Shown here one piece after another: positions 1 to 64,000 of a DNA stretch of 64,000 nucleotides (the first letter of the stretch is position 1; each line of letters begins with the position of its first letter). The stretch lies in the NCBI GenBank assembly GCA_016744855.1, contig JADGDO010000007.1, positions 1 through 64,000 of the forward strand, in the 5' to 3' direction. The stretch comes from Candidatus Fermentibacteraceae bacterium. Its GTDB lineage: Bacteria; Fermentibacterota; Fermentibacteria; Fermentibacterales; JCC-6. The position numbers and the translations under genes are program-made. Below the pieces are notes generated by a model. It was not told where the DNA came from, made no database searches, and saw only the letters and a program-made list of their open reading frames with translations.

Positions 1-810
1 CTGATATCCTGTCCATTGTGTTCCGGAACCGTCAATATTCTCCCAGAACCAGAGTCCATCCCAATCGGATTGAGCACTCAAAACATCCTGATCGCCATCC
101 TGATCAAAATCAATGATGTAGATTTCCTCGCAGTTATCGAATTCCTCGTCATCAGTGATCACGTGTTTCTGCCATGGGGGGGTATGGTTATCGTTTTCCC
201 ACCAGCTGATTCCTATACCCTGGGAATAGCTTGCTGCAATAATATCCTTATCGCCGTCGCCGTCCATATCCCCACCTGAGAGATTTCTAATCTGATGAAA
301 TGTATCAATGAAGGATTCTTCCCAGATCAATCCTGTACCATCTGTATTTCTGTACCAGAAAATACTGTCTGCTCCATTGCCGCCCAAAACATCCATATGC
401 CCATCATTATCTATATCAACCGGAAAAGGAGCGCGGCTGCTGTAAACAGTGTACACGTCGATAACATGTTCAGTCCAGGAGTTACCCGAACCATCGTTTT
501 CAAGCCACACATGTTCTCTGTTAACCGAAGAAAATGTGACAATGTCCACATAGCCGTCTCCATTGATATCAGAGGGGAAGACAAAAGATGAACCGGATTC
601 TGCCGCAACAAAATGCTTTGTTGACTTCATCTCAAGGTAGATCTTGCTTTCGACTCCCTCCCATGCGATTTGGGTTTCATCCAGAAATGTATTGTACCAA
701 TAATGGTCAGGGCCTGGCACGCCTGGACCTCCTGACCAGTCATTCTGCCCAATCTCATAAGCAAATGAAGGAAGGAATAGTAGCAAAATCAACAGAGGCG
801 AATACTTCAT
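1..810 (-). CDS. Secreted FG-GAP/VCBS repeat protein (3' end beyond window)
   Basis: The reading frame opens with ATG at 810 and stays open to the left edge (270 codons), so the C-terminus is missing. It begins with a hydrophobic signal peptide (KYSPLLILLLFLPSFAYE). Four Ca-binding DxDxDG-type loops follow at intervals (DINGDGYVD, DIDNDGHMD, DMDGDGDKD, DFDQDGDQD), each next to W-x-E-N-type strands. This is the FG-GAP/VCBS beta-propeller pattern of extracellular proteins. The start codon overlaps the stop of the upstream gene as ATGA, so the two are probably translationally coupled. The binding partner or substrate cannot be inferred. Confidence 0.8.
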   Translation of the reverse strand, partial: MKYSPLLILLLFLPSFAYEIGQNDWSGGPGVPGPDHYWYNTFLDETQIAWEGVESKIYLEMKSTKHFVAAESGSSFVFPSDINGDGYVDIVTFSSVNREHVWLENDGSGNSWTEHVIDVYTVYSSRAPFPVDIDNDGHMDVLGGNGADSIFWYRNTDGTGLIWEESFIDTFHQIRNLSGGDMDGDGDKDIIAASYSQGIGISWWENDNHTPPWQKHVITDDEEFDNCEEIYIIDFDQDGDQDVLSAQSDWDGLWFWENIDGSGTQWTGYQ

Positions 811-1557
811 ATTGTCCCGTTTTCAAGCTTAATCCATCCAACTCTAACGGGCATATCGATCATACCTGTCGGCCTAAAGGATAGCCAGAGCTCTTTAATG
901 TCAAGTCCGCTCCAATTTGAACTTAGATCTTTGATCTCCATTCTTCCCCATTCAGAATTCAGTTCACCAACCATGAGAGAACCAGTTTGGTTATGTGAAT
1001 CTTTCCAACCCAAGAAGACGTCACACGCACGTTGAGTCTTTGCTATCAGACTGAAGTAAACATAATTATCCCCATCAATGGTTTCTCCGTCAAGTTCTAG
1101 ATACATTTTATTGTCACTAAGATGAGAACCGCTAACGGTTCCTTCAAACATTCCAGAAATGGAGTCAGAATATGTTGACATCCATCCCGACATAGAATCA
1201 ATATCATTCGTGTGCCATGGAGGAGAAGGTGAGGGTGCTTCTGTCATATCCCAACGGTCTCCTCGCACCTGTGTTGCCCAATCATTGGGCTGGATGAGGA
1301 ATGTTGCTCTGGCAGTATTATCAGCAGGATCAGTCTCTTCATACCAAGAGGTCGCTCTCACTTCGAGTTGATGGGCACCAATGTCATCGACATCAATCCC
1401 ATTCCAATCAAAAATCACTTGTACATACTCTGCTTCTCTGCAGTTACTTGAACCATATGTAAGACCGGAAAAGTCGATCTCGTCAGTATCAATTTCTACT
1501 GCTGTTCCTGTACTAACGTCGTAAAGTCCAACGCCAATATCAGCTTGAGATCCTGTT
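807..1557 (-). CDS. Secreted protein fragment, 5' end lost at the IS element
   Basis: An open frame on the minus strand runs from the left end of the insertion sequence to a TGA at 807-809. About 250 codons remain and there is no natural start outside the IS; the first GTG inside it is at 1418. The sequence is rich in D, S, T, W and aromatic residues. Its first part (ADIGVGLYDVSTGTAVEID, later HQLEVRATSWYEETDPADNT) looks like a CARDB or Ig-like extracellular domain. No catalytic motif was seen. It is followed with ATGA overlap by the FG-GAP protein. The missing N-terminus presumably held the signal peptide, so I treat this as a broken gene. Confidence 0.6.
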
Positions 1558-1623
1558 TGATCCTGCCCTCAAAAACTGGACACGGAGTTAAGTCATTATT
1601 AGAAACAATGACAGGAGGTAACC

Positions 1624-1929
1624 ATGAGTGTTCAACGACGCAGGAAGTTTGATCCGGATTTCAAAAGAAATGCAGTTTTGTTATCAGAGGACCCGAACAG
1701 ATCAGCAGCCCAGGTAGCTGAGAATCTTGGAATATCAAAAGAGCTCCTTTACCGCTGGAGAAAAGAATATCGATCAAGAGAAGGACTTGCCTTCCCGGGT
1801 CATGGTCGAGAGGCTTTAACTCCTCAAGAGCAACAGATTAGAGACCTTGAGAACAAGCTCAAAGATGTTGAAATGGAGCGTGATATATTAAAAAAGGCCA
1901 TGGTCATCTTCGGGAAAACATCCAAATGA
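1624..1929 (+). CDS. IS3-family transposase OrfA
   Basis: This 101-aa protein has an N-terminal helix-turn-helix (DPDFKRNAVLL...QVAENLGISKELLYRWRKEY) and a C-terminal leucine-zipper-like coiled coil (IRDLENKLKDVEMERDILKKA), the usual OrfA plan. OrfA binds the inverted repeats. An AGGAGG ribosome-binding site sits just before the ATG. Near the 3' end is an A6G heptamer (1890-1896), the classic -1 frameshift signal of IS3 elements. The orfB frame is -1 to orfA and is open from that site, so an OrfAB fusion transposase can be made. The stop overlaps the orfB start as ATGA. Confidence 0.92.
   Translation: MSVQRRRKFDPDFKRNAVLLSEDPNRSAAQVAENLGISKELLYRWRKEYRSREGLAFPGHGREALTPQEQQIRDLENKLKDVEMERDILKKAMVIFGKTSK
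1890..1896 (+). promoter_or_regulatory. A6G slippery heptamer for -1 frameshifting
   Basis: AAAAAAG at the end of orfA, with the -1 frame open into orfB. In IS3-family elements this motif produces the OrfAB fusion that acts as the transposase. That frameshifting occurs here is inferred from the family. Confidence 0.65.
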
Positions 1930-2807
1930 GATTTCTATTTATTGAGAAGAGCCGCTCCTCATTTCCGGTGAAGAAGATGTGCCATGTAATGCGAGTATCC
2001 CAGAGCGGGTATTACCATTGGCGTAAGGCTCCCATATCACCAAGAGCACTGAAGAAGGAAAAACTTAAGTATCGTATAAGAGAGCTGTTTGCTGAGCACA
2101 ATGGCATGGCAGGCAGCCCTATGATCACAGCAGATCTTCATGATAATCCTGAGTATGCAAATGTAGGTCGTCCCCGTGTTGCACGATTGATGCGTGATAT
2201 GGGTTTGAAGTGCCGTACAGTAAAGAAGTTTACTGCAACGACAAATTCAAAACACAGCAAACCAGTCTCACCCAATATTCTTGATCGTAATTTCACTGTG
2301 CCCTCGCCGGATACGGCTTGGGTGAGCGATATCACCTACTTGAAGGTCGGTACACAGTGGCATTACCTGACTGTTTTCATTGATCTGTTCTCAAGAAAAG
2401 TTGTTGGTTGGGATCTCAGTGATTCTCTTGAAAGGTATTCGATGATTCGTGCTTTGCACAAGGCAATCATGAATCGCAACCCAGGTGAAGGATTACTGAT
2501 ACATAGTGACAGAGGCATACAGTACGCCAGCAGAGACTTCAGATCAATTCTTGAAGGCAGGAAGTTTGTTCAGAGTATGAGTCGTAAGGGAAATTGCTGG
2601 GACAATGCTGTGGCTGAATCATTCTTCCACACCATCAAGACACAGCTCATTCATCATAGAAAATTCCAAACGGTACAAGAGACGGAACAGGCTTTATTCA
2701 ACTACATTGAAGTTTACTATAATCGTCGGAGGAAACATTCCACGAACAATCAGAAATCTCCAGCTCAGTATGAGCAGGAGTGGAGGAACGAGAAGGAAGT
2801 AGCTTAA
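1926..2807 (+). CDS. IS3-family transposase OrfB (DDE integrase core)
   Basis: This 293-aa protein has an HTH_21-type region (residues about 45-100) followed by an rve integrase core. The DDE residues are visible: D in VSDITYLKV, D in IHSDRGIQYAS and E in DNAVAESFFHTIKTQ. The C-terminal YNRRRKHSTNNQKSPAQYE segment is the standard IS3 ending. It is full length with no internal stop, so the element may still be active. The start ATG overlaps the orfA stop, and it can also be made as an OrfAB fusion by frameshifting. Confidence 0.93.
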   Translation: MRFLFIEKSRSSFPVKKMCHVMRVSQSGYYHWRKAPISPRALKKEKLKYRIRELFAEHNGMAGSPMITADLHDNPEYANVGRPRVARLMRDMGLKCRTVKKFTATTNSKHSKPVSPNILDRNFTVPSPDTAWVSDITYLKVGTQWHYLTVFIDLFSRKVVGWDLSDSLERYSMIRALHKAIMNRNPGEGLLIHSDRGIQYASRDFRSILEGRKFVQSMSRKGNCWDNAVAESFFHTIKTQLIHHRKFQTVQETEQALFNYIEVYYNRRRKHSTNNQKSPAQYEQEWRNEKEVA

Positions 2808-2808
2808 C

Positions 2809-3918
2809 TTGGACTCCAGTTTAAAGTGGCAGGATCACTCACAAGGTGGCCGTGGAGGCAGACCCTGGGGTAAGACGCATTCCAAGGAACGTACGAATAA
2901 ACTCTCCTGGTGGGAAACACGTCTGAAGTTAAAAAGACTAAGCGATCTATATGGGATTCTTCCTGAAGTTGAAAAAGCATTGAGAGATCTTAAGACTGGC
3001 GGGTATAACGGGAGCAGGAATGGGGTGTCAGCAAAGACCCTAAAGAATTACGCAGGGTGCTTGAGAACCTTTTGCCTATGGTCGAAAAAACGAGGGTATC
3101 TGGATCGAAATCCCCTTGAAGACTTGGTTACCTTTGATGGTGCTCCAGAATCCATTAAGAGAGCACTAACACCTGAGGAGTTAGGTATGGTGCTGTCAGT
3201 TGCACCTGCGCACAGACGATTACTTTATGAAGTAGCCTTGGTAACTGGCCTGAGAGCAGGAGAACTCCGATCTCTGACCCTTGAATGTATCGACCTGGAT
3301 AACTTGGTGCTAATCCTTGATGCTGACTGGACAAAGAATAGAAAGCCTGGTCGACAACCAATACCTAAGGATCTTGCAAAAAGACTCATTGCCTATGGTA
3401 AGAAGGGGAATGCAAAAGACCTGTATGAAAGGCATTACGGTAGAAGTGATGCAAGGATAGCAGACATACCTGATAATCCACTGTTATTCGTATCAACCCA
3501 TCCATCCAGAGAGTTAGACAAGGACCTAAAGGCAGCAGGCATCCCAAAAAGTATAAAAGGAGAGGGCAAGGTTGACTTTCACTCGCTTCGCGTATGCTTC
3601 ATAACAAACATTGCTAACGCAGGTGCTACCGTAAAGGAACTACAGACACTGGCCCGTCACTCAAACCCTAATATCACGATGAATACATATGCGAAAGCCA
3701 GAACAGATCACATGGCTGAACTCGTAAATCAGGTCTCTTCTACAGTTCAGGAACATAGTGAGCGTGCACTATGCGTGCACATTGATGAAAATGAGGGAGA
3801 TGGCGATGACGCTATCTCCCCTACTGTCAATGACTTAGGTGGTGTTCTGGGGTGGTGGAGGCGGCGGGATTCGAACCCGCGTCCGGTCACGGGGACTCGG
3901 CAGGCGCTACATGCTTAG
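2809..3918 (+). CDS. Tyrosine recombinase/integrase, 5' end replaced by the IS
   Basis: The catalytic domain is complete: R in VTGLRAGELRSL, HxxR in FHSLRVCF, H in LARHSN and the nucleophile Y in MNTYAKA. Before it lies a SAM-like core-binding domain (TLKNYAGCLRTFCLWSKKRGYLDRNPL written in part). The open frame starts from a TTG inside the IS right end (2809), while native sequence only begins at 2838, so the natural N-terminus (I estimate a few tens of residues) is missing. The last residues (WWRRRDSNPRP...) are encoded antisense to the tmRNA 3' end. That overlap is typical of integrases whose element sits in a tRNA or tmRNA gene. Activity is doubtful. Confidence 0.8.
   Translation: MDSSLKWQDHSQGGRGGRPWGKTHSKERTNKLSWWETRLKLKRLSDLYGILPEVEKALRDLKTGGYNGSRNGVSAKTLKNYAGCLRTFCLWSKKRGYLDRNPLEDLVTFDGAPESIKRALTPEELGMVLSVAPAHRRLLYEVALVTGLRAGELRSLTLECIDLDNLVLILDADWTKNRKPGRQPIPKDLAKRLIAYGKKGNAKDLYERHYGRSDARIADIPDNPLLFVSTHPSRELDKDLKAAGIPKSIKGEGKVDFHSLRVCFITNIANAGATVKELQTLARHSNPNITMNTYAKARTDHMAELVNQVSSTVQEHSERALCVHIDENEGDGDDAISPTVNDLGGVLGWWRRRDSNPRPVTGTRQALHA
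3853..3885 (-). other. Putative attachment site in the tmRNA 3' end
   Basis: The recombinase frame runs convergently into this acceptor and T-arm segment, the usual crossover region for ssrA-integrating elements. No second copy of the segment is present in the 1-3852 flank, so the other end of the element is outside the window or lost. The site is inferred from position only. Confidence 0.4.
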
Positions 3919-4203
3919 TCCGCTGTTGTTTCTCGTCCAAGCGTTGGCTGCGGACTGCCGCACCCGGACCAGTTCCCATTGATCTCACCGATTCCCCCGG
4001 AGAACACGGGTTGGCGGCCAGTCTTCAAATCGACGCCCCTTCCAGGCTTGAAGACACAACCTGGAGGAACGGCTACCCTATTGCGGGCAGCTGTCGCTAA
4101 TTATGCGGCAATTATTCTTTTTTCCACCTTTTTTACGAGGCCGATGGAACCTCGGCATGCTCCTACGGAATCACTTCCGCACCCGTCGAGACCAGTCGCC
4201 CCC
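3853..4203 (-). ncRNA. ssrA: tmRNA (transfer-messenger RNA)
   Basis: The minus strand starts GGGGGCGACTGG and ends in a T-arm with GGTTCGAATCC followed by CGCCTCC-ACCA. The two ends pair as a 7-bp acceptor stem with encoded CCA. The internal GCATGCCGAGG...CCTCGTAAAAAAGG segment matches the conserved pseudoknot-1 region. tmRNA rescues stalled ribosomes by adding a proteolysis tag. The tag frame is not obvious: the frame ending ATT GCC GCA TAA gives an I-A-A terminus (candidate V-E-K-R-I-I-A-A), but the resume codon cannot be fixed by eye. Its 3' end is the apparent integration target of the neighbouring recombinase. Confidence 0.95.
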
Positions 4204-4255
4204 ACGAAACTTGAACTCGGAATATATACAATTTGTCAAAGAGTATGGTTCCGGC

Positions 4256-4284
4256 TTGATTTTACACGGGAAATGTGCTATATG
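4256..4284 (+). promoter_or_regulatory. Promoter of rpmB
   Basis: TTGATT (4256-4261) and TATATG (4279-4284) are separated by 17 bp, with the rpmB start about 36 bp downstream. tmRNA diverges from the same intergenic region; its minus-strand promoter was not clear to me. Confidence 0.55.
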
Positions 4285-4319
4285 TTGCACTCATAATAGA
4301 AACAACAAGGGAGACGACA

Positions 4320-4508
4320 ATGTCCTGGAAGTGCGATATATGTGGCAAGGGTCCATCAGTTGGAAACAGAGTGAGTCACTCTGTAAAGCGTACAAAGCAT
4401 GTGTTCAAACCAAATCTTCAGAATGTGCGTGCAATAATTGATGGAAGACGTAAAAAAATTAAAGCCTGTACTACCTGCATCAAAAGCGGTAAAGTTATTA
4501 AAGGCTAG
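4320..4508 (+). CDS. rpmB: Large ribosomal subunit protein bL28
   Basis: This 62-aa basic protein starts MSWKCDICGKGPSVGNRVSH and ends in CTTCIKSGKVIKG. The two Cys pairs (CxxC near residue 5 and CTTC near residue 50) mark the zinc-binding form of L28. The ATG at 4320 is preceded by AAGGGAG; an upstream in-frame ATG at 4275 would add an unlikely extension. It is monocistronic, with its own promoter and an intrinsic terminator. Confidence 0.95.
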   Translation: MSWKCDICGKGPSVGNRVSHSVKRTKHVFKPNLQNVRAIIDGRRKKIKACTTCIKSGKVIKG

Positions 4509-4524
4509 TTAATTCAGTATTTAT

Positions 4525-4557
4525 AAAAAAGGGGAAGCAAATGCTTCCCCTTTTTTT
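4525..4557. terminator. Bidirectional intrinsic terminator
   Basis: The stem GGGGAAGC/GCTTCCCC (4531-4550) with a 4-nt loop is followed by seven T's on the plus strand and preceded by six A's, so it can also stop minus-strand transcription. It lies between the convergent rpmB and the radical SAM gene. Confidence 0.9.
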
Positions 4558-4572
4558 GTATATCTGTAATTT

Positions 4573-6210
4573 CTACTCAGTATCTTCGGTGCGTTCCTCT
4601 TCAGCTGCAACAGCCATCTGATACTCTCTGGCAAGTCTAGTGTAACCAAAGCCCATATTAAGGAATTCCCATGGAAGCTTAACAGTGGGATCTTTTTGCT
4701 CAAAGACTGAATTCATATCAAGACCAGCGCGATCAAAAGATGTATTCCATCCCACACCCTCCAGCTTAGCTTCAAGAGCTTTACCCACGGCCTCGTTGCC
4801 TCGGATAAGCAATGCCTGAATATGCGTGGAGCGGGGATCAAAACCGGTAATCTCAAGAATGCCCAACTTCTCTAAACTTTCCTTCAGCAGAGCCAGATGT
4901 TCTCTTACGTCTCTAAGGTTTGCCATTGCTGTCCACTGGAAAGCGGTCCATGGTCTTGGTATAAACTGATCGATGCGTACTGAAACCGGAAGCTTTATGA
5001 TACTTTTAACTGTTCTAACAAAATCAATAATTGCAGCTCTATCACTCTCATTTTCAAATGGGACGCCCAGTTGAAAACAAACTTGTACCTGATTGGTAGT
5101 GTCAGGAAGCTCACGCAGTTTTGTAAAGAATGATTCGTTCGTTCTAAACTTGCCAATAACTTTTCTGAGAGTCTCGCTGCCTGTTTCAGGGACAATAACA
5201 AAGGTATCAGCGTCAAGAACAGTAGTAAGTTCTTCTGCAAGCTCTGGTGATTCTTTCATATGAGAGCTGACTCTTGCATTAACTTTATTCTTATTCGCAA
5301 TCTCCATCAGTTGGTTCATCTCGTCATGCCCATCAGGTGTACAGGCTGCAAAAACAAGTGAAGTATCCTCCGGGAGCTTAGTTATCTGATTCTCGAGATC
5401 CTCTGCTCTTTGCTCCCTGTATGGAAGAAGAAGGTAACCAGCCATACAGAAACGGCAGTTGTAAGGACATCCTCTGGCGATCTCCAGAATGTATGTATCC
5501 GGCATAATGGTATGGGCTGATATTGTATTTGTAAGAGATCCAATACTTTCAGAACTGGCCCACTGACGCATAATTGAATATTTAGGATTTGTTCCGTGAA
5601 CAGAAGGTACGTAGAGACCGGGAAGAAGTGCCAGACCTGCTAAAATCTCGGCTTTTGGTCTTCTTCTGGATCCCAGACTTTTAATGATATCGAGAACCGG
5701 TCCAAGAGTAGGCTCGGTTTCTCCTATGATGAAAGCATCAAAAAATATGCTCATAGGCATAGGATTTGCCGTAACACTCAGGCCTGCAGCAAGAAGAATT
5801 GGCCACTTGTGCTCACGTTGGCTGTGACGGAAAGTTATATCGGAGAGCTCCATCATCTGCAATGCTGGCAACCAGTCTGTCTCCGAAGGCATAAGGAATA
5901 CAAGAAGATCTGAATCCTTAATAGATTTCCCAGTATCAAGAGCCTCTACAGGCTTATCCTGCCTTTTCCTCCAGTTGTACTCATCTTTTTCAGGCAGAAA
6001 AGCCCTGGAGCAGACCGTATCAGGCCAAGTGGAAAGCTGCTTGTAGAGTCGGTGAAATGCGAGATGACCCATGGCTTGAGCATATTCACGAGGAAATGCA
6101 ACCAAGGTCTCAAAAACACCAACAGAATTACCTGTGGAAAGCCTTCTTTCCGCTTCTAGAAGATGACATCTTCTCTCATCATACTTATCACCGGCCGATT
6201 TACGACTCAT
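4573..6210 (-). CDS. Radical SAM protein with cobalamin-binding-like N-terminal domain
   Basis: This 545-aa protein has an N-terminal half resembling a B12-binding Rossmann domain (SDLLVFLMPSETDWLPALQM, ILLAAGLSVTANPMP, FIIGETEPTLG). The radical SAM core carries the 4Fe-4S motif CPYNCRFC (CxxxCxxC) after ILEIARG, with a downstream GSETLRKVIGK segment typical of the TIM barrel. It resembles the large uncharacterised B12-binding radical SAM family whose members often accompany DUF2344 proteins. It cleaves SAM to a 5'-deoxyadenosyl radical; the substrate is unknown. The ATG is preceded by AAGGGGAACAGG. It lies downstream of ftsZ in the same orientation after about 90 bp. Confidence 0.85.
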   Translation of the reverse strand: MSRKSAGDKYDERRCHLLEAERRLSTGNSVGVFETLVAFPREYAQAMGHLAFHRLYKQLSTWPDTVCSRAFLPEKDEYNWRKRQDKPVEALDTGKSIKDSDLLVFLMPSETDWLPALQMMELSDITFRHSQREHKWPILLAAGLSVTANPMPMSIFFDAFIIGETEPTLGPVLDIIKSLGSRRRPKAEILAGLALLPGLYVPSVHGTNPKYSIMRQWASSESIGSLTNTISAHTIMPDTYILEIARGCPYNCRFCMAGYLLLPYREQRAEDLENQITKLPEDTSLVFAACTPDGHDEMNQLMEIANKNKVNARVSSHMKESPELAEELTTVLDADTFVIVPETGSETLRKVIGKFRTNESFFTKLRELPDTTNQVQVCFQLGVPFENESDRAAIIDFVRTVKSIIKLPVSVRIDQFIPRPWTAFQWTAMANLRDVREHLALLKESLEKLGILEITGFDPRSTHIQALLIRGNEAVGKALEAKLEGVGWNTSFDRAGLDMNSVFEQKDPTVKLPWEFLNMGFGYTRLAREYQMAVAAEEERTEDTE

Positions 6211-6299
6211 AGATACCTGTTCCCCTTTGGAATATTGAGCAGGAATATAAGTAACAAAAATTGCATAAACAAATATCTGCTTTTTATATTATTCTTTTT

Positions 6300-7448
6300 T
6301 TAATCAATGTCCCTCTGGAGAAAAGTTGGAATCTCAACGTTGTTACTGCTCATGTTTCCCGGGCTGGCTGTTGAATACGCTTTTGGCAAATCTTCAGTGC
6401 CTCTGCGTTCGGAACTGAAAGGAAAAGGAGTGTGCTTTCTCTGCATAGGCAATTCCTCCGGTTGAACATCATCAGACTGTCCAAATCCGGTTGCTATTAC
6501 AGTAACCTTTACCTCTTCTCCCATTCTTTCATCAACACTTCTTCCGATACGGATCTCAACCATATCACCGACGACATCAGATATAATCTTCTGAGCTTTG
6601 CTGAACTCGTAGTACTTCAGTTTCTGCGATGAATGAATATTCACGAGAACTTCTCTTGCGCCTTCAATTGAAATGTTATCAAGAAGCTGGTTTGAAATCG
6701 CCTGTCTGGCTGCTTCTTCTGCCCTGTCAGGACCAGTCGCAACACCTGTGCCCATCATTGCACCACCACCGCTTGCAATAACTCTTCTTATGTCCTCAAA
6801 ATCCAGGTTAATTTCCCCGGGGCATGAGATAATACTGCTGATTCCCTCTACTGCATTGGAAAGAACACCGTTTGCAACTCCCATAGCCTCGTCGAATGTA
6901 GCATTCTCATCAACAACACTGTCGAGTCTGTCGTTGGGAATCACAATGAGGGTATCGAGCGCACTCTTCAATCTTTGAATACCGTCTTCAGCTCTTTTTG
7001 CCCTGATTGCACCCTCATAACTGAATGGAAGTGTAACCACTCCTACAGTAATGATTCCATTGTCTTTCGCAATACGTGCAATTACTGGAGCTGCTCCGGT
7101 TCCCGTTCCTCCACCCATACCTGCAGTAATGAAGAGAATATCAGCTCCGCGCATAACGTCCTCAATTGCATTAACGCTCTCTTCTGCGGCCTGTTCCCCG
7201 AGTTCCTGATTTCCACCAGTTCCTCTGTTCCTGGTTACTCGGCCACCAATCAGAAGCTGCTCTGTTGCAAGACATCCTTTGAAATCCTGCTGATCTGTAT
7301 TAACAGCGACATATTCAACTCCGGTAATTCCATCTCGGATCATTCTGGTTATAGCATTACAGCCACAACCACCGACGCCTACAACAAGAATTCGTATACT
7401 TCCTGTGAGGTCCTCTCCCACTTCTCTGATATCGAATACGGCAGCCAT
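6300..7448 (-). CDS. ftsZ: Cell division protein FtsZ
   Basis: Tubulin-like GTPase of 382 aa that forms the cytokinetic ring. Visible features are the GTP-binding signature GGGTGTG (residues about 112-118), the T7 synergy loop NLDFEDI that completes the GTPase site across the filament, a variable linker, and the C-terminal peptide [10 protein letters not shown] that contacts FtsA. It is the last gene of the dcw cluster, 9 bp after ftsA. Length and motifs are ordinary. Confidence 0.98.
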
Positions 7449-7457
7449 ACTCTCTCC

Positions 7458-8699
7458 TTACTTCAGTTTATTGAAAAATTTGCTTATTCTACTTGAAACG
7501 CTCTTGTATCCCGCTCTCCGTTTCAGACCAGTATCAGCTCGTCTTAGCTCCAGTCCGTGTTTAACGAGACCAATCGCGGTAGCCATCTCTGGTGTTTTTG
7601 CCAGCTTACTGCCAGACTTCACAGCCCTTGGAGTACCGGGTTCAACCTGATGACCAGTTATAGCTGTTGCAGCTTCAATGATTCCTGCCATTCTTGCTGC
7701 TCCTCCGGTAACCACCATGCCACCTGTTAGACTGGCCACACCAATTCCCGATGCGGCTATCTCTTCGGCTGTGAAATTAAAAATTTCTTCGATCCTCTGT
7801 GCAGCAATCTGAGTGAGTACAGGCAAGGCAACGGAAACAGAGCCCCGTCCACCCACCTTTCTCACTGAAAGAGTGCTTTTCTCTGCGAACTGATTCACAG
7901 CTGCTACTTTTTCAGTTTTCAGTTTTTCTGCATCGTTCCAGGAGATACCAAGACTCTGTATATCGGAAGTTATTTTGTTGCCACCCATAGCGAAAGAGGA
8001 AAGGTGAATAGGAGAACCCCCGTAGTAGACAACAATATCTGTATTTGCAGAACCTATATCAACAACAACCGTACCAACCTGTTTTTCATCAGCATTCAAC
8101 ACTGCTGCCGCACTCGCCACAGCAGAGGGGATAACAGCATCAACAGCAATTCCAGCGTTTTGTACAACTGTTCTTAAATTCTCAGCCGCAATTCTGTCGG
8201 CGTAGATAGTGTAAACTCGTGCTTGCACAGAAACAGACTTGAGCCCTACAGGAGGGTCCGGAAGCTGTGAGAAACCACCGAATGAGTAATCTCTGATTGT
8301 TCGTTCCAGTACCTCACAACCGGAGGGAAGTGTGATGTTACCTGCACTTGCCTCCACCTGACTTATGTCATCCTCAGTAATTTCCTCAGGTTCTTCAGAT
8401 CTGCCCTCTCCGATTTGAACCGTAGCTGATGCCAGAATTCCACGTACATGCAGTCCAGTTATGTTGATAAATGCTGATTCGACTTCAAGACCACAGGTCT
8501 GCTCTGCTTCCTCAACTGCCCGTTGTATTGCTTCGCCAGCAATCGAGGCATTTACAAGAACTCCCTGACGAATGTGACCGCTGCAGGGACATATCCCTAC
8601 ACCAGCAATTTCAAGAACTGAATTTTCATCTTCAAGAGCAATAACACATCTTACTCCGGAGCAACCAATATCAATACCGGTAATTATATTTCTTTCCAT
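7458..8699 (-). CDS. ftsA: Cell division protein FtsA
   Basis: Actin-like ATPase of 413 aa that anchors FtsZ to the membrane. The N-terminal ATP-binding motif GIDIGCSGVRCVIA, the second phosphate motif VVVDIGSANTDIVVY and the GGMVVTGGAARM adenosine motif are present. The C-terminal helix VSSRISKFFNKLK is the amphipathic membrane-targeting sequence. It lies directly upstream of ftsZ, and its start overlaps the ftsQ stop region by one base, consistent with one operon. Confidence 0.97.
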   Translation of the reverse strand: MERNIITGIDIGCSGVRCVIALEDENSVLEIAGVGICPCSGHIRQGVLVNASIAGEAIQRAVEEAEQTCGLEVESAFINITGLHVRGILASATVQIGEGRSEEPEEITEDDISQVEASAGNITLPSGCEVLERTIRDYSFGGFSQLPDPPVGLKSVSVQARVYTIYADRIAAENLRTVVQNAGIAVDAVIPSAVASAAAVLNADEKQVGTVVVDIGSANTDIVVYYGGSPIHLSSFAMGGNKITSDIQSLGISWNDAEKLKTEKVAAVNQFAEKSTLSVRKVGGRGSVSVALPVLTQIAAQRIEEIFNFTAEEIAASGIGVASLTGGMVVTGGAARMAGIIEAATAITGHQVEPGTPRAVKSGSKLAKTPEMATAIGLVKHGLELRRADTGLKRRAGYKSVSSRISKFFNKLK

Positions 8700-9367
8700 T
8701 ATGTTTCCTCCGTGGATCTCAGTACCGCCAGATCCCGATACCTGAGATCAACAACATCTGTCTGCTCTGTAACAACTGAGCTAATGCTCTGCCACATGGC
8801 CCAGCTTTCATCTGCCCTTGAAGGATCAAGAATTATCCTTTTCCCATTTTCTGTTAAAACTATTTCCCTGCTGCTCACCTGCATTGAGGCAGAACCGTTC
8901 AACTCGCGCTGTATAAACAAATCAAGAGCTGCATTAATTACTTTTCTCTCCGGTTCTCCGATAATCTCTATTACTGGCAGCTGATCATTTCCCCATTCAA
9001 CAGGAAGTGGGTCACCTGAGGGAGTCACAGGAATTGACCTATCGCTGTATTCTAGAATTACAGAAGGTTCTCTGGTTGAAAAAGTGATGACCAGAGTTTC
9101 AGGATAGTGTACTCTAATTTCAACCGAATCGACCCCTTCAACTGCAAGCAGTGATTGTTGAAGGGAATCTGTATCCAGTTTTAAAAGAGAAACACCAAAA
9201 CAGGGCATAAGAACTTCTGAGATTTTCAAAGAATCCACTAAACTTGAATTGTCTATTCTTACTCTTGTCAGATTCAGGCGATTATCTCTTTCTGCCCATC
9301 TAACTCCCAACAGGAGAAGTGCGGTGAACAAAGCAAGAGCAGCTGTGAAAATCAAACCCTTCTTCAT
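8699..9367 (-). CDS. ftsQ: Cell division protein FtsQ/DivIB
   Basis: This 222-aa bitopic protein has a single N-terminal membrane segment (GLIFTAALALFTALLLLGV) and an extracytoplasmic POTRA-type region (LTRVRIDNSSLV...VDSVEIRVHYPETLVI). FtsQ links early and late divisome proteins (FtsB/L, FtsI/W). Sequence conservation in this family is low, so the call rests on the POTRA pattern and its place between murC and ftsA. It overlaps murC by 4 bp. Confidence 0.88.
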   Translation of the reverse strand: MKKGLIFTAALALFTALLLLGVRWAERDNRLNLTRVRIDNSSLVDSLKISEVLMPCFGVSLLKLDTDSLQQSLLAVEGVDSVEIRVHYPETLVITFSTREPSVILEYSDRSIPVTPSGDPLPVEWGNDQLPVIEIIGEPERKVINAALDLFIQRELNGSASMQVSSREIVLTENGKRIILDPSRADESWAMWQSISSVVTEQTDVVDLRYRDLAVLRSTEET

Positions 9368-10686
9368 TGGCCAACCTCCTGAAGAATTTTTCTTGCCTCT
9401 GAGTCGATAGAACCAGCTCCCATAAATATCAGGACACCACCGGTAGAAGATCTAAGGACATCCCCTATCTGATCCATTAAAATTTGAGTGCAATGCGCAC
9501 CACTTCGCTTTGCCGCTGCGCATACCAGGCTGCTGTCTACTCCTGGAAGCGCTTTTTCTCTTGCCTGAAAAATTGGAAGAACATACGAGTTGTCGGCTAT
9601 CAACAGGGCACTGCCCATTTCTCTGTATAGAAGAGAAGTTCTTGAAGGAAGGTGGGGTTGAAAAACAACTGTTACAGGTCCATTAGAAAGTTTTTTTACA
9701 GAGCTGAGAGCCGCGGCTATTTCATCGGGATGGTGTGCGTAGTCGCTTACAACTGTTGTGCCGTTATACTCTCCGATTTTCTCCAGTCTTCTTGATACTC
9801 CGGGCCATGAAGCGAGAGCTTCTATTGCCCTGTCAGCTGGAATTCCACAGGCTGTTGAAAGAGCTACTGCAACCTGTGCATTCCTTACATTGTGAATACC
9901 GGGAGCAGGTAGAAATCCGTTGCACCCAAACAGTTTGTACTTTTCTCCCCAGCCTTTGTAACCAAGCATTTTCGCATCAACATCTCCACCGGGTCCGCTT
10001 GTCAGAATTGTTCTACCAATTCTTTCGGCCCAGAAAGCAAGACCTGGTTTTTCCATCGGAACAATGACAGTGCCTCCGGGAAGAACAGATTCAAGGAAAG
10101 CCTGAAAGGCCCATTCTAGAGCCTCAGGAGAACCATAGCACTCCAAATGCTCAAGGGCAAAACTTGTTACAGCAGCATGTGATGGAGTAAGCCTTAGGAA
10201 TGTTCTATCAAATTCATCTGATTCGACTATTGCAAGTTTGCCACCAGCTCTGAAATTACCGTTCCAGCAATTCATATTCCCACCGATAAAAACGGTTGGA
10301 TCAAAGCCAGTTTCCTGCGCTATCCACCCTGCCATGGAAGTTGTAGTTGTTTTACCATGAGCGCCAGCAATCGAAACCACTTTGTGGGAAGATGCCAGTT
10401 CAGCAAGGGCTTCGCTTCTCCGCATTGTTGAAATTCCAATTTCTCTCGCCCCTGAAAGTTCCAGATTATCTCTTGGGATTGCAGCTGAGAATACCAACAG
10501 GTCAATATTTTTCAGATGGGAAGTTGAATGACCAGTCTCAACAGTAATACCCAGCTTGCCCAGTGAAATTATTTTGTCGGGAGATGGTGAGCCATCACAG
10601 CCACTTACCTTGTTCCCCAATGCAGAGAACCACCCAGCAAGGGCACTCATTCCGGAACCGCATATTCCCATTATATGAACATTCAT
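9364..10686 (-). CDS. murC: UDP-N-acetylmuramate--L-alanine ligase
   Basis: This 440-aa Mur ligase adds L-Ala to UDP-MurNAc in the cytoplasm. The N-terminal Rossmann motif HIMGICGSGMSALA, the ATP-binding loop GAHGKTTTTSM (near residue 110), the ESDEFDRTF segment and YAHHPDEI of the C-terminal domain identify MurC. It overlaps murG and ftsQ by 4 bp each. The usual neighbours murB and ddl are absent from the cluster. Confidence 0.96.
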   Translation of the reverse strand: MNVHIMGICGSGMSALAGWFSALGNKVSGCDGSPSPDKIISLGKLGITVETGHSTSHLKNIDLLVFSAAIPRDNLELSGAREIGISTMRRSEALAELASSHKVVSIAGAHGKTTTTSMAGWIAQETGFDPTVFIGGNMNCWNGNFRAGGKLAIVESDEFDRTFLRLTPSHAAVTSFALEHLECYGSPEALEWAFQAFLESVLPGGTVIVPMEKPGLAFWAERIGRTILTSGPGGDVDAKMLGYKGWGEKYKLFGCNGFLPAPGIHNVRNAQVAVALSTACGIPADRAIEALASWPGVSRRLEKIGEYNGTTVVSDYAHHPDEIAAALSSVKKLSNGPVTVVFQPHLPSRTSLLYREMGSALLIADNSYVLPIFQAREKALPGVDSSLVCAAAKRSGAHCTQILMDQIGDVLRSSTGGVLIFMGAGSIDSEARKILQEVGQ

Positions 10687-11741
10687 TGCAGCAGCTCCCT
10701 TAGATTGGAGACAATTCGGCCTGCAGGATCTGAAGGAAAAATAGAAGCAATTGCCCGTGACATACCTTCAAGTTCCTTGCTATCACCAAGTAGCTGCATA
10801 AGCTGACTGCTAAAAGAAGAAGAATCCTCAGCTTCATTCTGAACCTGAAGCAAAGCGCCTCCGGTTTTCACAATGGCTAAAGCATTTGCAGTTTGGTGAT
10901 CCTCAGCAGCATAAGGGTAAGGAATAAAGACAGCCGGTAATCCAAAAGCTGCGAGCTCTGCTATTGTTTGCCCTCCGGCTCTGGCTACCGCCAGGTCAGC
11001 GGCAGAGTACCACATCGCGAGATCAACAAAAGGCTTTACAATAATGCTTGTATTCGCACTTTCTGAATTTTTAAGAGCTCTGGCATAATCTCTTTTACCA
11101 GACTGGAGAAGAACAGAAACATCACCTTGAATGCCCAAAGCAAGATCATTTATAGCTCTAGCGCCCTGACTGCCACCGAGAAAAAGAATTACCGGAAGGT
11201 TCTCTGGAATTCCAATCTGCTTTCGAGCAGATTGCCTGTCGGTTTTCTTCAAATGTTCAGAAACAGGAGTTCCGGTGTGAATAGCATTGCACTTCAGCCC
11301 TTCCTCACCCTCCTGAAAGCCGGTAAAGACAATTTTGCAGAACCTTGATGCGAGTCTGTTGCTTTTACCGGGTAGCGCATTGCTGTCAAAAACAGCAGCA
11401 GGTATTCCAAGTGATCTGGCAGCTATAACTGCAAAAAAGGAAGAATACCCTCCGGTTCCAAGAACAATGTCAGCCTTGATTGATTTCAGAAGTGATCTTG
11501 CATCGCAAAAAGCCTTCAATGCTGTGAAAGGCAGCAAGAGCTTCATGCCCTTATCTATTCTGGGCGGGTTCATTACGTGTACTTCGTTGGTTACCGAAGA
11601 ATACATCATTGAATCAACTGGCCTTGGAGTGCAGGCATAGGAAACTCTAAAAATATCAGAAGCTCTTTCCCCGACAGCAATTGCCGGAGCAATATGACCA
11701 CCGGTACCACCACCTGCTATCAAAAGATGCTGTCTGCTCAT
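10683..11741 (-). CDS. murG: UDP-GlcNAc:lipid I GlcNAc transferase
   Basis: GT28-family enzyme that converts lipid I to lipid II at the inner face of the membrane. The G-loop GGGTGGHIAPA at the N-terminus, the second G-loop LGGSQGARAIND, and the nucleotide-binding segment ARAGGQTIAELAAFGLPAV are visible. I place the start at the ATG at 11741 (protein MSRQHLLIAGGG...), which overlaps the ftsW stop as ATGA. The longer frame back to 11783 would run into ftsW for no reason. Confidence 0.96.
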   Translation of the reverse strand: MSRQHLLIAGGGTGGHIAPAIAVGERASDIFRVSYACTPRPVDSMMYSSVTNEVHVMNPPRIDKGMKLLLPFTALKAFCDARSLLKSIKADIVLGTGGYSSFFAVIAARSLGIPAAVFDSNALPGKSNRLASRFCKIVFTGFQEGEEGLKCNAIHTGTPVSEHLKKTDRQSARKQIGIPENLPVILFLGGSQGARAINDLALGIQGDVSVLLQSGKRDYARALKNSESANTSIIVKPFVDLAMWYSAADLAVARAGGQTIAELAAFGLPAVFIPYPYAAEDHQTANALAIVKTGGALLQVQNEAEDSSSFSSQLMQLLGDSKELEGMSRAIASIFPSDPAGRIVSNLRELLQ

Positions 11742-12844
11742 GTATTGGACCTCCTCGAAATACCGAGAACTGTTCCAATACAAATTAGATTCACTACCAT
11801 GGATGTCCCCCCCCAGGAGATGAGAGGCAGGGGCATTCCGGTTACAGGAATTACTCCACTGTTAACCAGTGTGTGTATCATCACGCCAGTAAGAAGAATT
11901 GCAGTGGCACCCCCGCCAACAACTGCATCAAATGTGGTATTTGCTCCTCTGGCAATCATGAGAGATGAAGTGAAAAGTAAAAAGAAGAGAATCAACACAG
12001 CAGATGTTCCAAGAAAGCCTGATTCCTCACCTATAACCGCAAGAATGAAATCAGTGTGCGCTTCGGGAAGAAATCCCCTTTTTTGACGACTTTGCCCAAG
12101 CCCTCTTCCGGAGAAACCACCGCTTCCCAGAGTTATCCTTGCCTGGAGAGTTTGGTAATTATCTTCCTGTTCCATTGTATTTTCCTGAAGCGAGGCCTTT
12201 ATCCTGTCCAACTGGTAATCACCTCTGATGAGGACTGTCGATGAACCGATCAGGAGCATCCCACCTATCAGAATCGCAAGATGAGAGAATTTGGCTCCAG
12301 CAACAAAAAGAACAACAAGCATTACGAATAGAGTGAATGCGGTGCCTGAAAGATCAGGTTGAAGCATTGTTAAGAGACTGGGCAACAATGCAAGTAGTGC
12401 GATGATAAAAACGCCTTTGAATTTTCGAATATCTACTGTTCCCTTTGAAATCAGTACTCCGGCGAAAAGAACAAATCCGAATCTCATAAAATCTGATGGA
12501 AGAATTCGCACTCCGAAATCAAGCCACCTGACTGATCCGTTTATCCGTGGAGCAAATTGTGTATCCTTTAGCACAAATGTAGCAATAATCGCAAGAAAAC
12601 TTAAAATGTATACAGGCAAAGCTGTGTTCTTAAAAAATCTATCTGATCGGGTTGACAAAGCCATACAAGCGACAATCCCGACAAGTATCCTGATAACATG
12701 CCCCTTCAGATATGTGGTATCTGAGCCTGTTTCCTTCAGTGAATAGAAAGAGCTGGCAGTACCGACTGCTAGAATCCCTATGACAAGGATTGTAATAGTA
12801 GCACCCATCAGAACTTTTCTTGCAAGAGCTGAATTGTTTGTCAT
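11738..12844 (-). CDS. ftsW: Lipid II polymerase FtsW (SEDS family)
   Basis: This 368-aa protein has about ten membrane segments and belongs to the SEDS glycosyltransferases that polymerise septal peptidoglycan with FtsI. Family landmarks are QPDLSGTAFTLFVM, GLGQSRQKRGFLPEAHTDFILAVIGEE (in part) and GMPLPLISWGGTSM near the C-terminus. Its place between murD and murG is the classical one for ftsW. It overlaps murD by 4 bp and murG by 4 bp. Confidence 0.95.
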   Translation of the reverse strand: MTNNSALARKVLMGATITILVIGILAVGTASSFYSLKETGSDTTYLKGHVIRILVGIVACMALSTRSDRFFKNTALPVYILSFLAIIATFVLKDTQFAPRINGSVRWLDFGVRILPSDFMRFGFVLFAGVLISKGTVDIRKFKGVFIIALLALLPSLLTMLQPDLSGTAFTLFVMLVVLFVAGAKFSHLAILIGGMLLIGSSTVLIRGDYQLDRIKASLQENTMEQEDNYQTLQARITLGSGGFSGRGLGQSRQKRGFLPEAHTDFILAVIGEESGFLGTSAVLILFFLLFTSSLMIARGANTTFDAVVGGGATAILLTGVMIHTLVNSGVIPVTGMPLPLISWGGTSMVVNLICIGTVLGISRRSNT

Positions 12845-14187
12845 TTGAGACCCTCAACAAGCTTCTTAAAGTGGTCCCCTCGCTCTTCAAAATTTGTGTA
12901 CTGATCAAAACTTGCACAACCAGGAGAAAGAAGGATGGAATCCCCCCGTTTGGCAATTAGAGAGGCAGCTTGAACGGCCTGCTCAAGATCATTAACGGCT
13001 GTTATGCCAACACTTCCTTGCCATTGAACAGCAAGTGATTCCCGCCCGGAACCAAAGAGAACAATACCTTTAACTTTCTCATAAATCAGATCTTTCAATA
13101 CACCGTAGTCACTATTTTTTTCTTTGCCACCAGCTATAAGAACGACTTTACTCTCGAAGCTCTCCAGTGCGACTTTAAGTGAATCAATATTTGTAGATTT
13201 GGAATCATTAAACCAGAGAAAACCTCCAGCTATACCGAGAGGTTCAATTCTGTGAGGTACACCTGTGAAATTTTTCAGCCCGTGAGTCAATTTTTCTGCT
13301 GGTATTCCATAGGAAACAGCCATACAGATAACAGCAAGGGCATTTGCAATATTGTGTTTTCCTGGAAGTGCAAGGGTATTCGAGTGAATGACTTCAACAG
13401 ATCCGGTTGCATCTTTAAAGCAGAGCATACCCTTCTTATCCATCCATGCGCCGAGAGGAACTTCTCCATTTAGAGAAAAATACATCTGTGTTCCACCGGA
13501 TAAGTCTCTGTATTTATCCAGAAGCGGATCATCGTAGTTGAGAAGAGCTGTATCACCTGCTCCCTGATTAAGGAAGATGCGGCTCTTCGCCTCGCCGTAT
13601 TTTTCCATTGTTCCATGTCTGGCAAGATGATCAGGTGTTAGATTCAGAATTGCTGCGCAGGCGGCCTTGATAGTCAGCGTAGTTTCAAGTTGATAGCTAC
13701 TCAATTCAAGAACGAAAACAGGGCACTCTGGATTGTCCAATACAGCATCACTGAATGCGTAGCCGATGTTTCCAGCAGCAATGGCCTGTTTCCCTGGTTC
13801 TGATGATCTGATAACATGACTAAGCCATTCAACAGTGGTTGTCTTACCATTGGAACCTGTAATAGCAAGCACATCAGCCCCAGTGTTCAACCATGCAAGT
13901 TCAACTTCGCTGATAACTGGAATACCAAGCTTTTCAGCCATAGCTGGAGCAGCGGATGATATCGGTACTCCAGGACTTAAAACAAGCATGGAGAGTCCGG
14001 AAAAGTCTGCTTCTGAGAATTCACCAAAAACAGTTTCAGTCATGTACGCAGTTCCAGAGGCAGAAGGTGAATTATCGAAGCCTGTGACAGAAAAGCCGGA
14101 CTCGGCAAGAAGCCTGGCTGCAGCTGCACCGCTGCGACCCATCCCCACCACACCTGCTTTCCTTACCGCTTCGGTAATTGGATTCAT
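12841..14187 (-). CDS. murD: UDP-MurNAc-L-alanine--D-glutamate ligase
   Basis: This 448-aa Mur ligase adds D-Glu to UDP-MurNAc-L-Ala. GVVGMGRSGAAAARLLAESG is the N-terminal dinucleotide-type fold, GSNGKTTTVEWL the ATP loop, LNLTPDHLARHGTMEKYGEAK the central domain and FNDSKSTNIDSLKVAL the C-terminal domain. It starts 10 bp after mraY and overlaps ftsW. Confidence 0.97.
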   Translation of the reverse strand: MNPITEAVRKAGVVGMGRSGAAAARLLAESGFSVTGFDNSPSASGTAYMTETVFGEFSEADFSGLSMLVLSPGVPISSAAPAMAEKLGIPVISEVELAWLNTGADVLAITGSNGKTTTVEWLSHVIRSSEPGKQAIAAGNIGYAFSDAVLDNPECPVFVLELSSYQLETTLTIKAACAAILNLTPDHLARHGTMEKYGEAKSRIFLNQGAGDTALLNYDDPLLDKYRDLSGGTQMYFSLNGEVPLGAWMDKKGMLCFKDATGSVEVIHSNTLALPGKHNIANALAVICMAVSYGIPAEKLTHGLKNFTGVPHRIEPLGIAGGFLWFNDSKSTNIDSLKVALESFESKVVLIAGGKEKNSDYGVLKDLIYEKVKGIVLFGSGRESLAVQWQGSVGITAVNDLEQAVQAASLIAKRGDSILLSPGCASFDQYTNFEERGDHFKKLVEGLK

Positions 14188-14197
14188 ATCCCCTTGC

Positions 14198-15361
14198 CTA
14201 TCTAATCTTTAGGGTGCTTAAAGCAACCAGTGCAAGAATAATCGCAATGATCCAGAAACGAACAACGACTTTACTTTCAGACCAGCCAATCAATTCAAAG
14301 TGATGATGAATTGGTGCCATTTTAAAAACACGTTTTCCAGTTCTCTTGAAATGGCCAACCTGAATCATTACACTGAGGGCTTCTGCAACAAAAACGCCAC
14401 CGACAAGAACAAGAAGCAATTCATTACGGGTTACAACCGCCATCGAACCGATTGCTCCACCGAGGGCAAGCGATCCCGTATCACCCATAAACACTTCTGC
14501 TGGGTTGGAATTGTACCAGAGAAACCCAAGGCATGCTCCTACAGCAGCACCGGCAAACACAAGAACCTCTCCGACACCTGGAAGGTGGGAAAACTGTAGA
14601 TAGCTAGCAAAATTTGCGTGACCAAGAAAATAGGCCAGCGCACCGAATGTCAGAATCGAGATAAGACTCACTCCGGTAGCAAGCCCATCCAAACCATCTG
14701 TAAGGTTTACTGCATTTGATGTTCCCGAGAGAACAAGTATTACTAGAAGAACGTAAAAGATACCCAGATCAAGTCTTATGCTCTTAAAGAAAGGAACAGT
14801 TGTTTCAGTTGAAGTAATAGTAATTTCCTGCGCCTCGTCATCCAAATCAACAGTTCTGACTGAAGGTATGTAGCTGGAGTGAACTCCCTCAGAAACAGGC
14901 TGAGGTGGAGTATTGAATAGCCAGATCCCTATAATCAGACCGAGTGCAACCTGACCTGCAAGCTTGTATCTGCCTATCAATCCTTTTGATGAATGTCTAA
15001 CTACCTTAAGATAATCATCGAGAAGACCGATCAATCCCATCCAAACTGTAGAGACAAGAACAACCAGCAAAGCAGTACTGTTTAGTCGACCCCAGAGAAG
15101 AACCGGGACAAGCAGAGAAACAAGAATAATCACTCCACCCATGGTAGGAGTTCCCTGTTTTTTTAGATGACTGGTTGGCCCGTCTGCTCTTACTTCCTGG
15201 CCGATCTGATGATTTCGAAGAAAGCCAATAATCTTTCCTCCGAAAAGAAAGCTAATCAGCATTGCAGTAAGCGTTGCTCCTGCAGCCCGGAATGTGATGT
15301 ATCCGAACAGGTTGAATATTGTAGAAGCCTCCCTGAATGGATACAGCAACCAATAGAGCAT
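14198..15361 (-). CDS. mraY: Phospho-MurNAc-pentapeptide transferase
   Basis: Polytopic membrane enzyme that makes lipid I from UDP-MurNAc-pentapeptide and undecaprenyl phosphate. The motifs are clear: KKQGTPTMGG, LLDDYLKV (catalytic Asp pair), SNAVNLTDGLDGLATG, FMGDTGSLALGG and MAPIHHHFELIGWSESKV. At 387 aa it is longer than the usual 320-360. The extra length is a loop of about 45 residues after the fourth membrane region (VSEGVHSSYIPSV...TSTETTVPFF). Its start abuts the murF stop at 15361. Confidence 0.97.
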   Translation of the reverse strand: MLYWLLYPFREASTIFNLFGYITFRAAGATLTAMLISFLFGGKIIGFLRNHQIGQEVRADGPTSHLKKQGTPTMGGVIILVSLLVPVLLWGRLNSTALLVVLVSTVWMGLIGLLDDYLKVVRHSSKGLIGRYKLAGQVALGLIIGIWLFNTPPQPVSEGVHSSYIPSVRTVDLDDEAQEITITSTETTVPFFKSIRLDLGIFYVLLVILVLSGTSNAVNLTDGLDGLATGVSLISILTFGALAYFLGHANFASYLQFSHLPGVGEVLVFAGAAVGACLGFLWYNSNPAEVFMGDTGSLALGGAIGSMAVVTRNELLLVLVGGVFVAEALSVMIQVGHFKRTGKRVFKMAPIHHHFELIGWSESKVVVRFWIIAIILALVALSTLKIR

Positions 15362-16656
15362 TAAATACCTTCCTTTTCAAGCTCTCGGACCAGCAGCCCG
15401 AGTCTTATTGAATTACTACCTTTTACAAGTAAGGATGATCCTGGTTCGACAGATTCTCTCACCAAGCTCAAAGCTTCTTCCCAGTCAACCGCCAGTGATT
15501 TCTCTATTCCTGAATGGTGCTTTGAGGCCTCTCTGTACATGCGTCCGACAAGAATTACACGGTCAATTCCCAAATCTTCAACTGCCTGCAGTACCTCTTT
15601 GTGACCAGAGAGAGAGTGATCCCCTAATTCAAGCATATCACCAAGTACGGCAATAACTGGTTTTTCATGCATTTGAATCGCTGATTTCAGGCATGCCACT
15701 GTTGACTGGGGGTTGGCATTGTAACTCTCATCAATGACAGTTATTCCTTGCGACATGAAAACACTGCCTCTACCTTTTACGGGATTAAGAAGTGATATAG
15801 CAGCAGCTGAGTCAACTGGATCAATGCCGAGTCTCTGCGCAGCGGCCATGGCTGCAACTGCATTCTGCATGTTGTGTTCACCGGCATGTTCAAGAACAAG
15901 ATCAATACCCCATGGCATTGCTCTGCCATTCTCGAGCCAGAAATCTCCACCGGTTCCGTGAGTAATGATTTCAAGACCCCGGAGTTCGGCCTCTCGCAAG
16001 AGAATTTCTTCTCCGGCAGGTATTACAGCAATACCACCTTTTTCTGTACAGTGAAGAAGTTCAGCTTTCGCTTCAATAATTTTTTCTCTTGTGCCGAAAT
16101 TTTCAATATGAGCAGTACCTATGTTTGTAATCAGTGAGAGATTGGGCCTTGCAGCCCACCCGAGCCTCGAAAGCTCTCCAGCGTGGTTCATTCCCATTTC
16201 AAGAACCAGAATCTCGACTGAGGACGGTGTGTTCAATAAGGTCAGGGGCAGTCCCAGATGATTATTCAGATTTCCTTTTGTCTGCCATGACTTGTATTTT
16301 GTTGACAAGGCAGCATTAAGCATTATTCTGGTGGTTGTTTTTCCACTCGAACCGGTAACACCGACCACAGGATATTTGATGCAGTCCCGGGCCCAGGCTC
16401 CAGCTTCCATGAGTGCTTCTTCAACGCTATCAACTTCCAGGATTGATCCTGTAAACCCATCCCTGGAGACAACAGCGGCACCTCCGGCTCCAAGAACGTC
16501 TGCAACAAAAGAATGACCGTCCGTGTTTATTCCGGGCAGCGCAAAAAATAGTGATGAAGGACCGGCATTTCGAGAGTCTATCACAGCATGGCTGAACATG
16601 TATTCTTCAGGTGCCGGACAACCCAGTCTTGCAGAAAGAGAAATCAGAGAACGCAT
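15361..16656 (-). CDS. murF: UDP-MurNAc-tripeptide--D-alanyl-D-alanine ligase
   Basis: This 431-aa ligase adds D-Ala-D-Ala to the UDP-MurNAc tripeptide. The Mur N-domain region (FSHAVIDSRNAGPSSLFFAL), the ATP loop GVTGSSGKTTTRIML, the EMGMNHAGEL motif and VIDESYNANPQST (the NANP signature of MurF) are present. It overlaps murE by 13 bp. The D-Ala-D-Ala supplier ddl is not in this cluster. Confidence 0.97.
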   Translation of the reverse strand: MRSLISLSARLGCPAPEEYMFSHAVIDSRNAGPSSLFFALPGINTDGHSFVADVLGAGGAAVVSRDGFTGSILEVDSVEEALMEAGAWARDCIKYPVVGVTGSSGKTTTRIMLNAALSTKYKSWQTKGNLNNHLGLPLTLLNTPSSVEILVLEMGMNHAGELSRLGWAARPNLSLITNIGTAHIENFGTREKIIEAKAELLHCTEKGGIAVIPAGEEILLREAELRGLEIITHGTGGDFWLENGRAMPWGIDLVLEHAGEHNMQNAVAAMAAAQRLGIDPVDSAAAISLLNPVKGRGSVFMSQGITVIDESYNANPQSTVACLKSAIQMHEKPVIAVLGDMLELGDHSLSGHKEVLQAVEDLGIDRVILVGRMYREASKHHSGIEKSLAVDWEEALSLVRESVEPGSSLLVKGSNSIRLGLLVRELEKEGI

Positions 16657-18113
16657 TTGAACCCCCTGTCAGCAAGTGCATTTCTGGCTTGTTCCCTGTC
16701 ATCAAAGTGAATTTTAGTCTTCCCGAGTATCTGGTAATCCTCATGCCCCTTCCCGGCAATAATTACAACATCGCCTTTGTCGGCCATATCAATTGCTTTT
16801 TTTATAGCAGCCCCTCTGTCAGCTTCAACAAGGGGCTTATATGATGCTGGAATCCCTTTAAGAATGTCACTTATTATTGAAGTCGGATCTTCCGTTCTGG
16901 GATTGTCGCTTGTTACAATGGCGACGTCCGCATTTTCAACAGCTATTTTTCCCATCACAGGGCGCTTGCGATTGTCTCTGTCTCCGCCGCATCCAAAAAC
17001 TGCAATTAGCCTGTTTTCCGCGAGGATAGCTCCCTGTCTGAGTACCCGTTCAAGAGCATCCGGTGTATGGGCATAATCAACGGCAACAAGGAACTCCTGA
17101 CTGCAGTCAACTCTTTCCATTCTTCCCGGAACTCCGGGAAAGGAGCGAACTGCTTTCACAGCATCAGCAAGAGAAACCCCGATTTGGTTTGCAGCAACTA
17201 TTGCTCCGGCAGCATTGTAAACATTGAATCGACCAGGAGCCTTAACTGCAACACTGAATTCTCCCTCTGGAGTTTGTAAAGTAAAACTGGACCCCGACAA
17301 CCCAACTTCAATATCTGAAATAGTGTAGGTATCCTTGGGCCTTTCTCCAAAGGTGACAGCATCTTTGATTTCAGGCCATCCTTCAGCATAGGTACCGACT
17401 ACTTTGATTCCGTTTTGCTTAGTAAGCGAAAAAAGTTGTTTCTTTGTGTTGAGATAGTCTTCCATATCTGAATGAAAATCCAGGTGATCTTGAGAAATAT
17501 TTGTAAAGAGAGTCACGTCAAATCTGACACTTCTGACCCTTTGGAGTGCAAGAGCATGGCTTGATACTTCCATAACACAGGCCTTGTCCCCACCACTTAC
17601 CATCTCACTCATGTATTTTGTTATTTCCAGTGAATCAGGTGTAGTCACGGATGCAGGAATACTTCTTCCACCGGCAGTATGGCCCACCGTTCCCATTACC
17701 CCTGTATTGATTCCTCTGTCTTCCAATATCCAACTCAGGATATGTGCTGTGCTTGTTTTACCATTTGTACCGGTTATTCCAACTGTCTTCATATCATTCC
17801 ATGGATTGCTGTAAAATTTTGCAGCCATGGAGGCTAGAAGGCTTCTGTTATCACCGGTAGGGTTAACGAAAACTAATCGTGATTCGATCCCCGGACAGGC
17901 TCTCTCTGAAAAAACTGCAACGGCACCGGAATCAAGAGCGTTTTCAATATATTTGTGTCCATCAGTAGAAAAACCCTTGATTGCAATAAACACAGAACCG
18001 GGTATTACTTCTCGTGAATCATATGCGATTGCAGAAACAATCTGATTCTCATATTTCTCCGAAAGTGAAATACCAGTCTTCTCAAGAAGATCTTTCAATG
18101 TGTTCACTGGCAC
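16644..18113 (-). CDS. murE: UDP-MurNAc-L-Ala-D-Glu--meso-DAP ligase
   Basis: This 489-aa Mur ligase adds the third stem residue. The ATP loop GITGTNGKTSTAHIL, the carbamylated-Lys region and the SDNPRTEDP motif are visible. DNPR is the motif of enzymes that use meso-diaminopimelate, so the peptidoglycan is predicted to be mDAP-type. The start overlaps the ftsI stop by 10 bp. Confidence 0.97.
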   Translation of the reverse strand: MPVNTLKDLLEKTGISLSEKYENQIVSAIAYDSREVIPGSVFIAIKGFSTDGHKYIENALDSGAVAVFSERACPGIESRLVFVNPTGDNRSLLASMAAKFYSNPWNDMKTVGITGTNGKTSTAHILSWILEDRGINTGVMGTVGHTAGGRSIPASVTTPDSLEITKYMSEMVSGGDKACVMEVSSHALALQRVRSVRFDVTLFTNISQDHLDFHSDMEDYLNTKKQLFSLTKQNGIKVVGTYAEGWPEIKDAVTFGERPKDTYTISDIEVGLSGSSFTLQTPEGEFSVAVKAPGRFNVYNAAGAIVAANQIGVSLADAVKAVRSFPGVPGRMERVDCSQEFLVAVDYAHTPDALERVLRQGAILAENRLIAVFGCGGDRDNRKRPVMGKIAVENADVAIVTSDNPRTEDPTSIISDILKGIPASYKPLVEADRGAAIKKAIDMADKGDVVIIAGKGHEDYQILGKTKIHFDDREQARNALADRGFKCVL

Positions 18114-19813
18114 AATCTTCCTCCTTCAGCAACTAATTCACCAAGAGGGTGCGGCGTGCCCAGGGCAATTTCCGGTGAAGTGGATAGTATCTGAGAAACG
18201 ACATGTTTAAACACAGGAGCTGCGAGTGCACTTCCCCATCTGAAATCGTAATCAGGCTGATCAAAAATTACAACAGCAACAAGGTTTGGATTGTCTGCGG
18301 GAACCATTCCAGCAAAAGCGGAAAGATAGCCATCCTGAACAAGGCGTTCTGCAGTTCCAGTCTTTCCTGCTACTGTCACACCTGTCACCTGAGCAGACGT
18401 TCCTGTTCCATCGGTAACTACTGCCGAGAGAATAGATCTTACTTGTGCAGCAGTTTCCTCTGAAACAACTCTGTGGGCAGGTGATTCTGCCAGTGGCCTC
18501 AGTAAACCGTTCTCTCTGGTAGACTCTACCAGTCTCGGCCTGTAAAGAAGGCCGCCGTTGGCGATAGCTCCGTATGCCATGGCAATCTGAAGAGGTGTTG
18601 CAGAAACTTCCTGACCAATCGCCAAATTTGCCTTTGACAATCCCGACCAGTTCCGTACATCAGGGATGATTCCACACTGTTCAGAGGGAAACTCTATTCT
18701 TGTTTTTCTTCCAAACCCAAAATCAACGCAATAAGCGTGAAAGAGAGAATCCGACATGGTAGAGGCTAGTTGAACCGTACCGACATTACTTGAGTGAGCA
18801 ATAACACCTGTTAGATCAAGGACTTCCCCAATAGGGTGACTATCATTGATTCGGTGGCCGTACAACTCAATGTAACTCCTGGTACAATCAAATGAGTCAG
18901 CAAGAGTTACGGTATTTGCATCGAGTGCAGCCGAAAGAGTAAACGCTTTAAATACTGAACCGGGCTCTGTAGAACTCTGAATGCAATGGTTCATTGCGAG
19001 TGAACCATTCTCATTAAAAACAGGGTAGCTTGCCATGGTGAGAATGTCGCCATTCTCAGGATCTATAACCACGATGGCACCCCAATTGGAATTTGACATC
19101 TCAACCGCACGCTCAAGTTCCTGCTGAGCAATCTCCTGATACCTTGAATCTATCGTCAGACGCAGATCTCTTCCGTGAACCGGCAATACATTATCTGCTG
19201 CAGCATCCACCGCTCTGTAGCCTGCCCAGCCACTGGCCTGAAAATGGCTCACTCCGTCAGTGCCCTCAAGAAAGTCTTCCATGTAGTATTCAAGCCCCTG
19301 AGAAATGTTTTCATTGTGTGTTCCAATCACTGGAGCCATAGCGTCAGCCATCGGGTAGACCCGGTGGGTAACAAAACTGTAATCTGCATATCTGGAAGTA
19401 GAATCCAGTATTTGTGATGCAAATTCCCATGGAACACCCTCGGCAAGAATGGTATTGCCACCGTTACGACAAACTGGAACTGGAGAATCCGAGTAGGTTC
19501 CGAGATTACTAACTAAAGTGTCAATCTCACACATTTTATCATCCGGGATATTGGGCCAGTAAACTGAAAATGTTGCCTCTGTTATGTTCCCTGCAAGAAG
19601 ATATCCATTGATGTCATAAATTTCACCCCGTCTAGCCTCGACACTTACTTCAATAGATTGTTGTCTTTCTGCCCTTTGCATGTATTCGGCGTGATGCTTC
19701 ACTTGAATTCCAGCCATTTTTGAAATAGAAAGTACGACAAAAACACCGGCTAGAATGATGAGCAGGCTGATTCTGGCAGAGACTCTCTCCATGGCTGTTG
19801 GCTGATTACTCAT
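18104..19813 (-). CDS. ftsI: Septal peptidoglycan transpeptidase FtsI/PBP2B type
   Basis: Class B penicillin-binding protein of about 569 aa. It has an N-terminal membrane anchor (ISLLIILAGVFVVLSISKMAG), a pedestal domain with RRGEIYDINGYLLA, and a transpeptidase domain with SxxK (GSVFK), SxN (HSSNVGT) and KTG (AGKTGTAER). There is no PASTA domain. I chose the ATG at 19813, whose start overlaps the ftsL stop (AATGAGTAA); the longer frame to 19843 would run deeper into ftsL. It cross-links septal peptidoglycan with FtsW. Confidence 0.95.
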   Translation of the reverse strand: MSNQPTAMERVSARISLLIILAGVFVVLSISKMAGIQVKHHAEYMQRAERQQSIEVSVEARRGEIYDINGYLLAGNITEATFSVYWPNIPDDKMCEIDTLVSNLGTYSDSPVPVCRNGGNTILAEGVPWEFASQILDSTSRYADYSFVTHRVYPMADAMAPVIGTHNENISQGLEYYMEDFLEGTDGVSHFQASGWAGYRAVDAAADNVLPVHGRDLRLTIDSRYQEIAQQELERAVEMSNSNWGAIVVIDPENGDILTMASYPVFNENGSLAMNHCIQSSTEPGSVFKAFTLSAALDANTVTLADSFDCTRSYIELYGHRINDSHPIGEVLDLTGVIAHSSNVGTVQLASTMSDSLFHAYCVDFGFGRKTRIEFPSEQCGIIPDVRNWSGLSKANLAIGQEVSATPLQIAMAYGAIANGGLLYRPRLVESTRENGLLRPLAESPAHRVVSEETAAQVRSILSAVVTDGTGTSAQVTGVTVAGKTGTAERLVQDGYLSAFAGMVPADNPNLVAVVIFDQPDYDFRWGSALAAPVFKHVVSQILSTSPEIALGTPHPLGELVAEGGRLCQ

Positions 19814-20084
19814 TGCTAACCTCAAGAAGAATGAAATTTTCAAGCGGTAGCGGTGTCAGACCGAGTTCAGTTCCTATTTCTGCTAGTCTGCTCGGGCTTT
19901 CGAGAACTGCTATTCTTGATATTAAGGCTTGTCTGGTGCTGCGCAGACTATCACTTTTTCCAGATACAACTGCGAGCTCAACGGAAGCCATAATGTAGAA
20001 ATTCCTTACAATCAGCTGAGCGACTGAAAAGAGACACAACCCGATTAGAGCAATAAGAATGAATCGTCCGGCATGTTTTTTCAT
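19806..20084 (-). CDS. ftsL: Cell division protein FtsL-like
   Basis: Small bitopic protein of 92 aa: short basic N-terminus, one membrane segment (FILIALIGLCLFSVAQLIV), then a coiled-coil-like extracytoplasmic part (SGKSDSLRSTRQALISRIAVLE). The ATG at 20084 overlaps the rsmH stop as ATGA. FtsL sequences are poorly conserved, so the call depends on topology and on its place between rsmH and ftsI. Confidence 0.87.
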   Translation of the reverse strand: MKKHAGRFILIALIGLCLFSVAQLIVRNFYIMASVELAVVSGKSDSLRSTRQALISRIAVLESPSRLAEIGTELGLTPLPLENFILLEVSNE

Positions 20085-20932
20085 ACCCTTATCCCCAGTC
20101 TGAGTCGCGCACTCCGCGCTCTTGAATTGGTACGTTTTTCTGCGGCTCCGGGTAGCATCCATGGAGGGTCAAACTGGGTGAAGTATTCAGAGTCTCTAAA
20201 ATGAAGTTTTATCATCCGGTCTTCGAGCGAATGGAAGGTTAAAATAGCTACACGACACCCGCTTGATGTCCACAAATGCATTTCTGAAAGAAGCTTTTCC
20301 AGATGGTCCAGTTCGCCATTCACCAGAATCCTGATTGCCTGAAAAACCCGAGCAAGCGGTTTTACAGGGTTACCTTTTACCACAGAGCGTACAGAGTCTG
20401 CAAGGTCATCGGTTGTAGCGAGTCTTCTGTTTTGCTTTATTGCTCTTGCAACTGCTCTGGAGCGGCCTTCTTCGCCATAGCGGTAGATAGCATCTGCAAT
20501 CTGCTTCTCAGTCATGGAACGAAGGAGTTGTGACGCAGGTTTCCCTGAATTTCTGTTGTATCTCATATCAAGAGGGCCGGTAGTTCTGTGTGAAAAACCC
20601 CTTTCAGGGGTATCCAGCTGAATCGAACTCAGTCCAAGATCAAAAAGAGCTGCTCCAGCTTTAGGCATATCATTTTCTTCAATAATTTTTGGAATTTCAG
20701 TATAGCTTGAATTGAAGACTAGAACATTTGTTCCGTTGAATTTTGCAGTTAGTTCATCTGATGATGTAGGATCACGTTCAACAGCAAGAACCCTGCTATC
20801 AGGCAAAGCCTTTGCGAGAAGATCAGTATGCCCGCCACCTCCTGATGTTCCATCAACCACAAGCGCTGATGGCGAGGCACAGAGATAGTCCACTATCTCT
20901 GAAGGCATTATTGGTAAGTGACCCCGTTCCAT
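20081..20932 (-). CDS. rsmH: 16S rRNA (cytosine1402-N4)-methyltransferase
   Basis: This 283-aa SAM-dependent methyltransferase modifies C1402 of 16S rRNA. The N-terminus HLPIMPSEIVDYL, the SAM loop VDGTSGGGGHTDLL, the FDLGLSSIQLDTPERGFS segment and the C-terminal ILTFHSLEDRMIKLHF are diagnostic. It is the second gene of the dcw cluster, 11 bp after mraZ, and its stop overlaps ftsL. Confidence 0.97.
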   Translation of the reverse strand: MERGHLPIMPSEIVDYLCASPSALVVDGTSGGGGHTDLLAKALPDSRVLAVERDPTSSDELTAKFNGTNVLVFNSSYTEIPKIIEENDMPKAGAALFDLGLSSIQLDTPERGFSHRTTGPLDMRYNRNSGKPASQLLRSMTEKQIADAIYRYGEEGRSRAVARAIKQNRRLATTDDLADSVRSVVKGNPVKPLARVFQAIRILVNGELDHLEKLLSEMHLWTSSGCRVAILTFHSLEDRMIKLHFRDSEYFTQFDPPWMLPGAAEKRTNSRARSARLRLGIRV

Positions 20933-20943
20933 GAAAACTCCTC

Positions 20944-21378
20944 CTAAAGAGGTAAATCAAGACCCTCTGCGATTTCCTCACACGAAAATCCTGCCTCATC
21001 TATGTAGGAATTGTACCGTTCCGGCTGCCAGAGTTCCATTGTATCAAATTTGCCCAAAAACATTACGTCGCCGCTAATTCCGGCCATTTCTGCAAGCTCT
21101 GAGGGAATTGAAATACGACCCTGGGAATCAACACTTACTGCTCTCAGATTCTGAGCGAGGCTCCTTACAAAAAAGCGAGTCTCTCTGTTGCGTGGCAGTG
21201 CAAGAAGCTTTTCTTCAAGTTCCTGCCATCTTTGTGAGGGATACAGCACCAGACAACCCTCCATACCGACATTCAGATAGAGATCTTCAGCGGTAAGCTG
21301 TCGTCTGAATTGAGCAGGAACACTTACTCGTCCCTTGTCATCCAGTGTGTGTCTGTGGGTACCAATGAATGCTGACAT
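20944..21378 (-). CDS. mraZ: Transcriptional regulator MraZ
   Basis: This 144-aa protein has two AbrB-like SpoVT halves, each with a DxKGRxxxP-type motif (DDKGRVSVPAQFR near residue 14 and DSQGRISIPSELAE near residue 86). MraZ binds tandem TGGG repeats upstream of its own operon and represses dcw transcription. Such repeats are present immediately upstream (21404-21452). GGAGGG precedes the ATG. Confidence 0.96.
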   Translation of the reverse strand: MSAFIGTHRHTLDDKGRVSVPAQFRRQLTAEDLYLNVGMEGCLVLYPSQRWQELEEKLLALPRNRETRFFVRSLAQNLRAVSVDSQGRISIPSELAEMAGISGDVMFLGKFDTMELWQPERYNSYIDEAGFSCEEIAEGLDLPL

Positions 21379-21397
21379 AATATTCCCTCCGCAGCTA

Positions 21398-21452
21398 TCA
21401 TTATCCCACTTTACCCCACTGTCAACCCATTGTACCCCACTTCATCCCACTT
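21398..21452 (-). promoter_or_regulatory. dcw promoter overlapped by a tandem MraZ operator
   Basis: On the minus strand five TGGG-containing repeats lie 10-11 bp apart (four GTGGGA/GTGGGG units and one ATGGGT). TTGACA (21420-21425) and TAATGA (21398-21403), spaced 16 bp, form a promoter inside the array. The layout fits MraZ autorepression by blocking RNA polymerase. It is the only clear promoter I see for the dcw cluster. Confidence 0.75.
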
Positions 21453-21465
21453 CGAAATTTATCAA

Positions 21466-21495
21466 CAAAAAAACGGGAAGCATCTCAGCTTCCCG
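21466..21495 (-). terminator. Intrinsic terminator of the exopolysaccharide operon
   Basis: On the minus strand a CGGGAAGC/GCTTCCCG stem with a 6-nt loop is followed by a run of seven or eight T's. It lies 57 bp downstream of the BY-kinase gene and insulates the mraZ operator from read-through. Confidence 0.88.
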
Positions 21496-21551
21496 CTTGT
21501 CTCTTACTTGCTGCTAGGCATTACTTTATGCAGATATCAATCTGGTTTAAG

Positions 21552-23744
21552 CTATTCCTCGTAGTAATATTGATATTTGTAAGTGTAATAGCTGTATGAG
21601 GTGTATGTTCTCAGAGGGTCGAATCCATTGATAACAGCACCGGAAAGATGTCCTCCTGAACGCTGAAGTTTGCTCCATACACCCTGAACCACTTTTTTCT
21701 GTATTTTTCCACTCCTCACAACCAGAAGTACCGAGTCAACAAAAGGTGCAATCACAACTGCATCTGTAACTACAGCAGCCGGTGGAGTATCTATAATCAG
21801 CAGATCACATTCTTCAGCAATCCTTGCAAAAACTCCTTTTTTGGCTGCAGACTCAATTATTTCCGCAGGATTGTGTGGTATATGGCCACTGCAAATAACA
21901 GAGAGTCCACTGACAGCAGTTTCTCTTACCACATCACTGAGAACAGCCTTGCCGGTTATCAGCTCGCTGAAACCGGGTTTTCTGATAAAACCGAATGTTT
22001 TATTCACAGTAGGTCTTCTAAGATCACAATCCAGAAGAATGACTTTTTTACCAGCCTCAGCCTCTGCCACAGCAAGATTCGCTGAAATGCTGGATTTTCC
22101 TTCCTGGGGACCGGAACTTGTTACCAGAAGCATTCTGATAGGCCTGTCCGGCCTCGAAAACGATAAGCTGGTTCGAAGATCGCGAACTGCTTCTGCAGCG
22201 GGAGATTTGGAATTTTCAAGAAGCACAAGAGGTATCTGTCCCTTTTCCGCTTTCGCGGTAGATTTGGGAATAACACCGATAAGCGTGATGCCCAACCGTT
22301 CAAGGTGCTCCGGATTCCTCAAATTACTGTCCATTTGATTAACGAGAAAGATTATTCCGATACCCGCTGCAAGACCAACCATGATACCCATTATGAGGTT
22401 TCGCCTGGTTGTAGGCCTTATCATTCCTCCGGGAAGGGCCTGATCAACAATGGTTACGTTGCCCATCTGACCGATTTCGGCAATTTTCACTTCCTCAAAA
22501 CGTGTTCTTAGAAGAATGTAAATATTCTCATTAACTCTTCTGTTTCTTTCAAGAGAGATCAGCTCATACTGGAATTCAGGAAGATCATCCAATCCGGATG
22601 AAAGTTCGTTAACAACGTTCCTGATTGCAAGTTCTCTTGCTCTGCTCGATCTGTATTCACCCTCTGCAGCTGCAATAGATGAGACCAGTCCCTCAATGCC
22701 TTGTTCAGGGTTAGCTGGATAATTCATACCTGAAACAGCTTCGAGAGCATCCGAGAGTTCACTACGTCTTGTATCAATCCGCTGTTCCATGGCAAGAACC
22801 GGCTCGGAGTCAGGGTCTGCCCCGTCAGCAAGAAGAGCGGCTCTAGCGCTCTCGTACCTGGCAAGATCGCTCTGAATCTGTCGAATGTATTCACTGTTCG
22901 AACCCGAAATATCAGTAGCTACATTCTCGCGCTGCTCACCAAGGAGCCCAGTCAGGTAATCCCGTCTAACTCTGGCAGCAGCAGCATTTGTTGCGGCTGT
23001 TTGTGCCTGTGTTTCGAAACTGGAAAGTGTGCTGATAAGATTCCTGGTTTCAGTATCAATATCTGTTATTCCGTTTTCTTCTTTGAAAAGAAGAAGCTCA
23101 TTCTCCGAGAACTGAAGCTGATTAGAAGTATTTTCCAGCTGTTCTTCAAGGAAAAGCCTGATTTCTGTATTTTCTCCTCTGGCCTCTCGCTGATTCCAGC
23201 GATTGTACACATGGAGAAAAAGGTTGGTTATCACAGCGGATGCCTCTGGGCTAAAACCAGTGCCGCTGAGAACGAAGAAATTGGTGTCTTTAATCCAGCT
23301 GACAGAAACCATAGACTGGGCAAGCCCGACAAGAGCGTTGCGAATGTATGGTTGCTCAGGAATGTTACCCAGGAACAGTATCGAAACAATACTATCGGAA
23401 TCGGAAGAAGTGAGTATTGAATCAGCGACGAGCTCGGCCATAATTCTGCTGTTTATAAGGTGGATCTGATCATTTCTGAGAGCATCCATCTGAAACCAGA
23501 AAGTTCCCGGCATGTCGAGGGTTTGAGACATACTGTTATCACTGGTGTACATGAAGGTAGAACTAGACCGGTAAAAAGGAGTAGTAGTTTTGTTTACATA
23601 TCCGGCTGCCAGAAGACCAACGAGGACGAAGGCAAGAATTACCCATTTCCCGCGGAGGAGCATCCAGAAATAGTAGTTAAGATCAAGGGACTCCTCTTCA
23701 CCATGATCAAATGTATCTTGGATTCCCGGTTGCTGATTGTTCAT
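21552..23744 (-). CDS. Polysaccharide co-polymerase with BY-kinase domain (Wzc/CapAB fusion type)
   Basis: 730 aa. An N-terminal Wzz domain with membrane segments near residue 35 (WVILAFVLVGLLAAGYV) and near 430 (IMGIMVGLAAGIGIIFLV) flanks a long periplasmic coiled coil. The cytoplasmic bacterial tyrosine kinase has Walker A (SSGPQEGKSSISANLA), Walker A' (VILLDCDLRRP) and Walker B (LLIIDTPP). The C-terminus is a tyrosine cluster with nine Y in the last 18 residues, the autophosphorylation tail. Such proteins control chain length and export of capsule or exopolysaccharide. It overlaps the SLBB gene by 4 bp. Confidence 0.93.
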   Translation of the reverse strand: MNNQQPGIQDTFDHGEEESLDLNYYFWMLLRGKWVILAFVLVGLLAAGYVNKTTTPFYRSSSTFMYTSDNSMSQTLDMPGTFWFQMDALRNDQIHLINSRIMAELVADSILTSSDSDSIVSILFLGNIPEQPYIRNALVGLAQSMVSVSWIKDTNFFVLSGTGFSPEASAVITNLFLHVYNRWNQREARGENTEIRLFLEEQLENTSNQLQFSENELLLFKEENGITDIDTETRNLISTLSSFETQAQTAATNAAAARVRRDYLTGLLGEQRENVATDISGSNSEYIRQIQSDLARYESARAALLADGADPDSEPVLAMEQRIDTRRSELSDALEAVSGMNYPANPEQGIEGLVSSIAAAEGEYRSSRARELAIRNVVNELSSGLDDLPEFQYELISLERNRRVNENIYILLRTRFEEVKIAEIGQMGNVTIVDQALPGGMIRPTTRRNLIMGIMVGLAAGIGIIFLVNQMDSNLRNPEHLERLGITLIGVIPKSTAKAEKGQIPLVLLENSKSPAAEAVRDLRTSLSFSRPDRPIRMLLVTSSGPQEGKSSISANLAVAEAEAGKKVILLDCDLRRPTVNKTFGFIRKPGFSELITGKAVLSDVVRETAVSGLSVICSGHIPHNPAEIIESAAKKGVFARIAEECDLLIIDTPPAAVVTDAVVIAPFVDSVLLVVRSGKIQKKVVQGVWSKLQRSGGHLSGAVINGFDPLRTYTSYSYYTYKYQYYYEE

Positions 23745-24163
23745 GTTCGACTCATTAGAATGATAACGTTAGCCATTACCAGAATCTTGTAGCTAAAATC
23801 AACAACATCCTTCCACCACTCATAATGAGAGGTGGATAGGTAAACAGTTGCATCAGGCTCCATGCCTGGTAGAGGTGCACCATTCCCTGAGAGATAATCT
23901 GATAGATTGTACTCAATATCAATTCCAGAAAGAATGATTTTTATTTTGGAAAGATTAGCACTTGATGTAGGTCCTCCTGCTGCAGAAAGAACATCTCTGA
24001 GATCAGAATCCCAGGGAACCATGTGCGAACCCGGGTTACGAACCTCTCCCCATACATTCACTGACATCAATATCTCATCAGAATTGATTCCAGGAAGAGA
24101 GTAATCCTCTGTTGCAACAGCCGTAAGCGCTACAAATACCACTACCAAGCAGAATATTCTCAC
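23741..24163 (-). CDS. Small SLBB-domain exopolysaccharide protein
   Basis: 140 aa. It has a signal peptide (IFCLVVVFVALTAVATED), one SLBB/beta-grasp domain (VNVWGEVRNPGSHMVPWDSDLRDVLSAAGG) and a hydrophobic C-terminal segment (YKILVMANVIILMSRT) that may anchor it. It lacks the poly_export (PES) domain and the size of a full Wza-type channel. It sits between a sugar dehydrogenase and the co-polymerase, overlapping both by 4 bp, so it should act in polysaccharide export. Its exact role is unknown. Confidence 0.75.
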   Translation of the reverse strand: MRIFCLVVVFVALTAVATEDYSLPGINSDEILMSVNVWGEVRNPGSHMVPWDSDLRDVLSAAGGPTSSANLSKIKIILSGIDIEYNLSDYLSGNGAPLPGMEPDATVYLSTSHYEWWKDVVDFSYKILVMANVIILMSRT

Positions 24164-25479
24164 GCTTTAAACACCTTTTCTTTCCCTGTCTTAACATGAG
24201 CGCATGCATTCCTCGTATCAACAACAATGTTGCTACTGCTTACTATCATTTCGTAATCATAGCATGCATGATTTGTTATGACAACAGCACAGTCGTACTC
24301 TGAGAGCATTTTTTCTGAAAGAGGAACTGAAACAGGTTGAAGATCTGTTTGCCTGGTTTTTGAAGGAATAGAAGGAATATACGGATCGTTATAATCCACA
24401 ATAGCCCCTCTTTCTCTGAGTTTAGCCATCACCTTAAGAGCAGGGGTCTCGCGGTAATCATCGATATCAGGCTTGTAGGCCATTCCAAGAATCAAAATTC
24501 GGCTGCCGTTAACTGATTTGTGTGCGGTGTTAAGAGCATCAGAAATTCTGTCAACAACATAGGCTGGCATCGAAGTGTTGATTTCTCCGGCGAGTTCGAT
24601 GAACTTCGTGGTCATTTCAAACTCATGAGCCTTCCATGTAAGATAAAAAGGGTCAATAGGGATGCAGTGGCCGCCAAGCCCCGGACCGGGATAAAATGGG
24701 GTGAATCCGAATGGTTTGGTTGCGGCAGCATCAATAACTTCCCAGATGTCGATACCCATTTTATGAGCAAGCCCTTTAAGCTCATTTACAAGAGCAATGT
24801 TAACTGCCCTGTAGGTGTTTTCTACAATCTTAGCCATCTCAGCAACCTCTGGAGAACTGACAGGAACGATATTATCAATAGCAAAGCTGTAAACAAAGAC
24901 GCTGGCATCAGTACATTCTTTAGTCAAACCACCAACCAGTTTGGGAATGGTTCTGGTATTGAAATTCTTGTTACCCGGATCTTCTCTCTCCGGAGAGAAT
25001 GCAATATGGAAATCCACTCCTGCCTTTAACCCTCCCGATTCCAGAACCGGAACCATTTCTTCCCGAGTAGTGCCCGGATATGTAGTGGATTCAAGAATAA
25101 CAAGCTGACCCTTCTTGAGAAACTTAGCAGCTTCAGTGCAGGAGTTCAGCACATAGCTGAGATCGGGGTCTCTGCTTACGCCAAGAGGTGTCGGAACAGC
25201 AATGAGTATAGCGTCTACGTTAGCGAGCACTGAAAAATCGGTTGTGGCTTTAAGAAGGCCGGTTTTCATTGCCGAAGCAATCATCTCATCAGGGAAATGT
25301 TTAAGATAACTTCGATGCTTTTCAAGAAGCTTCGGTTTCTCAGGATCAATATCTACTCCAAAAACCTCGCAACCACCCTGAGCAAATTCCATAGCAAGAG
25401 GAAGCCCGACATAGCCGAGACCAATTACACCAATTACTGGCTTTTCTCTCCCAGCCATTTTCTCTGTGAATGCACTCAT
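24160..25479 (-). CDS. Nucleotide-sugar dehydrogenase, WbpA/WecC type
   Basis: This 439-aa NAD-dependent enzyme oxidises a UDP-HexNAc C6 alcohol to the uronic acid. It has an N-terminal Rossmann motif (GVIGLGYVGLPLAMEFA), the catalytic Cys in GPGLGGHCIPIDPFYL, and a C-terminal NAD-binding half (RILILGMAYKPDIDDYRETPAL). HCIPIDP is typical of UDP-GlcNAc/ManNAc dehydrogenases, in contrast to the SCFPKD of the neighbouring UDP-glucose enzyme. It supplies an acidic sugar for the polysaccharide. GAGG precedes the ATG. Confidence 0.9.
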   Translation of the reverse strand: MSAFTEKMAGREKPVIGVIGLGYVGLPLAMEFAQGGCEVFGVDIDPEKPKLLEKHRSYLKHFPDEMIASAMKTGLLKATTDFSVLANVDAILIAVPTPLGVSRDPDLSYVLNSCTEAAKFLKKGQLVILESTTYPGTTREEMVPVLESGGLKAGVDFHIAFSPEREDPGNKNFNTRTIPKLVGGLTKECTDASVFVYSFAIDNIVPVSSPEVAEMAKIVENTYRAVNIALVNELKGLAHKMGIDIWEVIDAAATKPFGFTPFYPGPGLGGHCIPIDPFYLTWKAHEFEMTTKFIELAGEINTSMPAYVVDRISDALNTAHKSVNGSRILILGMAYKPDIDDYRETPALKVMAKLRERGAIVDYNDPYIPSIPSKTRQTDLQPVSVPLSEKMLSEYDCAVVITNHACYDYEMIVSSSNIVVDTRNACAHVKTGKEKVFKA

Positions 25480-25480
25480 A

Positions 25481-26782
25481 CTAACCTCTTCCTATGCCGT
25501 AGTATGTAAACCCTTTGGAAACGAGTTTATCGGGGTTCCAGGTATTTCTTCCGTCAAAAATGACCTGGTTTTTGAGAAGAGAACTGATACGGTCGAAATC
25601 CGGCTCTCTGAACTCAGTCCACTCTGTTACAAGAACAAGAGCGTCTGCACCATCAATGGCTTCATAGCTTGAGGAGCAATACTCAATAGTATCTCCCAGC
25701 ATAATTCTAGCGTATTCAATTGCTTCCGGATCGTAGGCTTTTACACGGGCTCCCCGTTCCAGCAAATCATTAATAATGACTATGGAAGGAGCGTCACGCA
25801 TATCGTCAGTGTTCGGCTTGAAAGACAAACCCCAGATGCCAAAGGTCTTCCCGGAGAGATCTTCCCCAAACTCCTGTGCAATTTTTCTGCCCATAATCTT
25901 CTTCTGCATACCGTTTACCTTTGTAACCGCTTCAAGAATGTCCAAGTGGTAACCGTGTTCATCTGATGTATGCCTGAGAGCTCTAACATCCTTGGGGAAA
26001 CAACTTCCTCCAAAACCAACACCCGGGAAAATGAAGTGTGGACCGATCCTGGTATCGCTTCCGATACCCTTCCTGATATCCTTGACATCAGCGCCTACAA
26101 CATCGCACAGGTTCGCTATTTCATTCATGAAACTGATCTTGGTTGCTAGTAAACTGTTAGCAACATACTTCGTGAGTTCAGCGGACTTATTGCTCATAAT
26201 GTATATGGGGTTGTTTGTTCTCACAAAAGGAGAGTACAGCTCTCTCATCACCTCTGCTACTTCTTCGCTTTCGGTGCCCACAACAACTCTATCAGGCTTC
26301 ATAAAATCATCAATGGCCGCGCCCTCTTTGAGAAACTCAGGGTTGCTGACAACATCTACTCTGTACTCAGTATACTTCTTTATCTCAGCTTTTACGTGTT
26401 CAGCAGTACCTACAGGAACTGTGCTTTTGTTAATAACTATCTTGCTGTCATTCATTGCCTTACCAATATCTCTGGCAACTGAAATAACATGCTGAAGATC
26501 TGCACTTCCATCTTCTCCGGGTGGAGTTCCTACAGCAATAAAGATAATTTTGCTCTGTTTGACAGCTGTAGCGGTATCTATAGTGAAGGAAAGTCTCTGT
26601 TCTTTTACATTTCTCTCGATGAGAACATCAAGCCCAGGTTCATAAATTGGCAATTTGCCCTTTTTAAGACCGTCTATCTTTTTCTGGTCATTGTCAACGC
26701 AAAGAATAGTATTTCCCATTTCAGCAAGACATGCAGCGGCTACCAGCCCAACATATCCACTTCCAACAACAGCAATCTTCAT
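25481..26782 (-). CDS. ugd: UDP-glucose 6-dehydrogenase
   Basis: This 433-aa enzyme makes UDP-glucuronate. The NAD motif AVVGSGYVGLVAAACLAEMG, the substrate loop INKSTVPVGTAEHV, the catalytic Cys in PGVGFGGSCFPKDVRAL and the C-terminal GLSFKPNTDDMRDAPS are diagnostic. It is the first gene of the four-gene exopolysaccharide unit; the next start is one base after its stop. Confidence 0.95.
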   Translation of the reverse strand: MKIAVVGSGYVGLVAAACLAEMGNTILCVDNDQKKIDGLKKGKLPIYEPGLDVLIERNVKEQRLSFTIDTATAVKQSKIIFIAVGTPPGEDGSADLQHVISVARDIGKAMNDSKIVINKSTVPVGTAEHVKAEIKKYTEYRVDVVSNPEFLKEGAAIDDFMKPDRVVVGTESEEVAEVMRELYSPFVRTNNPIYIMSNKSAELTKYVANSLLATKISFMNEIANLCDVVGADVKDIRKGIGSDTRIGPHFIFPGVGFGGSCFPKDVRALRHTSDEHGYHLDILEAVTKVNGMQKKIMGRKIAQEFGEDLSGKTFGIWGLSFKPNTDDMRDAPSIVIINDLLERGARVKAYDPEAIEYARIMLGDTIEYCSSSYEAIDGADALVLVTEWTEFREPDFDRISSLLKNQVIFDGRNTWNPDKLVSKGFTYYGIGRG

Positions 26783-26813
26783 CAGAGAACTCCTCTATAA
26801 AGGGGTATTTTGA

Positions 26814-26819
26814 ATTATA
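26814..26819 (-). promoter_or_regulatory. Probable -10 element of the exopolysaccharide operon
   Basis: A perfect TATAAT on the minus strand about 32 bp upstream of the ugd ATG, within an AT-rich intergenic region. No convincing -35 was seen at 16-18 bp. Confidence 0.45.
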
Positions 26820-26892
26820 AAATTGTCTTATTCATACTACATGAATGATGAGGATATGAAATATTTTTACTATTGTAAAGCATCTTCCAGAT

Positions 26893-28773
26893 TCACACAA
26901 GAAGTCTGCTTTCACCTTCTCTCTTCGTAATTTTTCTTGAATCCAGAAGCTCGGCCCAGAGCAGAGTGAACTTTCGCGATACCCCAAGTGCTTCTCTCAA
27001 CTCTCCCAGACGGAATGGATTTGCTCCGAAACTATCCTCAATAATTTTCTGAACACTCTGGATCATATCTTCTGAGGAAATCAAACTGTCGGAAAGACTG
27101 AAAAGAAGACCCCTTTGAAGAAGTGCATCAATATCCTCTTCCCTTCTTCCTGAAACTGGTCTTTTGACTCCCTGGAGGCCTGCTTTCTTGACATCTGATA
27201 TGATGTGATTTGCAAGGGTCTGGGTCTCCCCTGATATTTCTTTCGGGAAGGTGCCAAGGCAGAGGTAATCTCCACGTTTCTCTACAGCTCCACTTTCCTG
27301 CAGTCTTGAAAGACAGAATCTAACAGTCCATACAGGAGTGTCGGGTGGCAGTTTCCTTGCTAGGTGGGCAGCGGGAAGACCAGGGTTAAGGGGTACACTG
27401 CGATGTATTGTTCCTATGCAGCCCATAATTTTTCTTTCCAGGTTTTCAACTGCCACTTTGAGTATAAGTCGCCTTGTTTTTCCCTCACCGAAAGACAGAG
27501 CTCTCTCCTGTTCAATCAGAGATGCTGAGGCCACATCAAAATCTACCGGTTCAGAACCTGACTTCTTAATGAAATCATCCACTTCGATAAAATGACCCGG
27601 ATTGTCTTCCATTGTTTCAAAGAGAAGATCCTCCAGATCTCCGTGTGTAAGAAGATCAAGGTGCGAAAGTCTTGCATCTCTGAAACGCGACCTAACCTTC
27701 TGGGTACCTGTATCAAGAATAATACCACCCCCTATTGTAACAACAGGGGAATACCTTCTAATAACAAATCTGTCTCCGGGCATAGCAACTACCGGATGCT
27801 CAAGCTGGAAATGAACGTATCCGGTTTCCCCTCGGAGGAGTGGCTTCCCTTCAACAGGAATTGCACGAGCCATAACCTCGGCTGTACCTACATGAAATCT
27901 TACTCTCTGCCTAACAAGAAGATCAACATTTCGCTGGAGTATTGTACAAGTAGTGTCGAGGCTCTTGAGTACCTTAAGAAATCCAATCTCACCTGCTACA
28001 CTGCCACGGTGAACATCTTCCTTGCGAATACCTGTGAGATTCAGAGCGATTCTGTCTCCAGCTTCTCCTGTTGCAGCGTTTCTGTGCTCATTGACCCCGA
28101 GTTCTCTAACACGGAATGTCTTTCCAACAGGTTGAATCTCCACAGATTCTCCAGATTTAATCTTTCCGGAAAGACCTGTTCCACAAACAATTGTGCCGAA
28201 TCCCTTCAATGTAAAAATTCTATCAACAGGCATCCTGAATCGCCCCATTGAACTCTTGGTATCTATGGATGCCGCCATTTTCAAGAGGGCTTCTTTTAAC
28301 TCGTCCATTCCTGTTCCGGTTTTTGCAGAAACTCTAAAAATAGGAGCTTTTTCTGCGGGAGTTCCAGCTAAAGCTTCTCTGACTTCCTCTTCTGCAAGTT
28401 CAATCAGATCGTCATCAACAAGATCACATTTGGAGAGAGCGACAATCCCTGTATCCACTTCAAGAAGTCTCAGAATATCGAGGTGCTCCCTGGTCTGTGG
28501 CATAACTCCCTCATCTGCAGAGACAACCAGCAGGAAACTATCAACGGTGGAAACTCCAGCGACCATTGTTTTAACAAATTTTTCATGTCCTGGTACATCG
28601 ATAAAGGAAACGGTACTTCCGTCATGGTTTTCAAGAAATACATAACCGAGTTCAATGGTAATCCCGCGAGCTTTCTCCTCTTTCAGTCTGTCCGGGTCCT
28701 TACCGGTGAGAGCGAGCATCAAACTGCTTTTTCCGTGATCAATATGCCCTGCAGTACCGATGATTACTCCCAT
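26893..28773 (-). CDS. selB: Selenocysteine-specific elongation factor SelB
   Basis: This 626-aa translation factor delivers Sec-tRNA to UGA codons by binding the SECIS hairpin. The EF-Tu-like G domain has GTAGHIDHGKSSLM (P loop), ARGITIELGYVFL, DVPGHEKFVKTM and SKCD. Domains II and III follow (VDRIFTLKGFGTIVCGTGLSG), then a winged-helix C-terminal region of about 270 residues that binds RNA (ending LGVSRKFTLLWAELLDSRK). Its start overlaps the selA stop by 10 bp, so selA and selB are cotranscribed. Confidence 0.97.
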   Translation of the reverse strand: MGVIIGTAGHIDHGKSSLMLALTGKDPDRLKEEKARGITIELGYVFLENHDGSTVSFIDVPGHEKFVKTMVAGVSTVDSFLLVVSADEGVMPQTREHLDILRLLEVDTGIVALSKCDLVDDDLIELAEEEVREALAGTPAEKAPIFRVSAKTGTGMDELKEALLKMAASIDTKSSMGRFRMPVDRIFTLKGFGTIVCGTGLSGKIKSGESVEIQPVGKTFRVRELGVNEHRNAATGEAGDRIALNLTGIRKEDVHRGSVAGEIGFLKVLKSLDTTCTILQRNVDLLVRQRVRFHVGTAEVMARAIPVEGKPLLRGETGYVHFQLEHPVVAMPGDRFVIRRYSPVVTIGGGIILDTGTQKVRSRFRDARLSHLDLLTHGDLEDLLFETMEDNPGHFIEVDDFIKKSGSEPVDFDVASASLIEQERALSFGEGKTRRLILKVAVENLERKIMGCIGTIHRSVPLNPGLPAAHLARKLPPDTPVWTVRFCLSRLQESGAVEKRGDYLCLGTFPKEISGETQTLANHIISDVKKAGLQGVKRPVSGRREEDIDALLQRGLLFSLSDSLISSEDMIQSVQKIIEDSFGANPFRLGELREALGVSRKFTLLWAELLDSRKITKREGESRLLV

Positions 28774-30146
28774 AATTCAGCTAGCCTCTTCTCAAGCAGT
28801 AGAGCAAGTTCGCCATCTTCCGTTTCTTTAACCGCTCTGAGATCAAATTTGACCCCCGCATCTTCCAGCCTTGCAGCAACCGCAGGGCTTGAAAGCCGGA
28901 GTTTTTTTAGCAGTAACTCAGGGTCTGGACAGTGGAGAGAAACACCGGCGGAAGGAATTGAATAATCGGGCAAACTGCCACTTCCGACAAAACTGCTCAT
29001 CTCTTCAGCTCTGATGGAACAATTTGAAGGTAGTTTTAGATTCTTTATAAAGGCTTCTGACCTCTCCATTAGCTCTTCAGGTTTGCGAGAGAATGAGTGA
29101 TACACAGGATGATTCAAAGCAATGTACTCGTCGCTCTCAAGAAATATTCTTAAAGAAGCCTCAATCGCGGCAATAGTGAGTTTTCCCACCCTGAGAGCCC
29201 TTGCAAGAGGATGCTTCTTGATTTTATCAAGGTACTTCTTTTTCCCAAGAATAAGACCAGCCTGGGGGCCACCGATCAGCTTGTCGCCGGAGCAAGTTAA
29301 TACATCAGCACCAGCTTCAATGCTATCAACAATAGTCGGCTCAGCTGGAATTCCAAACCGGTCAAGAGGAACAAGGCTACCTGCACCGAGATCGTCAATT
29401 ACAGGAATATCGTGCTTTTTGCCTAGCTCAATCAGTTCCTCCAGGGGTACTTCACTTGTGAAACCTTTAATTAGGTAGTTTGAAGGGTGAACCCTGAGAA
29501 TAGCAGCCGTTCTCTCTGTGATTGCATTCTCATAGTCTCTAAGATGAGTTCTGTTGGTGCAACCCACTTCAACCATGATGCAGCCACTCTGCTTCATAAC
29601 ATCAGGTATCCGGAAGGCCCCGCCTATCTCCACCAGCTGCCCCCTGGAAACAATTACCTCTTTCCCTGCTGCCATAGCAGAAAGAACAAGAAGAGTTGCT
29701 CCTGCATTGTTGTTGGCAAGCGTAGCCGATTCTGCACCGGTCAGCTCGGTAACCAGCTGTTCAATATGCTCATCGCGGTTACCTCTTTTACCGGTTTCTC
29801 TGTTCCACTGAAGAACAGAGTATCCAGCGGCAACTCGGCTGACAGCTTCAACAGCTGCCGGAGGAAGGCTAGCACGGCCGATAGCGGTGTGGAGTACGAT
29901 GCCAGTGGCATTAATTACCCTCTCCATAGCCGGTCTTCTCTGAAATTCCCCAAGTTGCATACATTTCTGAATTATGGCATCTGAATCAGGCAGCTCGCCT
30001 CCTTCAATTACGCATTCTCTGGCCCAGAGAATTCCTTTTCTAACAGCATCTTTAATCTCGGATGGTGTCGAATCCGGCAACTTCTTTTTTACTTCCGGCA
30101 AAATTTCATGAACCGCAGGTAGGTTTCTAAGTGACTCCATGCCCAT
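28764..30146 (-). CDS. selA: L-seryl-tRNA(Sec) selenium transferase
   Basis: PLP enzyme of about 460 aa that converts Ser-tRNA(Sec) to Sec-tRNA(Sec) with selenophosphate. The N-terminal SelA domain (LRNLPAVHEILPEV), the segment RVINATGIVLHTAIGRA and the PLP-lysine motif SGDKLIGGPQAGLI are clear. I place the start at the ATG at 30146, preceded by GGAG at 5 bp; the frame stays open to a TTG at 30230 without a good ribosome-binding site. It diverges from selD and is followed by selB. Confidence 0.96.
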   Translation of the reverse strand: MGMESLRNLPAVHEILPEVKKKLPDSTPSEIKDAVRKGILWARECVIEGGELPDSDAIIQKCMQLGEFQRRPAMERVINATGIVLHTAIGRASLPPAAVEAVSRVAAGYSVLQWNRETGKRGNRDEHIEQLVTELTGAESATLANNNAGATLLVLSAMAAGKEVIVSRGQLVEIGGAFRIPDVMKQSGCIMVEVGCTNRTHLRDYENAITERTAAILRVHPSNYLIKGFTSEVPLEELIELGKKHDIPVIDDLGAGSLVPLDRFGIPAEPTIVDSIEAGADVLTCSGDKLIGGPQAGLILGKKKYLDKIKKHPLARALRVGKLTIAAIEASLRIFLESDEYIALNHPVYHSFSRKPEELMERSEAFIKNLKLPSNCSIRAEEMSSFVGSGSLPDYSIPSAGVSLHCPDPELLLKKLRLSSPAVAARLEDAGVKFDLRAVKETEDGELALLLEKRLAELWE

Positions 30147-30267
30147 TTTGTCTCCAAATCTATTTTGCTTATTCTGTGTTATTAAAATTTCCCAACATTG
30201 AAGAATAGAAGGAACAGCGACAGAGGGCAAGGGTTCAATTATATTAGAGCAACCTCAGGAGATTTTC

Positions 30268-30387
30268 ATGAAACATCTGAATCTACATAATACTATCGGT
30301 GCAACGCACTTTTCCGGAATTGAACGGGAGAGAAAACCTATCCTTATTAATGCGCTGATTTTTGCTGTTCAAAATGGCATCTCATAA
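30268..30387 (+). CDS. Small ORF in the selA-selD intergenic region
   Basis: A 39-codon frame starts with ATG behind a very good AGGAG (6-bp spacing), the best ribosome-binding site upstream of selD. The product (MKHLNLHNTIGATHFSGIER at its start) has no recognisable domain. Its stop TAA (30385-30387) lies 52 bp before the TTG I choose for selD, in another frame. It may be a leader peptide or a small protein, or chance. Confidence 0.4.
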   Translation: MKHLNLHNTIGATHFSGIERERKPILINALIFAVQNGIS

Positions 30388-30439
30388 TTCATTTCCAGAC
30401 CAGATAACCGGCCATGCGCCAGACAAAGAGAGGAATCAC

Positions 30440-31621
30440 TTGAAGACTACCTGTCCATGTCCCAGCACTTCATGTAGAAGGCACGGTAACTGCGCAGAAT
30501 GCATTGAATTTCATCGCAGGACAAATTCTGCCACGTACTGCGAGAAAATAAAGGGGCCTGAAGTTGCAATCTCGTCGGATGTAAATCTGATGGACTATGC
30601 AGCATGCGCAGGTTGAGCAGGCAAAATGGCTCCCGGCAGGTTGTCGGGAATACTTAGCAAGCTTCCAAACGTACCCAGTTCCAATCTAATAGTTGGAATG
30701 GATACCATGGACGATGCCGGCGTATTCAGAATAAACGATACCACAGCTCTTGTTCAAACCGTAGATTTCTTCTCCCCTGTGGTGGGTAACCCGAGACTTT
30801 TCGGCAGGATAGCTGCTGCTAACTCCATGTCTGACATCTGGGCTATGGGAGGAACTGCTCTTACTGCGATGAATCTTCTTTGCTTCCCTGGTGGTAAGCT
30901 TGAAGTTGAGGTAATAGAGCAAATTCTGATCGGTTCCAGCGAAAAACTTGTGGAAGCAGGGGTTGTTCTTGTCGGTGGTCATACAGCAGAGCAGGATGAA
31001 GTCTTGTTCGGTCTCAGTGTTACAGGAACCATTCACCCCGATAAAGCGAAGACAAACTCCAGGGCGCGGGTAGGTGATACTCTTATTCTTACAAAACCAC
31101 TGGGCTCGGGAATACTGGCTACTGCAAACAAAGCGAATCCGCTCCCATCAGCAATCATGGGACCAGTCACCGCGGCAATGGAAAGACTGAATATGTATGC
31201 CTGTGATGTTCTTAATGATTATGACGTGAGTGCAATGACAGATATAACCGGATTCGGTCTTCTCGGGCATTCTCTTGCTTTTGCCAAATCAGGAAATGTT
31301 GGAATGGTATTCAACGCAGAGGACATTCCTCTGTTCAAAGGTGTAATGGACTACGTTGAGGATTACTTCCCCGGTGGTTCCGCTCAAAATCAAAAATATG
31401 TAGGGGAAAATGCATACATAGATCCTGAGGTCGGTGAGAATATGGGCGACATACTATGTGATGCCCAGACATCCGGAGGTCTTCTTGCGGCAGTCCGATC
31501 TGACCAGGCAGAAGAAGCTGTTAAGGCGATTCGTGAAAGCGGCGATGAGAATGCCGCAATTATCGGTCGAATTGTTGAAAACCCGGGGGCTGGCAAACCG
31601 AGATTGATTGTCTTTCCCTAA
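30440..31621 (+). CDS. selD: Selenophosphate synthetase SelD, itself a selenoprotein, with N-terminal Cys-rich domain
   Basis: The frame is crossed by one in-frame TGA (30614-30616) that falls at the catalytic position. ACAGU-AGK gives U-x-x-K, matching the Cys17 and Lys20 spacing of E. coli SelD; Sec there is known in other bacteria. After it comes the whole AIRS-type synthetase (GMDTMDDAGVF, TVDFFSPVVGNPRLFGRIAA, VGGHTAEQDEVLFGLSVTG). Before it is a Cys-rich stretch (CPCPSTSC, HGNCAEC, YC, residues 5-34) with no stop between. The TTG at 30440 has GAGAGG at 6 bp; an in-frame ATG at 30374 lacks one, and an internal ATG at 30590 could make SelD alone. Automatic callers would start at 30626 and lose the active site. 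Confidence 0.9.
30632..30648 (+). promoter_or_regulatory. SECIS element of selD
   Basis: The hairpin CCCGGCA-GGT-TGTCGGG (7 bp with one G-U pair, loop GGT) begins 15 nt after the TGA, with the loop 22-24 nt after it. Spacing and a G/U-containing loop fit the bacterial SECIS rule; SelB would bind it. Confidence 0.75.
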
Positions 31622-31634
31622 TAGGATAATTTAG

Positions 31635-31658
31635 GAGGGGATTCCGCAGAATCCCCTC
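31635..31658. terminator. Strong hairpin between convergent selD and secreted-protein genes
   Basis: A perfect 10-bp stem GAGGGGATTC/GAATCCCCTC with loop CGCA. There is no T tract on either side, so it may be an mRNA 3' end stabiliser or a weak terminator rather than a standard intrinsic terminator. Confidence 0.5.
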
Positions 31659-31668
31659 AACCTTGTAC

Positions 31669-32280
31669 TTACATTCCCAGTGTAGCCTTTATAGATCCGA
31701 AAGTGGCCGGTTCTAAAGAAAGCGTTCCGTTAAATCTAAGAAGAAGGCTTTCCGGAGACTGGGTGCCGATAGGATTGTCATACTCGCCATTGACTGATCT
31801 ATCGACATCACTGTCCGACCAACCCATCACATAAATAGCACTCTCTCCACTAGGCCAGGCGAAATCAACTAGTAGATTATCAGATCCATTGTACCAGAAT
31901 GAATCTTCCAGTTCAATGGTCATCCACTCCCCAGGCCCTGGTGAGTACAACCACACGTCACTCTGGTTAAAAACCCGGGTTTTTGTGCCTGATATGTAGT
32001 TGTCATCAAATTCCGGTTCAAGCTCGTCGAGGCTGCTGTGTCCAAGATAAATCTGAAATTCCTCCAGAAAAACCTTCTCACCGCTGACTACCTTGAATGA
32101 GATTGATTCAATTTCGATTGCAGATCCCATTTCCTCTGAATAAGCTACCAACTGGTAGCGTAAGCTGAGGTATCAAGAACCACAAAATGGCCTTGCACTC
32201 GGCATCTGTTCGGTGCCGAATTCGATGAACGTGCCGAAGCATATTCCGGCGATGAGCAGCAAAATTACCATTGCGCGCAT
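31669..32280 (-). CDS. Secreted beta-rich protein with in-frame UGA (candidate selenoprotein, CGSU motif)
   Basis: ATG at 32280 (GAAAGGGGTGAAAGA upstream) starts a signal peptide (MRAMVILLLIAGICFGTF). The frame then reads PFCGS, TGA (32173-32175, codon 36), YLSLRYQLVAYSEEMGSAIE and on to a stop at 31669, for 203 residues in all. The mature part (EFQIYLGHSSLDEL, FDDNYISGTKTRVF, GEWMTIELEDSF, NLLVDFAWPSGESA) looks like a secreted beta-sandwich protein. A hairpin of SECIS type follows the TGA. It is the last gene after yedF and DUF3343 and converges on selD. Sec insertion would make a CxxU redox motif; a plain nonsense mutation is the alternative. Downstream of the TGA there is only a TTG start (32151) without a clear ribosome-binding site. 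Confidence 0.6.
32149..32172 (-). promoter_or_regulatory. Putative SECIS in the secreted-protein gene
   Basis: After the in-frame TGA the minus strand contains GCTACC-AGTT-GGTAGC, a perfect 6-bp stem. Its loop starts 20 nt after the TGA and carries GT at positions 24-25 counted from the U of UGA. The E. coli fdhF element has GU at 23-24. Confidence 0.55.
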
Positions 32281-32370
32281 TCTTTCACCCCTTTCTACAT
32301 CTTGTAACTCATTCTCCTGCAGGTCTCTCCTGAACAGGAGTTAAATTACTGTTTGTGGATTCAGTTTCTT

Positions 32371-32598
32371 CTACAAGATATCCCTTCTGTATATTTTGGA
32401 TATCGTTGATTTTAACTCCCTCAAGATTGCCTCAACCGTATACTCCTCATCTGTTATCGTTCGAAGACAAACACCGCATTCAGAGGAAAATTCTCTCGGT
32501 ATTGGAACAACCTTGCACCTCATTCCAGTTTTCTCCAGCCTTCTTGCAACGAGCATTACAGCGCTGGCGGAGTGAAAAAGTCTGTAGGTATAGCTCAT
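32371..32598 (-). CDS. DUF3343 protein (putative Se/S carrier-like)
   Basis: 75-aa protein with the DUF3343 pattern: RLFHSASAVMLVARRLEKTG, then CKVVPIPREFSSECGVCLRT. Two conserved Cys lie in the SxxCGxC segment and one in the RCKVVPIPR segment. The family is linked by context to selenium metabolism and YedF; its chemistry is not established. The ATG overlaps the yedF stop as ATGA, so the two are coupled. A second copy lies at 42769-43026 beside a cysteine desulfurase. Confidence 0.85.
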   Translation of the reverse strand: MSYTYRLFHSASAVMLVARRLEKTGMRCKVVPIPREFSSECGVCLRTITDEEYTVEAILRELKSTISKIYRRDIL

Positions 32599-33167
32599 AT
32601 TGCATAGTGCTTCACGGCAGTACCAAGTTCTCTAGCTATTTCATACATGTTGGAAATTGTGCCTGCAGAATGCTTATCAGTGATTTCGAAATGTTTCAGG
32701 CAAGTGCCGCATACCAGAAGAGTAAGACCCTTCTTCTCCAGGATTTTCAGATCCTCCAGAACGGGTGAATCATCGGTTGTGAGAAAGACTCCACGGTCGT
32801 AAAAAACAAGAGTATCAGGAACTGCCTCATCCATCTCGGTAAGTGTATGAAAGTACATTCGGCAGAGCACGTCCTCAAGCTCTCTGTCTCCACCGGTGCC
32901 GAAACGGTCTCCCGGTACAGATACAACGAGCTTCTCTGAGGATGTAGTTTGGGGTACTGCAAGACTCGGTACCACTTCAACAGATTCATACCCGTCATGG
33001 CTGATTATTTTGCTGCTGGCACCGGCTCTTTTTACAGCACGCTGAATGTTTTCCGGCTGCCCGGACCCATCACAAAGTATTCTGAAAGGTGTACCTGATT
33101 TACAGGCTTCTTTTGCAACAAGTACAGGATGAGGGCAGGGTTTTCCCCTGACATCGATTTCTTTCAT
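32595..33167 (-). CDS. yedF: Selenium metabolism protein YedF
   Basis: 190 aa. The N-terminal TusA/SirA-like domain has the CPxP motif (DVRGKPCPHPVLVAKEA). The C-terminal DsrE-like domain has the Cys pattern LLVCGTCLKHFEI and the FYDRGVFL segment. This two-domain form is the YedF family whose occurrence follows selD; it is thought to carry reactive selenium or sulfur as persulfide. I chose the ATG at 33167 behind GGAGG at 8 bp. It leads the yedF-DUF3343-secreted protein unit. Confidence 0.92.
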   Translation of the reverse strand: MKEIDVRGKPCPHPVLVAKEACKSGTPFRILCDGSGQPENIQRAVKRAGASSKIISHDGYESVEVVPSLAVPQTTSSEKLVVSVPGDRFGTGGDRELEDVLCRMYFHTLTEMDEAVPDTLVFYDRGVFLTTDDSPVLEDLKILEKKGLTLLVCGTCLKHFEITDKHSAGTISNMYEIARELGTAVKHYAI

Positions 33168-33181
33168 GTAATCCGCCTCCA

Positions 33182-33202
33182 AAGCTAAGTTTTCGTTAGC
33201 TT
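33182..33202 (-). promoter_or_regulatory. Hairpin adjoining the yedF ribosome-binding site
   Basis: Perfect 7-bp inverted repeat AAGCTAA/TTAGCTT with a 7-nt loop, ending directly against the GGAGG of yedF. There is no T tract, so it is unlikely to be a terminator. It may modulate initiation. Confidence 0.45.
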
Positions 33203-33241
33203 CCCGGCAGGTACATCTTCAGTGTGAAATAGAATAAACTC

Positions 33242-33349
33242 TTATAAGCAGAGTGAAAACAACCCGACGGGATGCGCAAACTCGAACACAGACCTGTGCC
33301 CGAAATCATTCACTCATGTACGTTTGAATAAACCACATGGATTTAGCAT
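33242..33349 (-). CDS. yedF leader ORF with internal UGA
   Basis: ATG at 33349 follows AGGAGG at 5 bp, a strong initiation site. Eleven codons (MLNPCGLFKRT) lead to TGA at 33314-33316; reading through gives 23 more codons to TAA at 33242-33244. The TGA is followed by a hairpin nearly identical in loop and spacing to the E. coli fdhF SECIS. The peptide resembles nothing I know, so a leader that senses Sec-decoding capacity is more likely than a functional protein. It lies 75 nt upstream of the yedF start on the same strand. Confidence 0.5.
33281..33304 (-). promoter_or_regulatory. SECIS-like hairpin in the yedF leader
   Basis: The stem TTCGGGCAC/GTGTTCGAG (9 pairs, three of them G-U) closes the loop AGGTCT, the same six bases as the apical loop of the E. 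coli fdhF SECIS. The loop begins 22 nt from the U of the leader UGA (21 in fdhF). E. coli also has a SelB-binding SECIS-like element in the selAB leader, so a regulatory role is plausible. Confidence 0.65.
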
Positions 33350-33377
33350 ACCCGCCTCCTTTCTTCAATGAATCAAT

Positions 33378-33407
33378 ACTATACTAATAGAAAGTAGGTA
33401 AACACAA
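33378..33407 (-). promoter_or_regulatory. Promoter of the yedF unit
   Basis: TTGTGT (33402-33407) and TATAGT (33378-33383) are separated by 18 bp. The leader ORF starts about 29 bp downstream. The rest of 33408-33550 is AT-rich with no gene seen. Confidence 0.5.
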
Positions 33408-33549
33408 TACATGGTTCTCGAAATGTTTATTAATATGTTCTTTTAAACTCTTATTTGTCGAAATAGCACATGCCACAGCTGCTTATGAGGCTTGCAGTTA
33501 TTGCATTGCGGTATAAATCAGCAGCTTTCTCTCATCCTAAATTAGCATT

Positions 33550-33579
33550 AAAAAGGACCGCCTGTTAAAGGCGGTCCTT
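33550..33579 (-). terminator. Intrinsic terminator of the rnf operon
   Basis: AAGGACCGCC/GGCGGTCCTT perfect 10-bp stem with a 7-nt loop, followed on the minus strand by a short T run. It sits 20 bp after the rnfB stop and separates rnf from the yedF unit. Confidence 0.88.
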
Positions 33580-33598
33580 CCGTTCGATTGTCAGGTTC

Positions 33599-34651
33599 CT
33601 ACTGCTGAGAGAGAACCCCGCCCATCATCTTGATGGATTTTTTCGGGCACTTCTCAACGCACTGGCCGCAACCGATGCACTTATCAGCTATTACTGTGTG
33701 TTTCTCCTTCAGAGAACCCTCAATAGCATCGGTCGGGCAGACTCTTGTGCAGAGAGTACAACCTATACATGTAGTATCTATAAATGCCTTTGGCCTAACA
33801 GGAATGCCGTCGATGATCGCACCTGTAGGGCATTCAGCAGCACACAAGCCACAATTGATGCATTTGTCCGGATTGATTTTGGCAAGAAAGCCGTCAATCT
33901 CAACAGCATCGACAGGACAAACCTTTGCACATTTCCTGCATCCAATACAGGCAACTGAACATGACTTGCGGGCGATTCCGCCTTTGTCTTTACTGGAACA
34001 GGCAACAATAACCTTGCGATTGGCAGGCCAGAGCACAATAACGTTTCTCGGGCAGGCTTCAATACACTTGCCGCAAGCTACGCATTTTTCAGTATCTATC
34101 AGTGGAATACCGTTGTCTCCCATGCTCATCGCATCAAATGGACAGACAGTGATACAATCGCCGCCACCGAGGCAGCCATATGTGCATGCCTTGTGTCCAC
34201 CCATAACCATCGAAATGGATGTACAATCAGCAGGACCGTTGTAATTGAAGGCATTCACTGCTGATTTTCCACCATTACAGAGGATGATTGCAGTAACCTT
34301 TTCCTTTTCCTCCGCTACAGTACCCATGATCTTGGCGACTTCTGCGTTTACTGCAGAGCTGGCCGCCGTACATCCGGAAACTGGAGCATTCCCCTCAACA
34401 ACAGCAATAGCAAAAGCGCTGCATCCGGGATAACCGCAACCACCGCAATTCGCGCTGGGAAGAACGTCGAGAATTGCTTCAACTCTTGGATCCTTGGGTA
34501 CAGCGAATTTTTTCGCAGCGAAAGCAAGGCCAAGACCGAGAAGAAGACCAATTGAACCCAACACAATTACCGGGCCCGTTATTGCTGATAAAATTGAATC
34601 GCTCTGCTGTTGAGCAACAAGTACCAGCAAAATCTGTGCTACTGTTATCAT
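33599..34651 (-). CDS. rnfB: Rnf complex subunit RnfB (multi-cluster ferredoxin)
   Basis: 350 aa. It has an N-terminal membrane segment (AITGPVIVLGSIGLLLGLGLAF) and a 4Fe-4S motif NCGGCGYPGCSAFA. Six further Cys groups follow (GDCITVCP, CVACGKCIEACP, CIGCRKCAKVCP, CINCGLCAAECP, CIGCTLCTRVCP, CIGCGQCVEKCP). The C-terminal ferredoxin array is longer than in proteobacterial RnfB, as in acetogens. RnfB takes electrons from reduced ferredoxin. It is last in the order rnfCDGEAB. Confidence 0.95.
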   Translation of the reverse strand: MITVAQILLVLVAQQQSDSILSAITGPVIVLGSIGLLLGLGLAFAAKKFAVPKDPRVEAILDVLPSANCGGCGYPGCSAFAIAVVEGNAPVSGCTAASSAVNAEVAKIMGTVAEEKEKVTAIILCNGGKSAVNAFNYNGPADCTSISMVMGGHKACTYGCLGGGDCITVCPFDAMSMGDNGIPLIDTEKCVACGKCIEACPRNVIVLWPANRKVIVACSSKDKGGIARKSCSVACIGCRKCAKVCPVDAVEIDGFLAKINPDKCINCGLCAAECPTGAIIDGIPVRPKAFIDTTCIGCTLCTRVCPTDAIEGSLKEKHTVIADKCIGCGQCVEKCPKKSIKMMGGVLSQQ

Positions 34652-34654
34652 TTC

Positions 34655-35299
34655 CTATCCTCCCAGTCCGGCGAAGCCCAGGAAGGCAATAGACATGGCT
34701 CCAGCGATTAGAAATGCAATAGGCAATCCTCTCAGAGCTTCGGGAACATTTGCCGTTTCCATTCTTTCTCTGAGGCCTGCCATTAACACAAGAGCCAGGG
34801 TAAATCCAATACCTGCAGCCACAGAGTTAATGAGAGAGTAACCGAGAGTGAACTTGTCGTCGATGTTCAACACAGCCACACCAAGGATGGCGCAGTTGGT
34901 TGTAATAAGGGGTAGAAATATGCCAAGGGCATCATAGAGAGCAGGACTGAACTTCTGAAGAATCATCTCCACCAGCTGAACAAGACTTGCTATGATGATG
35001 ATAAATGAGATTGTGCGAAGATATTCCAATCCATTCGGCACAAGCATCTTGTGGTACACGAGCCAGGAGCCCAGTGTAGCAAGAACCATCACAAAAACTA
35101 CTGCGGCACCCATTCCAACAGCACTGTCCAGCTGCTTGGATACACCCAGAAACGGGCAGATACCGAGGAACCGTGACAAAACATAGTTATTGATAAAAAT
35201 TGCACTAACAATTATCGCCATCATCTTTGCAATGCTGAAGGAAGGTTCACCACCCTCAGGAACTGCTATTATCAGTGACATTAGCATTGAATTGATCAT
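34655..35299 (-). CDS. rnfA: Rnf complex subunit RnfA
   Basis: This 214-aa integral membrane protein has six predicted membrane segments. Landmarks are NNYVLSRFLGICPFLGVS near the N-terminus and ITTNCAILGVAVLN in the second half, each with a conserved Cys of the RnfA/RnfE family. The paralogue rnfE is immediately upstream with a 4-bp overlap. Confidence 0.95.
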   Translation of the reverse strand: MINSMLMSLIIAVPEGGEPSFSIAKMMAIIVSAIFINNYVLSRFLGICPFLGVSKQLDSAVGMGAAVVFVMVLATLGSWLVYHKMLVPNGLEYLRTISFIIIIASLVQLVEMILQKFSPALYDALGIFLPLITTNCAILGVAVLNIDDKFTLGYSLINSVAAGIGFTLALVLMAGLRERMETANVPEALRGLPIAFLIAGAMSIAFLGFAGLGG

Positions 35300-35907
35300 T
35301 TGGCACCTCCTCTTTTACGCTTCTCCATTATGTTGAAGAAACCAAGTATGAATGCCATAAGGATGAAAGCTCCCGGGGCGAGAATAGCAATAAGAAGAGG
35401 CTGATTCTGATAGGCTGTTCCAAGAAGGTTGAAACCGAGCCAGCTTCCGTTACCGAGAATTTCTCTGAATGTTGCCATAACAACCATTGCGAGAGTAAAC
35501 CCGAGCCCCATTCCGATGCCGTCAATAATTGAAGGTACCACCTTGTTCTTATTTGCAAATCCCTCTGCTCTTCCAAGAATGATGCAGTTCACCACAATCA
35601 GCGGAATAAAAATTCCGAGACTTTGATGCAATGCAGGTAGATACGCATTCATTAGAAGATCAACGAGTGTAACAAAAGTAGCGATAATCACAATGTAACT
35701 TGGAATTCTCACTTTTGCAGGTATTACCTTCCTGAAAAGCGAGACAAGGAAGTTGGAAGAAACCAGAACAAAAGTTGCTGCTGCTCCCATACCGAGTGCA
35801 TTCTCTACGCTGCTTGTGACAGCAAGAAAAGGACACATACCGAGTGCCTGTTTGAAAACAGGATTCTCTTTCATCATTCCTTTTGAAAATTCCTGTCTCA
35901 GGCTCAT
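35296..35907 (-). CDS. rnfE: Rnf complex subunit RnfE
   Basis: 203-aa integral membrane protein paralogous to RnfA (NPVFKQALGMCPFLAVTSS, LIVVNCIILGRAEGFANKN). RnfA and RnfE form the inverted pair of the membrane core. It starts within 4 bp of the rnfG stop, in frame with tight operon spacing. Confidence 0.95.
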   Translation of the reverse strand: MSLRQEFSKGMMKENPVFKQALGMCPFLAVTSSVENALGMGAAATFVLVSSNFLVSLFRKVIPAKVRIPSYIVIIATFVTLVDLLMNAYLPALHQSLGIFIPLIVVNCIILGRAEGFANKNKVVPSIIDGIGMGLGFTLAMVVMATFREILGNGSWLGFNLLGTAYQNQPLLIAILAPGAFILMAFILGFFNIMEKRKRGGAK

Positions 35908-36506
35908 TGTGCACCCCCTAAAGCCGGTATAAGACCAGCATCGGCAAGAGCATCAAGTCCGTATCTCACGGAGTTTGTAACAGCTCGGGAAGTAATGGTG
36001 CTTGCTGTTATCGAATCGAGCTCACCACCATCTTTTTTTAGAAGAAATCCTGAAGCGTTCAACCCGTCAAACTGGTAGAGGAATTTCTCTGGATTAGAAA
36101 CATTTGCACCGAGTCCGGGAGTTTCCTGCTGAAACAAAATAGAATTCCCGGTAACAATACCCTCTGCATTAACTGCAATCATTGTCTGAACAGTGCTGGA
36201 ATAACCTTTTCCGTAAGCAACGAACAGATACCCTAATTCGCATCCTGTTGAATCTGTAACTGATACTACTGCCAGTGTTTGATCAACATCAGCGTATGGA
36301 TTAGTCAGTTCAGGCACTGAGAGGCTGTCGAACAGCAATTCTCCCTCTGCAAGTGAACCGGCAACATCAATCATAGCATCCAGCTTAGCCTGCTCCTTCT
36401 GCTCGGCAATGATAGGTGAAGTTATGGAATTAACGTAACCGAGTGCAACTGCTGCAATCACTGCAACAAGCATAAGCATGAGTCCGACTTTAAAGATTTC
36501 ACCCAT
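35904..36506 (-). CDS. rnfG: Rnf complex subunit RnfG (covalent FMN)
   Basis: 200 aa. It has one N-terminal membrane segment (FKVGLMLMLVAVIAAVALGYV) and an extracytoplasmic FMN-binding domain. The segment ITASTITSRAVTNSVR contains the S/T-x-A-T-like flavinylation site, normally a threonine carrying FMN by phosphoester linkage (S-T-I-T-S here). It overlaps rnfD by 8 bp and rnfE by 4 bp. No apbE was seen in the window. Confidence 0.93.
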   Translation of the reverse strand: MGEIFKVGLMLMLVAVIAAVALGYVNSITSPIIAEQKEQAKLDAMIDVAGSLAEGELLFDSLSVPELTNPYADVDQTLAVVSVTDSTGCELGYLFVAYGKGYSSTVQTMIAVNAEGIVTGNSILFQQETPGLGANVSNPEKFLYQFDGLNASGFLLKKDGGELDSITASTITSRAVTNSVRYGLDALADAGLIPALGGAQ

Positions 36507-37581
36507 TCTTCTTCACCTCCCCGAAACTAACTGGTTTTGTATACCTATCAATAAGTGGAGTACACAGGTTCATCAAAAGAATTGAGTAACTGCATCCTTC
36601 GGGATAACCACCCCACCTGCGTATTACCATTGTAAGAAGACCAGCACCTATTCCGAATATGATTCTTCCCTTTTTTGTAACGGGAGTAGTAACCATATCG
36701 GTAATCATGAAAAATCCCCCAAGAATTACTCCGCCTGCAAAGAGGTGGAACAGCGGATTTCCATCAAGCCAGCCCGGACCGCCGAAGAGCCATCCAAAGA
36801 GAGCCACAGAACCAAGGTAACTCAGAGGAAGTCTTAACTCTAGGACACCGCGAAGTACCAGATAGAGAGCTCCGAGAAGAAGCATAATCACGCTGGTTTC
36901 ACCAATGCAGCCTCCGATTCGTCCCATGAAAAGATTTTTCATGCTCTCTTTTGAGAAAAGGCTTTCTCTTACTTCCTCGGCTCTCTCCGGTTCACCTTCC
37001 CAACCGAAAGTCTGTTTCAGCACATTTAGAGGAGTAGCACCTGATAGTGCATCAAGCTCGCCTATCTCGCTGAGATTTCCGGTAGGTACACCACAGGCCT
37101 GCACTTCAATATGCTGTCCGTCTCTCCACTCCATGGGAGCGACCCATCCGGCAGTCATTAAAACTGGGAAACTGGCCACAAGGAATGCGCGACCGAGAAG
37201 GGCTGGATTCACAATGTTGTGACCCAGGCCTCCAAAAGCCTGTTTAGCAACAGCAATTGCAAAAGCACTTCCAAGAACAGGAAGCCACCAGGGCACTCCG
37301 GAGGGAACATTGTAAGCAAGCAGTAATCCGGTAACTACAGCGCTTCCGTCGAAAGCAAAGTTAACCGGTCTTTTCATAAATTTCAAGCAGAGCCACTCTG
37401 TCAGTACAGCCGCTCCAACACTCGCACCGACAAGCATCAGTGCTTTTGGTCCGAAGAACCAGAAAGCAGCAATTAGCGCCGGAATTAAAGCAATGACAAC
37501 GTCCCACATTACTCTTTTAGTTTTCTGAGGAGAACCAACATGCGGTGAGACGGCAAGATCAAAAATTCTGTTTTCAGCCAT
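36499..37581 (-). CDS. rnfD: Rnf complex subunit RnfD (covalent FMN)
   Basis: This 360-aa polytopic protein begins with the family N-terminus (SPHVGSPQKTKRVMWDVVIALIPA). GLGHNIVNPALLGRAFL, DALSGATPLNVLK (SGAT flavinylation motif) and TDMVTTPVTKKGRIIFGIG are typical. RnfD is an ion-channel-like membrane subunit. Its start shares one base with the rnfC stop. Confidence 0.95.
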   Translation of the reverse strand: MAENRIFDLAVSPHVGSPQKTKRVMWDVVIALIPALIAAFWFFGPKALMLVGASVGAAVLTEWLCLKFMKRPVNFAFDGSAVVTGLLLAYNVPSGVPWWLPVLGSAFAIAVAKQAFGGLGHNIVNPALLGRAFLVASFPVLMTAGWVAPMEWRDGQHIEVQACGVPTGNLSEIGELDALSGATPLNVLKQTFGWEGEPERAEEVRESLFSKESMKNLFMGRIGGCIGETSVIMLLLGALYLVLRGVLELRLPLSYLGSVALFGWLFGGPGWLDGNPLFHLFAGGVILGGFFMITDMVTTPVTKKGRIIFGIGAGLLTMVIRRWGGYPEGCSYSILLMNLCTPLIDRYTKPVSFGEVKKNG

Positions 37582-38894
37582 TATGCCTCCCTCGCACGGA
37601 TCAGGGCTCTAACTTCGTTCTGAGCGCGTTTGATATAGTGTACCAGATACCTGCCTGAAGGGCAGACATAACTGCACGTTCCACAAGCCATACAATTTAG
37701 AGCGCCAGCTTTTTCAGCGTCTTCCCATTTCTCATATTCTGAAGCGGTTGCGATTGTGCATGGAAGAAGATTTAGAGGACAGACGTCAACACATTTACCG
37801 CACTTGATGCATGGTCCCTCGGCAGTGTCTCTGACCTCTTTGGATGCCATTGCAAGAATTCCACTCGTTCCTTTGGTAACAGGAACACCATCAGTAAACA
37901 GGGCCATTCCCATCATTGGACCGCCCCCGATAAGCCTCTTCACATCTTCTTTGTATCCACCGGCAGCTTCGATAAGGGTAGAAACCGGTGTTCCCACACA
38001 TACGTCGAAATTTCCCGGCTTGTTTACACCCAGCCCGGAGACTGTTGTAATTCTTCTAATTGAAGGCATTCCTTTGCAAACAGCGTCGGCAACTGCAACA
38101 CATGTTCCAACATTCTGAACTACAACTCCTACATTAAGTGGAAGAGCCCCGGCAGGTACCTGGCGACCAACGGCTGCATCGATCAACTGCTTCTCCGCAC
38201 CCTGAGGGTACTGAACTTTCAATCGGACAACTCTGGCTCCCTTTTTCTCTAGAAGCTCGATTGCATCAGGCTTGTTAACTTCGATACCGATACAGGGATC
38301 GCTTACACCCAGTACATGGGCAAGAATGTTCATACCTGTAATTAGATCATCTGCTTTTTCAAGCATAAGACGATGATCTGCAGTAAGATAAGGTTCACAT
38401 TCAACACCGTTGATGATGAGAGTGTCAATCTTAACTCCCGGAGGAGGCGAAAGCTTCACATAAGTCGGGAAGGATGCTCCACCCATTCCACAAATGCCTG
38501 CTTCTTTGATTCTGCTGACAAGCAGAGGGATTTCCGTGTTTTTCCAGTCTGCTATCGGTTCATAAACATTTTCACCATCTTCAGACTCGGTCTTGATTAC
38601 AACAGCGGGACCGCTGCGCATGTGAGGCATCGGGACGTTCTCTATCCTGAGTACCTTTCCATTAACCGGTGAATGAGTTGGCAGGCTGATGAAACCGTTC
38701 TGCTCTCCTATCACTGAACCTTTTGTTACCTCGTCTCCGGGTTTGACAACCGGTTTTGACGGGGCACCAAGGTGCTGACAGAGAGGAACAGTAACCACCT
38801 CGGGAGCAGGGAGTCTCACTACGGCTGCACCGCAGGACAAACCCTTGTTTCCCGGAGGATGTGTACCGCCGGCAAAGCTTTTTACCTTGCTCAT
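37581..38894 (-). CDS. rnfC: Rnf complex subunit RnfC (NADH-binding)
   Basis: 437 aa. It has an N-terminal barrel-sandwich region (FAGGTHPPGNKGLSC, LPTHSPVNGKVLRIE), a Rossmann-like NAD/FMN part (GICGMGGASFPTYVKLSPP), an SLBB segment and two 4Fe-4S motifs (CIKCGKCVDVCPLNLLP and CMACGTCSYVCPSGRYLV). RnfC passes electrons to NAD+. First gene of the operon, behind a GGAGG-type site. The complex couples ferredoxin:NAD+ electron flow to Na+ or H+ export, typical of anaerobes. Confidence 0.96.
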   Translation of the reverse strand: MSKVKSFAGGTHPPGNKGLSCGAAVVRLPAPEVVTVPLCQHLGAPSKPVVKPGDEVTKGSVIGEQNGFISLPTHSPVNGKVLRIENVPMPHMRSGPAVVIKTESEDGENVYEPIADWKNTEIPLLVSRIKEAGICGMGGASFPTYVKLSPPPGVKIDTLIINGVECEPYLTADHRLMLEKADDLITGMNILAHVLGVSDPCIGIEVNKPDAIELLEKKGARVVRLKVQYPQGAEKQLIDAAVGRQVPAGALPLNVGVVVQNVGTCVAVADAVCKGMPSIRRITTVSGLGVNKPGNFDVCVGTPVSTLIEAAGGYKEDVKRLIGGGPMMGMALFTDGVPVTKGTSGILAMASKEVRDTAEGPCIKCGKCVDVCPLNLLPCTIATASEYEKWEDAEKAGALNCMACGTCSYVCPSGRYLVHYIKRAQNEVRALIRAREA

Positions 38895-39036
38895 GCTCCT
38901 CCATTGTTAGTGTTACATTCTATATTGTTATCTATGATCTATTTACAAATCTATTTCAATCAGATTTAACTGACAGTAAAAGCAAAAATTATAAACCTTT
39001 TGGATTACTCTAATATACAAGATTTGAGAACTGTTT

Positions 39037-39489
39037 TCAGTCCTTAAGAAGTTTGTCGAGTTCCTCACGGAATTGGAGTACATCACGAAACTGCCGGTAA
39101 ACACTTGCAAATCTGACATAGGCTACCTGATCCACATCCTGCAGCAATTCCATAACACATTCACCGATAAATGCTCCCTGCACCTCGTCAGGGTATTCCT
39201 CGGTTATTCTGGCTATGATCTGCTCAACAAGAAGATGTATTTGCTGGCTTGAAACAGGACGTTTTTCGCAGGAACGCTCAATACCCTTTTCAAGCTTCTT
39301 CGGATCAAAGGGTTCCCGAAGACCGTTTTTCTTCACAACAGACGGGTAGCTGGTTTCAATGTATTCGTATGTAGTGAAACGGTATCCGCATTCATTGCAC
39401 TCCCGCCTTCGCCTGGTAGCGCGGCCATCTTTCACAGTACGGGAGTCAATTACCCTGTCATTGCTGTTTGAACATCTTGGACATCTCAT
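39037..39489 (-). CDS. nrdR: Transcriptional repressor NrdR
   Basis: 150 aa after choosing the ATG at 39489, which starts the family N-terminus MRCPRCSNSNDRVIDSR. Zinc ribbon CPRC...CNECGYRF is followed by an ATP-cone domain (VVKKNGLREPFDPKKLEKGI). NrdR represses ribonucleotide reductase genes in response to dATP/ATP. The frame extends 12 codons further without a good start. It stands alone between rnfC and the tRNA cluster. Confidence 0.95.
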   Translation of the reverse strand: MRCPRCSNSNDRVIDSRTVKDGRATRRRRECNECGYRFTTYEYIETSYPSVVKKNGLREPFDPKKLEKGIERSCEKRPVSSQQIHLLVEQIIARITEEYPDEVQGAFIGECVMELLQDVDQVAYVRFASVYRQFRDVLQFREELDKLLKD

Positions 39490-39586
39490 AAGGTTGTTAC
39501 TACAAACGAAAAAGCTGCTCGTCAAGACTCAATATCATCAAAGCTTGACGAATCCGTGTTCTATTCTTAGTATTGGGCTCTTCGGT

Positions 39587-39663
39587 GGTGGGTGTAGTTC
39601 AGTTGGTAGAGCCCCTGATTGTGGTTCAGGTGGTCGCCGGTTCAAGCCCGGTCACCCACCCCA
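39587..39663 (+). tRNA. tRNA-His (GTG)
   Basis: Cloverleaf with a 7-bp acceptor GTGGGTG/CACCCAC, extra G-1 at 39587 opposite discriminator C73 (the His identity pair), anticodon loop TTGTGGT and encoded CCA. The T-arm has GTTCAAG. Confidence 0.96.
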
Positions 39664-39668
39664 TCGAT

Positions 39669-39744
39669 GCGCTCCTGGCTCAATTGGCAGAGCAACGGAC
39701 TCTTAATCCGTGGGTTCCGGGTTCAAGTCCCGGGGGGCGTACCA
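39669..39744 (+). tRNA. tRNA-Lys (CTT)
   Basis: Acceptor GCGCTCC pairs with GGGGCGT (with G-U pairs). Anticodon loop CTCTTAA gives CTT, T-loop TTCAAGT, discriminator A and encoded CCA. It starts 5 bp after tRNA-His. Confidence 0.95.
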
Positions 39745-39785
39745 TGGGGACATGCAGGCGTGTCCCCAATAAAATCTTTGTCGGA

Positions 39786-39862
<77 letters not shown>

Positions 39863-39869
39863 CAAAAAT

Positions 39870-39904
39870 ATGGCTGTCGGGAAAATCCCCGGCAGCCATT
39901 TTTT
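39870..39904 (+). terminator. Intrinsic terminator of the tRNA cluster
   Basis: ATGGCTGTCGGG/CCCGGCAGCCAT 12-bp stem (one G-U) with a 6-nt loop, followed by six T's. Also lies downstream of the convergent S41 peptidase gene. Confidence 0.9.
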
Positions 39905-39939
39905 ATACTCAATTTCCGTATTTGCTATCTAGTAGAAGA

Positions 39940-40950
39940 TCAAAGCTCTTCTATCAGATCAATGGCATATTCCAGTATCGGATCTTCCTCACCCTGGAAA
40001 TCTTCTTCCGTTACATCCAGAACAATATCCGGTACTATCCCGTACCATTCAATCGGTTCATCCCTAACGGTTCTTCCGCTCCATGTCCCTAGTGTGTAAG
40101 ACCAGCCGCTGGGAAGGTCTTTCCATTCCGGTGCAATTGTGGCTCCAAAGGTTGTGTCGCCAATAAGGGTGACATTGGGAAGTTCATGCATCATGGCAAC
40201 GAACTCCTCTGAAGAGCTTGCACAATGCTGACCGATAAGCAGGTATATCTCTCCCTGGTACTGCATGGGGCCCATTGGAGTGTTGTTAAACACTGCGTTG
40301 GTGCAGTCTTCATAGTCCGGACCGGATCTCTCCCTGATCAGCCACCCCGGGCATTCTTCCAAGGTAAATCTTCCCACTACTTTCGGGATCATGAAGTCGC
40401 TTCCCCCTCCATTCATACGCACATCGATAATGATCCCCGGCTTGTCCTGGCAGAGCTCAACGAACTCGTCAACGATTCCAATATTCAAACCGTGCTTCCA
40501 GGAATTGATTGAGAGGTAAGGCAAAGAATCGGGATTGCAATATCCCACTCCGGTGGAATATCCAGTAAATCCGTATTCGCTGAAGTAATAAGTATTTAGA
40601 AGTGATTCGCTGTAATTGTTAAAGATCTCAGGGAAATAGGTTCTTATCATCACATTTTCCGGATCGATCAGCCAGATGTGCCCGTCTTCCAGTTCACTCA
40701 GCATGGGCAGCACGGCATTCATCATAAGCTCCTCATAGGTCGTGGCAGATTCAGCCATCGGAAGATACTTGCCGTAAGAAAGTTCCCAGTTGATTGACTT
40801 AATGGTAAACTCAGGATATGTGATTTCGTAGGCTTCCCATACAGTGATAAAGTCTGCTGTAATTGCAGAATTAGGAGAGGTCCCAACAGGGCTTTCCACA
40901 CATCCCAAAGCCAGGAAAAGGAGAGGAAGAAGAAGCATGGAGTATCTCAT
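39940..40950 (-). CDS. S41-family peptidase-like lipoprotein
   Basis: 336 aa. It has a lipoprotein signal peptide with lipobox LALGC (Cys17). The C-terminal half has the tail-specific protease fold: PGIIIDVRMNGGGSDF, then the region LIGQHCASSSEEFVAMM with the presumed nucleophile Ser, and GDTTFGATIAPEW. No PDZ domain is obvious. Probably a cell-envelope protease; substrate unknown. It follows the outer-membrane protein gene with a 4-bp overlap. Confidence 0.8.
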   Translation of the reverse strand: MRYSMLLLPLLFLALGCVESPVGTSPNSAITADFITVWEAYEITYPEFTIKSINWELSYGKYLPMAESATTYEELMMNAVLPMLSELEDGHIWLIDPENVMIRTYFPEIFNNYSESLLNTYYFSEYGFTGYSTGVGYCNPDSLPYLSINSWKHGLNIGIVDEFVELCQDKPGIIIDVRMNGGGSDFMIPKVVGRFTLEECPGWLIRERSGPDYEDCTNAVFNNTPMGPMQYQGEIYLLIGQHCASSSEEFVAMMHELPNVTLIGDTTFGATIAPEWKDLPSGWSYTLGTWSGRTVRDEPIEWYGIVPDIVLDVTEEDFQGEEDPILEYAIDLIEEL

Positions 40951-41573
40951 AGTTCAACCCCCAGTCCAGCCATGAGTTTCCAGCTGTTCATATTGTTCAC
41001 TTCGGTGACCTGCCAACCCTGGAATTCATCTCTGGAAACAAGGGAGTAATCCGCTTCCCCCTGGAGAAATAGGGAACCTCTGAGCGGAATTCTCACTCCA
41101 GCTCCCAGGGTCAACCCGGGTGCCCGCGTGACCGGGTCATTGTCTGTTACCTCAAGGTCACCGTGAACATAGGTTTTCCTAAGGTAACTCCAGTGCACAC
41201 CAGCACCAGCTCTGACGAAGGGAGTAATATGGTTTGTGGGATATTGCCATCTCAGGCAGAGTTCGATGTGCCACTCACCCACTTGCTGTATTCTGGAACT
41301 GGAGTCAGACTCACATTCCCATTTGTAGCTTCCGGTGGGCACGAAGCACTCTATACCAAGTGCTATGGAGCTGTTCAGGGACTCGCTGGTTCGCAGAATC
41401 ATACAAGATGTCCCCGAAGATTCGTTGAAATCAATCTCTTCGGGAAGCTGTGTTTCCATAGAAAAGTCAGAGATTGACAGTCCTCCAAGAAAAACAAGGT
41501 CCATAGCCATAGAGTTTGAAACGATTAGCAGGAGTATTGCAAAAGACGCCAATTGTCCTTTATTCTGTTCCAT
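40947..41573 (-). CDS. Outer-membrane beta-barrel protein
   Basis: 208 aa with a signal peptide (LASFAILLLIVSNSMA). The mature protein is rich in alternating aromatic/hydrophobic strands (GEWHIELCLRWQYP, ITPFVRAGAGVHWSYL, GLTLGAGVRIPLRGSLFLQ, SWKLMAGLGVEL), as in OmpX/OmpW-like small barrels. Function unknown. Forms a two-gene unit with the S41 lipoprotein. Confidence 0.75.
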   Translation of the reverse strand: MEQNKGQLASFAILLLIVSNSMAMDLVFLGGLSISDFSMETQLPEEIDFNESSGTSCMILRTSESLNSSIALGIECFVPTGSYKWECESDSSSRIQQVGEWHIELCLRWQYPTNHITPFVRAGAGVHWSYLRKTYVHGDLEVTDNDPVTRAPGLTLGAGVRIPLRGSLFLQGEADYSLVSRDEFQGWQVTEVNNMNSWKLMAGLGVEL

Positions 41574-41602
41574 TTATCAGAATCCTTTCTCTATTTTGTT
41601 GC

Positions 41603-41631
41603 ATCATAGTTATGTATAAATAAGGTAACAA
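41603..41631 (-). promoter_or_regulatory. Promoter of the outer-membrane protein/S41 unit
   Basis: Minus-strand TTGTTA (41626-41631) and TATGAT (41603-41608) spaced by 17 bp, 30 bp upstream of the ATG. The rest of 41632-41837 holds no gene I can support. Confidence 0.55.
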
Positions 41632-41837
41632 GGAATGCAGGGCAAGGTTCGGCGAGTTTGAAACAGTCTCTGAACAGAGCTGAAATGAATTTATTGAAAG
41701 ACTTCTGGAGATTTGCGTTGACCTGTTGTTCTTCAAGTGTGCAGGTTTATTTGCCCACAAACCGATCTTGATTAGTTTAATGCCTGATAGGTCAGCATTA
41801 ATAAGTATTTTCCTGTCTGTGTTCAAAAGCTCCTCTA

Positions 41838-41868
41838 TTGACAATCGCAGTTTTTATTTGCAGATAGT
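41838..41868 (+). promoter_or_regulatory. Probable promoter of the sigma factor gene
   Basis: A consensus TTGACA at 41838-41843 is followed by GATAGT at 41863-41868 (19-bp spacing, longer than ideal). It is about 58 bp upstream of the TTG start. Confidence 0.45.
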
Positions 41869-41925
41869 AACTCTACAAACTGTAACAATTTAGTGTTACC
41901 GTCAGCGCTAGAGGAGCGTGATTTT

Positions 41926-42768
41926 TTGGGCATAAAGAGGGTCGAGGGAAAATCTCTTGAATTGTATCTCAGAGAAATAGGTTCAAAAGAATCTCTCACA
42001 TCTGAAGAAGAAGCCGACCTTGCCGGCAAAATAAAAGCTAATGACCATTTAGCTCAGGAAACTCTGGTTGAGGCCAATTTAAGGTTTGTTGTAAGTATTG
42101 CCAAACAGTATGCTAACCAGGGAGTTGCCCTTGAGGATCTAATCAGTGAGGGTAACGTAGGCCTTATCAGAGCAGCCCGTGGATTCGATGAGAAGAGAGG
42201 CTGCCGCTTCATTACCTATGCCGTATGGTGGATAAAACAGGCAATTCTTCAAACCCTTGCAGAGAACTCACGAATAGTAAGGTTGCCTCTTAACAGAGTA
42301 AACGAATTGTATCGAATGGGAAGGGCCTCAAGAGAACTCGGTCATAATCTCGGACGTGCTCCTTCAACAGACGAGATAGCAGGGCAACTTGATGTTCCCA
42401 GAAAAAACATAGAGGGAATGCTTTCAATTCACAGTACACACCTCTCTCTGGACCGACCTGTTTATGATGGAAGCGATAAGACATTCCAGGATATGATACC
42501 ATCGAAAGACAGCGAATCTCCCGAAGATGCAGTCATTGAAGATTCACTGAAAGACAGTGTACTCGAAATGCTTGAAGCCTTGGATATTCGAGAAAAAACG
42601 ATTATCAGTCTTTTCTTCGGTCTGAGTACTAACAGAAGGCACACACTTGCTGAAATAGGTCGCACGATGGGAATAAGTCGTGAAAGAGTACGGCAGCTGA
42701 AAAACAGAGCTATAGAAAAGCTTCAGAAGTGCTATGATTCCAACACAATGTTGATGCTTATTGACTGA
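41926..42768 (+). CDS. Sigma-70 family RNA polymerase sigma factor (RpoD/SigA-like)
   Basis: 280 aa. Region 1.2 (SLELYLREIGSKESLT), region 2 (LRFVVSIAKQYANQGVALEDLISEGNVGLIRAARGFDEKRG in part, CRFITYAVWWIKQAI), region 3 and region 4 (RRHTLAEIGRTMGISRERVRQLKNRAIEKL) are all present. Region 1.1 is absent, so it is either a short primary sigma or an RpoD-like group 2 factor. I chose TTG at 41926 with GAGGAG 9 bp upstream; an upstream GTG at 41893 has none. Its stop abuts the stop of the convergent DUF3343 gene. Confidence 0.92.
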   Translation: MGIKRVEGKSLELYLREIGSKESLTSEEEADLAGKIKANDHLAQETLVEANLRFVVSIAKQYANQGVALEDLISEGNVGLIRAARGFDEKRGCRFITYAVWWIKQAILQTLAENSRIVRLPLNRVNELYRMGRASRELGHNLGRAPSTDEIAGQLDVPRKNIEGMLSIHSTHLSLDRPVYDGSDKTFQDMIPSKDSESPEDAVIEDSLKDSVLEMLEALDIREKTIISLFFGLSTNRRHTLAEIGRTMGISRERVRQLKNRAIEKLQKCYDSNTMLMLID

Positions 42769-43026
42769 TCAGTTCGAGTAACACCTGCTCTTGGGTCCTG
42801 AGCCTTTGTGTTCCTCAATTCTTTCCGGAACAAGATCCTTCTTCTCAATAGCTGACAGAAATGCTACTCTGTCATCAATTTTAACCGAAATACACATTCC
42901 GCAATCAGTGGAAAGATGCCTCGGGATTGGAACCATCCTGCATGGAACACCACATTTTCTAGCGGCTCGCTCAGCAGAAAGTACATGGGTCATAGATTTA
43001 AATATCATATACAGGTGATCATTCAC
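42769..43026 (-). CDS. DUF3343 protein, second copy
   Basis: 85 aa with the same pattern as 32371-32598: a start like MIFKSMTHVLSAERAARKCG, then CRMVPIPRHLSTDCGMCISV. The S/T-x-x-C-G-x-C element is conserved between the copies, while the C-terminal tails differ. It overlaps the cysteine desulfurase gene by 8 bp, so a carrier paired with its sulfur or selenium donor is a natural reading. It is the last gene of a long minus-strand chain. Confidence 0.83.
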   Translation of the reverse strand: MNDHLYMIFKSMTHVLSAERAARKCGVPCRMVPIPRHLSTDCGMCISVKIDDRVAFLSAIEKKDLVPERIEEHKGSGPKSRCYSN

Positions 43027-44158
43027 TGTAATTCCTTACAGCTTCGAGTGTGTTTTCAATTTCATCCATTGTTGTAAATATTCCCGGACTTAACCTAACC
43101 GTTCCACCCGGGAAAGTACCGATTGTTCTGTGTGCCGAAGCAGCACAATGAAAACCATGACGACAACAGATGTTGTGCTCTCGTGACAAATAGTCGGCAA
43201 TGGATGCGGTGCATGAATCTGCAAGAGTAAATGAGACAACAGCTGTCCACAATTTATCCGGCAAGGGTTTGAAAACGGTAGCACCGGGTATCGCCTCAAT
43301 GCCTCTGGCAAGTTTGCCGGCGATGAGCATTTTTCTTTTATAAATCTCGTCAAGCCCAATGGAATTCAAGTACTCAATCCCGGCAAGAAGACCCGCAAGC
43401 CCAGGGCCATTCATGGTACCAGCTTCGAGTCGGTCGGGCATAAAATCAGGGTGTCTTGACTCTTCAGATAAGCTTCCCGTTCCACCTTGTGCAAGTGACT
43501 GAATCCGATTTGTGTCGAAGGAATCAGAAAAGGCCATGCCTCCAGTTCCCGGAACACCCAGCAAACCCTTGTGACCGGTAAAAGCAATAATATCAGGGCC
43601 CTGAGCGAAAGTGATCGGAACAATACCAGCGCTCTGTGCAACATCGAGGAGAAAAACAGTTCCGTTTGAGCGGCATATTTCTGAAATTGAAACAACATCC
43701 TGAACTGTTCCAGTTACATTGGAACCGTGATTTAGAACAGCAAGTTTTGCCCCGATTATATTCTTTCTGAAGGCATCAAGATCAAGGTGTCCCCTGCTAT
43801 CGCAGGGAGAGTAAACAACATCCGCACCCTTTTCTGCAAGAGTAGTTAAAGGACGCGTTACTGCGTTGTGCTCCATTGTTGAGGAAACAACCTTGTCTCC
43901 ACTTTTAATCATTCCATGAAGTGCGATGTTGATTGCCCAGGTTACATTATGGGTGAATATGACGTTGAGGGAATTAGTGCACCCAAAAAACTGAGCTACA
44001 GCTTCTCTGCAATCAAGAACAACCCCGAGAGCATCGAGAGCGGCAGTGCAGTTCCCGCGAGCAGGACTGGCGCCGATATTTCTAACGTAATCAGAAACAG
44101 CATTTACAACAGATTCCGGCTTAGGCCATGAAGTGGACGCATTATCAAGATAAATCAC
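43019..44158 (-). CDS. Class V cysteine desulfurase family protein (possible selenium donor)
   Basis: This 379-aa PLP enzyme starts IYLDNASTSWPKPESVVNAV. TFAQGPDIIAFTGHKGLLGVPGTGG holds the PLP lysine, and the active-site region near the C-terminus reads REHNICCRHGFHCAASAHRTIGT. It resembles the group of NifS/Csd-like proteins found near DUF3343 and YedF in selenium users, so release of Se or S from selenocysteine/cysteine is likely. GTG start behind GGGGG at 5 bp. Confidence 0.85.
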   Translation of the reverse strand: MIYLDNASTSWPKPESVVNAVSDYVRNIGASPARGNCTAALDALGVVLDCREAVAQFFGCTNSLNVIFTHNVTWAINIALHGMIKSGDKVVSSTMEHNAVTRPLTTLAEKGADVVYSPCDSRGHLDLDAFRKNIIGAKLAVLNHGSNVTGTVQDVVSISEICRSNGTVFLLDVAQSAGIVPITFAQGPDIIAFTGHKGLLGVPGTGGMAFSDSFDTNRIQSLAQGGTGSLSEESRHPDFMPDRLEAGTMNGPGLAGLLAGIEYLNSIGLDEIYKRKMLIAGKLARGIEAIPGATVFKPLPDKLWTAVVSFTLADSCTASIADYLSREHNICCRHGFHCAASAHRTIGTFPGGTVRLSPGIFTTMDEIENTLEAVRNYSE

Positions 44159-44225
44159 AGATACCCCCTTTCTCTACCAGTCAAATATATGGAATTACTG
44201 AAGAAGGTCTCACCCTGTTCGTAAT

Positions 44226-45461
44226 CTAGTTACGATGCACACTCTCTCTGAATTCAACAAGAGCTTCTGCCAGATAATTATACTGCTCAGGATCATTGTA
44301 GAGCTGTGCTGAAATCCGTATCAGATGCCTCTCTCCATTACCTGTTTCTGCAACCGGTACGACAATACCCTTTTCAAGTTTCAGCCAGCGCTGCAGAGGG
44401 TCGATTCTATCCGGCTTCCTGGAAATATCCGGCTTGTAGCCGTCAAGAGGTATGCAGGCCATGGAACCAACCATTGAATCAGGACAGGGAAAGTCTGTTT
44501 CCAGTGCCGAACAGATTACACTTCTGGCATGCAGGGCTTTTTCTCGGTTTTCTTCCATTACTCCAGGCCAGCCTCTGCTGCTAAGGCTCTCCATGAAATC
44601 AAGAGTAAAAGGAACCAGGAGTGCTGGTGTTGGATCGGGTGTACCATTCCATCTAAAATATATCTGAAAGGGTGACATATCAGTATCAAACTCATCGGGA
44701 AGGTGGCTAATGGGAAGAGGAAGAAAATCCTTCTGAAAATCAGGATTGACATACAAAACAGCAGCTGATCGGGGGCTGCAAATCCACTTGTGACAATTCC
44801 CTACATAAGCCAGGCAGCCAAGTTCCTTTAAACAGAGTGCAACCTGTCCAGGGCCGTGAGCTCCATCAACAACTGTTTTCACTCCCATCTCGGCCAAGAG
44901 ATTAATGATTCTTTTCAACGGCAAAATCATACCTGTAGAGCTTACAATATGATCAATCAGTGCAAATTTTGTAGAGGGGGTAACAGCGTCAGCGAAAGCA
45001 TCGAGTATCTCATCTTCCGAAACAACAGGAAACGGAAGATTGATAAGCTGCACGGAAGCCCCTTTGTGCTTAGCATTGACCCTGAGTGAATTCATGGAGG
45101 CGAAATACTCGTGATCTGTAACCAGAACACCATCCCCCGGTTTTAGCGGTAGATTGTGCAGTATTGTATTTATACCAACAGTAGTATTCTCAACAAACGC
45201 AATTGATCCCGGTTCTGCACCGGTGAAATGCTCCATTCTGTTAATCGCAGAAGTTTGAAGAGGGAAATACTCACTCAATATAAATTCCATGGGATCAGAT
45301 TCGATCCACCTGAGAAGCTTCTCTCGTTCACTTATTACTGGAAGAGGACAGGCTCCGAATGAACCGTGATTGAGAAAAACTGTACCTTCCCTGAAAGCCC
45401 AGTGATTTCCGGCGGTGCTGCCCTTCAAACTCTTATGAATATGCACAGCTGACAGATGCAA
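44226..45461 (-). CDS. Class V aminotransferase, isopenicillin-N epimerase-like
   Basis: About 400 aa. FREGTVFLNHGSFGACP at the N-terminus, IDHIVSSTGMILPLKRI, VVDGAHGPGQVALCL and the PLP-lysine motif GNCHKWICSPRSAA identify a fold-type I enzyme of the CefD-like group. True isopenicillin epimerase activity is unlikely; these proteins are often misnamed. The start is uncertain: TTG at 45461, GTG at 45446 and TTG at 45428 are all possible, and all overlap or adjoin the PEBP stop. It is 67 bp upstream of the cysteine desulfurase gene. Confidence 0.82.
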   Translation of the reverse strand: MHLSAVHIHKSLKGSTAGNHWAFREGTVFLNHGSFGACPLPVISEREKLLRWIESDPMEFILSEYFPLQTSAINRMEHFTGAEPGSIAFVENTTVGINTILHNLPLKPGDGVLVTDHEYFASMNSLRVNAKHKGASVQLINLPFPVVSEDEILDAFADAVTPSTKFALIDHIVSSTGMILPLKRIINLLAEMGVKTVVDGAHGPGQVALCLKELGCLAYVGNCHKWICSPRSAAVLYVNPDFQKDFLPLPISHLPDEFDTDMSPFQIYFRWNGTPDPTPALLVPFTLDFMESLSSRGWPGVMEENREKALHARSVICSALETDFPCPDSMVGSMACIPLDGYKPDISRKPDRIDPLQRWLKLEKGIVVPVAETGNGERHLIRISAQLYNDPEQYNYLAEALVEFRESVHRN

Positions 45462-45879
45462 CTCCCAGTATATGACCTTCCATGAATTTGAGGAGCATTG
45501 AAGCTGTGACTTCCTCTTCCTCTATCTCCAGTCTCTGATCAAGAGCGTACAAAGTGAAATTCAGAGATAGATCAGGAAGTTTCTCCGCAGGACCGGTCCA
45601 ACCGGTGCCAAGAAGATCATTTACCCCCTGAGACATCCCACCGGGAAGAATCTTTTCTGCAGGAAGTCTACCGTAAATCGTTTTGTTGTTGTTCGGGATA
45701 TTCCATAACACCCAGTGAACCTTGTTTCTCGATGAAGTACAAATAATGGAGAGAGACTGAGTTCCTTCAGGTTCCTCTGCCCACCCAAAAGGCGGAGAAG
45801 CATTGAGACCGGAAAGTGTATACCAACCCGGAAGATAACCACCCTCGGTGAAAGCACTGCTACAAATTTTAAATTCCAT
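45433..45879 (-). CDS. YbhB/YbcL family PEBP-like protein
   Basis: 148 aa using the ATG at 45879, which has GGAAGGA upstream; the longer frame starts at a GTG. The PEBP pattern is seen in LSGLNASPPFGWAEEPEGTQSLSIIC (in part), HWVLWNIP and GWTGPAEKLPDLSLNFTLYALD. Members bind phosphate-containing ligands; the bacterial role is unclear. It lies between the CDF transporter and the class V aminotransferase. Confidence 0.88.
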   Translation of the reverse strand: MEFKICSSAFTEGGYLPGWYTLSGLNASPPFGWAEEPEGTQSLSIICTSSRNKVHWVLWNIPNNNKTIYGRLPAEKILPGGMSQGVNDLLGTGWTGPAEKLPDLSLNFTLYALDQRLEIEEEEVTASMLLKFMEGHILGVASVSCAYS

Positions 45880-45927
45880 ATAAAATCCTTCCTTCCTCAC
45901 TGTGTAAGAACATATTCATTCGATTCC

Positions 45928-46878
45928 CTACTGTAAATACCCATGCTTACCGGGACTATGACAATTATCTACGTCTCCACAGGGGGAATATGGTTCTATT
46001 CGAGCAATTACATCCCTTATTGAAGAATCACTGTTCATAATACTGTCTTCTACTTGTCTGCCAATAATGTATCCCTGTTGAACTGTGTACTCTGCTTCAA
46101 CCTGAATGTGAAGGTCAACATATATACCCCCACCCTGCATCCTTGCGCGAAATCTATGAATATTGATTACTCCATTTACGGATTGCGCTACCTTCACCAT
46201 TTTTTCGATTACTTCGGAGGGAGGAGCTGAGTTGGTAACCTCTCCTATAACGGGTTTCAAAACATTCCATCCGGATTTGATTATGAAAATGGATACAACT
46301 GCTCCTCCGATACTATCGAGAAACATCATCGATCTGCTAATCATCGATGCGCTAATAGCCAGAAGAACAGGGATTGAACTGAATCCATCTGATCGGTGAT
46401 GCCAGGCGTTAGCTGCTAGAGCACCAGATCCTGTATCCCTTGCTTTTTTCAATGTCCAGCGAAAAAGAATTTCCTTTGCGGCAAGAGATACTGTAGCAAC
46501 CAATAGGGCAAACACCCCTGGCTTGAGGGTTGAATTCTCGCTTCCCAGTGCGTTCAGAGAATCGTAGGCAATACCAATTCCAGTAGCTAAAAGCATTAAA
46601 CCAATAAATAAACTCACGACCGTTTCGATACCCTTGTGACCGAGTGGATGTGTCTCATCGGGGGGTCTGCACCAGAATCTGGCACCAACAATAACTGCAA
46701 TATCTGTTGTAAGGTCAGACAGGCTGTGTACAGCGTCAGCAATGAGAGCTCTACTACCTGCTAGAACCCCGGCATATCCTTTAAGGATCGCAAGAAGAAT
46801 GTTTACAATCAGCCCTGCAACAGCCGTACGTTGTATTTCTTTAGCTACCTGAGGAAAGTCTTGAGATATATTCTGCAT
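45928..46878 (-). CDS. Cation diffusion facilitator (CDF) transporter
   Basis: 316 aa with about six membrane segments. The metal site in the second half of the pattern GSRALIADAVHSLSDLTTDIAVIVGARF (in part) has the conserved HxxxD, and HPLGHKGIETVVSLFIGL follows. The C-terminal cytoplasmic metallochaperone-like domain ends in a His/Cys-rich tail (CGDVDNCHSPGKHGYLQ). Exports Zn2+, Fe2+ or Mn2+ by proton exchange; specificity is not certain. It overlaps the M20 gene by 38 bp. Confidence 0.92.
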   Translation of the reverse strand: MQNISQDFPQVAKEIQRTAVAGLIVNILLAILKGYAGVLAGSRALIADAVHSLSDLTTDIAVIVGARFWCRPPDETHPLGHKGIETVVSLFIGLMLLATGIGIAYDSLNALGSENSTLKPGVFALLVATVSLAAKEILFRWTLKKARDTGSGALAANAWHHRSDGFSSIPVLLAISASMISRSMMFLDSIGGAVVSIFIIKSGWNVLKPVIGEVTNSAPPSEVIEKMVKVAQSVNGVINIHRFRARMQGGGIYVDLHIQVEAEYTVQQGYIIGRQVEDSIMNSDSSIRDVIARIEPYSPCGDVDNCHSPGKHGYLQ

Positions 46879-48154
46879 AAAACTTCACACACCTTATGTA
46901 ATCTGAAACAGCGATACTCTCATCGACAGAGTGAAGGGCTCCGATACCCCTCTGACTCAGGTGCACCGGAAGAAATCGGTAGACATTCTGAGCTATCATG
47001 CAATACCTTCTGGAATCGGTGGCAGCTGGAAAAACCCCACACCTGAATCCGGTGCCGGGAAGCATATTGTGCTGTATAGAAGCTTTTAATGCCCGATAAT
47101 CTTCAGTGATCGTACTTGATATTATTGAAGGTTCTGAAACGCTAGTATTGTCTAGAAGCTCCACAGATATACCCAACGGCCCAACAATAGAGTCGATAAA
47201 GTTATGAACCTCAGCGACCGAGTTTCCAGGCGATGGTCTCGTGTTAATTGTTACAGAGGCTGAAGCGGGCAGCACATTCTCCTTGCAGCCACCTGATACA
47301 ATGGTCGGAGCAAAAGTAGTCTGAAGCATTGTGGAGGAGCGTATCTCCTCAGGCATATCCGGCAGTGGCATTGATGCATTTTCGAGGGCTGTTATTCCTC
47401 TGGAAAGAGTGCCGATTGCTGTTCTCTGGGGAGGTACTGAAGAATGCCCTTGAACAGCATCTGCAGTCAGGCAGAAAGAAGCATACCCCTTCTCTGCAAT
47501 GGCTAGCTCTGCTACGAAACCTCCGTCAGAATCAGAATAGATGTATCCACCTTCATCAAGCACGCTGCTGCATCTGATACCTCGTTTTTTCAAGCTTTCC
47601 GCAATTGCTTTAGCACCAAAAAAACCACCCACTTCCTCATCGTGACCGAAAGCGAGAAAAACAGTCCTCTTGGGCTTAAAACCACTTGCAAGAAGAAAGG
47701 AAACGGCTTCCAGCATTCCAGCGAATCCGCATTTGTAATCAAGCGTTCCTCTTCCCCATATCCTCTCTTCAGCCAGCTCTGCACCGAAAGGATCATGAGA
47801 CCAGCTGTCAGGATCGCCCACTGGAACTACATCCTGATGCGCTGTGAGCATTACCGGCTTAAGCGAGACTGATGAATCGCCCTGCCATTTTAAAAGAATT
47901 GATGCACCGCCATGAATTTCTAAATCAAGTGATGAAAAAACAGTAGGCCATGCTCTTTCAGAGAAATACCGCATACTGTGGAATGGTTCTAGTGAGAATG
48001 TCTCAGGAGCCGATAAGGTCTTGAATTTGATTGTGCCGCAAAAACGACCGATTGCTTCACTGATATCACCGGGGGAGAGATTCAATCTCCCCCGGTGGTT
48101 ATCACTGCTAATTGGTAACATTAACCCATTTGATGTTGAAACCTTCATAGCCAA
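46841..48154 (-). CDS. M20-family metallopeptidase (carboxypeptidase S-like)
   Basis: 437 aa. The zinc ligands and catalytic residues are visible: MLTAHQDVVPV, RGTLDYKCGFAGML, FGHDEEVGGFFGA (catalytic Glu) and SSVLDEGGYIY. A dimerisation domain with QGHSSVPPQRTAIG lies between. The start is uncertain. ATG 48154 or 48121 both overlap the upstream gene, and a 12-bp hairpin (48067-48097) falls within the first codons. Confidence 0.9.
   Translation of the reverse strand: MAMKVSTSNGLMLPISSDNHRGRLNLSPGDISEAIGRFCGTIKFKTLSAPETFSLEPFHSMRYFSERAWPTVFSSLDLEIHGGASILLKWQGDSSVSLKPVMLTAHQDVVPVGDPDSWSHDPFGAELAEERIWGRGTLDYKCGFAGMLEAVSFLLASGFKPKRTVFLAFGHDEEVGGFFGAKAIAESLKKRGIRCSSVLDEGGYIYSDSDGGFVAELAIAEKGYASFCLTADAVQGHSSVPPQRTAIGTLSRGITALENASMPLPDMPEEIRSSTMLQTTFAPTIVSGGCKENVLPASASVTINTRPSPGNSVAEVHNFIDSIVGPLGISVELLDNTSVSEPSIISSTITEDYRALKASIQHNMLPGTGFRCGVFPAATDSRRYCMIAQNVYRFLPVHLSQRGIGALHSVDESIAVSDYIRCVKFYAEYISRLSSGS
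48067..48097. repeat. Perfect 12-bp inverted repeat near the M20 start
   Basis: CACCGGGGGAGA/TCTCCCCCGGTG with a 7-nt loop, 10 bp after the stop of the zinc-ribbon gene. No T tract follows on either strand. It may be an attenuator, an mRNA processing hairpin, or chance within the coding sequence. Confidence 0.6.
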
Positions 48155-49037
48155 GAGAATCAGTAGCTACTGAAACACTCTCAGCAATAATCATCGCTTC
48201 TCCGAATGTCGACTCTGATGGGAAAAGAAGAGTAATATGAACAGGTCGATCTTCTGTATTTCTGCTGTTTATTGTTCTTACAGCCTGATTCATGCCACGA
48301 GTGAATACTCTTTGATCAAACCCGTAGCCACCCGAGGGCTCAACAATATCCTTGTTGAATTCCTCTATGATGCACCTGAACCACTCATCGGTAAAGAGAA
48401 TCTTAAGCTCTACAGGCTGCACTTCTGCCGAATCATCAGCAACTGGAAGAATAGCAACAGCGAGGTAAGTGGTTTCTGTAGAATCTGTCCATGCGAAGAG
48501 AGAATCAGGAACCAGTGCTCTGAAATCATTACTGTTGATTTTCTGCAACATGTAGTTTACGACAGGTTGAATTGACATAGAGCCTCTTCCGAGGAACGAT
48601 ACTCCTGTACCCTCAGGAATCAGAGAAAGGTCGACATTTGTTCTGGGAGAAGCGGAAGTGCCCTCTTCATTAAAGACATACACAATATCTGTACCAAGAA
48701 TTATAGGTAGTGAATCGAGCGGGATCTCCTCCACAATAATTTCATGTGATACACCTGTATCCGGCTCATATTCAGCCCTGTCAAAATTACTCACAATAAG
48801 AAATGCAGAAGCAGCACCTACAAGAAAAACTAAAAAACCGATAACACCGGATCTTGTTTTGTGAGGAGAGGTAAGTTCAGGGATTTTGCAGCTGTCATCA
48901 TCTCCATTTTTTATTGGAGTCTGTAAAGCAGCCCTCTGATCTTTCATTGGCTCATTCTGCGAGTCGAGCTTGAATCCGCAATTATCACATTTGCCGGTAT
49001 TTCTATGGTTATCGTGACCGCAATCTCTACAGCGCAT
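48108..49037 (-). CDS. Zinc-ribbon membrane protein of unknown function
   Basis: 309 aa. N-terminal zinc ribbon (MRCRDCGHDN...KCDNCGFKLD, CxxC twice), a charged linker, one membrane segment (SGVIGFLVFLVGAASAFLIV) and an extracytoplasmic domain of about 210 residues with no recognised motif (ends SLGYEGFNIKWVNVTN). I do not recognise it. It shares one base with the PPIase lipoprotein gene, so it probably works in the envelope with it. Confidence 0.75.
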   Translation of the reverse strand: MRCRDCGHDNHRNTGKCDNCGFKLDSQNEPMKDQRAALQTPIKNGDDDSCKIPELTSPHKTRSGVIGFLVFLVGAASAFLIVSNFDRAEYEPDTGVSHEIIVEEIPLDSLPIILGTDIVYVFNEEGTSASPRTNVDLSLIPEGTGVSFLGRGSMSIQPVVNYMLQKINSNDFRALVPDSLFAWTDSTETTYLAVAILPVADDSAEVQPVELKILFTDEWFRCIIEEFNKDIVEPSGGYGFDQRVFTRGMNQAVRTINSRNTEDRPVHITLLFPSESTFGEAMIIAESVSVATDSLGYEGFNIKWVNVTN

Positions 49038-50719
49038 TAATGAACCTCCAATGAACTCTCGGCGGTTGAGGCTGAATCTTCTTCTAAAGGCAGATAAAAA
49101 CCTTCAAAATACTCCTCATTAACGTATAAATGATACTCACTGGACAAGCTATCCACAAGAGTTTTGATTGCTTCAGTTTCGGCTCTCTGTGCTACTTCTG
49201 CAGAAACTCTATCTCTAATTTCTTCCAGCTCAGGAACGTGTTCTTCGTTTACAGAGTCCAAGCGAAACCAAAGGGCGGTTGAATCAGTGAGTGTAACAAT
49301 GGCTTCCTCGTTAGGTAAGAGAGTGAAGAGAGTCTCTCTGTTATCTTCGGGAATCATGGCTCTTGGTACAGGATTTGTAATTGTTTCCTCCCCCTCTGCA
49401 AGGATTGGAGGGAACAGTTCAAACTGGTCAATATTAGCAAGCATGTCTTCCCCTGAAGCCATCAGCTCGTCAGCTGCCTCAATTTTTTCAGAATTACTGA
49501 GGTAGAGTGTGTGAAAGACGCGGGTTTCCGGCACCGGGATGTCGTCCCTAATCTCCATGTAAACAGCTTGGACTGCAGCAGGATCAACATCAATTCTCAC
49601 AGCTATCACGTCTTCGTAATACCTGTCAAGAAGAATCTCCCAGCGCTTGGTATTCAGTCTTTTCTCTATTTCTGGAATGGTATCCAAACCTAATTCAATT
49701 GCTTCCTGCATCTCAATATCAAACATAGCAAGCCTTATGGAATAAACTGCCAGCCACTCAGCATCGTTGGTGACTCTCGGAAAATTAGCAGGAAGCCCGG
49801 TTATGTTTTGTGTAACAGAGAAGATATCTCTTGATCCACCTTCCCAGGTGACTACAGTCATGGTATCCTCGACTGCCTCAAAAATACCGAACATTCTTCC
49901 CCGGGAATCAGCTCTATCTGCCATCAGATTGAGAACATCCATGTCTACTTCAACATTGTAAGCTACCTTTAGACTATCCTCAAGAACTATCTTTCTAGCT
50001 TCTCTCTCGCGGGAAAGCAGCATAGTAGCGATTCTCTGTGAATCAGTCTCAAAAGAAGGAGCGTCATAAGTCCACATTGAATCAATCTGAAGCATACGCC
50101 ATCCAAGAGCTATAGGGAAAGGATCAATAATATCACCTTCACTAGCAGTCATAAGAAACTCTAAATCATTAACATTGGAGTAGCTTCTCTCATTCAGAGT
50201 TATTCTACCACTAGTCCTGCGGACAATGTCATCCATACCAAGCTCGAGTGCAAATGTGGAAAGGTGTGCCCCTTCCGTTACCAATGTGCGAACACTGTCC
50301 ATAAGAAGACTGTCGCTATGGTAGAAACTGGTATATGAAACACCGGTACCCATTCTTGACCAGAAATTTCTGGCTTCCTCTGGACCCACTTCAACCATTC
50401 CAAGGTAGAAGTTCAACCATTCTGTTTGCAATACTTCTCTGGATCTTTCATGGGTGAGTCTTAATACTTGCCTGTCTTCACCTATTCCGAGATCAAGAGC
50501 ATGAGTAATGAACAACTCTCTCGCTATAACATTGTCTTTGAAAACACCAATAGATAAAGAATCTCCGCGGTACCTCTCAAAGGACTGCCCTATATCTTCA
50601 GGAAAAATTGTTCGATCCCCAACAGAGATTACTGAACCGTCAGCACCATCTTGAAAGGTCTTGCCACAACCTGAGAACAGGAGTGTAACGGCAACAGCAA
50701 GAAACACAAAATATCTCAT
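49037..50719 (-). CDS. Lipoprotein with PPIase (SurA/PrsA-like) architecture
   Basis: About 560 aa. Signal peptide with lipobox LFSGC; the ATG at 50719 has GGAG at 8 bp. The N-terminal part resembles SurA_N-like chaperone helices (DNVIARELFITHALDLGIGED). Two regions look like parvulin domains (RTSGRITLNERSYSNVNDLEF...GDIIDPFPIALGWRMLQID, and RVFHTLYLSNSEKIEAADEL). Likely folds exported proteins. No strong parvulin active-site signature, so the isomerase activity is uncertain. First gene of an eight-gene chain. Confidence 0.75.
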   Translation of the reverse strand: MRYFVFLAVAVTLLFSGCGKTFQDGADGSVISVGDRTIFPEDIGQSFERYRGDSLSIGVFKDNVIARELFITHALDLGIGEDRQVLRLTHERSREVLQTEWLNFYLGMVEVGPEEARNFWSRMGTGVSYTSFYHSDSLLMDSVRTLVTEGAHLSTFALELGMDDIVRRTSGRITLNERSYSNVNDLEFLMTASEGDIIDPFPIALGWRMLQIDSMWTYDAPSFETDSQRIATMLLSREREARKIVLEDSLKVAYNVEVDMDVLNLMADRADSRGRMFGIFEAVEDTMTVVTWEGGSRDIFSVTQNITGLPANFPRVTNDAEWLAVYSIRLAMFDIEMQEAIELGLDTIPEIEKRLNTKRWEILLDRYYEDVIAVRIDVDPAAVQAVYMEIRDDIPVPETRVFHTLYLSNSEKIEAADELMASGEDMLANIDQFELFPPILAEGEETITNPVPRAMIPEDNRETLFTLLPNEEAIVTLTDSTALWFRLDSVNEEHVPELEEIRDRVSAEVAQRAETEAIKTLVDSLSSEYHLYVNEEYFEGFYLPLEEDSASTAESSLEVH

Positions 50720-50818
50720 CAAAATTGCTCCATTCCAAATTAGAAATTTACTGTTTTACAAGCATTACAGATATCATTATTGTTACCCTTTCAAACCGAA
50801 TTGTCAACAGGAGGTAAA

Positions 50819-52159
50819 ATGACTTTCTTTATCTGTATGCTCTTCCCGATATTTATGTCTTCGCAGCTATCAGCAAGTACTCCCTCTTCATGGGATACAG
50901 GCATTCTGGTTGCCGACGCAGGGACCGGAGAGGTACTGGTAAATGTAAATGCTGATACTCCGTTCAGACCCGCAAGCACCGTTAAAGCAATTACAACTCT
51001 GACGGCTCTGAACACCCTGGGAGCTGCACATGTTTACAGGACGGTCATCCATGTTGATACGCTTTCCAACAGCCTTTTTCTTGTAGGCTCAGGAGCTCCA
51101 CTTCTTTCTGCGGAGGATGTGACCAGAGCGGCAATGGAAACTGTAGCAATTCTTCCTTACAGAGATGAATGGAATCTTTTTCTTGATCCTTCAGCAATAA
51201 CAGGGGAATCACACCTGCCGGGCTGGGATGAAGCTGACTGGAACAGAACCTACTGCCCTCCGGTCGAACCTCTTTGCATTGGAGACAATGTACTCGAAAT
51301 AGTAGTTGCATCTGTCAATGGCACACTCAATCTGTTTACATATCCCCCACTACCTGGATTGCAGATTTATCAAGGTAACCTAGTGACTGGTCATTCAACA
51401 TCAATTACAGCTATCGGTGGGAATTGGGAGACTGGTCGGTCTGAGATGACTTTATCTGGAACAATAGCAAATGGAACTCGTGAAATTCTCTACAAACCAT
51501 TCGCAGGAGCTCCAGGAGAGCTTGCTCTGATTCTGGAAGACCAGCTGGTGACCTGGGGTGTAAATGCAAGTTATTCCGGTATCGAAGAAGCAGATTTATC
51601 ACTACCTCAAACTGCTGTTATGTATTCGGATCCACTCTGGATTATCCTTGGTTCAATGAATAAATGGAGCAGAAACATTGTTGCAGAACAGATACTTAGA
51701 ACAGTCGCGAACAGGGAAACAGGAGAAGCGGGTTCAACAAGAGCAGGGTGCGACATTGCAGGAGCACTTCTGGACAGTCTTGTTCCAGGAGCAGAGGGGT
51801 GGCAACTAGCAGATGGATCCGGTCTTTCAAGACTGAATCTTATAACACCAAGACAGCTTGTTGAGGTATTCAGAGCTGGAGCTGGATCACTGGAATTCGG
51901 ACCGGAATTTCTTGCTTCATTCCCGGTGAACGGTGTGGACGGAACCCTTTCAAGAAGAATGAGTGATCTACCTGCAGGGGCATTCAGAGGGAAAACAGGT
52001 TCTCTGAATGATACCTGTACTATCGCAGGTATCCTTACCACCCAAGACGGAAGAAGGCTGGCTCTGGCAATATTTCTGGAGTTTCCACGTGGACAAATAT
52101 GGAGAGCCAGAGCCTGGCAGGATAGATATATTGAATCCCTATACTACGGTCTTACTTGA
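50819..52159 (+). CDS. dacB: D-alanyl-D-alanine carboxypeptidase (peptidase S13, PBP4 type)
   Basis: 446 aa. Signal peptide (FFICMLFPIFMSSQLSAS), then the class C PBP motifs SxxK (RPASTVKAI), SxN (LGSMNKWSRN) and KTG (RGKTGSLNDT), with the large insertion between the first two typical of S13. It trims or cuts peptidoglycan stem peptides in the periplasm. The ATG at 50819 has a perfect AGGAGG. It diverges from the PPIase gene and overlaps efp by 8 bp at the 3' end (convergent). Confidence 0.92.
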   Translation: MTFFICMLFPIFMSSQLSASTPSSWDTGILVADAGTGEVLVNVNADTPFRPASTVKAITTLTALNTLGAAHVYRTVIHVDTLSNSLFLVGSGAPLLSAEDVTRAAMETVAILPYRDEWNLFLDPSAITGESHLPGWDEADWNRTYCPPVEPLCIGDNVLEIVVASVNGTLNLFTYPPLPGLQIYQGNLVTGHSTSITAIGGNWETGRSEMTLSGTIANGTREILYKPFAGAPGELALILEDQLVTWGVNASYSGIEEADLSLPQTAVMYSDPLWIILGSMNKWSRNIVAEQILRTVANRETGEAGSTRAGCDIAGALLDSLVPGAEGWQLADGSGLSRLNLITPRQLVEVFRAGAGSLEFGPEFLASFPVNGVDGTLSRRMSDLPAGAFRGKTGSLNDTCTIAGILTTQDGRRLALAIFLEFPRGQIWRARAWQDRYIESLYYGLT

Positions 52160-52712
52160 CCCTTTCCATGTACTGACCAGTTCTGGTATCAACCCTGATC
52201 TTTTCACCTTCTTTGACGAAAAGAGGTACCTGAACAATTACACCAGTCTCAAGGGTCGCCGGTTTTGAACCTCCAGTTGCAGTATCCCCTTTTAAACCGG
52301 GGTCTGATTTCGTCACTAAAAGTTCAACAAAATTAGGAGCTTCAACCATTATTGGTTTGTCCGAAACAGACAGTACATCAATCTGGCAGTTATCTGTAAG
52401 GTAATCTACAGCACTACCGACAAGATCTGCTGAAAGGTCGATCTGTTCGTAGGTGTCGGGATCCATCACTGTAAAGGTATCGTCTGTATGATAAAGCAGT
52501 TGATATGCTCTTCTTTCAAGTCTGATTTCTGTAACCTTTTCACCAGCACGCCATGTTTTCTCTATCACCTTCCCCTGAACAACGTCTTTCATCTTCGACC
52601 TGACGAAAGCTGCTCCTTTTCCGGGGTTTACATGCTGAAATTCTGTAATCTGATAGAATTTCCCAGCAATATCCAGAACCATACCTCTTCTAAAATCATT
52701 AGATGTTGCCAT
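52152..52712 (-). CDS. efp: Translation elongation factor P
   Basis: 186 aa. KOW-like N-terminal domain with the exposed loop NPGKGAAF (modifiable Lys), and two OB domains (LERRAYQLLYHTDDTFTVMDP; C-terminal EKIRVDTRTGQYMERVK). EF-P relieves stalling at polyproline. The modifying enzymes (EpmA/YmfI) are not in the window. Confidence 0.97.
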   Translation of the reverse strand: MATSNDFRRGMVLDIAGKFYQITEFQHVNPGKGAAFVRSKMKDVVQGKVIEKTWRAGEKVTEIRLERRAYQLLYHTDDTFTVMDPDTYEQIDLSADLVGSAVDYLTDNCQIDVLSVSDKPIMVEAPNFVELLVTKSDPGLKGDTATGGSKPATLETGVIVQVPLFVKEGEKIRVDTRTGQYMERVK

Positions 52713-52720
52713 ATAATCGC

Positions 52721-53158
52721 CTACCTCCGAAGCGTTTCTTTTACTGTTTCAATTGCTAAATAGTATCCATAAGTACCAGCACCGGAAATAATTGTATCAG
52801 CTGCCCCGGCAGTCAGCATTCTGTGTCTATATGGCTCCCTCTTGTGTATCTGAGAGATGTGAACCTCAATTACAGGGCCTTTGAACGAGCGCATTGCATC
52901 TAAAAGTGCTATAGAAGTATGAGAAAAAGCTCCGGGATTAATAATCAAAGCCTTACAGTTTTCGGGGGAAGAATGAATGGCTGAAACTAAATGTCCCTCG
53001 CTATCTGACTGCTTAAAAATAACATTGAAACCTGCGTTTTTTCCCCACGATTTTATCTGTGATTCAAGTTCTCCAGCGGATGTTTCACCGTAAACAGATG
53101 GTTCGCGAGTTCCTAGCGAAGCCAGGTTCGGTCCGTTAAGTATGAGTATACTGATCAT
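52721..53158 (-). CDS. aroQ: 3-dehydroquinate dehydratase, type II
   Basis: 145 aa. ILILNGPNLASLGTREPSVYG holds the catalytic Tyr loop, then QSDSEGHLVSAIH, INPGAFSHTSIALLDA, and EVHISQIHKREPYRH. It makes 3-dehydroshikimate in the shikimate pathway. It overlaps the TPR gene by 4 bp and precedes efp, a common bacterial arrangement. Confidence 0.96.
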   Translation of the reverse strand: MISILILNGPNLASLGTREPSVYGETSAGELESQIKSWGKNAGFNVIFKQSDSEGHLVSAIHSSPENCKALIINPGAFSHTSIALLDAMRSFKGPVIEVHISQIHKREPYRHRMLTAGAADTIISGAGTYGYYLAIETVKETLRR

Positions 53159-53805
53159 TTCTCGTACGCTGTAAGCCCCAGATCTTCACACTCTTCTGAA
53201 GAAAAAAGATTGAAAAGACTTCTTGGTGCACGCTTCTGCTGTTCGGTTGATTCTGCAATTTCAGCAGAATTCTCTACGCTGTCGCTCGAATCACTGTTTT
53301 TGGGATTCTTCTGAGCAGCGAGTATTGAGGCCATTCTACCGGTTTCCGGGTACTTAACATCCTGTCCGGTAAGCCTTGCCTCTCGTGCAGACTCCTTTTT
53401 CTTCTCCCGGGCTTTTTTCAACATTTCTTCTATCTCCGGATCTCCCGGGTATTCAAAAAGATATTCCTCAAAGAGCTCAATAGACCGGTTCCAATTCCCG
53501 TTCGCGTAGTGAATTTCTGCAAGGCTTCTTATAGCGATGAGGTTCAAAGGATCAATTGAAATCACCTTTTCAAAAATTTCAAGTGCTTCATCGTTAAGTT
53601 TTGCATCTAATGCACACCTTCCGAAAACAACATTAACAGATATGTTCTCGGGCCAGCTGACAAGGCCCTTTCGGGAAACTTCCAACGCCTCTGCATTACG
53701 CTCGGAATGGCGAAGTTGACCAGCCAGACGGACGCAAAGCGCTGGAGAAGGACCGGAAAGCCATTTCTGATACAGGTCTTGAATATCGATTTCGCTACGG
53801 GACAC
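53155..53805 (-). CDS. TPR-repeat protein
   Basis: 216 aa. Three or so tetratricopeptide repeats in the first 130 residues (LAGQLRHSERNAEALEVSRK, VFGRCALDAKLNDEALEIFE, LAEIHYANGNWNRSIELFEE), then a charged coiled segment and a low-complexity Ser/Asn/Glu tail. No signal peptide, so cytoplasmic. Partner unknown. Confidence 0.82.
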   Translation of the reverse strand: MSRSEIDIQDLYQKWLSGPSPALCVRLAGQLRHSERNAEALEVSRKGLVSWPENISVNVVFGRCALDAKLNDEALEIFEKVISIDPLNLIAIRSLAEIHYANGNWNRSIELFEEYLFEYPGDPEIEEMLKKAREKKKESAREARLTGQDVKYPETGRMASILAAQKNPKNSDSSDSVENSAEIAESTEQQKRAPRSLFNLFSSEECEDLGLTAYEK

Positions 53806-53808
53806 TTT

Positions 53809-54780
53809 TTACTCCTTAAGGAATGTATCCATGATTATCCAGCCCTCACGAAGATACGGCTCTTTCTTCTGGCCAGGATTATAAATCTCCATATCAAGAA
53901 TATACCATTCATCACCAGAGTCAAGGACCCTGGTAGTAAATGCTCCGGCATTAAGGTATTCCGGATTGCGCCAGACCCCGGTTATTTCCCAACCGGGCAT
54001 CCCGTTTTGAGTAATCTGTTCAATGGTAATCCTGGATCTATCAACAGAGTCAGCAGAGGCATCGAAGAAGAAAAGACGAGCCATTGCTTCTCTGGCAAGA
54101 ACAGCATTTGAGTCAGAAAGCAAAGCATCTGTCGATACAATACGTATACTAAAAAGAAGAAGAGCTTCTTCATCAGGCTGCCTCTGATACTGCAAAAAAT
54201 TATCCTCGGGTGACCATATCCTAACAGAGAATGACTTGGGTACATTCAGGGAGAAACCAAGTGCTGACAGGCTGTCCATTCTTTCTGGGGAGCTCATACT
54301 GGTACTGACGAAACTTTCATAGATGTAATCATGCATGTGATCATCATAGGCATTTTCCAAAATACCGGGAAGTTCAGTGGGAAGCACAGGTGCTTCAGGA
54401 TCAATAACTACTGCGAATACCTGCTGATCAAGCGCCCACACATCAAAACCTGACGATACACCGTTTGCGTTGTCATCCGAGAGTGAAGATGGAATAAGGT
54501 CGGTCTCATCAGGGTCAACAACAAGAAGAATGGTTCTTCTTGTTTTCAATAAACCTTCAAATTCTGAAGTCTCTGCATAGGCAAAACTAAAGATTTCTTC
54601 GGGGTCTACTGTTTCAACAATGAGATGAAGATCCTGTAAGCCTTCAGAATCTATGAAATCTGAAAGCGAGGAGCTGTAAACGACTAAAACGCCATTAACA
54701 GATCCGATGGATTCTCGCTTGCACGAAACACTTAAGAGAATCAGGAAAGACAATAGCAAGATCAGGGGCAGCTTCTTCAT
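53809..54780 (-). CDS. DUF4837-like lipoprotein
   Basis: 323 aa. Signal peptide with lipobox LSVSC (residue 20). Two similar halves of about 140 residues each are suggested by the pattern (SVNGVLVVYSSSL..., then ALGFSLNVPKSFSVRIWSPEDNFLQYQR). The second half, with a W-E-I-T-G-x-W segment, resembles DUF4837 proteins of Bacteroidota-like genomes. Function unknown. Between the TPR and DUF948 genes. Confidence 0.7.
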   Translation of the reverse strand: MKKLPLILLLSFLILLSVSCKRESIGSVNGVLVVYSSSLSDFIDSEGLQDLHLIVETVDPEEIFSFAYAETSEFEGLLKTRRTILLVVDPDETDLIPSSLSDDNANGVSSGFDVWALDQQVFAVVIDPEAPVLPTELPGILENAYDDHMHDYIYESFVSTSMSSPERMDSLSALGFSLNVPKSFSVRIWSPEDNFLQYQRQPDEEALLLFSIRIVSTDALLSDSNAVLAREAMARLFFFDASADSVDRSRITIEQITQNGMPGWEITGVWRNPEYLNAGAFTTRVLDSGDEWYILDMEIYNPGQKKEPYLREGWIIMDTFLKE

Positions 54781-55142
54781 TATAGTTTCCTGTTTCTCTT
54801 TTTATCGAAAAAAGGCTTTATTGCCTTAAACAAGGTCATGGCTACCGGAAGATAATTTACAGTTCCACTAACCACTGAAGCGGTGCCACTTGAATTGATT
54901 CTCTTTGTAAGAACCCTTATTTCAGAAGCAGTCTGCCCAAGTTCCTGTCCGGTATTCTCCATCTCCTGAAGAGTCCCTTCCAGAGCCGGAGTTAATCGGG
55001 CAATGTCTCCCCTTATCTCTCCGAGGGTATTGTCCATATCATCAAGAACCTTTTTTACCCTGCCCCAAAGGGCCAGAAAAATACCAACAACAATCCATAA
55101 ACTGCATACGCCCACCAGAAGAACGATTGAAGTTGCGTTCAT
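54780..55142 (-). CDS. DUF948-type membrane protein
   Basis: 120 aa. N-terminal membrane segment (SIVLLVGVCSLWIVVGIFLALW) followed by a coiled coil with heptad-like spacing (VLDDMDNTLGEIRGDIARLT...LEGTLQEMENTGQELG) and a basic C-terminus. Resembles general-stress DUF948 proteins. It shares one base with the lipoprotein gene. Confidence 0.7.
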   Translation of the reverse strand: MNATSIVLLVGVCSLWIVVGIFLALWGRVKKVLDDMDNTLGEIRGDIARLTPALEGTLQEMENTGQELGQTASEIRVLTKRINSSGTASVVSGTVNYLPVAMTLFKAIKPFFDKKRNRKL

Positions 55143-55170
55143 ATATCCACACTCCCTGCAAAAAACTCTA

Positions 55171-57144
55171 TTACCTTCTCAGAATAACTATTTCCACACG
55201 CCTGTTCAAAGATCTTCCGGATTCATCATCATTTGCTGCTGCGGGTCTTCGCTCCCCAAACCAGATCGGTTCTATCTCAATGTCAAATTCACTTAGTTGA
55301 GCCTCAAGATATTCAGCAACATTCAAAGCACGCTCCGTAGAAAGACCATCATTAAAACCGAAAGTTCCGTCACTGTCAGCATGCCCCTCTACCGATACGA
55401 AAACGCCGGGGTTGTTTTTCAGTGTTTGTACTACCCTGTCCAGATCTGGATACTGGTCGTCGCGTATGGCACCCACAGCATTGTCGAAATAGATTGTCGA
55501 CATTGATAACCCATCGCGCTCCTGAGCAACAATCATGAACTGGAATAGATTGATGGGATCAGTTTCGTAGTAAAGATAGCTCAGATCTTCCTCTATCTGC
55601 CTGCAGTTGACATCGAGCGGAATTCCACCTCTGACCCTGGTAAGTCCCAATGTAGACGGATCAATTCTGTTTCTGTCCATCCATACCTTACTGACACGGA
55701 AGCTCAAACTTGCCTCAATGATGTCAACACTGTCCACTGCACCATAAACGGTTTCCGGTTCAACCATGACAAGCTCTGCGTGTCTGGCTGATATCAGGAA
55801 ATCACCAATGCGATCAAGAGATGCCTCGAAGTAGTAATACCCTTCATCCTCATCAATGAGCGCAGCCGGCATTCTTACAAGAGTATTATCTTCCTCAACT
55901 CTGAATAATCTGAGAAGCCTCAGCTCCAGGTTGTTCTGCTCAAGCCAATACCTGGGTACTCTGAAAGCTACAGAAAGGTCTCTCGTATCTTCCTCGGTGA
56001 AAGTTGCTCTTGAAGGGAAATACGCATACAGAACCTGTTTGTCATCAAGCTTCAGAGTGCTGTTCAAAGGGATTTGATCATACTGGGCAACAACAAGTGA
56101 GTCATTCTGAACATCTCTGTTAGCCCATAGACTTACCTCTGAAAGATCTGTACCTGTTTCCCATATTCTACGGTCCACGAGAGGAGGCAATGGTACCCTT
56201 GGCTCATTTTCAAGCCATTCGCTGCCGCCAAATCGGAAAGTCAGTCCGCCTCTGTGCCGTCCCCAGGTACTTTGAAGATCATTCATTGGAAGTGCGAATG
56301 CGTAGTCAAAGGAAATCGGAATAGATCCCTCGTACCTTGCTGACAAACCTGCTGTAAGTTCTGATGTTTTTCCAAGAGATCTGGATCTGTACCCTGCCCT
56401 GAAACCCCATGTAGACAGAGATCCAAACCACTTCTCAAGACCAAACGCCAGATCAATATCTTTTCCCCCATCAATATCATCCAAAGACCAGTCAACCTGG
56501 ACAGCAGGAGTTATGAATCTTGGGTAAAAAGCAGCTCCAAGCGAGAATTCCATAGGCAATACATCTTCTTCACCAATTCCCATATCCGGAGATATCAGAT
56601 TTCGGGCAACTCCCGCAAAAGTAACTCTTCTGCCGATTTCAGCTTGAAAACCAAAATCTGCCGAGATAGCTTTTGCACGGAGACCGTTGGCAGCAAAGAG
56701 AGGATCATAAGAAGTAAACTCATTATCAGCATAATCTCTAAAAATGTACCGGCCTGTAAACCCGAAAGACACCGGGAAGATACCCGGCCTGAAAGCCAGA
56801 GCAAGAAGCCCCTCTCCCTGAGTACACTGATCAGAAGCACTTAGAATATCGACTCCAAGGCTGAAGGCTGAAAACTTTGAGATGGGCTGGACATAACCAA
56901 TAGCTCCATAGTTAATTGAGTTAAGATCCATATTGGGGTAAAAACTGGTGTACTCCGTTCCAAACATAATTCTACCGGATCTAAGAAGACCGGCTGGATT
57001 CCACCATGCAGACCAGGCATCATCGGCCAGAGCTACAAAGGCTCCTGCCATTCCCATGGCACGAGCACCCGGGTTGAGAACATCAGCGTGCAGTGTTGAA
57101 GTCAGAATAAGAAGAATTGAAATAGCTATTATCTTGCTATACAT
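55171..57144 (-). CDS. PorV-like barrel fused to PGF-pre-PGF-like repeats and an OmpA domain
   Basis: 657 aa. Signal peptide, then an UPF0164/PorV-like barrel (NPGARAMGMAGAFVALADDAWSAWWNPAGLL at the start). Two repeats follow at about 385-470 and 480-555 (VAFRVPRYWLEQNN...YYYFEAS, and LSFRVSKVWMDRNRIDPSTL...YLYYETD), which match the PGF-pre-PGF pattern of archaeal surface proteins. The C-terminal OmpA domain has VSVEGHADSDGTFGFNDGLS and GRSLNRRVEIVI, which bind peptidoglycan. It is an outer-membrane protein likely acting with the secreted subtilase, whose gene overlaps it by 16 bp. Confidence 0.8.
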   Translation of the reverse strand: MYSKIIAISILLILTSTLHADVLNPGARAMGMAGAFVALADDAWSAWWNPAGLLRSGRIMFGTEYTSFYPNMDLNSINYGAIGYVQPISKFSAFSLGVDILSASDQCTQGEGLLALAFRPGIFPVSFGFTGRYIFRDYADNEFTSYDPLFAANGLRAKAISADFGFQAEIGRRVTFAGVARNLISPDMGIGEEDVLPMEFSLGAAFYPRFITPAVQVDWSLDDIDGGKDIDLAFGLEKWFGSLSTWGFRAGYRSRSLGKTSELTAGLSARYEGSIPISFDYAFALPMNDLQSTWGRHRGGLTFRFGGSEWLENEPRVPLPPLVDRRIWETGTDLSEVSLWANRDVQNDSLVVAQYDQIPLNSTLKLDDKQVLYAYFPSRATFTEEDTRDLSVAFRVPRYWLEQNNLELRLLRLFRVEEDNTLVRMPAALIDEDEGYYYFEASLDRIGDFLISARHAELVMVEPETVYGAVDSVDIIEASLSFRVSKVWMDRNRIDPSTLGLTRVRGGIPLDVNCRQIEEDLSYLYYETDPINLFQFMIVAQERDGLSMSTIYFDNAVGAIRDDQYPDLDRVVQTLKNNPGVFVSVEGHADSDGTFGFNDGLSTERALNVAEYLEAQLSEFDIEIEPIWFGERRPAAANDDESGRSLNRRVEIVILRR

Positions 57145-60100
57145 ACTGTACCTGTCACCTCCCCCATAGGAGCGGTTGCATGGAATATGTAAACCCCGGA
57201 AGGAACTGGATTTCCGGTGTTATCACGACCATCCCATACAGGCTGAGAATCGGTGATACTTCTAACCGGAACTCCTTCAATATTCAGTAAAGTCAGATTT
57301 ATCATTGCACCCTCTGCTGCAAGCCAGACAAATGAAGCTGTGTCATTAATACCATCACCATTCGGAGTAAACGGAGTCGGGATTACTGTCATACGAAGCT
57401 CGAAATTTCTGATAAGGTTTATGTCAAATTCTGTATATAGGTCTTCAGCCACAGCTACTGTGTCGGAGAACAACATATACGGATCCTGATTAACAATCAG
57501 AGGGACACCTCCAACCGGCACTTCTTCAAAATAGTAGTAGCCAGTATTGTCCGTGGTTACTGTAATTCCGAGACCAAAAATGGATACCGCCATGTCTTCA
57601 AGGTTTCTGCCGGTGTATACATCTGTTACAATACCACCAAGAGAGCCAGTAGGACCCTGGGCAGTTGCAGAGGCCATACTGCTGTAGGGGCTTTCACCAT
57701 CTGGATCTGTATAGACACATGTAGCCCAGTAGTAATAGCCAATTCCGTTCACAATCTGAGAGTCTACCCATGCAAGGGTGTCGGTGGAAAACTCTGCTAT
57801 GTAATCAGGTTCAGGAGCAAGAGGGCTGATTGATCGGTATAACCGATATGAGGAAAGGCCTTTCGAGTCAAGAACTGCCTCGGGTGGCTCCCAGCTCAGT
57901 GGAATAAATCCATCATTTCCGCTAACCGCCACAAGGTTGATGGGTGGTGCGAATTCACCGAAAACATCGAATGGCCCGTAAGTGGAGGAATTATTGGTCT
58001 CATCATGTTCAACAACAAGAGAGTCCGGGTCAACCACGGCAACAAGATACCGGCTTCCGATATCAAAGTATGTAAATCTATATCCACCTTTGAAGGAAAC
58101 AGTTTCTCCGCTTTCCAATAAAGGAACATCGAAAAGCATAACCTGTTGATCAAGTGAATCAGGATTATCGGTGATATAAAAAGCGAGCTGAGTAGCTGAT
58201 GACGGACCATCACCATCGTTACTGACAACAACACTGAAACCTACGCTCTGGCTCACTTCGAAAGGAGGAGATGCATCCGGTGAAGCAATAGAAACGCTTA
58301 AATCGGGGTAGGCTAGAATAATAGTAAACTGGCTGGAGACATTTTCAAGCCCGAGGTTGGCTCCACCGGCAAGAACATCAACAATGTGGGTTCCGGGCTG
58401 ATCTGGACACAACAACACAAAATCAGATGAGGCTGTTGAACTTTTGTAAACAAGATTTCCCATGAAAGCGGGCGTATTTACATCCCCTGAAAAAACGGAA
58501 GGCGGGTTCAGAGATGCCCAAGTGCCAACTGCCAGGTAACCACCGATATTTGTAATGGAAACAGGAATGGTAAGCTCACCACCCGGAGGGGCGTATATTG
58601 TAGTATCAGAAGGGAATGTCACACTGAGTTCAGGATCGCGAGCAAAGCGATATGCTGCAATAGCAAACTGCTGCATTTCAGAAGGATTACCCGGGTCAGC
58701 CCATGATTCACCGGATACCCTGACAGTCCATGCACCCGGTTCGGGATCTTCAACTACAATTCTTTCAACGGGGCCGGGAGAGGTTACGCCTGATGGTAAC
58801 TGATAGCTGTATTCAACATTTGAAGGTGAGATAAGGGTAAGATCGAGATCAATTTGTAGATTCGGTGAGACTGAAGGAACATCGGAATAGCCCAAAGCCA
58901 GAGACATCCAACTGGAGTAAGCTGGGACGTAAATAACCCACTGCTTGTCTCCGGATCCCTCTTGAATCGCGGAATTTATCCACATCAACCGGTCGACCTC
59001 TTCTGAAAAATAGGTTCCTGGCAGATGATATCCATCCAAAAGGCCAAACCCGGACGAAGTTGTGGAATAACCGGAAAGAGGAGAACCAGTATTACTTTTA
59101 AGGGGAATGGCACATGCAACAGCGATTGCGAGAGCATCTTCAGGATTGAAAAGCTCTCCATACTTCTCCTCACAGATAGCAAGTGCGGCAGATACGAATG
59201 CGGCTGCCATGCTAGTACCTGCAAATCTGGTATAAGAAGGTTCCCCCGGCCACCGATTTTCAGGATCATCGAGCCACTGACCCCCGTATTGAGCGTTTGT
59301 TGTTGCTACTCCGTTCTGCATTGTTGACCCAGATAATTCTCCTCCAGGAGCAAGTATCTCCGGTTTAAGACGGCCATCTGCTGTTGGTCCTCTGCCGCTA
59401 TATGAAGCAACAGAAAGATTGCTGTTACCCTCGGGTATAAAGGATACAGCTCCGACAGTAATCGCATTCCTGGCAATCGCTGGAGATGGGATCGCACCGG
59501 GTGCGGGATTATTACCAGAGCTGAAAACAGATATTCCACCGTTTCTGGCTCTGGAATCTATGATCTCACAAAACCCATCATAAGAGGTTGAACCATCGAA
59601 TCCCCAAGAGTTATTTACAATAAAACAATCGTCTGTCATAAACTGGGTATAAAAAGCAGCAAACTCCGAAGGAGTCATAGATGAGGGTCTCTGAATCACA
59701 TATAGCTGAGTCTGCGGGGCACCCCCGCTTCCATTGAAGTCACATTCGAGATCAACATCACCCCTGGAGGCGATAACTCCACAAACAGCAGTTCCATGGC
59801 CATCGGGGTCGGCAGGACCGGAAGCAACAGCACCTGCAAGGTCAGGATGTTCTGACCAAACACCAGTGTCGAGAACGCCAACATTTACACCGAGTCCCGT
59901 GTAGTAGGTCCAGAGTTCTGGAAGACCTGTAATTTGTCGACTGTCATCGGCCTCCGAAACTACTGAGTGAGATACAGATAACTGAGATCTGTCAGGAACC
60001 GCAGAAAGAACACCGTGTTCAACCGGAGCGGAAACAACCCACCACTGATCAGAAAAAGCAGTTCCAGTGGGAGGTATGATACCCGGTGCCATCCTGACAA

Positions 60101-60551
60101 GCCATCCACCTGTCCAGTTACGGTCCTGGGGGGCAACAGCATCGTTCCACTGCCACGCGGATATACTTCTTACAAAACCCGAGCCCGTTAGGGCTTCAAG
60201 TTCTGGTCTTTCTCTGATTACTGCTACAAAACTATTCTGCTCAGGAGAAAAACCTGTAGGCCAAAGACCAGCCTGATCAAGAACAGACAAATCCAGAGGA
60301 GTCAGCGACCTGTATACACTAACAAGAACAAGGTCGCCCTTAGAGGCTGGTAGAGTATGTGTTAGGAGGGGACCAGATGCATTATCAAAGGATATATAGT
60401 TACTGTTGGACTGCAAGAGAAATGAATGAAGGCTTTCCTGATCCAACTGGGACAGTGCTTCAAGTGAGGGTTGGTCAATCGTTTCAACAAGTGGATAATC
60501 GGCCGAAGCAAAGAAAGCCAGAAGTAATAAAGAAAAAACAGTCATAGCCAC
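57129..60551 (-). CDS. Secreted subtilisin-like serine protease with FlgD-like C-terminal domain
   Basis: 1140 aa. Signal peptide, then peptidase S8 with Asp (VGVLDTGVWSEHPDLAG), His (PDGHGTAVCGVIASRG), the oxyanion Asn region (FIVNNSWGFDG) and Ser (FAGTSMAAAFVSA). Downstream are a P-domain-like region, CARDB-like repeats (NVSSQFTIILAYPDLSVSI), a fibronectin III module (PPINLVAVSGNDGFIPLSWE), a carboxypeptidase-regulatory-like domain (GSLGGIVTDVYTGRNLEDM) and a FlgD Ig-like end (PTPFTPNGDGINDTASF...WDGRDNTGNPVPSGVYIF). The last type acts as a secretion/sorting domain in FCB-group bacteria. Confidence 0.9.
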   Translation of the reverse strand: MAMTVFSLLLLAFFASADYPLVETIDQPSLEALSQLDQESLHSFLLQSNSNYISFDNASGPLLTHTLPASKGDLVLVSVYRSLTPLDLSVLDQAGLWPTGFSPEQNSFVAVIRERPELEALTGSGFVRSISAWQWNDAVAPQDRNWTGGWLVRMAPGIIPPTGTAFSDQWWVVSAPVEHGVLSAVPDRSQLSVSHSVVSEADDSRQITGLPELWTYYTGLGVNVGVLDTGVWSEHPDLAGAVASGPADPDGHGTAVCGVIASRGDVDLECDFNGSGGAPQTQLYVIQRPSSMTPSEFAAFYTQFMTDDCFIVNNSWGFDGSTSYDGFCEIIDSRARNGGISVFSSGNNPAPGAIPSPAIARNAITVGAVSFIPEGNSNLSVASYSGRGPTADGRLKPEILAPGGELSGSTMQNGVATTNAQYGGQWLDDPENRWPGEPSYTRFAGTSMAAAFVSAALAICEEKYGELFNPEDALAIAVACAIPLKSNTGSPLSGYSTTSSGFGLLDGYHLPGTYFSEEVDRLMWINSAIQEGSGDKQWVIYVPAYSSWMSLALGYSDVPSVSPNLQIDLDLTLISPSNVEYSYQLPSGVTSPGPVERIVVEDPEPGAWTVRVSGESWADPGNPSEMQQFAIAAYRFARDPELSVTFPSDTTIYAPPGGELTIPVSITNIGGYLAVGTWASLNPPSVFSGDVNTPAFMGNLVYKSSTASSDFVLLCPDQPGTHIVDVLAGGANLGLENVSSQFTIILAYPDLSVSIASPDASPPFEVSQSVGFSVVVSNDGDGPSSATQLAFYITDNPDSLDQQVMLFDVPLLESGETVSFKGGYRFTYFDIGSRYLVAVVDPDSLVVEHDETNNSSTYGPFDVFGEFAPPINLVAVSGNDGFIPLSWEPPEAVLDSKGLSSYRLYRSISPLAPEPDYIAEFSTDTLAWVDSQIVNGIGYYYWATCVYTDPDGESPYSSMASATAQGPTGSLGGIVTDVYTGRNLEDMAVSIFGLGITVTTDNTGYYYFEEVPVGGVPLIVNQDPYMLFSDTVAVAEDLYTEFDINLIRNFELRMTVIPTPFTPNGDGINDTASFVWLAAEGAMINLTLLNIEGVPVRSITDSQPVWDGRDNTGNPVPSGVYIFHATAPMGEVTGTVCIAR

Positions 60552-60602
60552 TCCTATTTGTAGTTAATCGTACAACTAGAGATACTATAAATTGCATTGG
60601 TT

Positions 60603-60608
60603 CGTCAA
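60603..60608 (-). promoter_or_regulatory. Probable -35 element of the subtilase operon
   Basis: Minus-strand TTGACG about 52 bp upstream of the subtilase ATG. Downstream TATAGT/TAGTAT sequences lie at 13-15 bp and TATCTC at 18 bp, so the -10 is ambiguous. Confidence 0.35.
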
Positions 60609-60683
60609 CCACATAAAAAAACAACAGAAGAGGGACAATATGCGTTTAATTGCCTCAGTTCTGCTTTAATTACGGCTTGGTTT

Positions 60684-61526
60684 TTAGGTAAGTAATCTGG
60701 TTCTTGCCAGCAAAGTGTTTTCGAGAAGGAAGGCTATTGTAAGGGGGCCAACGCCTCCTGGAACCGGTGTTATTGCGGAACAGACAGAGCTGACAGAATT
60801 GTAGTCAACATCTCCAACAAGTTTCCCCTCGCTGTTTCTGTTCATACCAACATCCACCACGACTGCTCCAGGTTTAACCCAGTCCGCATTCACCATCTCT
60901 GCTCTGCCTACAGCGACAACGAGAAGATCGGCTCTGCGACACTGCTCAATCAGGTTGGAAGTACGGCTGTGCGCAATACTCACAGTACAATTCTCGCGCA
61001 AGAGAAGTGCAGCCATGGGTTTTCCAACAATATTCGATCTTCCAACGATAAGAGCATTCTTGCCGGAGAGGGGTATCTGATGGTGGTGAAGCAATCCTAC
61101 AATTCCGGATGGTGTGCATGGGAAAAGACCATCTTCACCTCTCCAAAGTCTTCCGACATTTACAGGATGAAAACCATCTACATCTTTTTCCGGTAACACT
61201 GCTGATGCAATTCGATCAACTGAAACATGTGCCGGTAGGGGTAGTTGTACAAGAATACCATGGACAGAATCATCTGAATTGAGCTCGTTAATGAGATCAA
61301 GAATCTGACCTTCAGTTGTTTCCTCGGGAAGACTGACGATGCGACTGTTGAAACCGACTTTCTTACAGGCTTTCTCTTTGGCACCAACATAAACCCTACT
61401 GGCCGGATCATCTCCGACCATTATTACAGTAAGGCCTGGGGGCGGTCCCGAAAGAGCATTGACCCGTTCAAGCAGTGAAGATCTCACCACTCTAGCAAAT
61501 TTCCTGCCGGAAAGAACAAGAGCCAT
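60684..61526 (-). CDS. folD: Methylenetetrahydrofolate dehydrogenase/cyclohydrolase
   Basis: 280 aa. VYVGAKEKACKKVGF (the catalytic YxxxK is Y-V-G-A-K), HGILVQLPLPAHV, PEKDVDGFHPVNVGRL and the NADP motif LIVGRSNIVGKPMAALLL, with ITPVPGGVGPLTIAFLL at the end. It interconverts methylene- and formyl-tetrahydrofolate. It follows rplU by 5 bp, where rpmA is usually found. Confidence 0.97.
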   Translation of the reverse strand: MALVLSGRKFARVVRSSLLERVNALSGPPPGLTVIMVGDDPASRVYVGAKEKACKKVGFNSRIVSLPEETTEGQILDLINELNSDDSVHGILVQLPLPAHVSVDRIASAVLPEKDVDGFHPVNVGRLWRGEDGLFPCTPSGIVGLLHHHQIPLSGKNALIVGRSNIVGKPMAALLLRENCTVSIAHSRTSNLIEQCRRADLLVVAVGRAEMVNADWVKPGAVVVDVGMNRNSEGKLVGDVDYNSVSSVCSAITPVPGGVGPLTIAFLLENTLLARTRLLT

Positions 61527-61531
61527 TTCAG

Positions 61532-61846
61532 TTATCCCTTTGTGATCTTCTCTATCTGAACCCAGGTCTGGTGCTGTCTGTGACCTGTTTTTCTTTCGTA
61601 ACCCTTGCGTCTTTTGCGCTTGAAGATTACTACCTTGGGTCCCTTGGACTGCTCAACTATCTTGGCAAGGACCTTGATGCCTTCAATGAAAGGATGTCCG
61701 ACAACAACCTTATCATCTTTTGCAACGAGAAGAACGTCTTCGAAAGTATGTGCAGTTCCCTCGTCACCTGTCAGGCGGGGAACCATCAATTTCATTCCCG
61801 GCTCAACTCTAAACTGATATCCACCTGTTTTTATGATCGCGTACAA
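61532..61846 (-). CDS. rplU: Large ribosomal subunit protein bL21
   Basis: 104 aa. YAIIKTGGYQFRVEPGMKL at the start, VIFKRKRRKGYERKTGHRQHQT at the end, as in bL21 (basic C-terminal signature). The start codon is TTG, with GGAGG at 6 bp. The next gene is folD, not rpmA (bL27). Confidence 0.97.
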   Translation of the reverse strand: MYAIIKTGGYQFRVEPGMKLMVPRLTGDEGTAHTFEDVLLVAKDDKVVVGHPFIEGIKVLAKIVEQSKGPKVVIFKRKRRKGYERKTGHRQHQTWVQIEKITKG

Positions 61847-61885
61847 GTCGTACCTCCATTTATATTATCACTACTAACCAATAAT

Positions 61886-61919
61886 GCGTAGTCCGCCTAC
61901 TTGTCAGGACTGCGCAAAC
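61886..61919 (-). promoter_or_regulatory. Hairpin in the rplU leader
   Basis: The minus strand has TGCGCAGTCC/GGACTACGCA, a stem of nine pairs and one mismatch around a 12-nt loop, about 40 bp before the rplU start. It could be an r-protein autoregulatory leader or an RNase G/E processing site, given that the RNase gene is directly upstream. No T tract follows. Confidence 0.45.
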
Positions 61920-61943
61920 TTATACTAATTAAGCCCTTTAAGG

Positions 61944-63491
61944 TCAAGCTCTGGAATCCGGTGAGTACAATTCAGTAATTTCCTCATGAGAGTCTAGAGA
62001 GAAAACCTTGAAATCTGCCTGAAACAACCTTTCATCCTCATGTACATGAACAGAAAGCTTGTCACTTCTTGCAGTAAGATATTCCAATCGTCTTCCATCT
62101 TCTTCCATGAGATACTTTGAGACAAGAGGATTAATGGTAACGACGAGATTCTTATGCTTCTTGCCGTTAGCTGCTCTCTCCAGGAATCTTTCAATTCTTG
62201 TGAGTATGCTGACAGGTGTTTGAATTCTACCTGTACCGGAGCAGTGAGCACAGGCAACAGACATCGACTGAACAAGGCTGGGACGAACCCTTTTCCTTGT
62301 CATTTCAACCAAACCCATCGGGCTGACCTGACAGGTTTTGGTTGGGGATCTGTCTCTTCCCAACTCACCTCGCAAACAGTTAACTACCTTGTCTCGATGG
62401 GACAAGTTATCCATATCGATGAAGTCAATTACAATAATACCACCCAGATCGCGAAGTCGTAATTGACGTGCAACCTCGCTTGCAGCTTCCATATTGGTCT
62501 TAAGAATGGTGTCTTCCTGCTTCTTTCGGCCAACATACCTCTTGGTGTTAACATCAATAGCCACCAAAGCTTCGGTATGATCAATTACAATTGATCCCCC
62601 GCTTTTCAGCAAAACTTCCCTGCGCACAAGACCGGATATTTCCTTCTCTACACCGTATTGATCAAAAATCGGGGTTTTTCCCCTGTAGAACTTGACCTTA
62701 CTTGCAACCTCAGGATCAAACGCCTTCAAATACTTCTGTATCTGTTTGGCAACAGCTCTACTATCACTGACGATTGAGTTAACATCGGGAGATACAAGAT
62801 CGCGGACAGTCATTGTGATCAGGTCATGCTCCTGGTGAAGAAGGGCCGGGGGCTTTGATTTTACTGTCAGAGCACCTATTTCCTTCCACTTGTTAACTAT
62901 TCTTTCAACATCAGTTCTGAAACTCTCTTCATCCTTGGAAACACCAGCAGTTCTCGCAATAATGCCAAACCCCTCAGTTCTGACCTGCTGTGTAATCTTC
63001 CTCAACCTGCTTCTCTCAGCACGATCAGTAATTTTCCGGGAAACCCCGGCTACTGAATCTCCCGGCATACTTACTACGTACCGGCCGGCGATGCTGATTC
63101 TGGTGCTCACTCTGGCACCCTTTGTTCCTATTGGCTCTTTGGTTACTTGAACAAGTATCCTCTGGCCCTTTTCCAGCACTTTCTCAATGGGTCTTCGAGT
63201 CTCTACAGACTTCGGGGGTTTCCCTTCGATGAGAGCTCTGGCAAAACTTTTTTCGTCCACCAGCTTTTCACGCACATCAGAAACATGAAGAAAAGCACTT
63301 CTTTCCAGCCCGATATCCACAAAAGCAGCCTGCATTCCAGGAAGAACCGCATTGACCCTTCCCAAGTAGATGTTCCCGACTATGTGCTTGTCATCAGCCA
63401 TTTCGACGATAAGCTCCATAAGTCTTCCATCTTCAAGAACAGCAATTCTGGTTACTTCAGGGTGCTGGTTGACAATAAAATCAACCTTCAT
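61944..63491 (-). CDS. rng: Ribonuclease G/E family endoribonuclease
   Basis: 515 aa. S1 domain (HIVGNIYLGRVNAVLPGMQAAFVDIGLERSAFLHVSDV in part), RNase H-like and DNase I-like parts with VAIDVNTKRYVGRK, GGIIVIDFIDMDN (metal-binding Asp) and the zinc-link Cys pair CAHCSGTGRIQT. Length fits RNase G without the RNase E scaffold. It precedes rplU as in many bacteria and overlaps the DUF2344 gene by 11 bp. Confidence 0.95.
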   Translation of the reverse strand: MKVDFIVNQHPEVTRIAVLEDGRLMELIVEMADDKHIVGNIYLGRVNAVLPGMQAAFVDIGLERSAFLHVSDVREKLVDEKSFARALIEGKPPKSVETRRPIEKVLEKGQRILVQVTKEPIGTKGARVSTRISIAGRYVVSMPGDSVAGVSRKITDRAERSRLRKITQQVRTEGFGIIARTAGVSKDEESFRTDVERIVNKWKEIGALTVKSKPPALLHQEHDLITMTVRDLVSPDVNSIVSDSRAVAKQIQKYLKAFDPEVASKVKFYRGKTPIFDQYGVEKEISGLVRREVLLKSGGSIVIDHTEALVAIDVNTKRYVGRKKQEDTILKTNMEAASEVARQLRLRDLGGIIVIDFIDMDNLSHRDKVVNCLRGELGRDRSPTKTCQVSPMGLVEMTRKRVRPSLVQSMSVACAHCSGTGRIQTPVSILTRIERFLERAANGKKHKNLVVTINPLVSKYLMEEDGRRLEYLTARSDKLSVHVHEDERLFQADFKVFSLDSHEEITELYSPDSRA

Positions 63492-64000
63492 TAATAATCT
63501 CTCCTTCAGTTACAGCCAGTAACGGCACAAAATGCCCCGTCTGATCCGTAATAAAAATGTTACTTCTCATAATTGATCCCCACCTTACGCCGGCTGCCTC
63601 CATGACCCTGTCAGGCCTGGAAGATCCGTTGTTCGGATCGGATACCATACGAACTTTATTTCCATCTATAATCGAGAGAGAAGAAACAGTATCATCATCT
63701 CTCAAATAATCGTTTAATTTATCAACACTTTCAACATCTTCAATAATATACTCTGCTGCGGTAATTAAAGAACCCGGTGACCTATACTTCCCCGTAATTC
63801 TTTTCATCGCAATGATTTCAAAACCTTCAGGGAGAGAGCTGGACAGAGAGTTGTAGACTGAGGAAAGTGGGACAGGCTCCATCAGCTGAAAATCAAGATA
63901 TTCACTTTCACTACCCATACCGAGAGGAATTGGGGGTGAAAAAACTAATTTCATCCGTCCTGCAAAACCTGTGCTGTAAAAAACAGGTAGACAACTTCTT
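63481..64000 (-). CDS. DUF2344 (TIGR03936-type) radical SAM-associated protein, 5' end beyond window
   Basis: The frame is open to the right edge, and sequence before the first ATG (63954) already belongs to the family: LPVFYSTGFAGRMKLVFSPP matches the usual LPLAYSQGFNPRPKLSF-type segment. VGMGSESEYLDF-like residues (PLGMGSESEYLDFQL) and LPEGFEIIAMKRI follow. DUF2344 proteins accompany, or are fused to, B12-type radical SAM enzymes next to rng and rplU. The partner probably lies just outside the window. Confidence 0.85.
   Translation of the reverse strand, partial: RSCLPVFYSTGFAGRMKLVFSPPIPLGMGSESEYLDFQLMEPVPLSSVYNSLSSSLPEGFEIIAMKRITGKYRSPGSLITAAEYIIEDVESVDKLNDYLRDDDTVSSLSIIDGNKVRMVSDPNNGSSRPDRVMEAAGVRWGSIMRSNIFITDQTGHFVPLLAVTEGEIINEG

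Follow-up and report, generated by a model that had tools for sequence, protein, structure and literature searches.

Why should a short reading frame in front of a selenium gene carry an in-frame UGA, and is that UGA a stop codon or a selenocysteine (Sec) codon? The question arises in a 64,000-nt stretch of DNA (hereafter the window) from a Candidatus Sabulitectum-like genus of the Fermentibacteraceae (Fermentibacterota), whose members are uncultured anaerobic bacteria. The initial annotation of this locus proposed that the ORF preceding yedF is a Sec-sensing attenuator. Here, we confirm that the UGA-containing leader ORF with its SECIS-type hairpin is real. Based on comparison with related genomes, we lean towards its being a Sec-decoding leader ORF that would report SelB/Sec-tRNA capacity to the yedF operon.

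The elements first described for this ORF, an AGGAGG followed by an ATG and 11 codons up to a TGA, after which the frame stays open for 23 codons to a TAA, are all present on the minus strand (Table 1). Short selenocysteine ORFs escape standard gene callers. The promoter suggested together with the ORF stands in part: its -10 hexamer aligns with those of three relatives, whereas its -35 hexamer is a poor match and the TTGTGT/TATAGT pair before the leader ORF was not listed by a promoter consensus scan.

Table 1. Features of the leader, of the yedF ribosome-binding site (RBS) and of the neighbouring selenium genes, in window coordinates; helices are as predicted.
Feature	Position	Strand	Remarks
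-35-like hexamer TTGTGT	33402..33407	-	weak, 3/6 to consensus; relatives TTGTTT, 17-nt spacer
-10-like hexamer TATAGT	33378..33383	-	aligned with TATAGT/TATAAT in G002, G012 and G006
Shine-Dalgarno (SD) AGGAGG of leader ORF	33355..33360	-	AAAGGAG in relatives
Leader ORF	33242..33349	-	11 codons, UGA, 23 codons, TAA; same length in five genomes
Leader ORF product if UGA is Sec	33242..33349	-	35 residues, MLNPCGLFKRT-U-VNDFGHRSVFEFAHPVGLFSLCL, stop TAA
Leader ORF ATG	33347-33349	-	
In-frame UGA	33314..33316	-	codon 12 of leader ORF; invariant in five genomes
Hairpin UUAUUCA/UGAGUGA	33310..33331	-	UGA in 3' arm; 7 pairs, all five genomes
SECIS-type hairpin	33281..33304	-	9 pairs, loop AGGUCU (33290-33295); inner 7 pairs present in 97% of cells
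Invariant element GCAUCCCGUCGGG	33263..33275	-	codons 25-29; complementary to leader RBS/start GGGAUGC, partly to yedF RBS
Conserved CACUCU	33250..33255	-	codons 32-34; predicted partner of leader SD in relatives
Leader ORF stop TAA	33242-33244	-	about 75 nt before yedF start
5' arm CUGCC of helix masking yedF RBS	33206..33210	-	
Inner hairpin AAGCUAA/UUAGCUU	33182..33202	-	between the arms of the yedF-RBS helix
3' arm GGCGG of yedF-RBS helix	33173..33177	-	overlaps yedF SD GGAGG (33176-33180)
yedF	32595..33167	-	TIGR03527 above cut-off; TusA and DsrE domains
DUF3343 / Se_S_carrier (PF11823)	32371..32598	-	start overlaps yedF stop
selD	30362..31621	+	selenoprotein; UGA 30614-30616 (CAG-U-AGK)
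selA	28764..30155	-	shares an operon with the leader in G002 and G006
selB	26893..28773	-	

Does this UGA carry the signal for Sec insertion? The stem that follows it, UUCGGGCAC/GUGUUCGAG, has nine pairs and closes on the loop AGGUCU, the first base of which lies 18 nt after the UGA. In Escherichia coli fdhF, folded here for comparison, this distance is 17 nt, and the hairpin is therefore as originally described, with an fdhF-identical loop placed one base further from the UGA. In bacterial Sec insertion sites the UGA is followed by a hairpin whose small apical loop contains G (PMC1088965), and the 17-base E. coli SECIS core, ggttgcaggtctgcacc, has been printed with the same AGGUCU loop (PMC3834832). 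The leader has such a loop at an fdhF-like spacing, behind a UGA that lies in frame within a translated ORF. Rfam models run on the window and the leader region gave no bacterial SECIS or leader family, with only tmRNA and tRNAs above gathering score.

How often would such an arrangement occur by accident? Both strands of the 64 kb were scanned for a UGA followed, after 13-24 nt, by a stem of at least 6 pairs, three of them G-C, whose loop starts with AGG. The matches were the Sec codon of selD (30614), the leader site (matched also from a second, overlapping UGA at 33312) and a further site lacking a start codon; only the leader site and the Sec-containing selD had in addition an SD, a start and 15 or more open codons. 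In simulated sequence of the same dinucleotide make-up, the raw pattern turned up 1.15 times per 64 kb, a figure that fell to 0.05 once the SD, the start and the open frame of at least 15 codons were demanded as well.

The cell can decode a UGA/SECIS site of this kind, since its genome holds the complete set of selA, selB, selD and a tRNA-Sec gene (the last on contig C9). A genuine Sec codon of this genome, that of selD, moreover uses an AGGU-type loop; its hairpin (CUCCCGGC-AGGUU-GUCGGGA) places the loop 21 nt downstream of the UGA. This SelD carries a Cys-rich N-terminal extension, and the same Sec site occurs in two relatives (G003 and G001).

The gene behind the leader is yedF, as the initial annotation held, by a match to its NCBIfam model. 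YedF and DUF3343 were treated as selenium genes in a comparative study, in the available portion of which no leader is reported (PMC5322559). The order is leader-yedF-DUF3343-selA-selB, all in one direction, in G006 and G002, and leader-yedF-DUF3343 followed by a YedE-like membrane protein in G012. In the window and in G003, DUF3343 is followed by a conserved ORF of no known family, and selA-selB are found past selD, which runs in the opposite direction. Next to the yedF cluster, the window, G003, G012 and G020 share a conserved 160-aa ORF (31669..32151, minus strand, in the window) that matches nothing in Pfam or NCBIfam. In relatives that lack yedF, the region upstream of selA-selB is a different one, and no leader-like element was seen before selA. 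Where selA does not stand behind a yedF leader, a conserved TTCTATTCTTCATAGTT-like element lies about 45-60 nt before its start (L050, L051, L052, L053, L054, L049, L046) and may be a promoter or regulator site.

Is the leader kept in relatives? We found yedF in four further genomes of the genus (G006, G012, G002, G003), and all four have the leader. In 5/5 yedF-bearing genomes of the genus, a small sample in which G003 is joined across a contig break, the leader occupies one and the same position, and its length, UGA, 18-nt spacing, hairpin and stop position agree throughout. The loop is AGGUCU in four genomes and AGGCCU in G012. With the UGA taken as Sec, the peptides of the relatives read MTVSRILFKRT-U-VADSGHRSVSGYLHPVGLSPLSV (G006), MPYTRVLFKRT-U-VIDSGHRPVPEFMHPVGLSPLSV (G012), MPIPRILFKRT-U-VVDSGHRSVSEYLHPVGLSPLSV (G002) and MPIPSVLFKRT-U-VIDSGHRSVSEYSHPVGLSPLSV (G003, joined by inference across the break through a 7-nt overlap). 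The G003 leader is split within codons 13-15, between contigs C227 and C99 (L047, L046), with GTGATTG at the two ends. Loss of stem, loop and UGA in relatives, which the initial annotation had named as evidence against its proposal, did not occur: ATG, UGA, stem and loop are kept in all five.

Searches with a peptide profile and a covariance model found the leader absent from the eight genus members without yedF and from the rest of the family and phylum. A weak peptide-profile match in G001, at a contig end, has neither yedF nor the leader layout beside it and was rejected. Because SelB-like matches occur in every genome of the family (30/36 above cut-off), the leader goes with yedF and not with Sec use as such. 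Further afield, the pattern KRTUxxDxGHR matched 13 times in 84,980 species genomes, and the three true matches are all among the leaders already described; the other ten, lacking both HPVG and the leader layout, were discarded. Before 21 yedF genes of another phylum, no similar UGA/SECIS leader was found.

What is being conserved, the peptide or the RNA? The yardstick is yedF itself, whose synonymous sites are near saturation, with 1/38 four-fold sites having a conserved residue being invariant. Against this background, codons 7-11 (LFKRT) of the leader vary only synonymously (pooled pS 0.67, pN 0), which argues for translation of the stretch ahead of the UGA and for a role of its residues; protein-level conservation before the UGA has p = 0.01-0.04 without the window sequence. 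Beyond the UGA, none of the 12 positions of codons 26-29 (CAT CCC GTC GGG), Pro27-Val28-Gly29 included, varies among the five genomes, and this element is kept as RNA, since every base is fixed where yedF fixes so few. The SECIS core is likewise invariant at 14/15 positions, and codons 22-25 and the spacer behind the leader ORF are free to vary.

No clear coding signature was found after the UGA, the variable columns being spread 7/8/8 over the codon positions and a column-shuffle test giving p = 0.25 (0.06 without the window). Searches for a Cys-containing homologue family of the leader peptide and for a Pfam match found none. In each of the five genomes the frame after the UGA runs on uninterrupted to a conserved stop (TAA or TAG); about 20% of column shuffles are likewise free of stops. 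The region behind the UGA thus looks mostly held as RNA, and the open frame and conserved stop fit read-through, without proving it.

The predicted helices follow the same pattern of conservation. The hairpin that holds the UGA is paired in 100% of alignment cells, with one pair changed on both sides, and the SECIS hairpin in 97%. The helix over the yedF RBS (CCCGUC/GGCGGG) is present in all five genomes and paired in 97% of cells; its one two-sided change is in G003, where both arms are altered (CCCGCU/AGCGGG). The strongest energies are those of this helix in G012 and in G003 (z about -4), and domain energies overall are modestly below those of shuffles. In the RNAalifold consensus, the leader RBS/start GGGAUGC pairs with GCAUCCC of codons 25-27, a pairing extended in relatives by GAGAG/CUCUC. 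The full helix set is paired in 96% of cells, compared with 39-51% when slid by 1-3 columns. The covariation looked for in the stems is slight, however, with 2 two-sided changes in the set, a number matched by 33/500 shuffles, and what supports the modelled structure is structural consistency, not strong covariation.

Could the position of a ribosome on the leader control yedF? As in leader-peptide attenuators, a short ORF with an SD stands directly before the operon and holds the codon of the pathway, and an RBS-masking structure lies downstream, here the helix over the yedF RBS in five genomes. We folded the leader under the constraint of a ribosome at initiation, at the UGA, at codon 28 or at the final stop, a thermodynamic model only. 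The yedF RBS was about equally masked whatever the ribosome position in 4/5 genomes, and ribosome position did not switch between exclusive structures in these four. Some structural exchange at the yedF RBS appeared in G002 only; pairing with GCAUCCCGUC was considered as the means of switching by ribosome position and was set aside, having been seen in that genome alone. No intrinsic terminator was found in the leader on its strand, where the sole strong U-tailed hairpin nearby lies just downstream of rnfB. The proposal of a Sec-sensing attenuator is thus borne out in its setting, namely a conserved leader, full Sec machinery, linkage to yedF (and to selA-selB in two genomes) and a helix over the yedF RBS, but not in its switch, given the absence of a useful change at that RBS in 4/5 genomes and of a terminator. 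Because folding shows no ribosome-position release of the yedF RBS, the simple attenuator step is unproven.

In light of these results, how might the leader act? A ribosome would start at the leader ATG and reach the UGA at codon 12. With SelB-GTP and Sec-tRNA on the AGGUCU hairpin, Sec would be inserted and 23 more codons translated to the TAA, and the read-through ribosome would open the invariant GCAUCCCGUCGGG and the CACUCU, which would otherwise be paired back onto the leader's own RBS. When Sec-tRNA is short, the ribosome would end at the UGA and both elements would stay folded. This outcome, in whichever direction it works, would set the translation of yedF or the survival of the mRNA (together with DUF3343, selA and selB in two relatives), with the yedF RBS itself held in its separate conserved helix. 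Because only a read-through ribosome reaches the elements of codons 25-34, Sec-dependent re-loading of the leader would be the most economical reading, and it would act via mRNA survival, Rho exposure or coupling to yedF. We put at about even the chance that the leader UGA is decoded as Sec and serves as a sensor of Sec-tRNA/SelB supply for the selenium operon, the Sec analogue of amino-acid attenuators. If so, yedF would be under selenium-responsive control and the leader would be a compact natural reporter of UGA recoding.

A rather unlikely alternative is a SelB operator that involves no recoding, in which the UGA would simply end a leader peptide of 11 residues and SelB, together with Sec-tRNA, would bind the hairpin as feedback. 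The constraint after the UGA, which acts on the RNA and not on the peptide, suits this alternative, as do the inclusion of selA-selB in the operon of two genomes and the precedent of E. coli selAB. A pure operator needs no in-register UGA, however, and here both the UGA and the Sec-competent 18-nt spacing are invariant; that the frame past the UGA is open to a conserved stop in five genomes counts against it weakly, in view of the stop-free shuffles noted above. Less likely again is that the leader encodes a functional 35-residue selenoprotein (e.g. a redox or selenium-carrying peptide) that is merely co-transcribed with yedF. One conserved ORF length, conserved LFKRT, D15, GHR and HPVGL residues, and a Sec in a redox-relevant operon would agree with such a peptide, but it matches nothing in Pfam, has no relatives outside the genus in the exact-pattern scan of the 84,980 species genomes, and diverges in the last residues of the window copy (GLFSLCL vs GLSPLSV), while the stretches in which its codons do not vary speak for constraint on the RNA. 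The last alternative is that the resemblance arose by chance or that the ORF is a decayed remnant of a selenoprotein; the shortness of the ORF and the weak covariation might speak for it, but it is for practical purposes excluded, because the leader is conserved across five species in which yedF synonymous sites are nearly saturated, at a chance expectation of 0.05 full sites per 64 kb.

How does a Sec-decoding leader before yedF compare with known systems? Within the open-access literature, we found no selenocysteine leader peptides, UGA leader ORFs or SECIS elements before yedF. To our knowledge, the one bacterial case described of control by selenocysteine decoding is the SECIS-like leader of E. 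coli selAB, which is untranslated. Judged by its sequence, the element described here appears to belong to leader-ORF or SECIS-based control elements, with an apparently real Sec codon. Attenuators are known for many amino acids, and a leader in which UGA decoding itself is put to the test would reveal how cells gauge their Sec-tRNA supply.

With a bacterial Sec insertion site such as that of E. coli fdhF, the leader shares the UGA, a near-equal distance to the loop (18 vs 17 nt) and the identical AGGUCU loop; it differs in having an ORF of just 35 codons, for which a search for homologues with Cys found none. In E. coli selAB, the SECIS-like element in the leader, reportedly the subject of work by Thanbichler and Bock in 2002, is reported to bind SelB and Sec-tRNA as a feedback signal. 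The two systems have in common a SECIS-type hairpin in the leader of selenium genes, with SelB as the presumed reader. In G002 and G006 the leader operon includes selA-selB, with yedF and DUF3343 in between; in the window and G003, selA-selB stand beyond other genes. The two systems differ in that the hairpin here follows an in-frame UGA in a translated ORF with its own SD, and in that the first gene is yedF. The leader-peptide attenuators of trp, his and ilv and the translational attenuators of the ermC type likewise have a short SD-bearing ORF before the operon, a codon of the controlled pathway and a masked downstream RBS, but the codon here is UGA/Sec, and neither exclusive structures nor a terminator are demonstrated. 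Finally, prfB (release factor 2) is autoregulated by frameshifting at an in-frame UGA inside its own gene. Both systems would use an in-frame UGA as a gauge of its decoding factor, by frameshifting in the gene itself in prfB and, as we propose, by Sec insertion in a separate leader before yedF.
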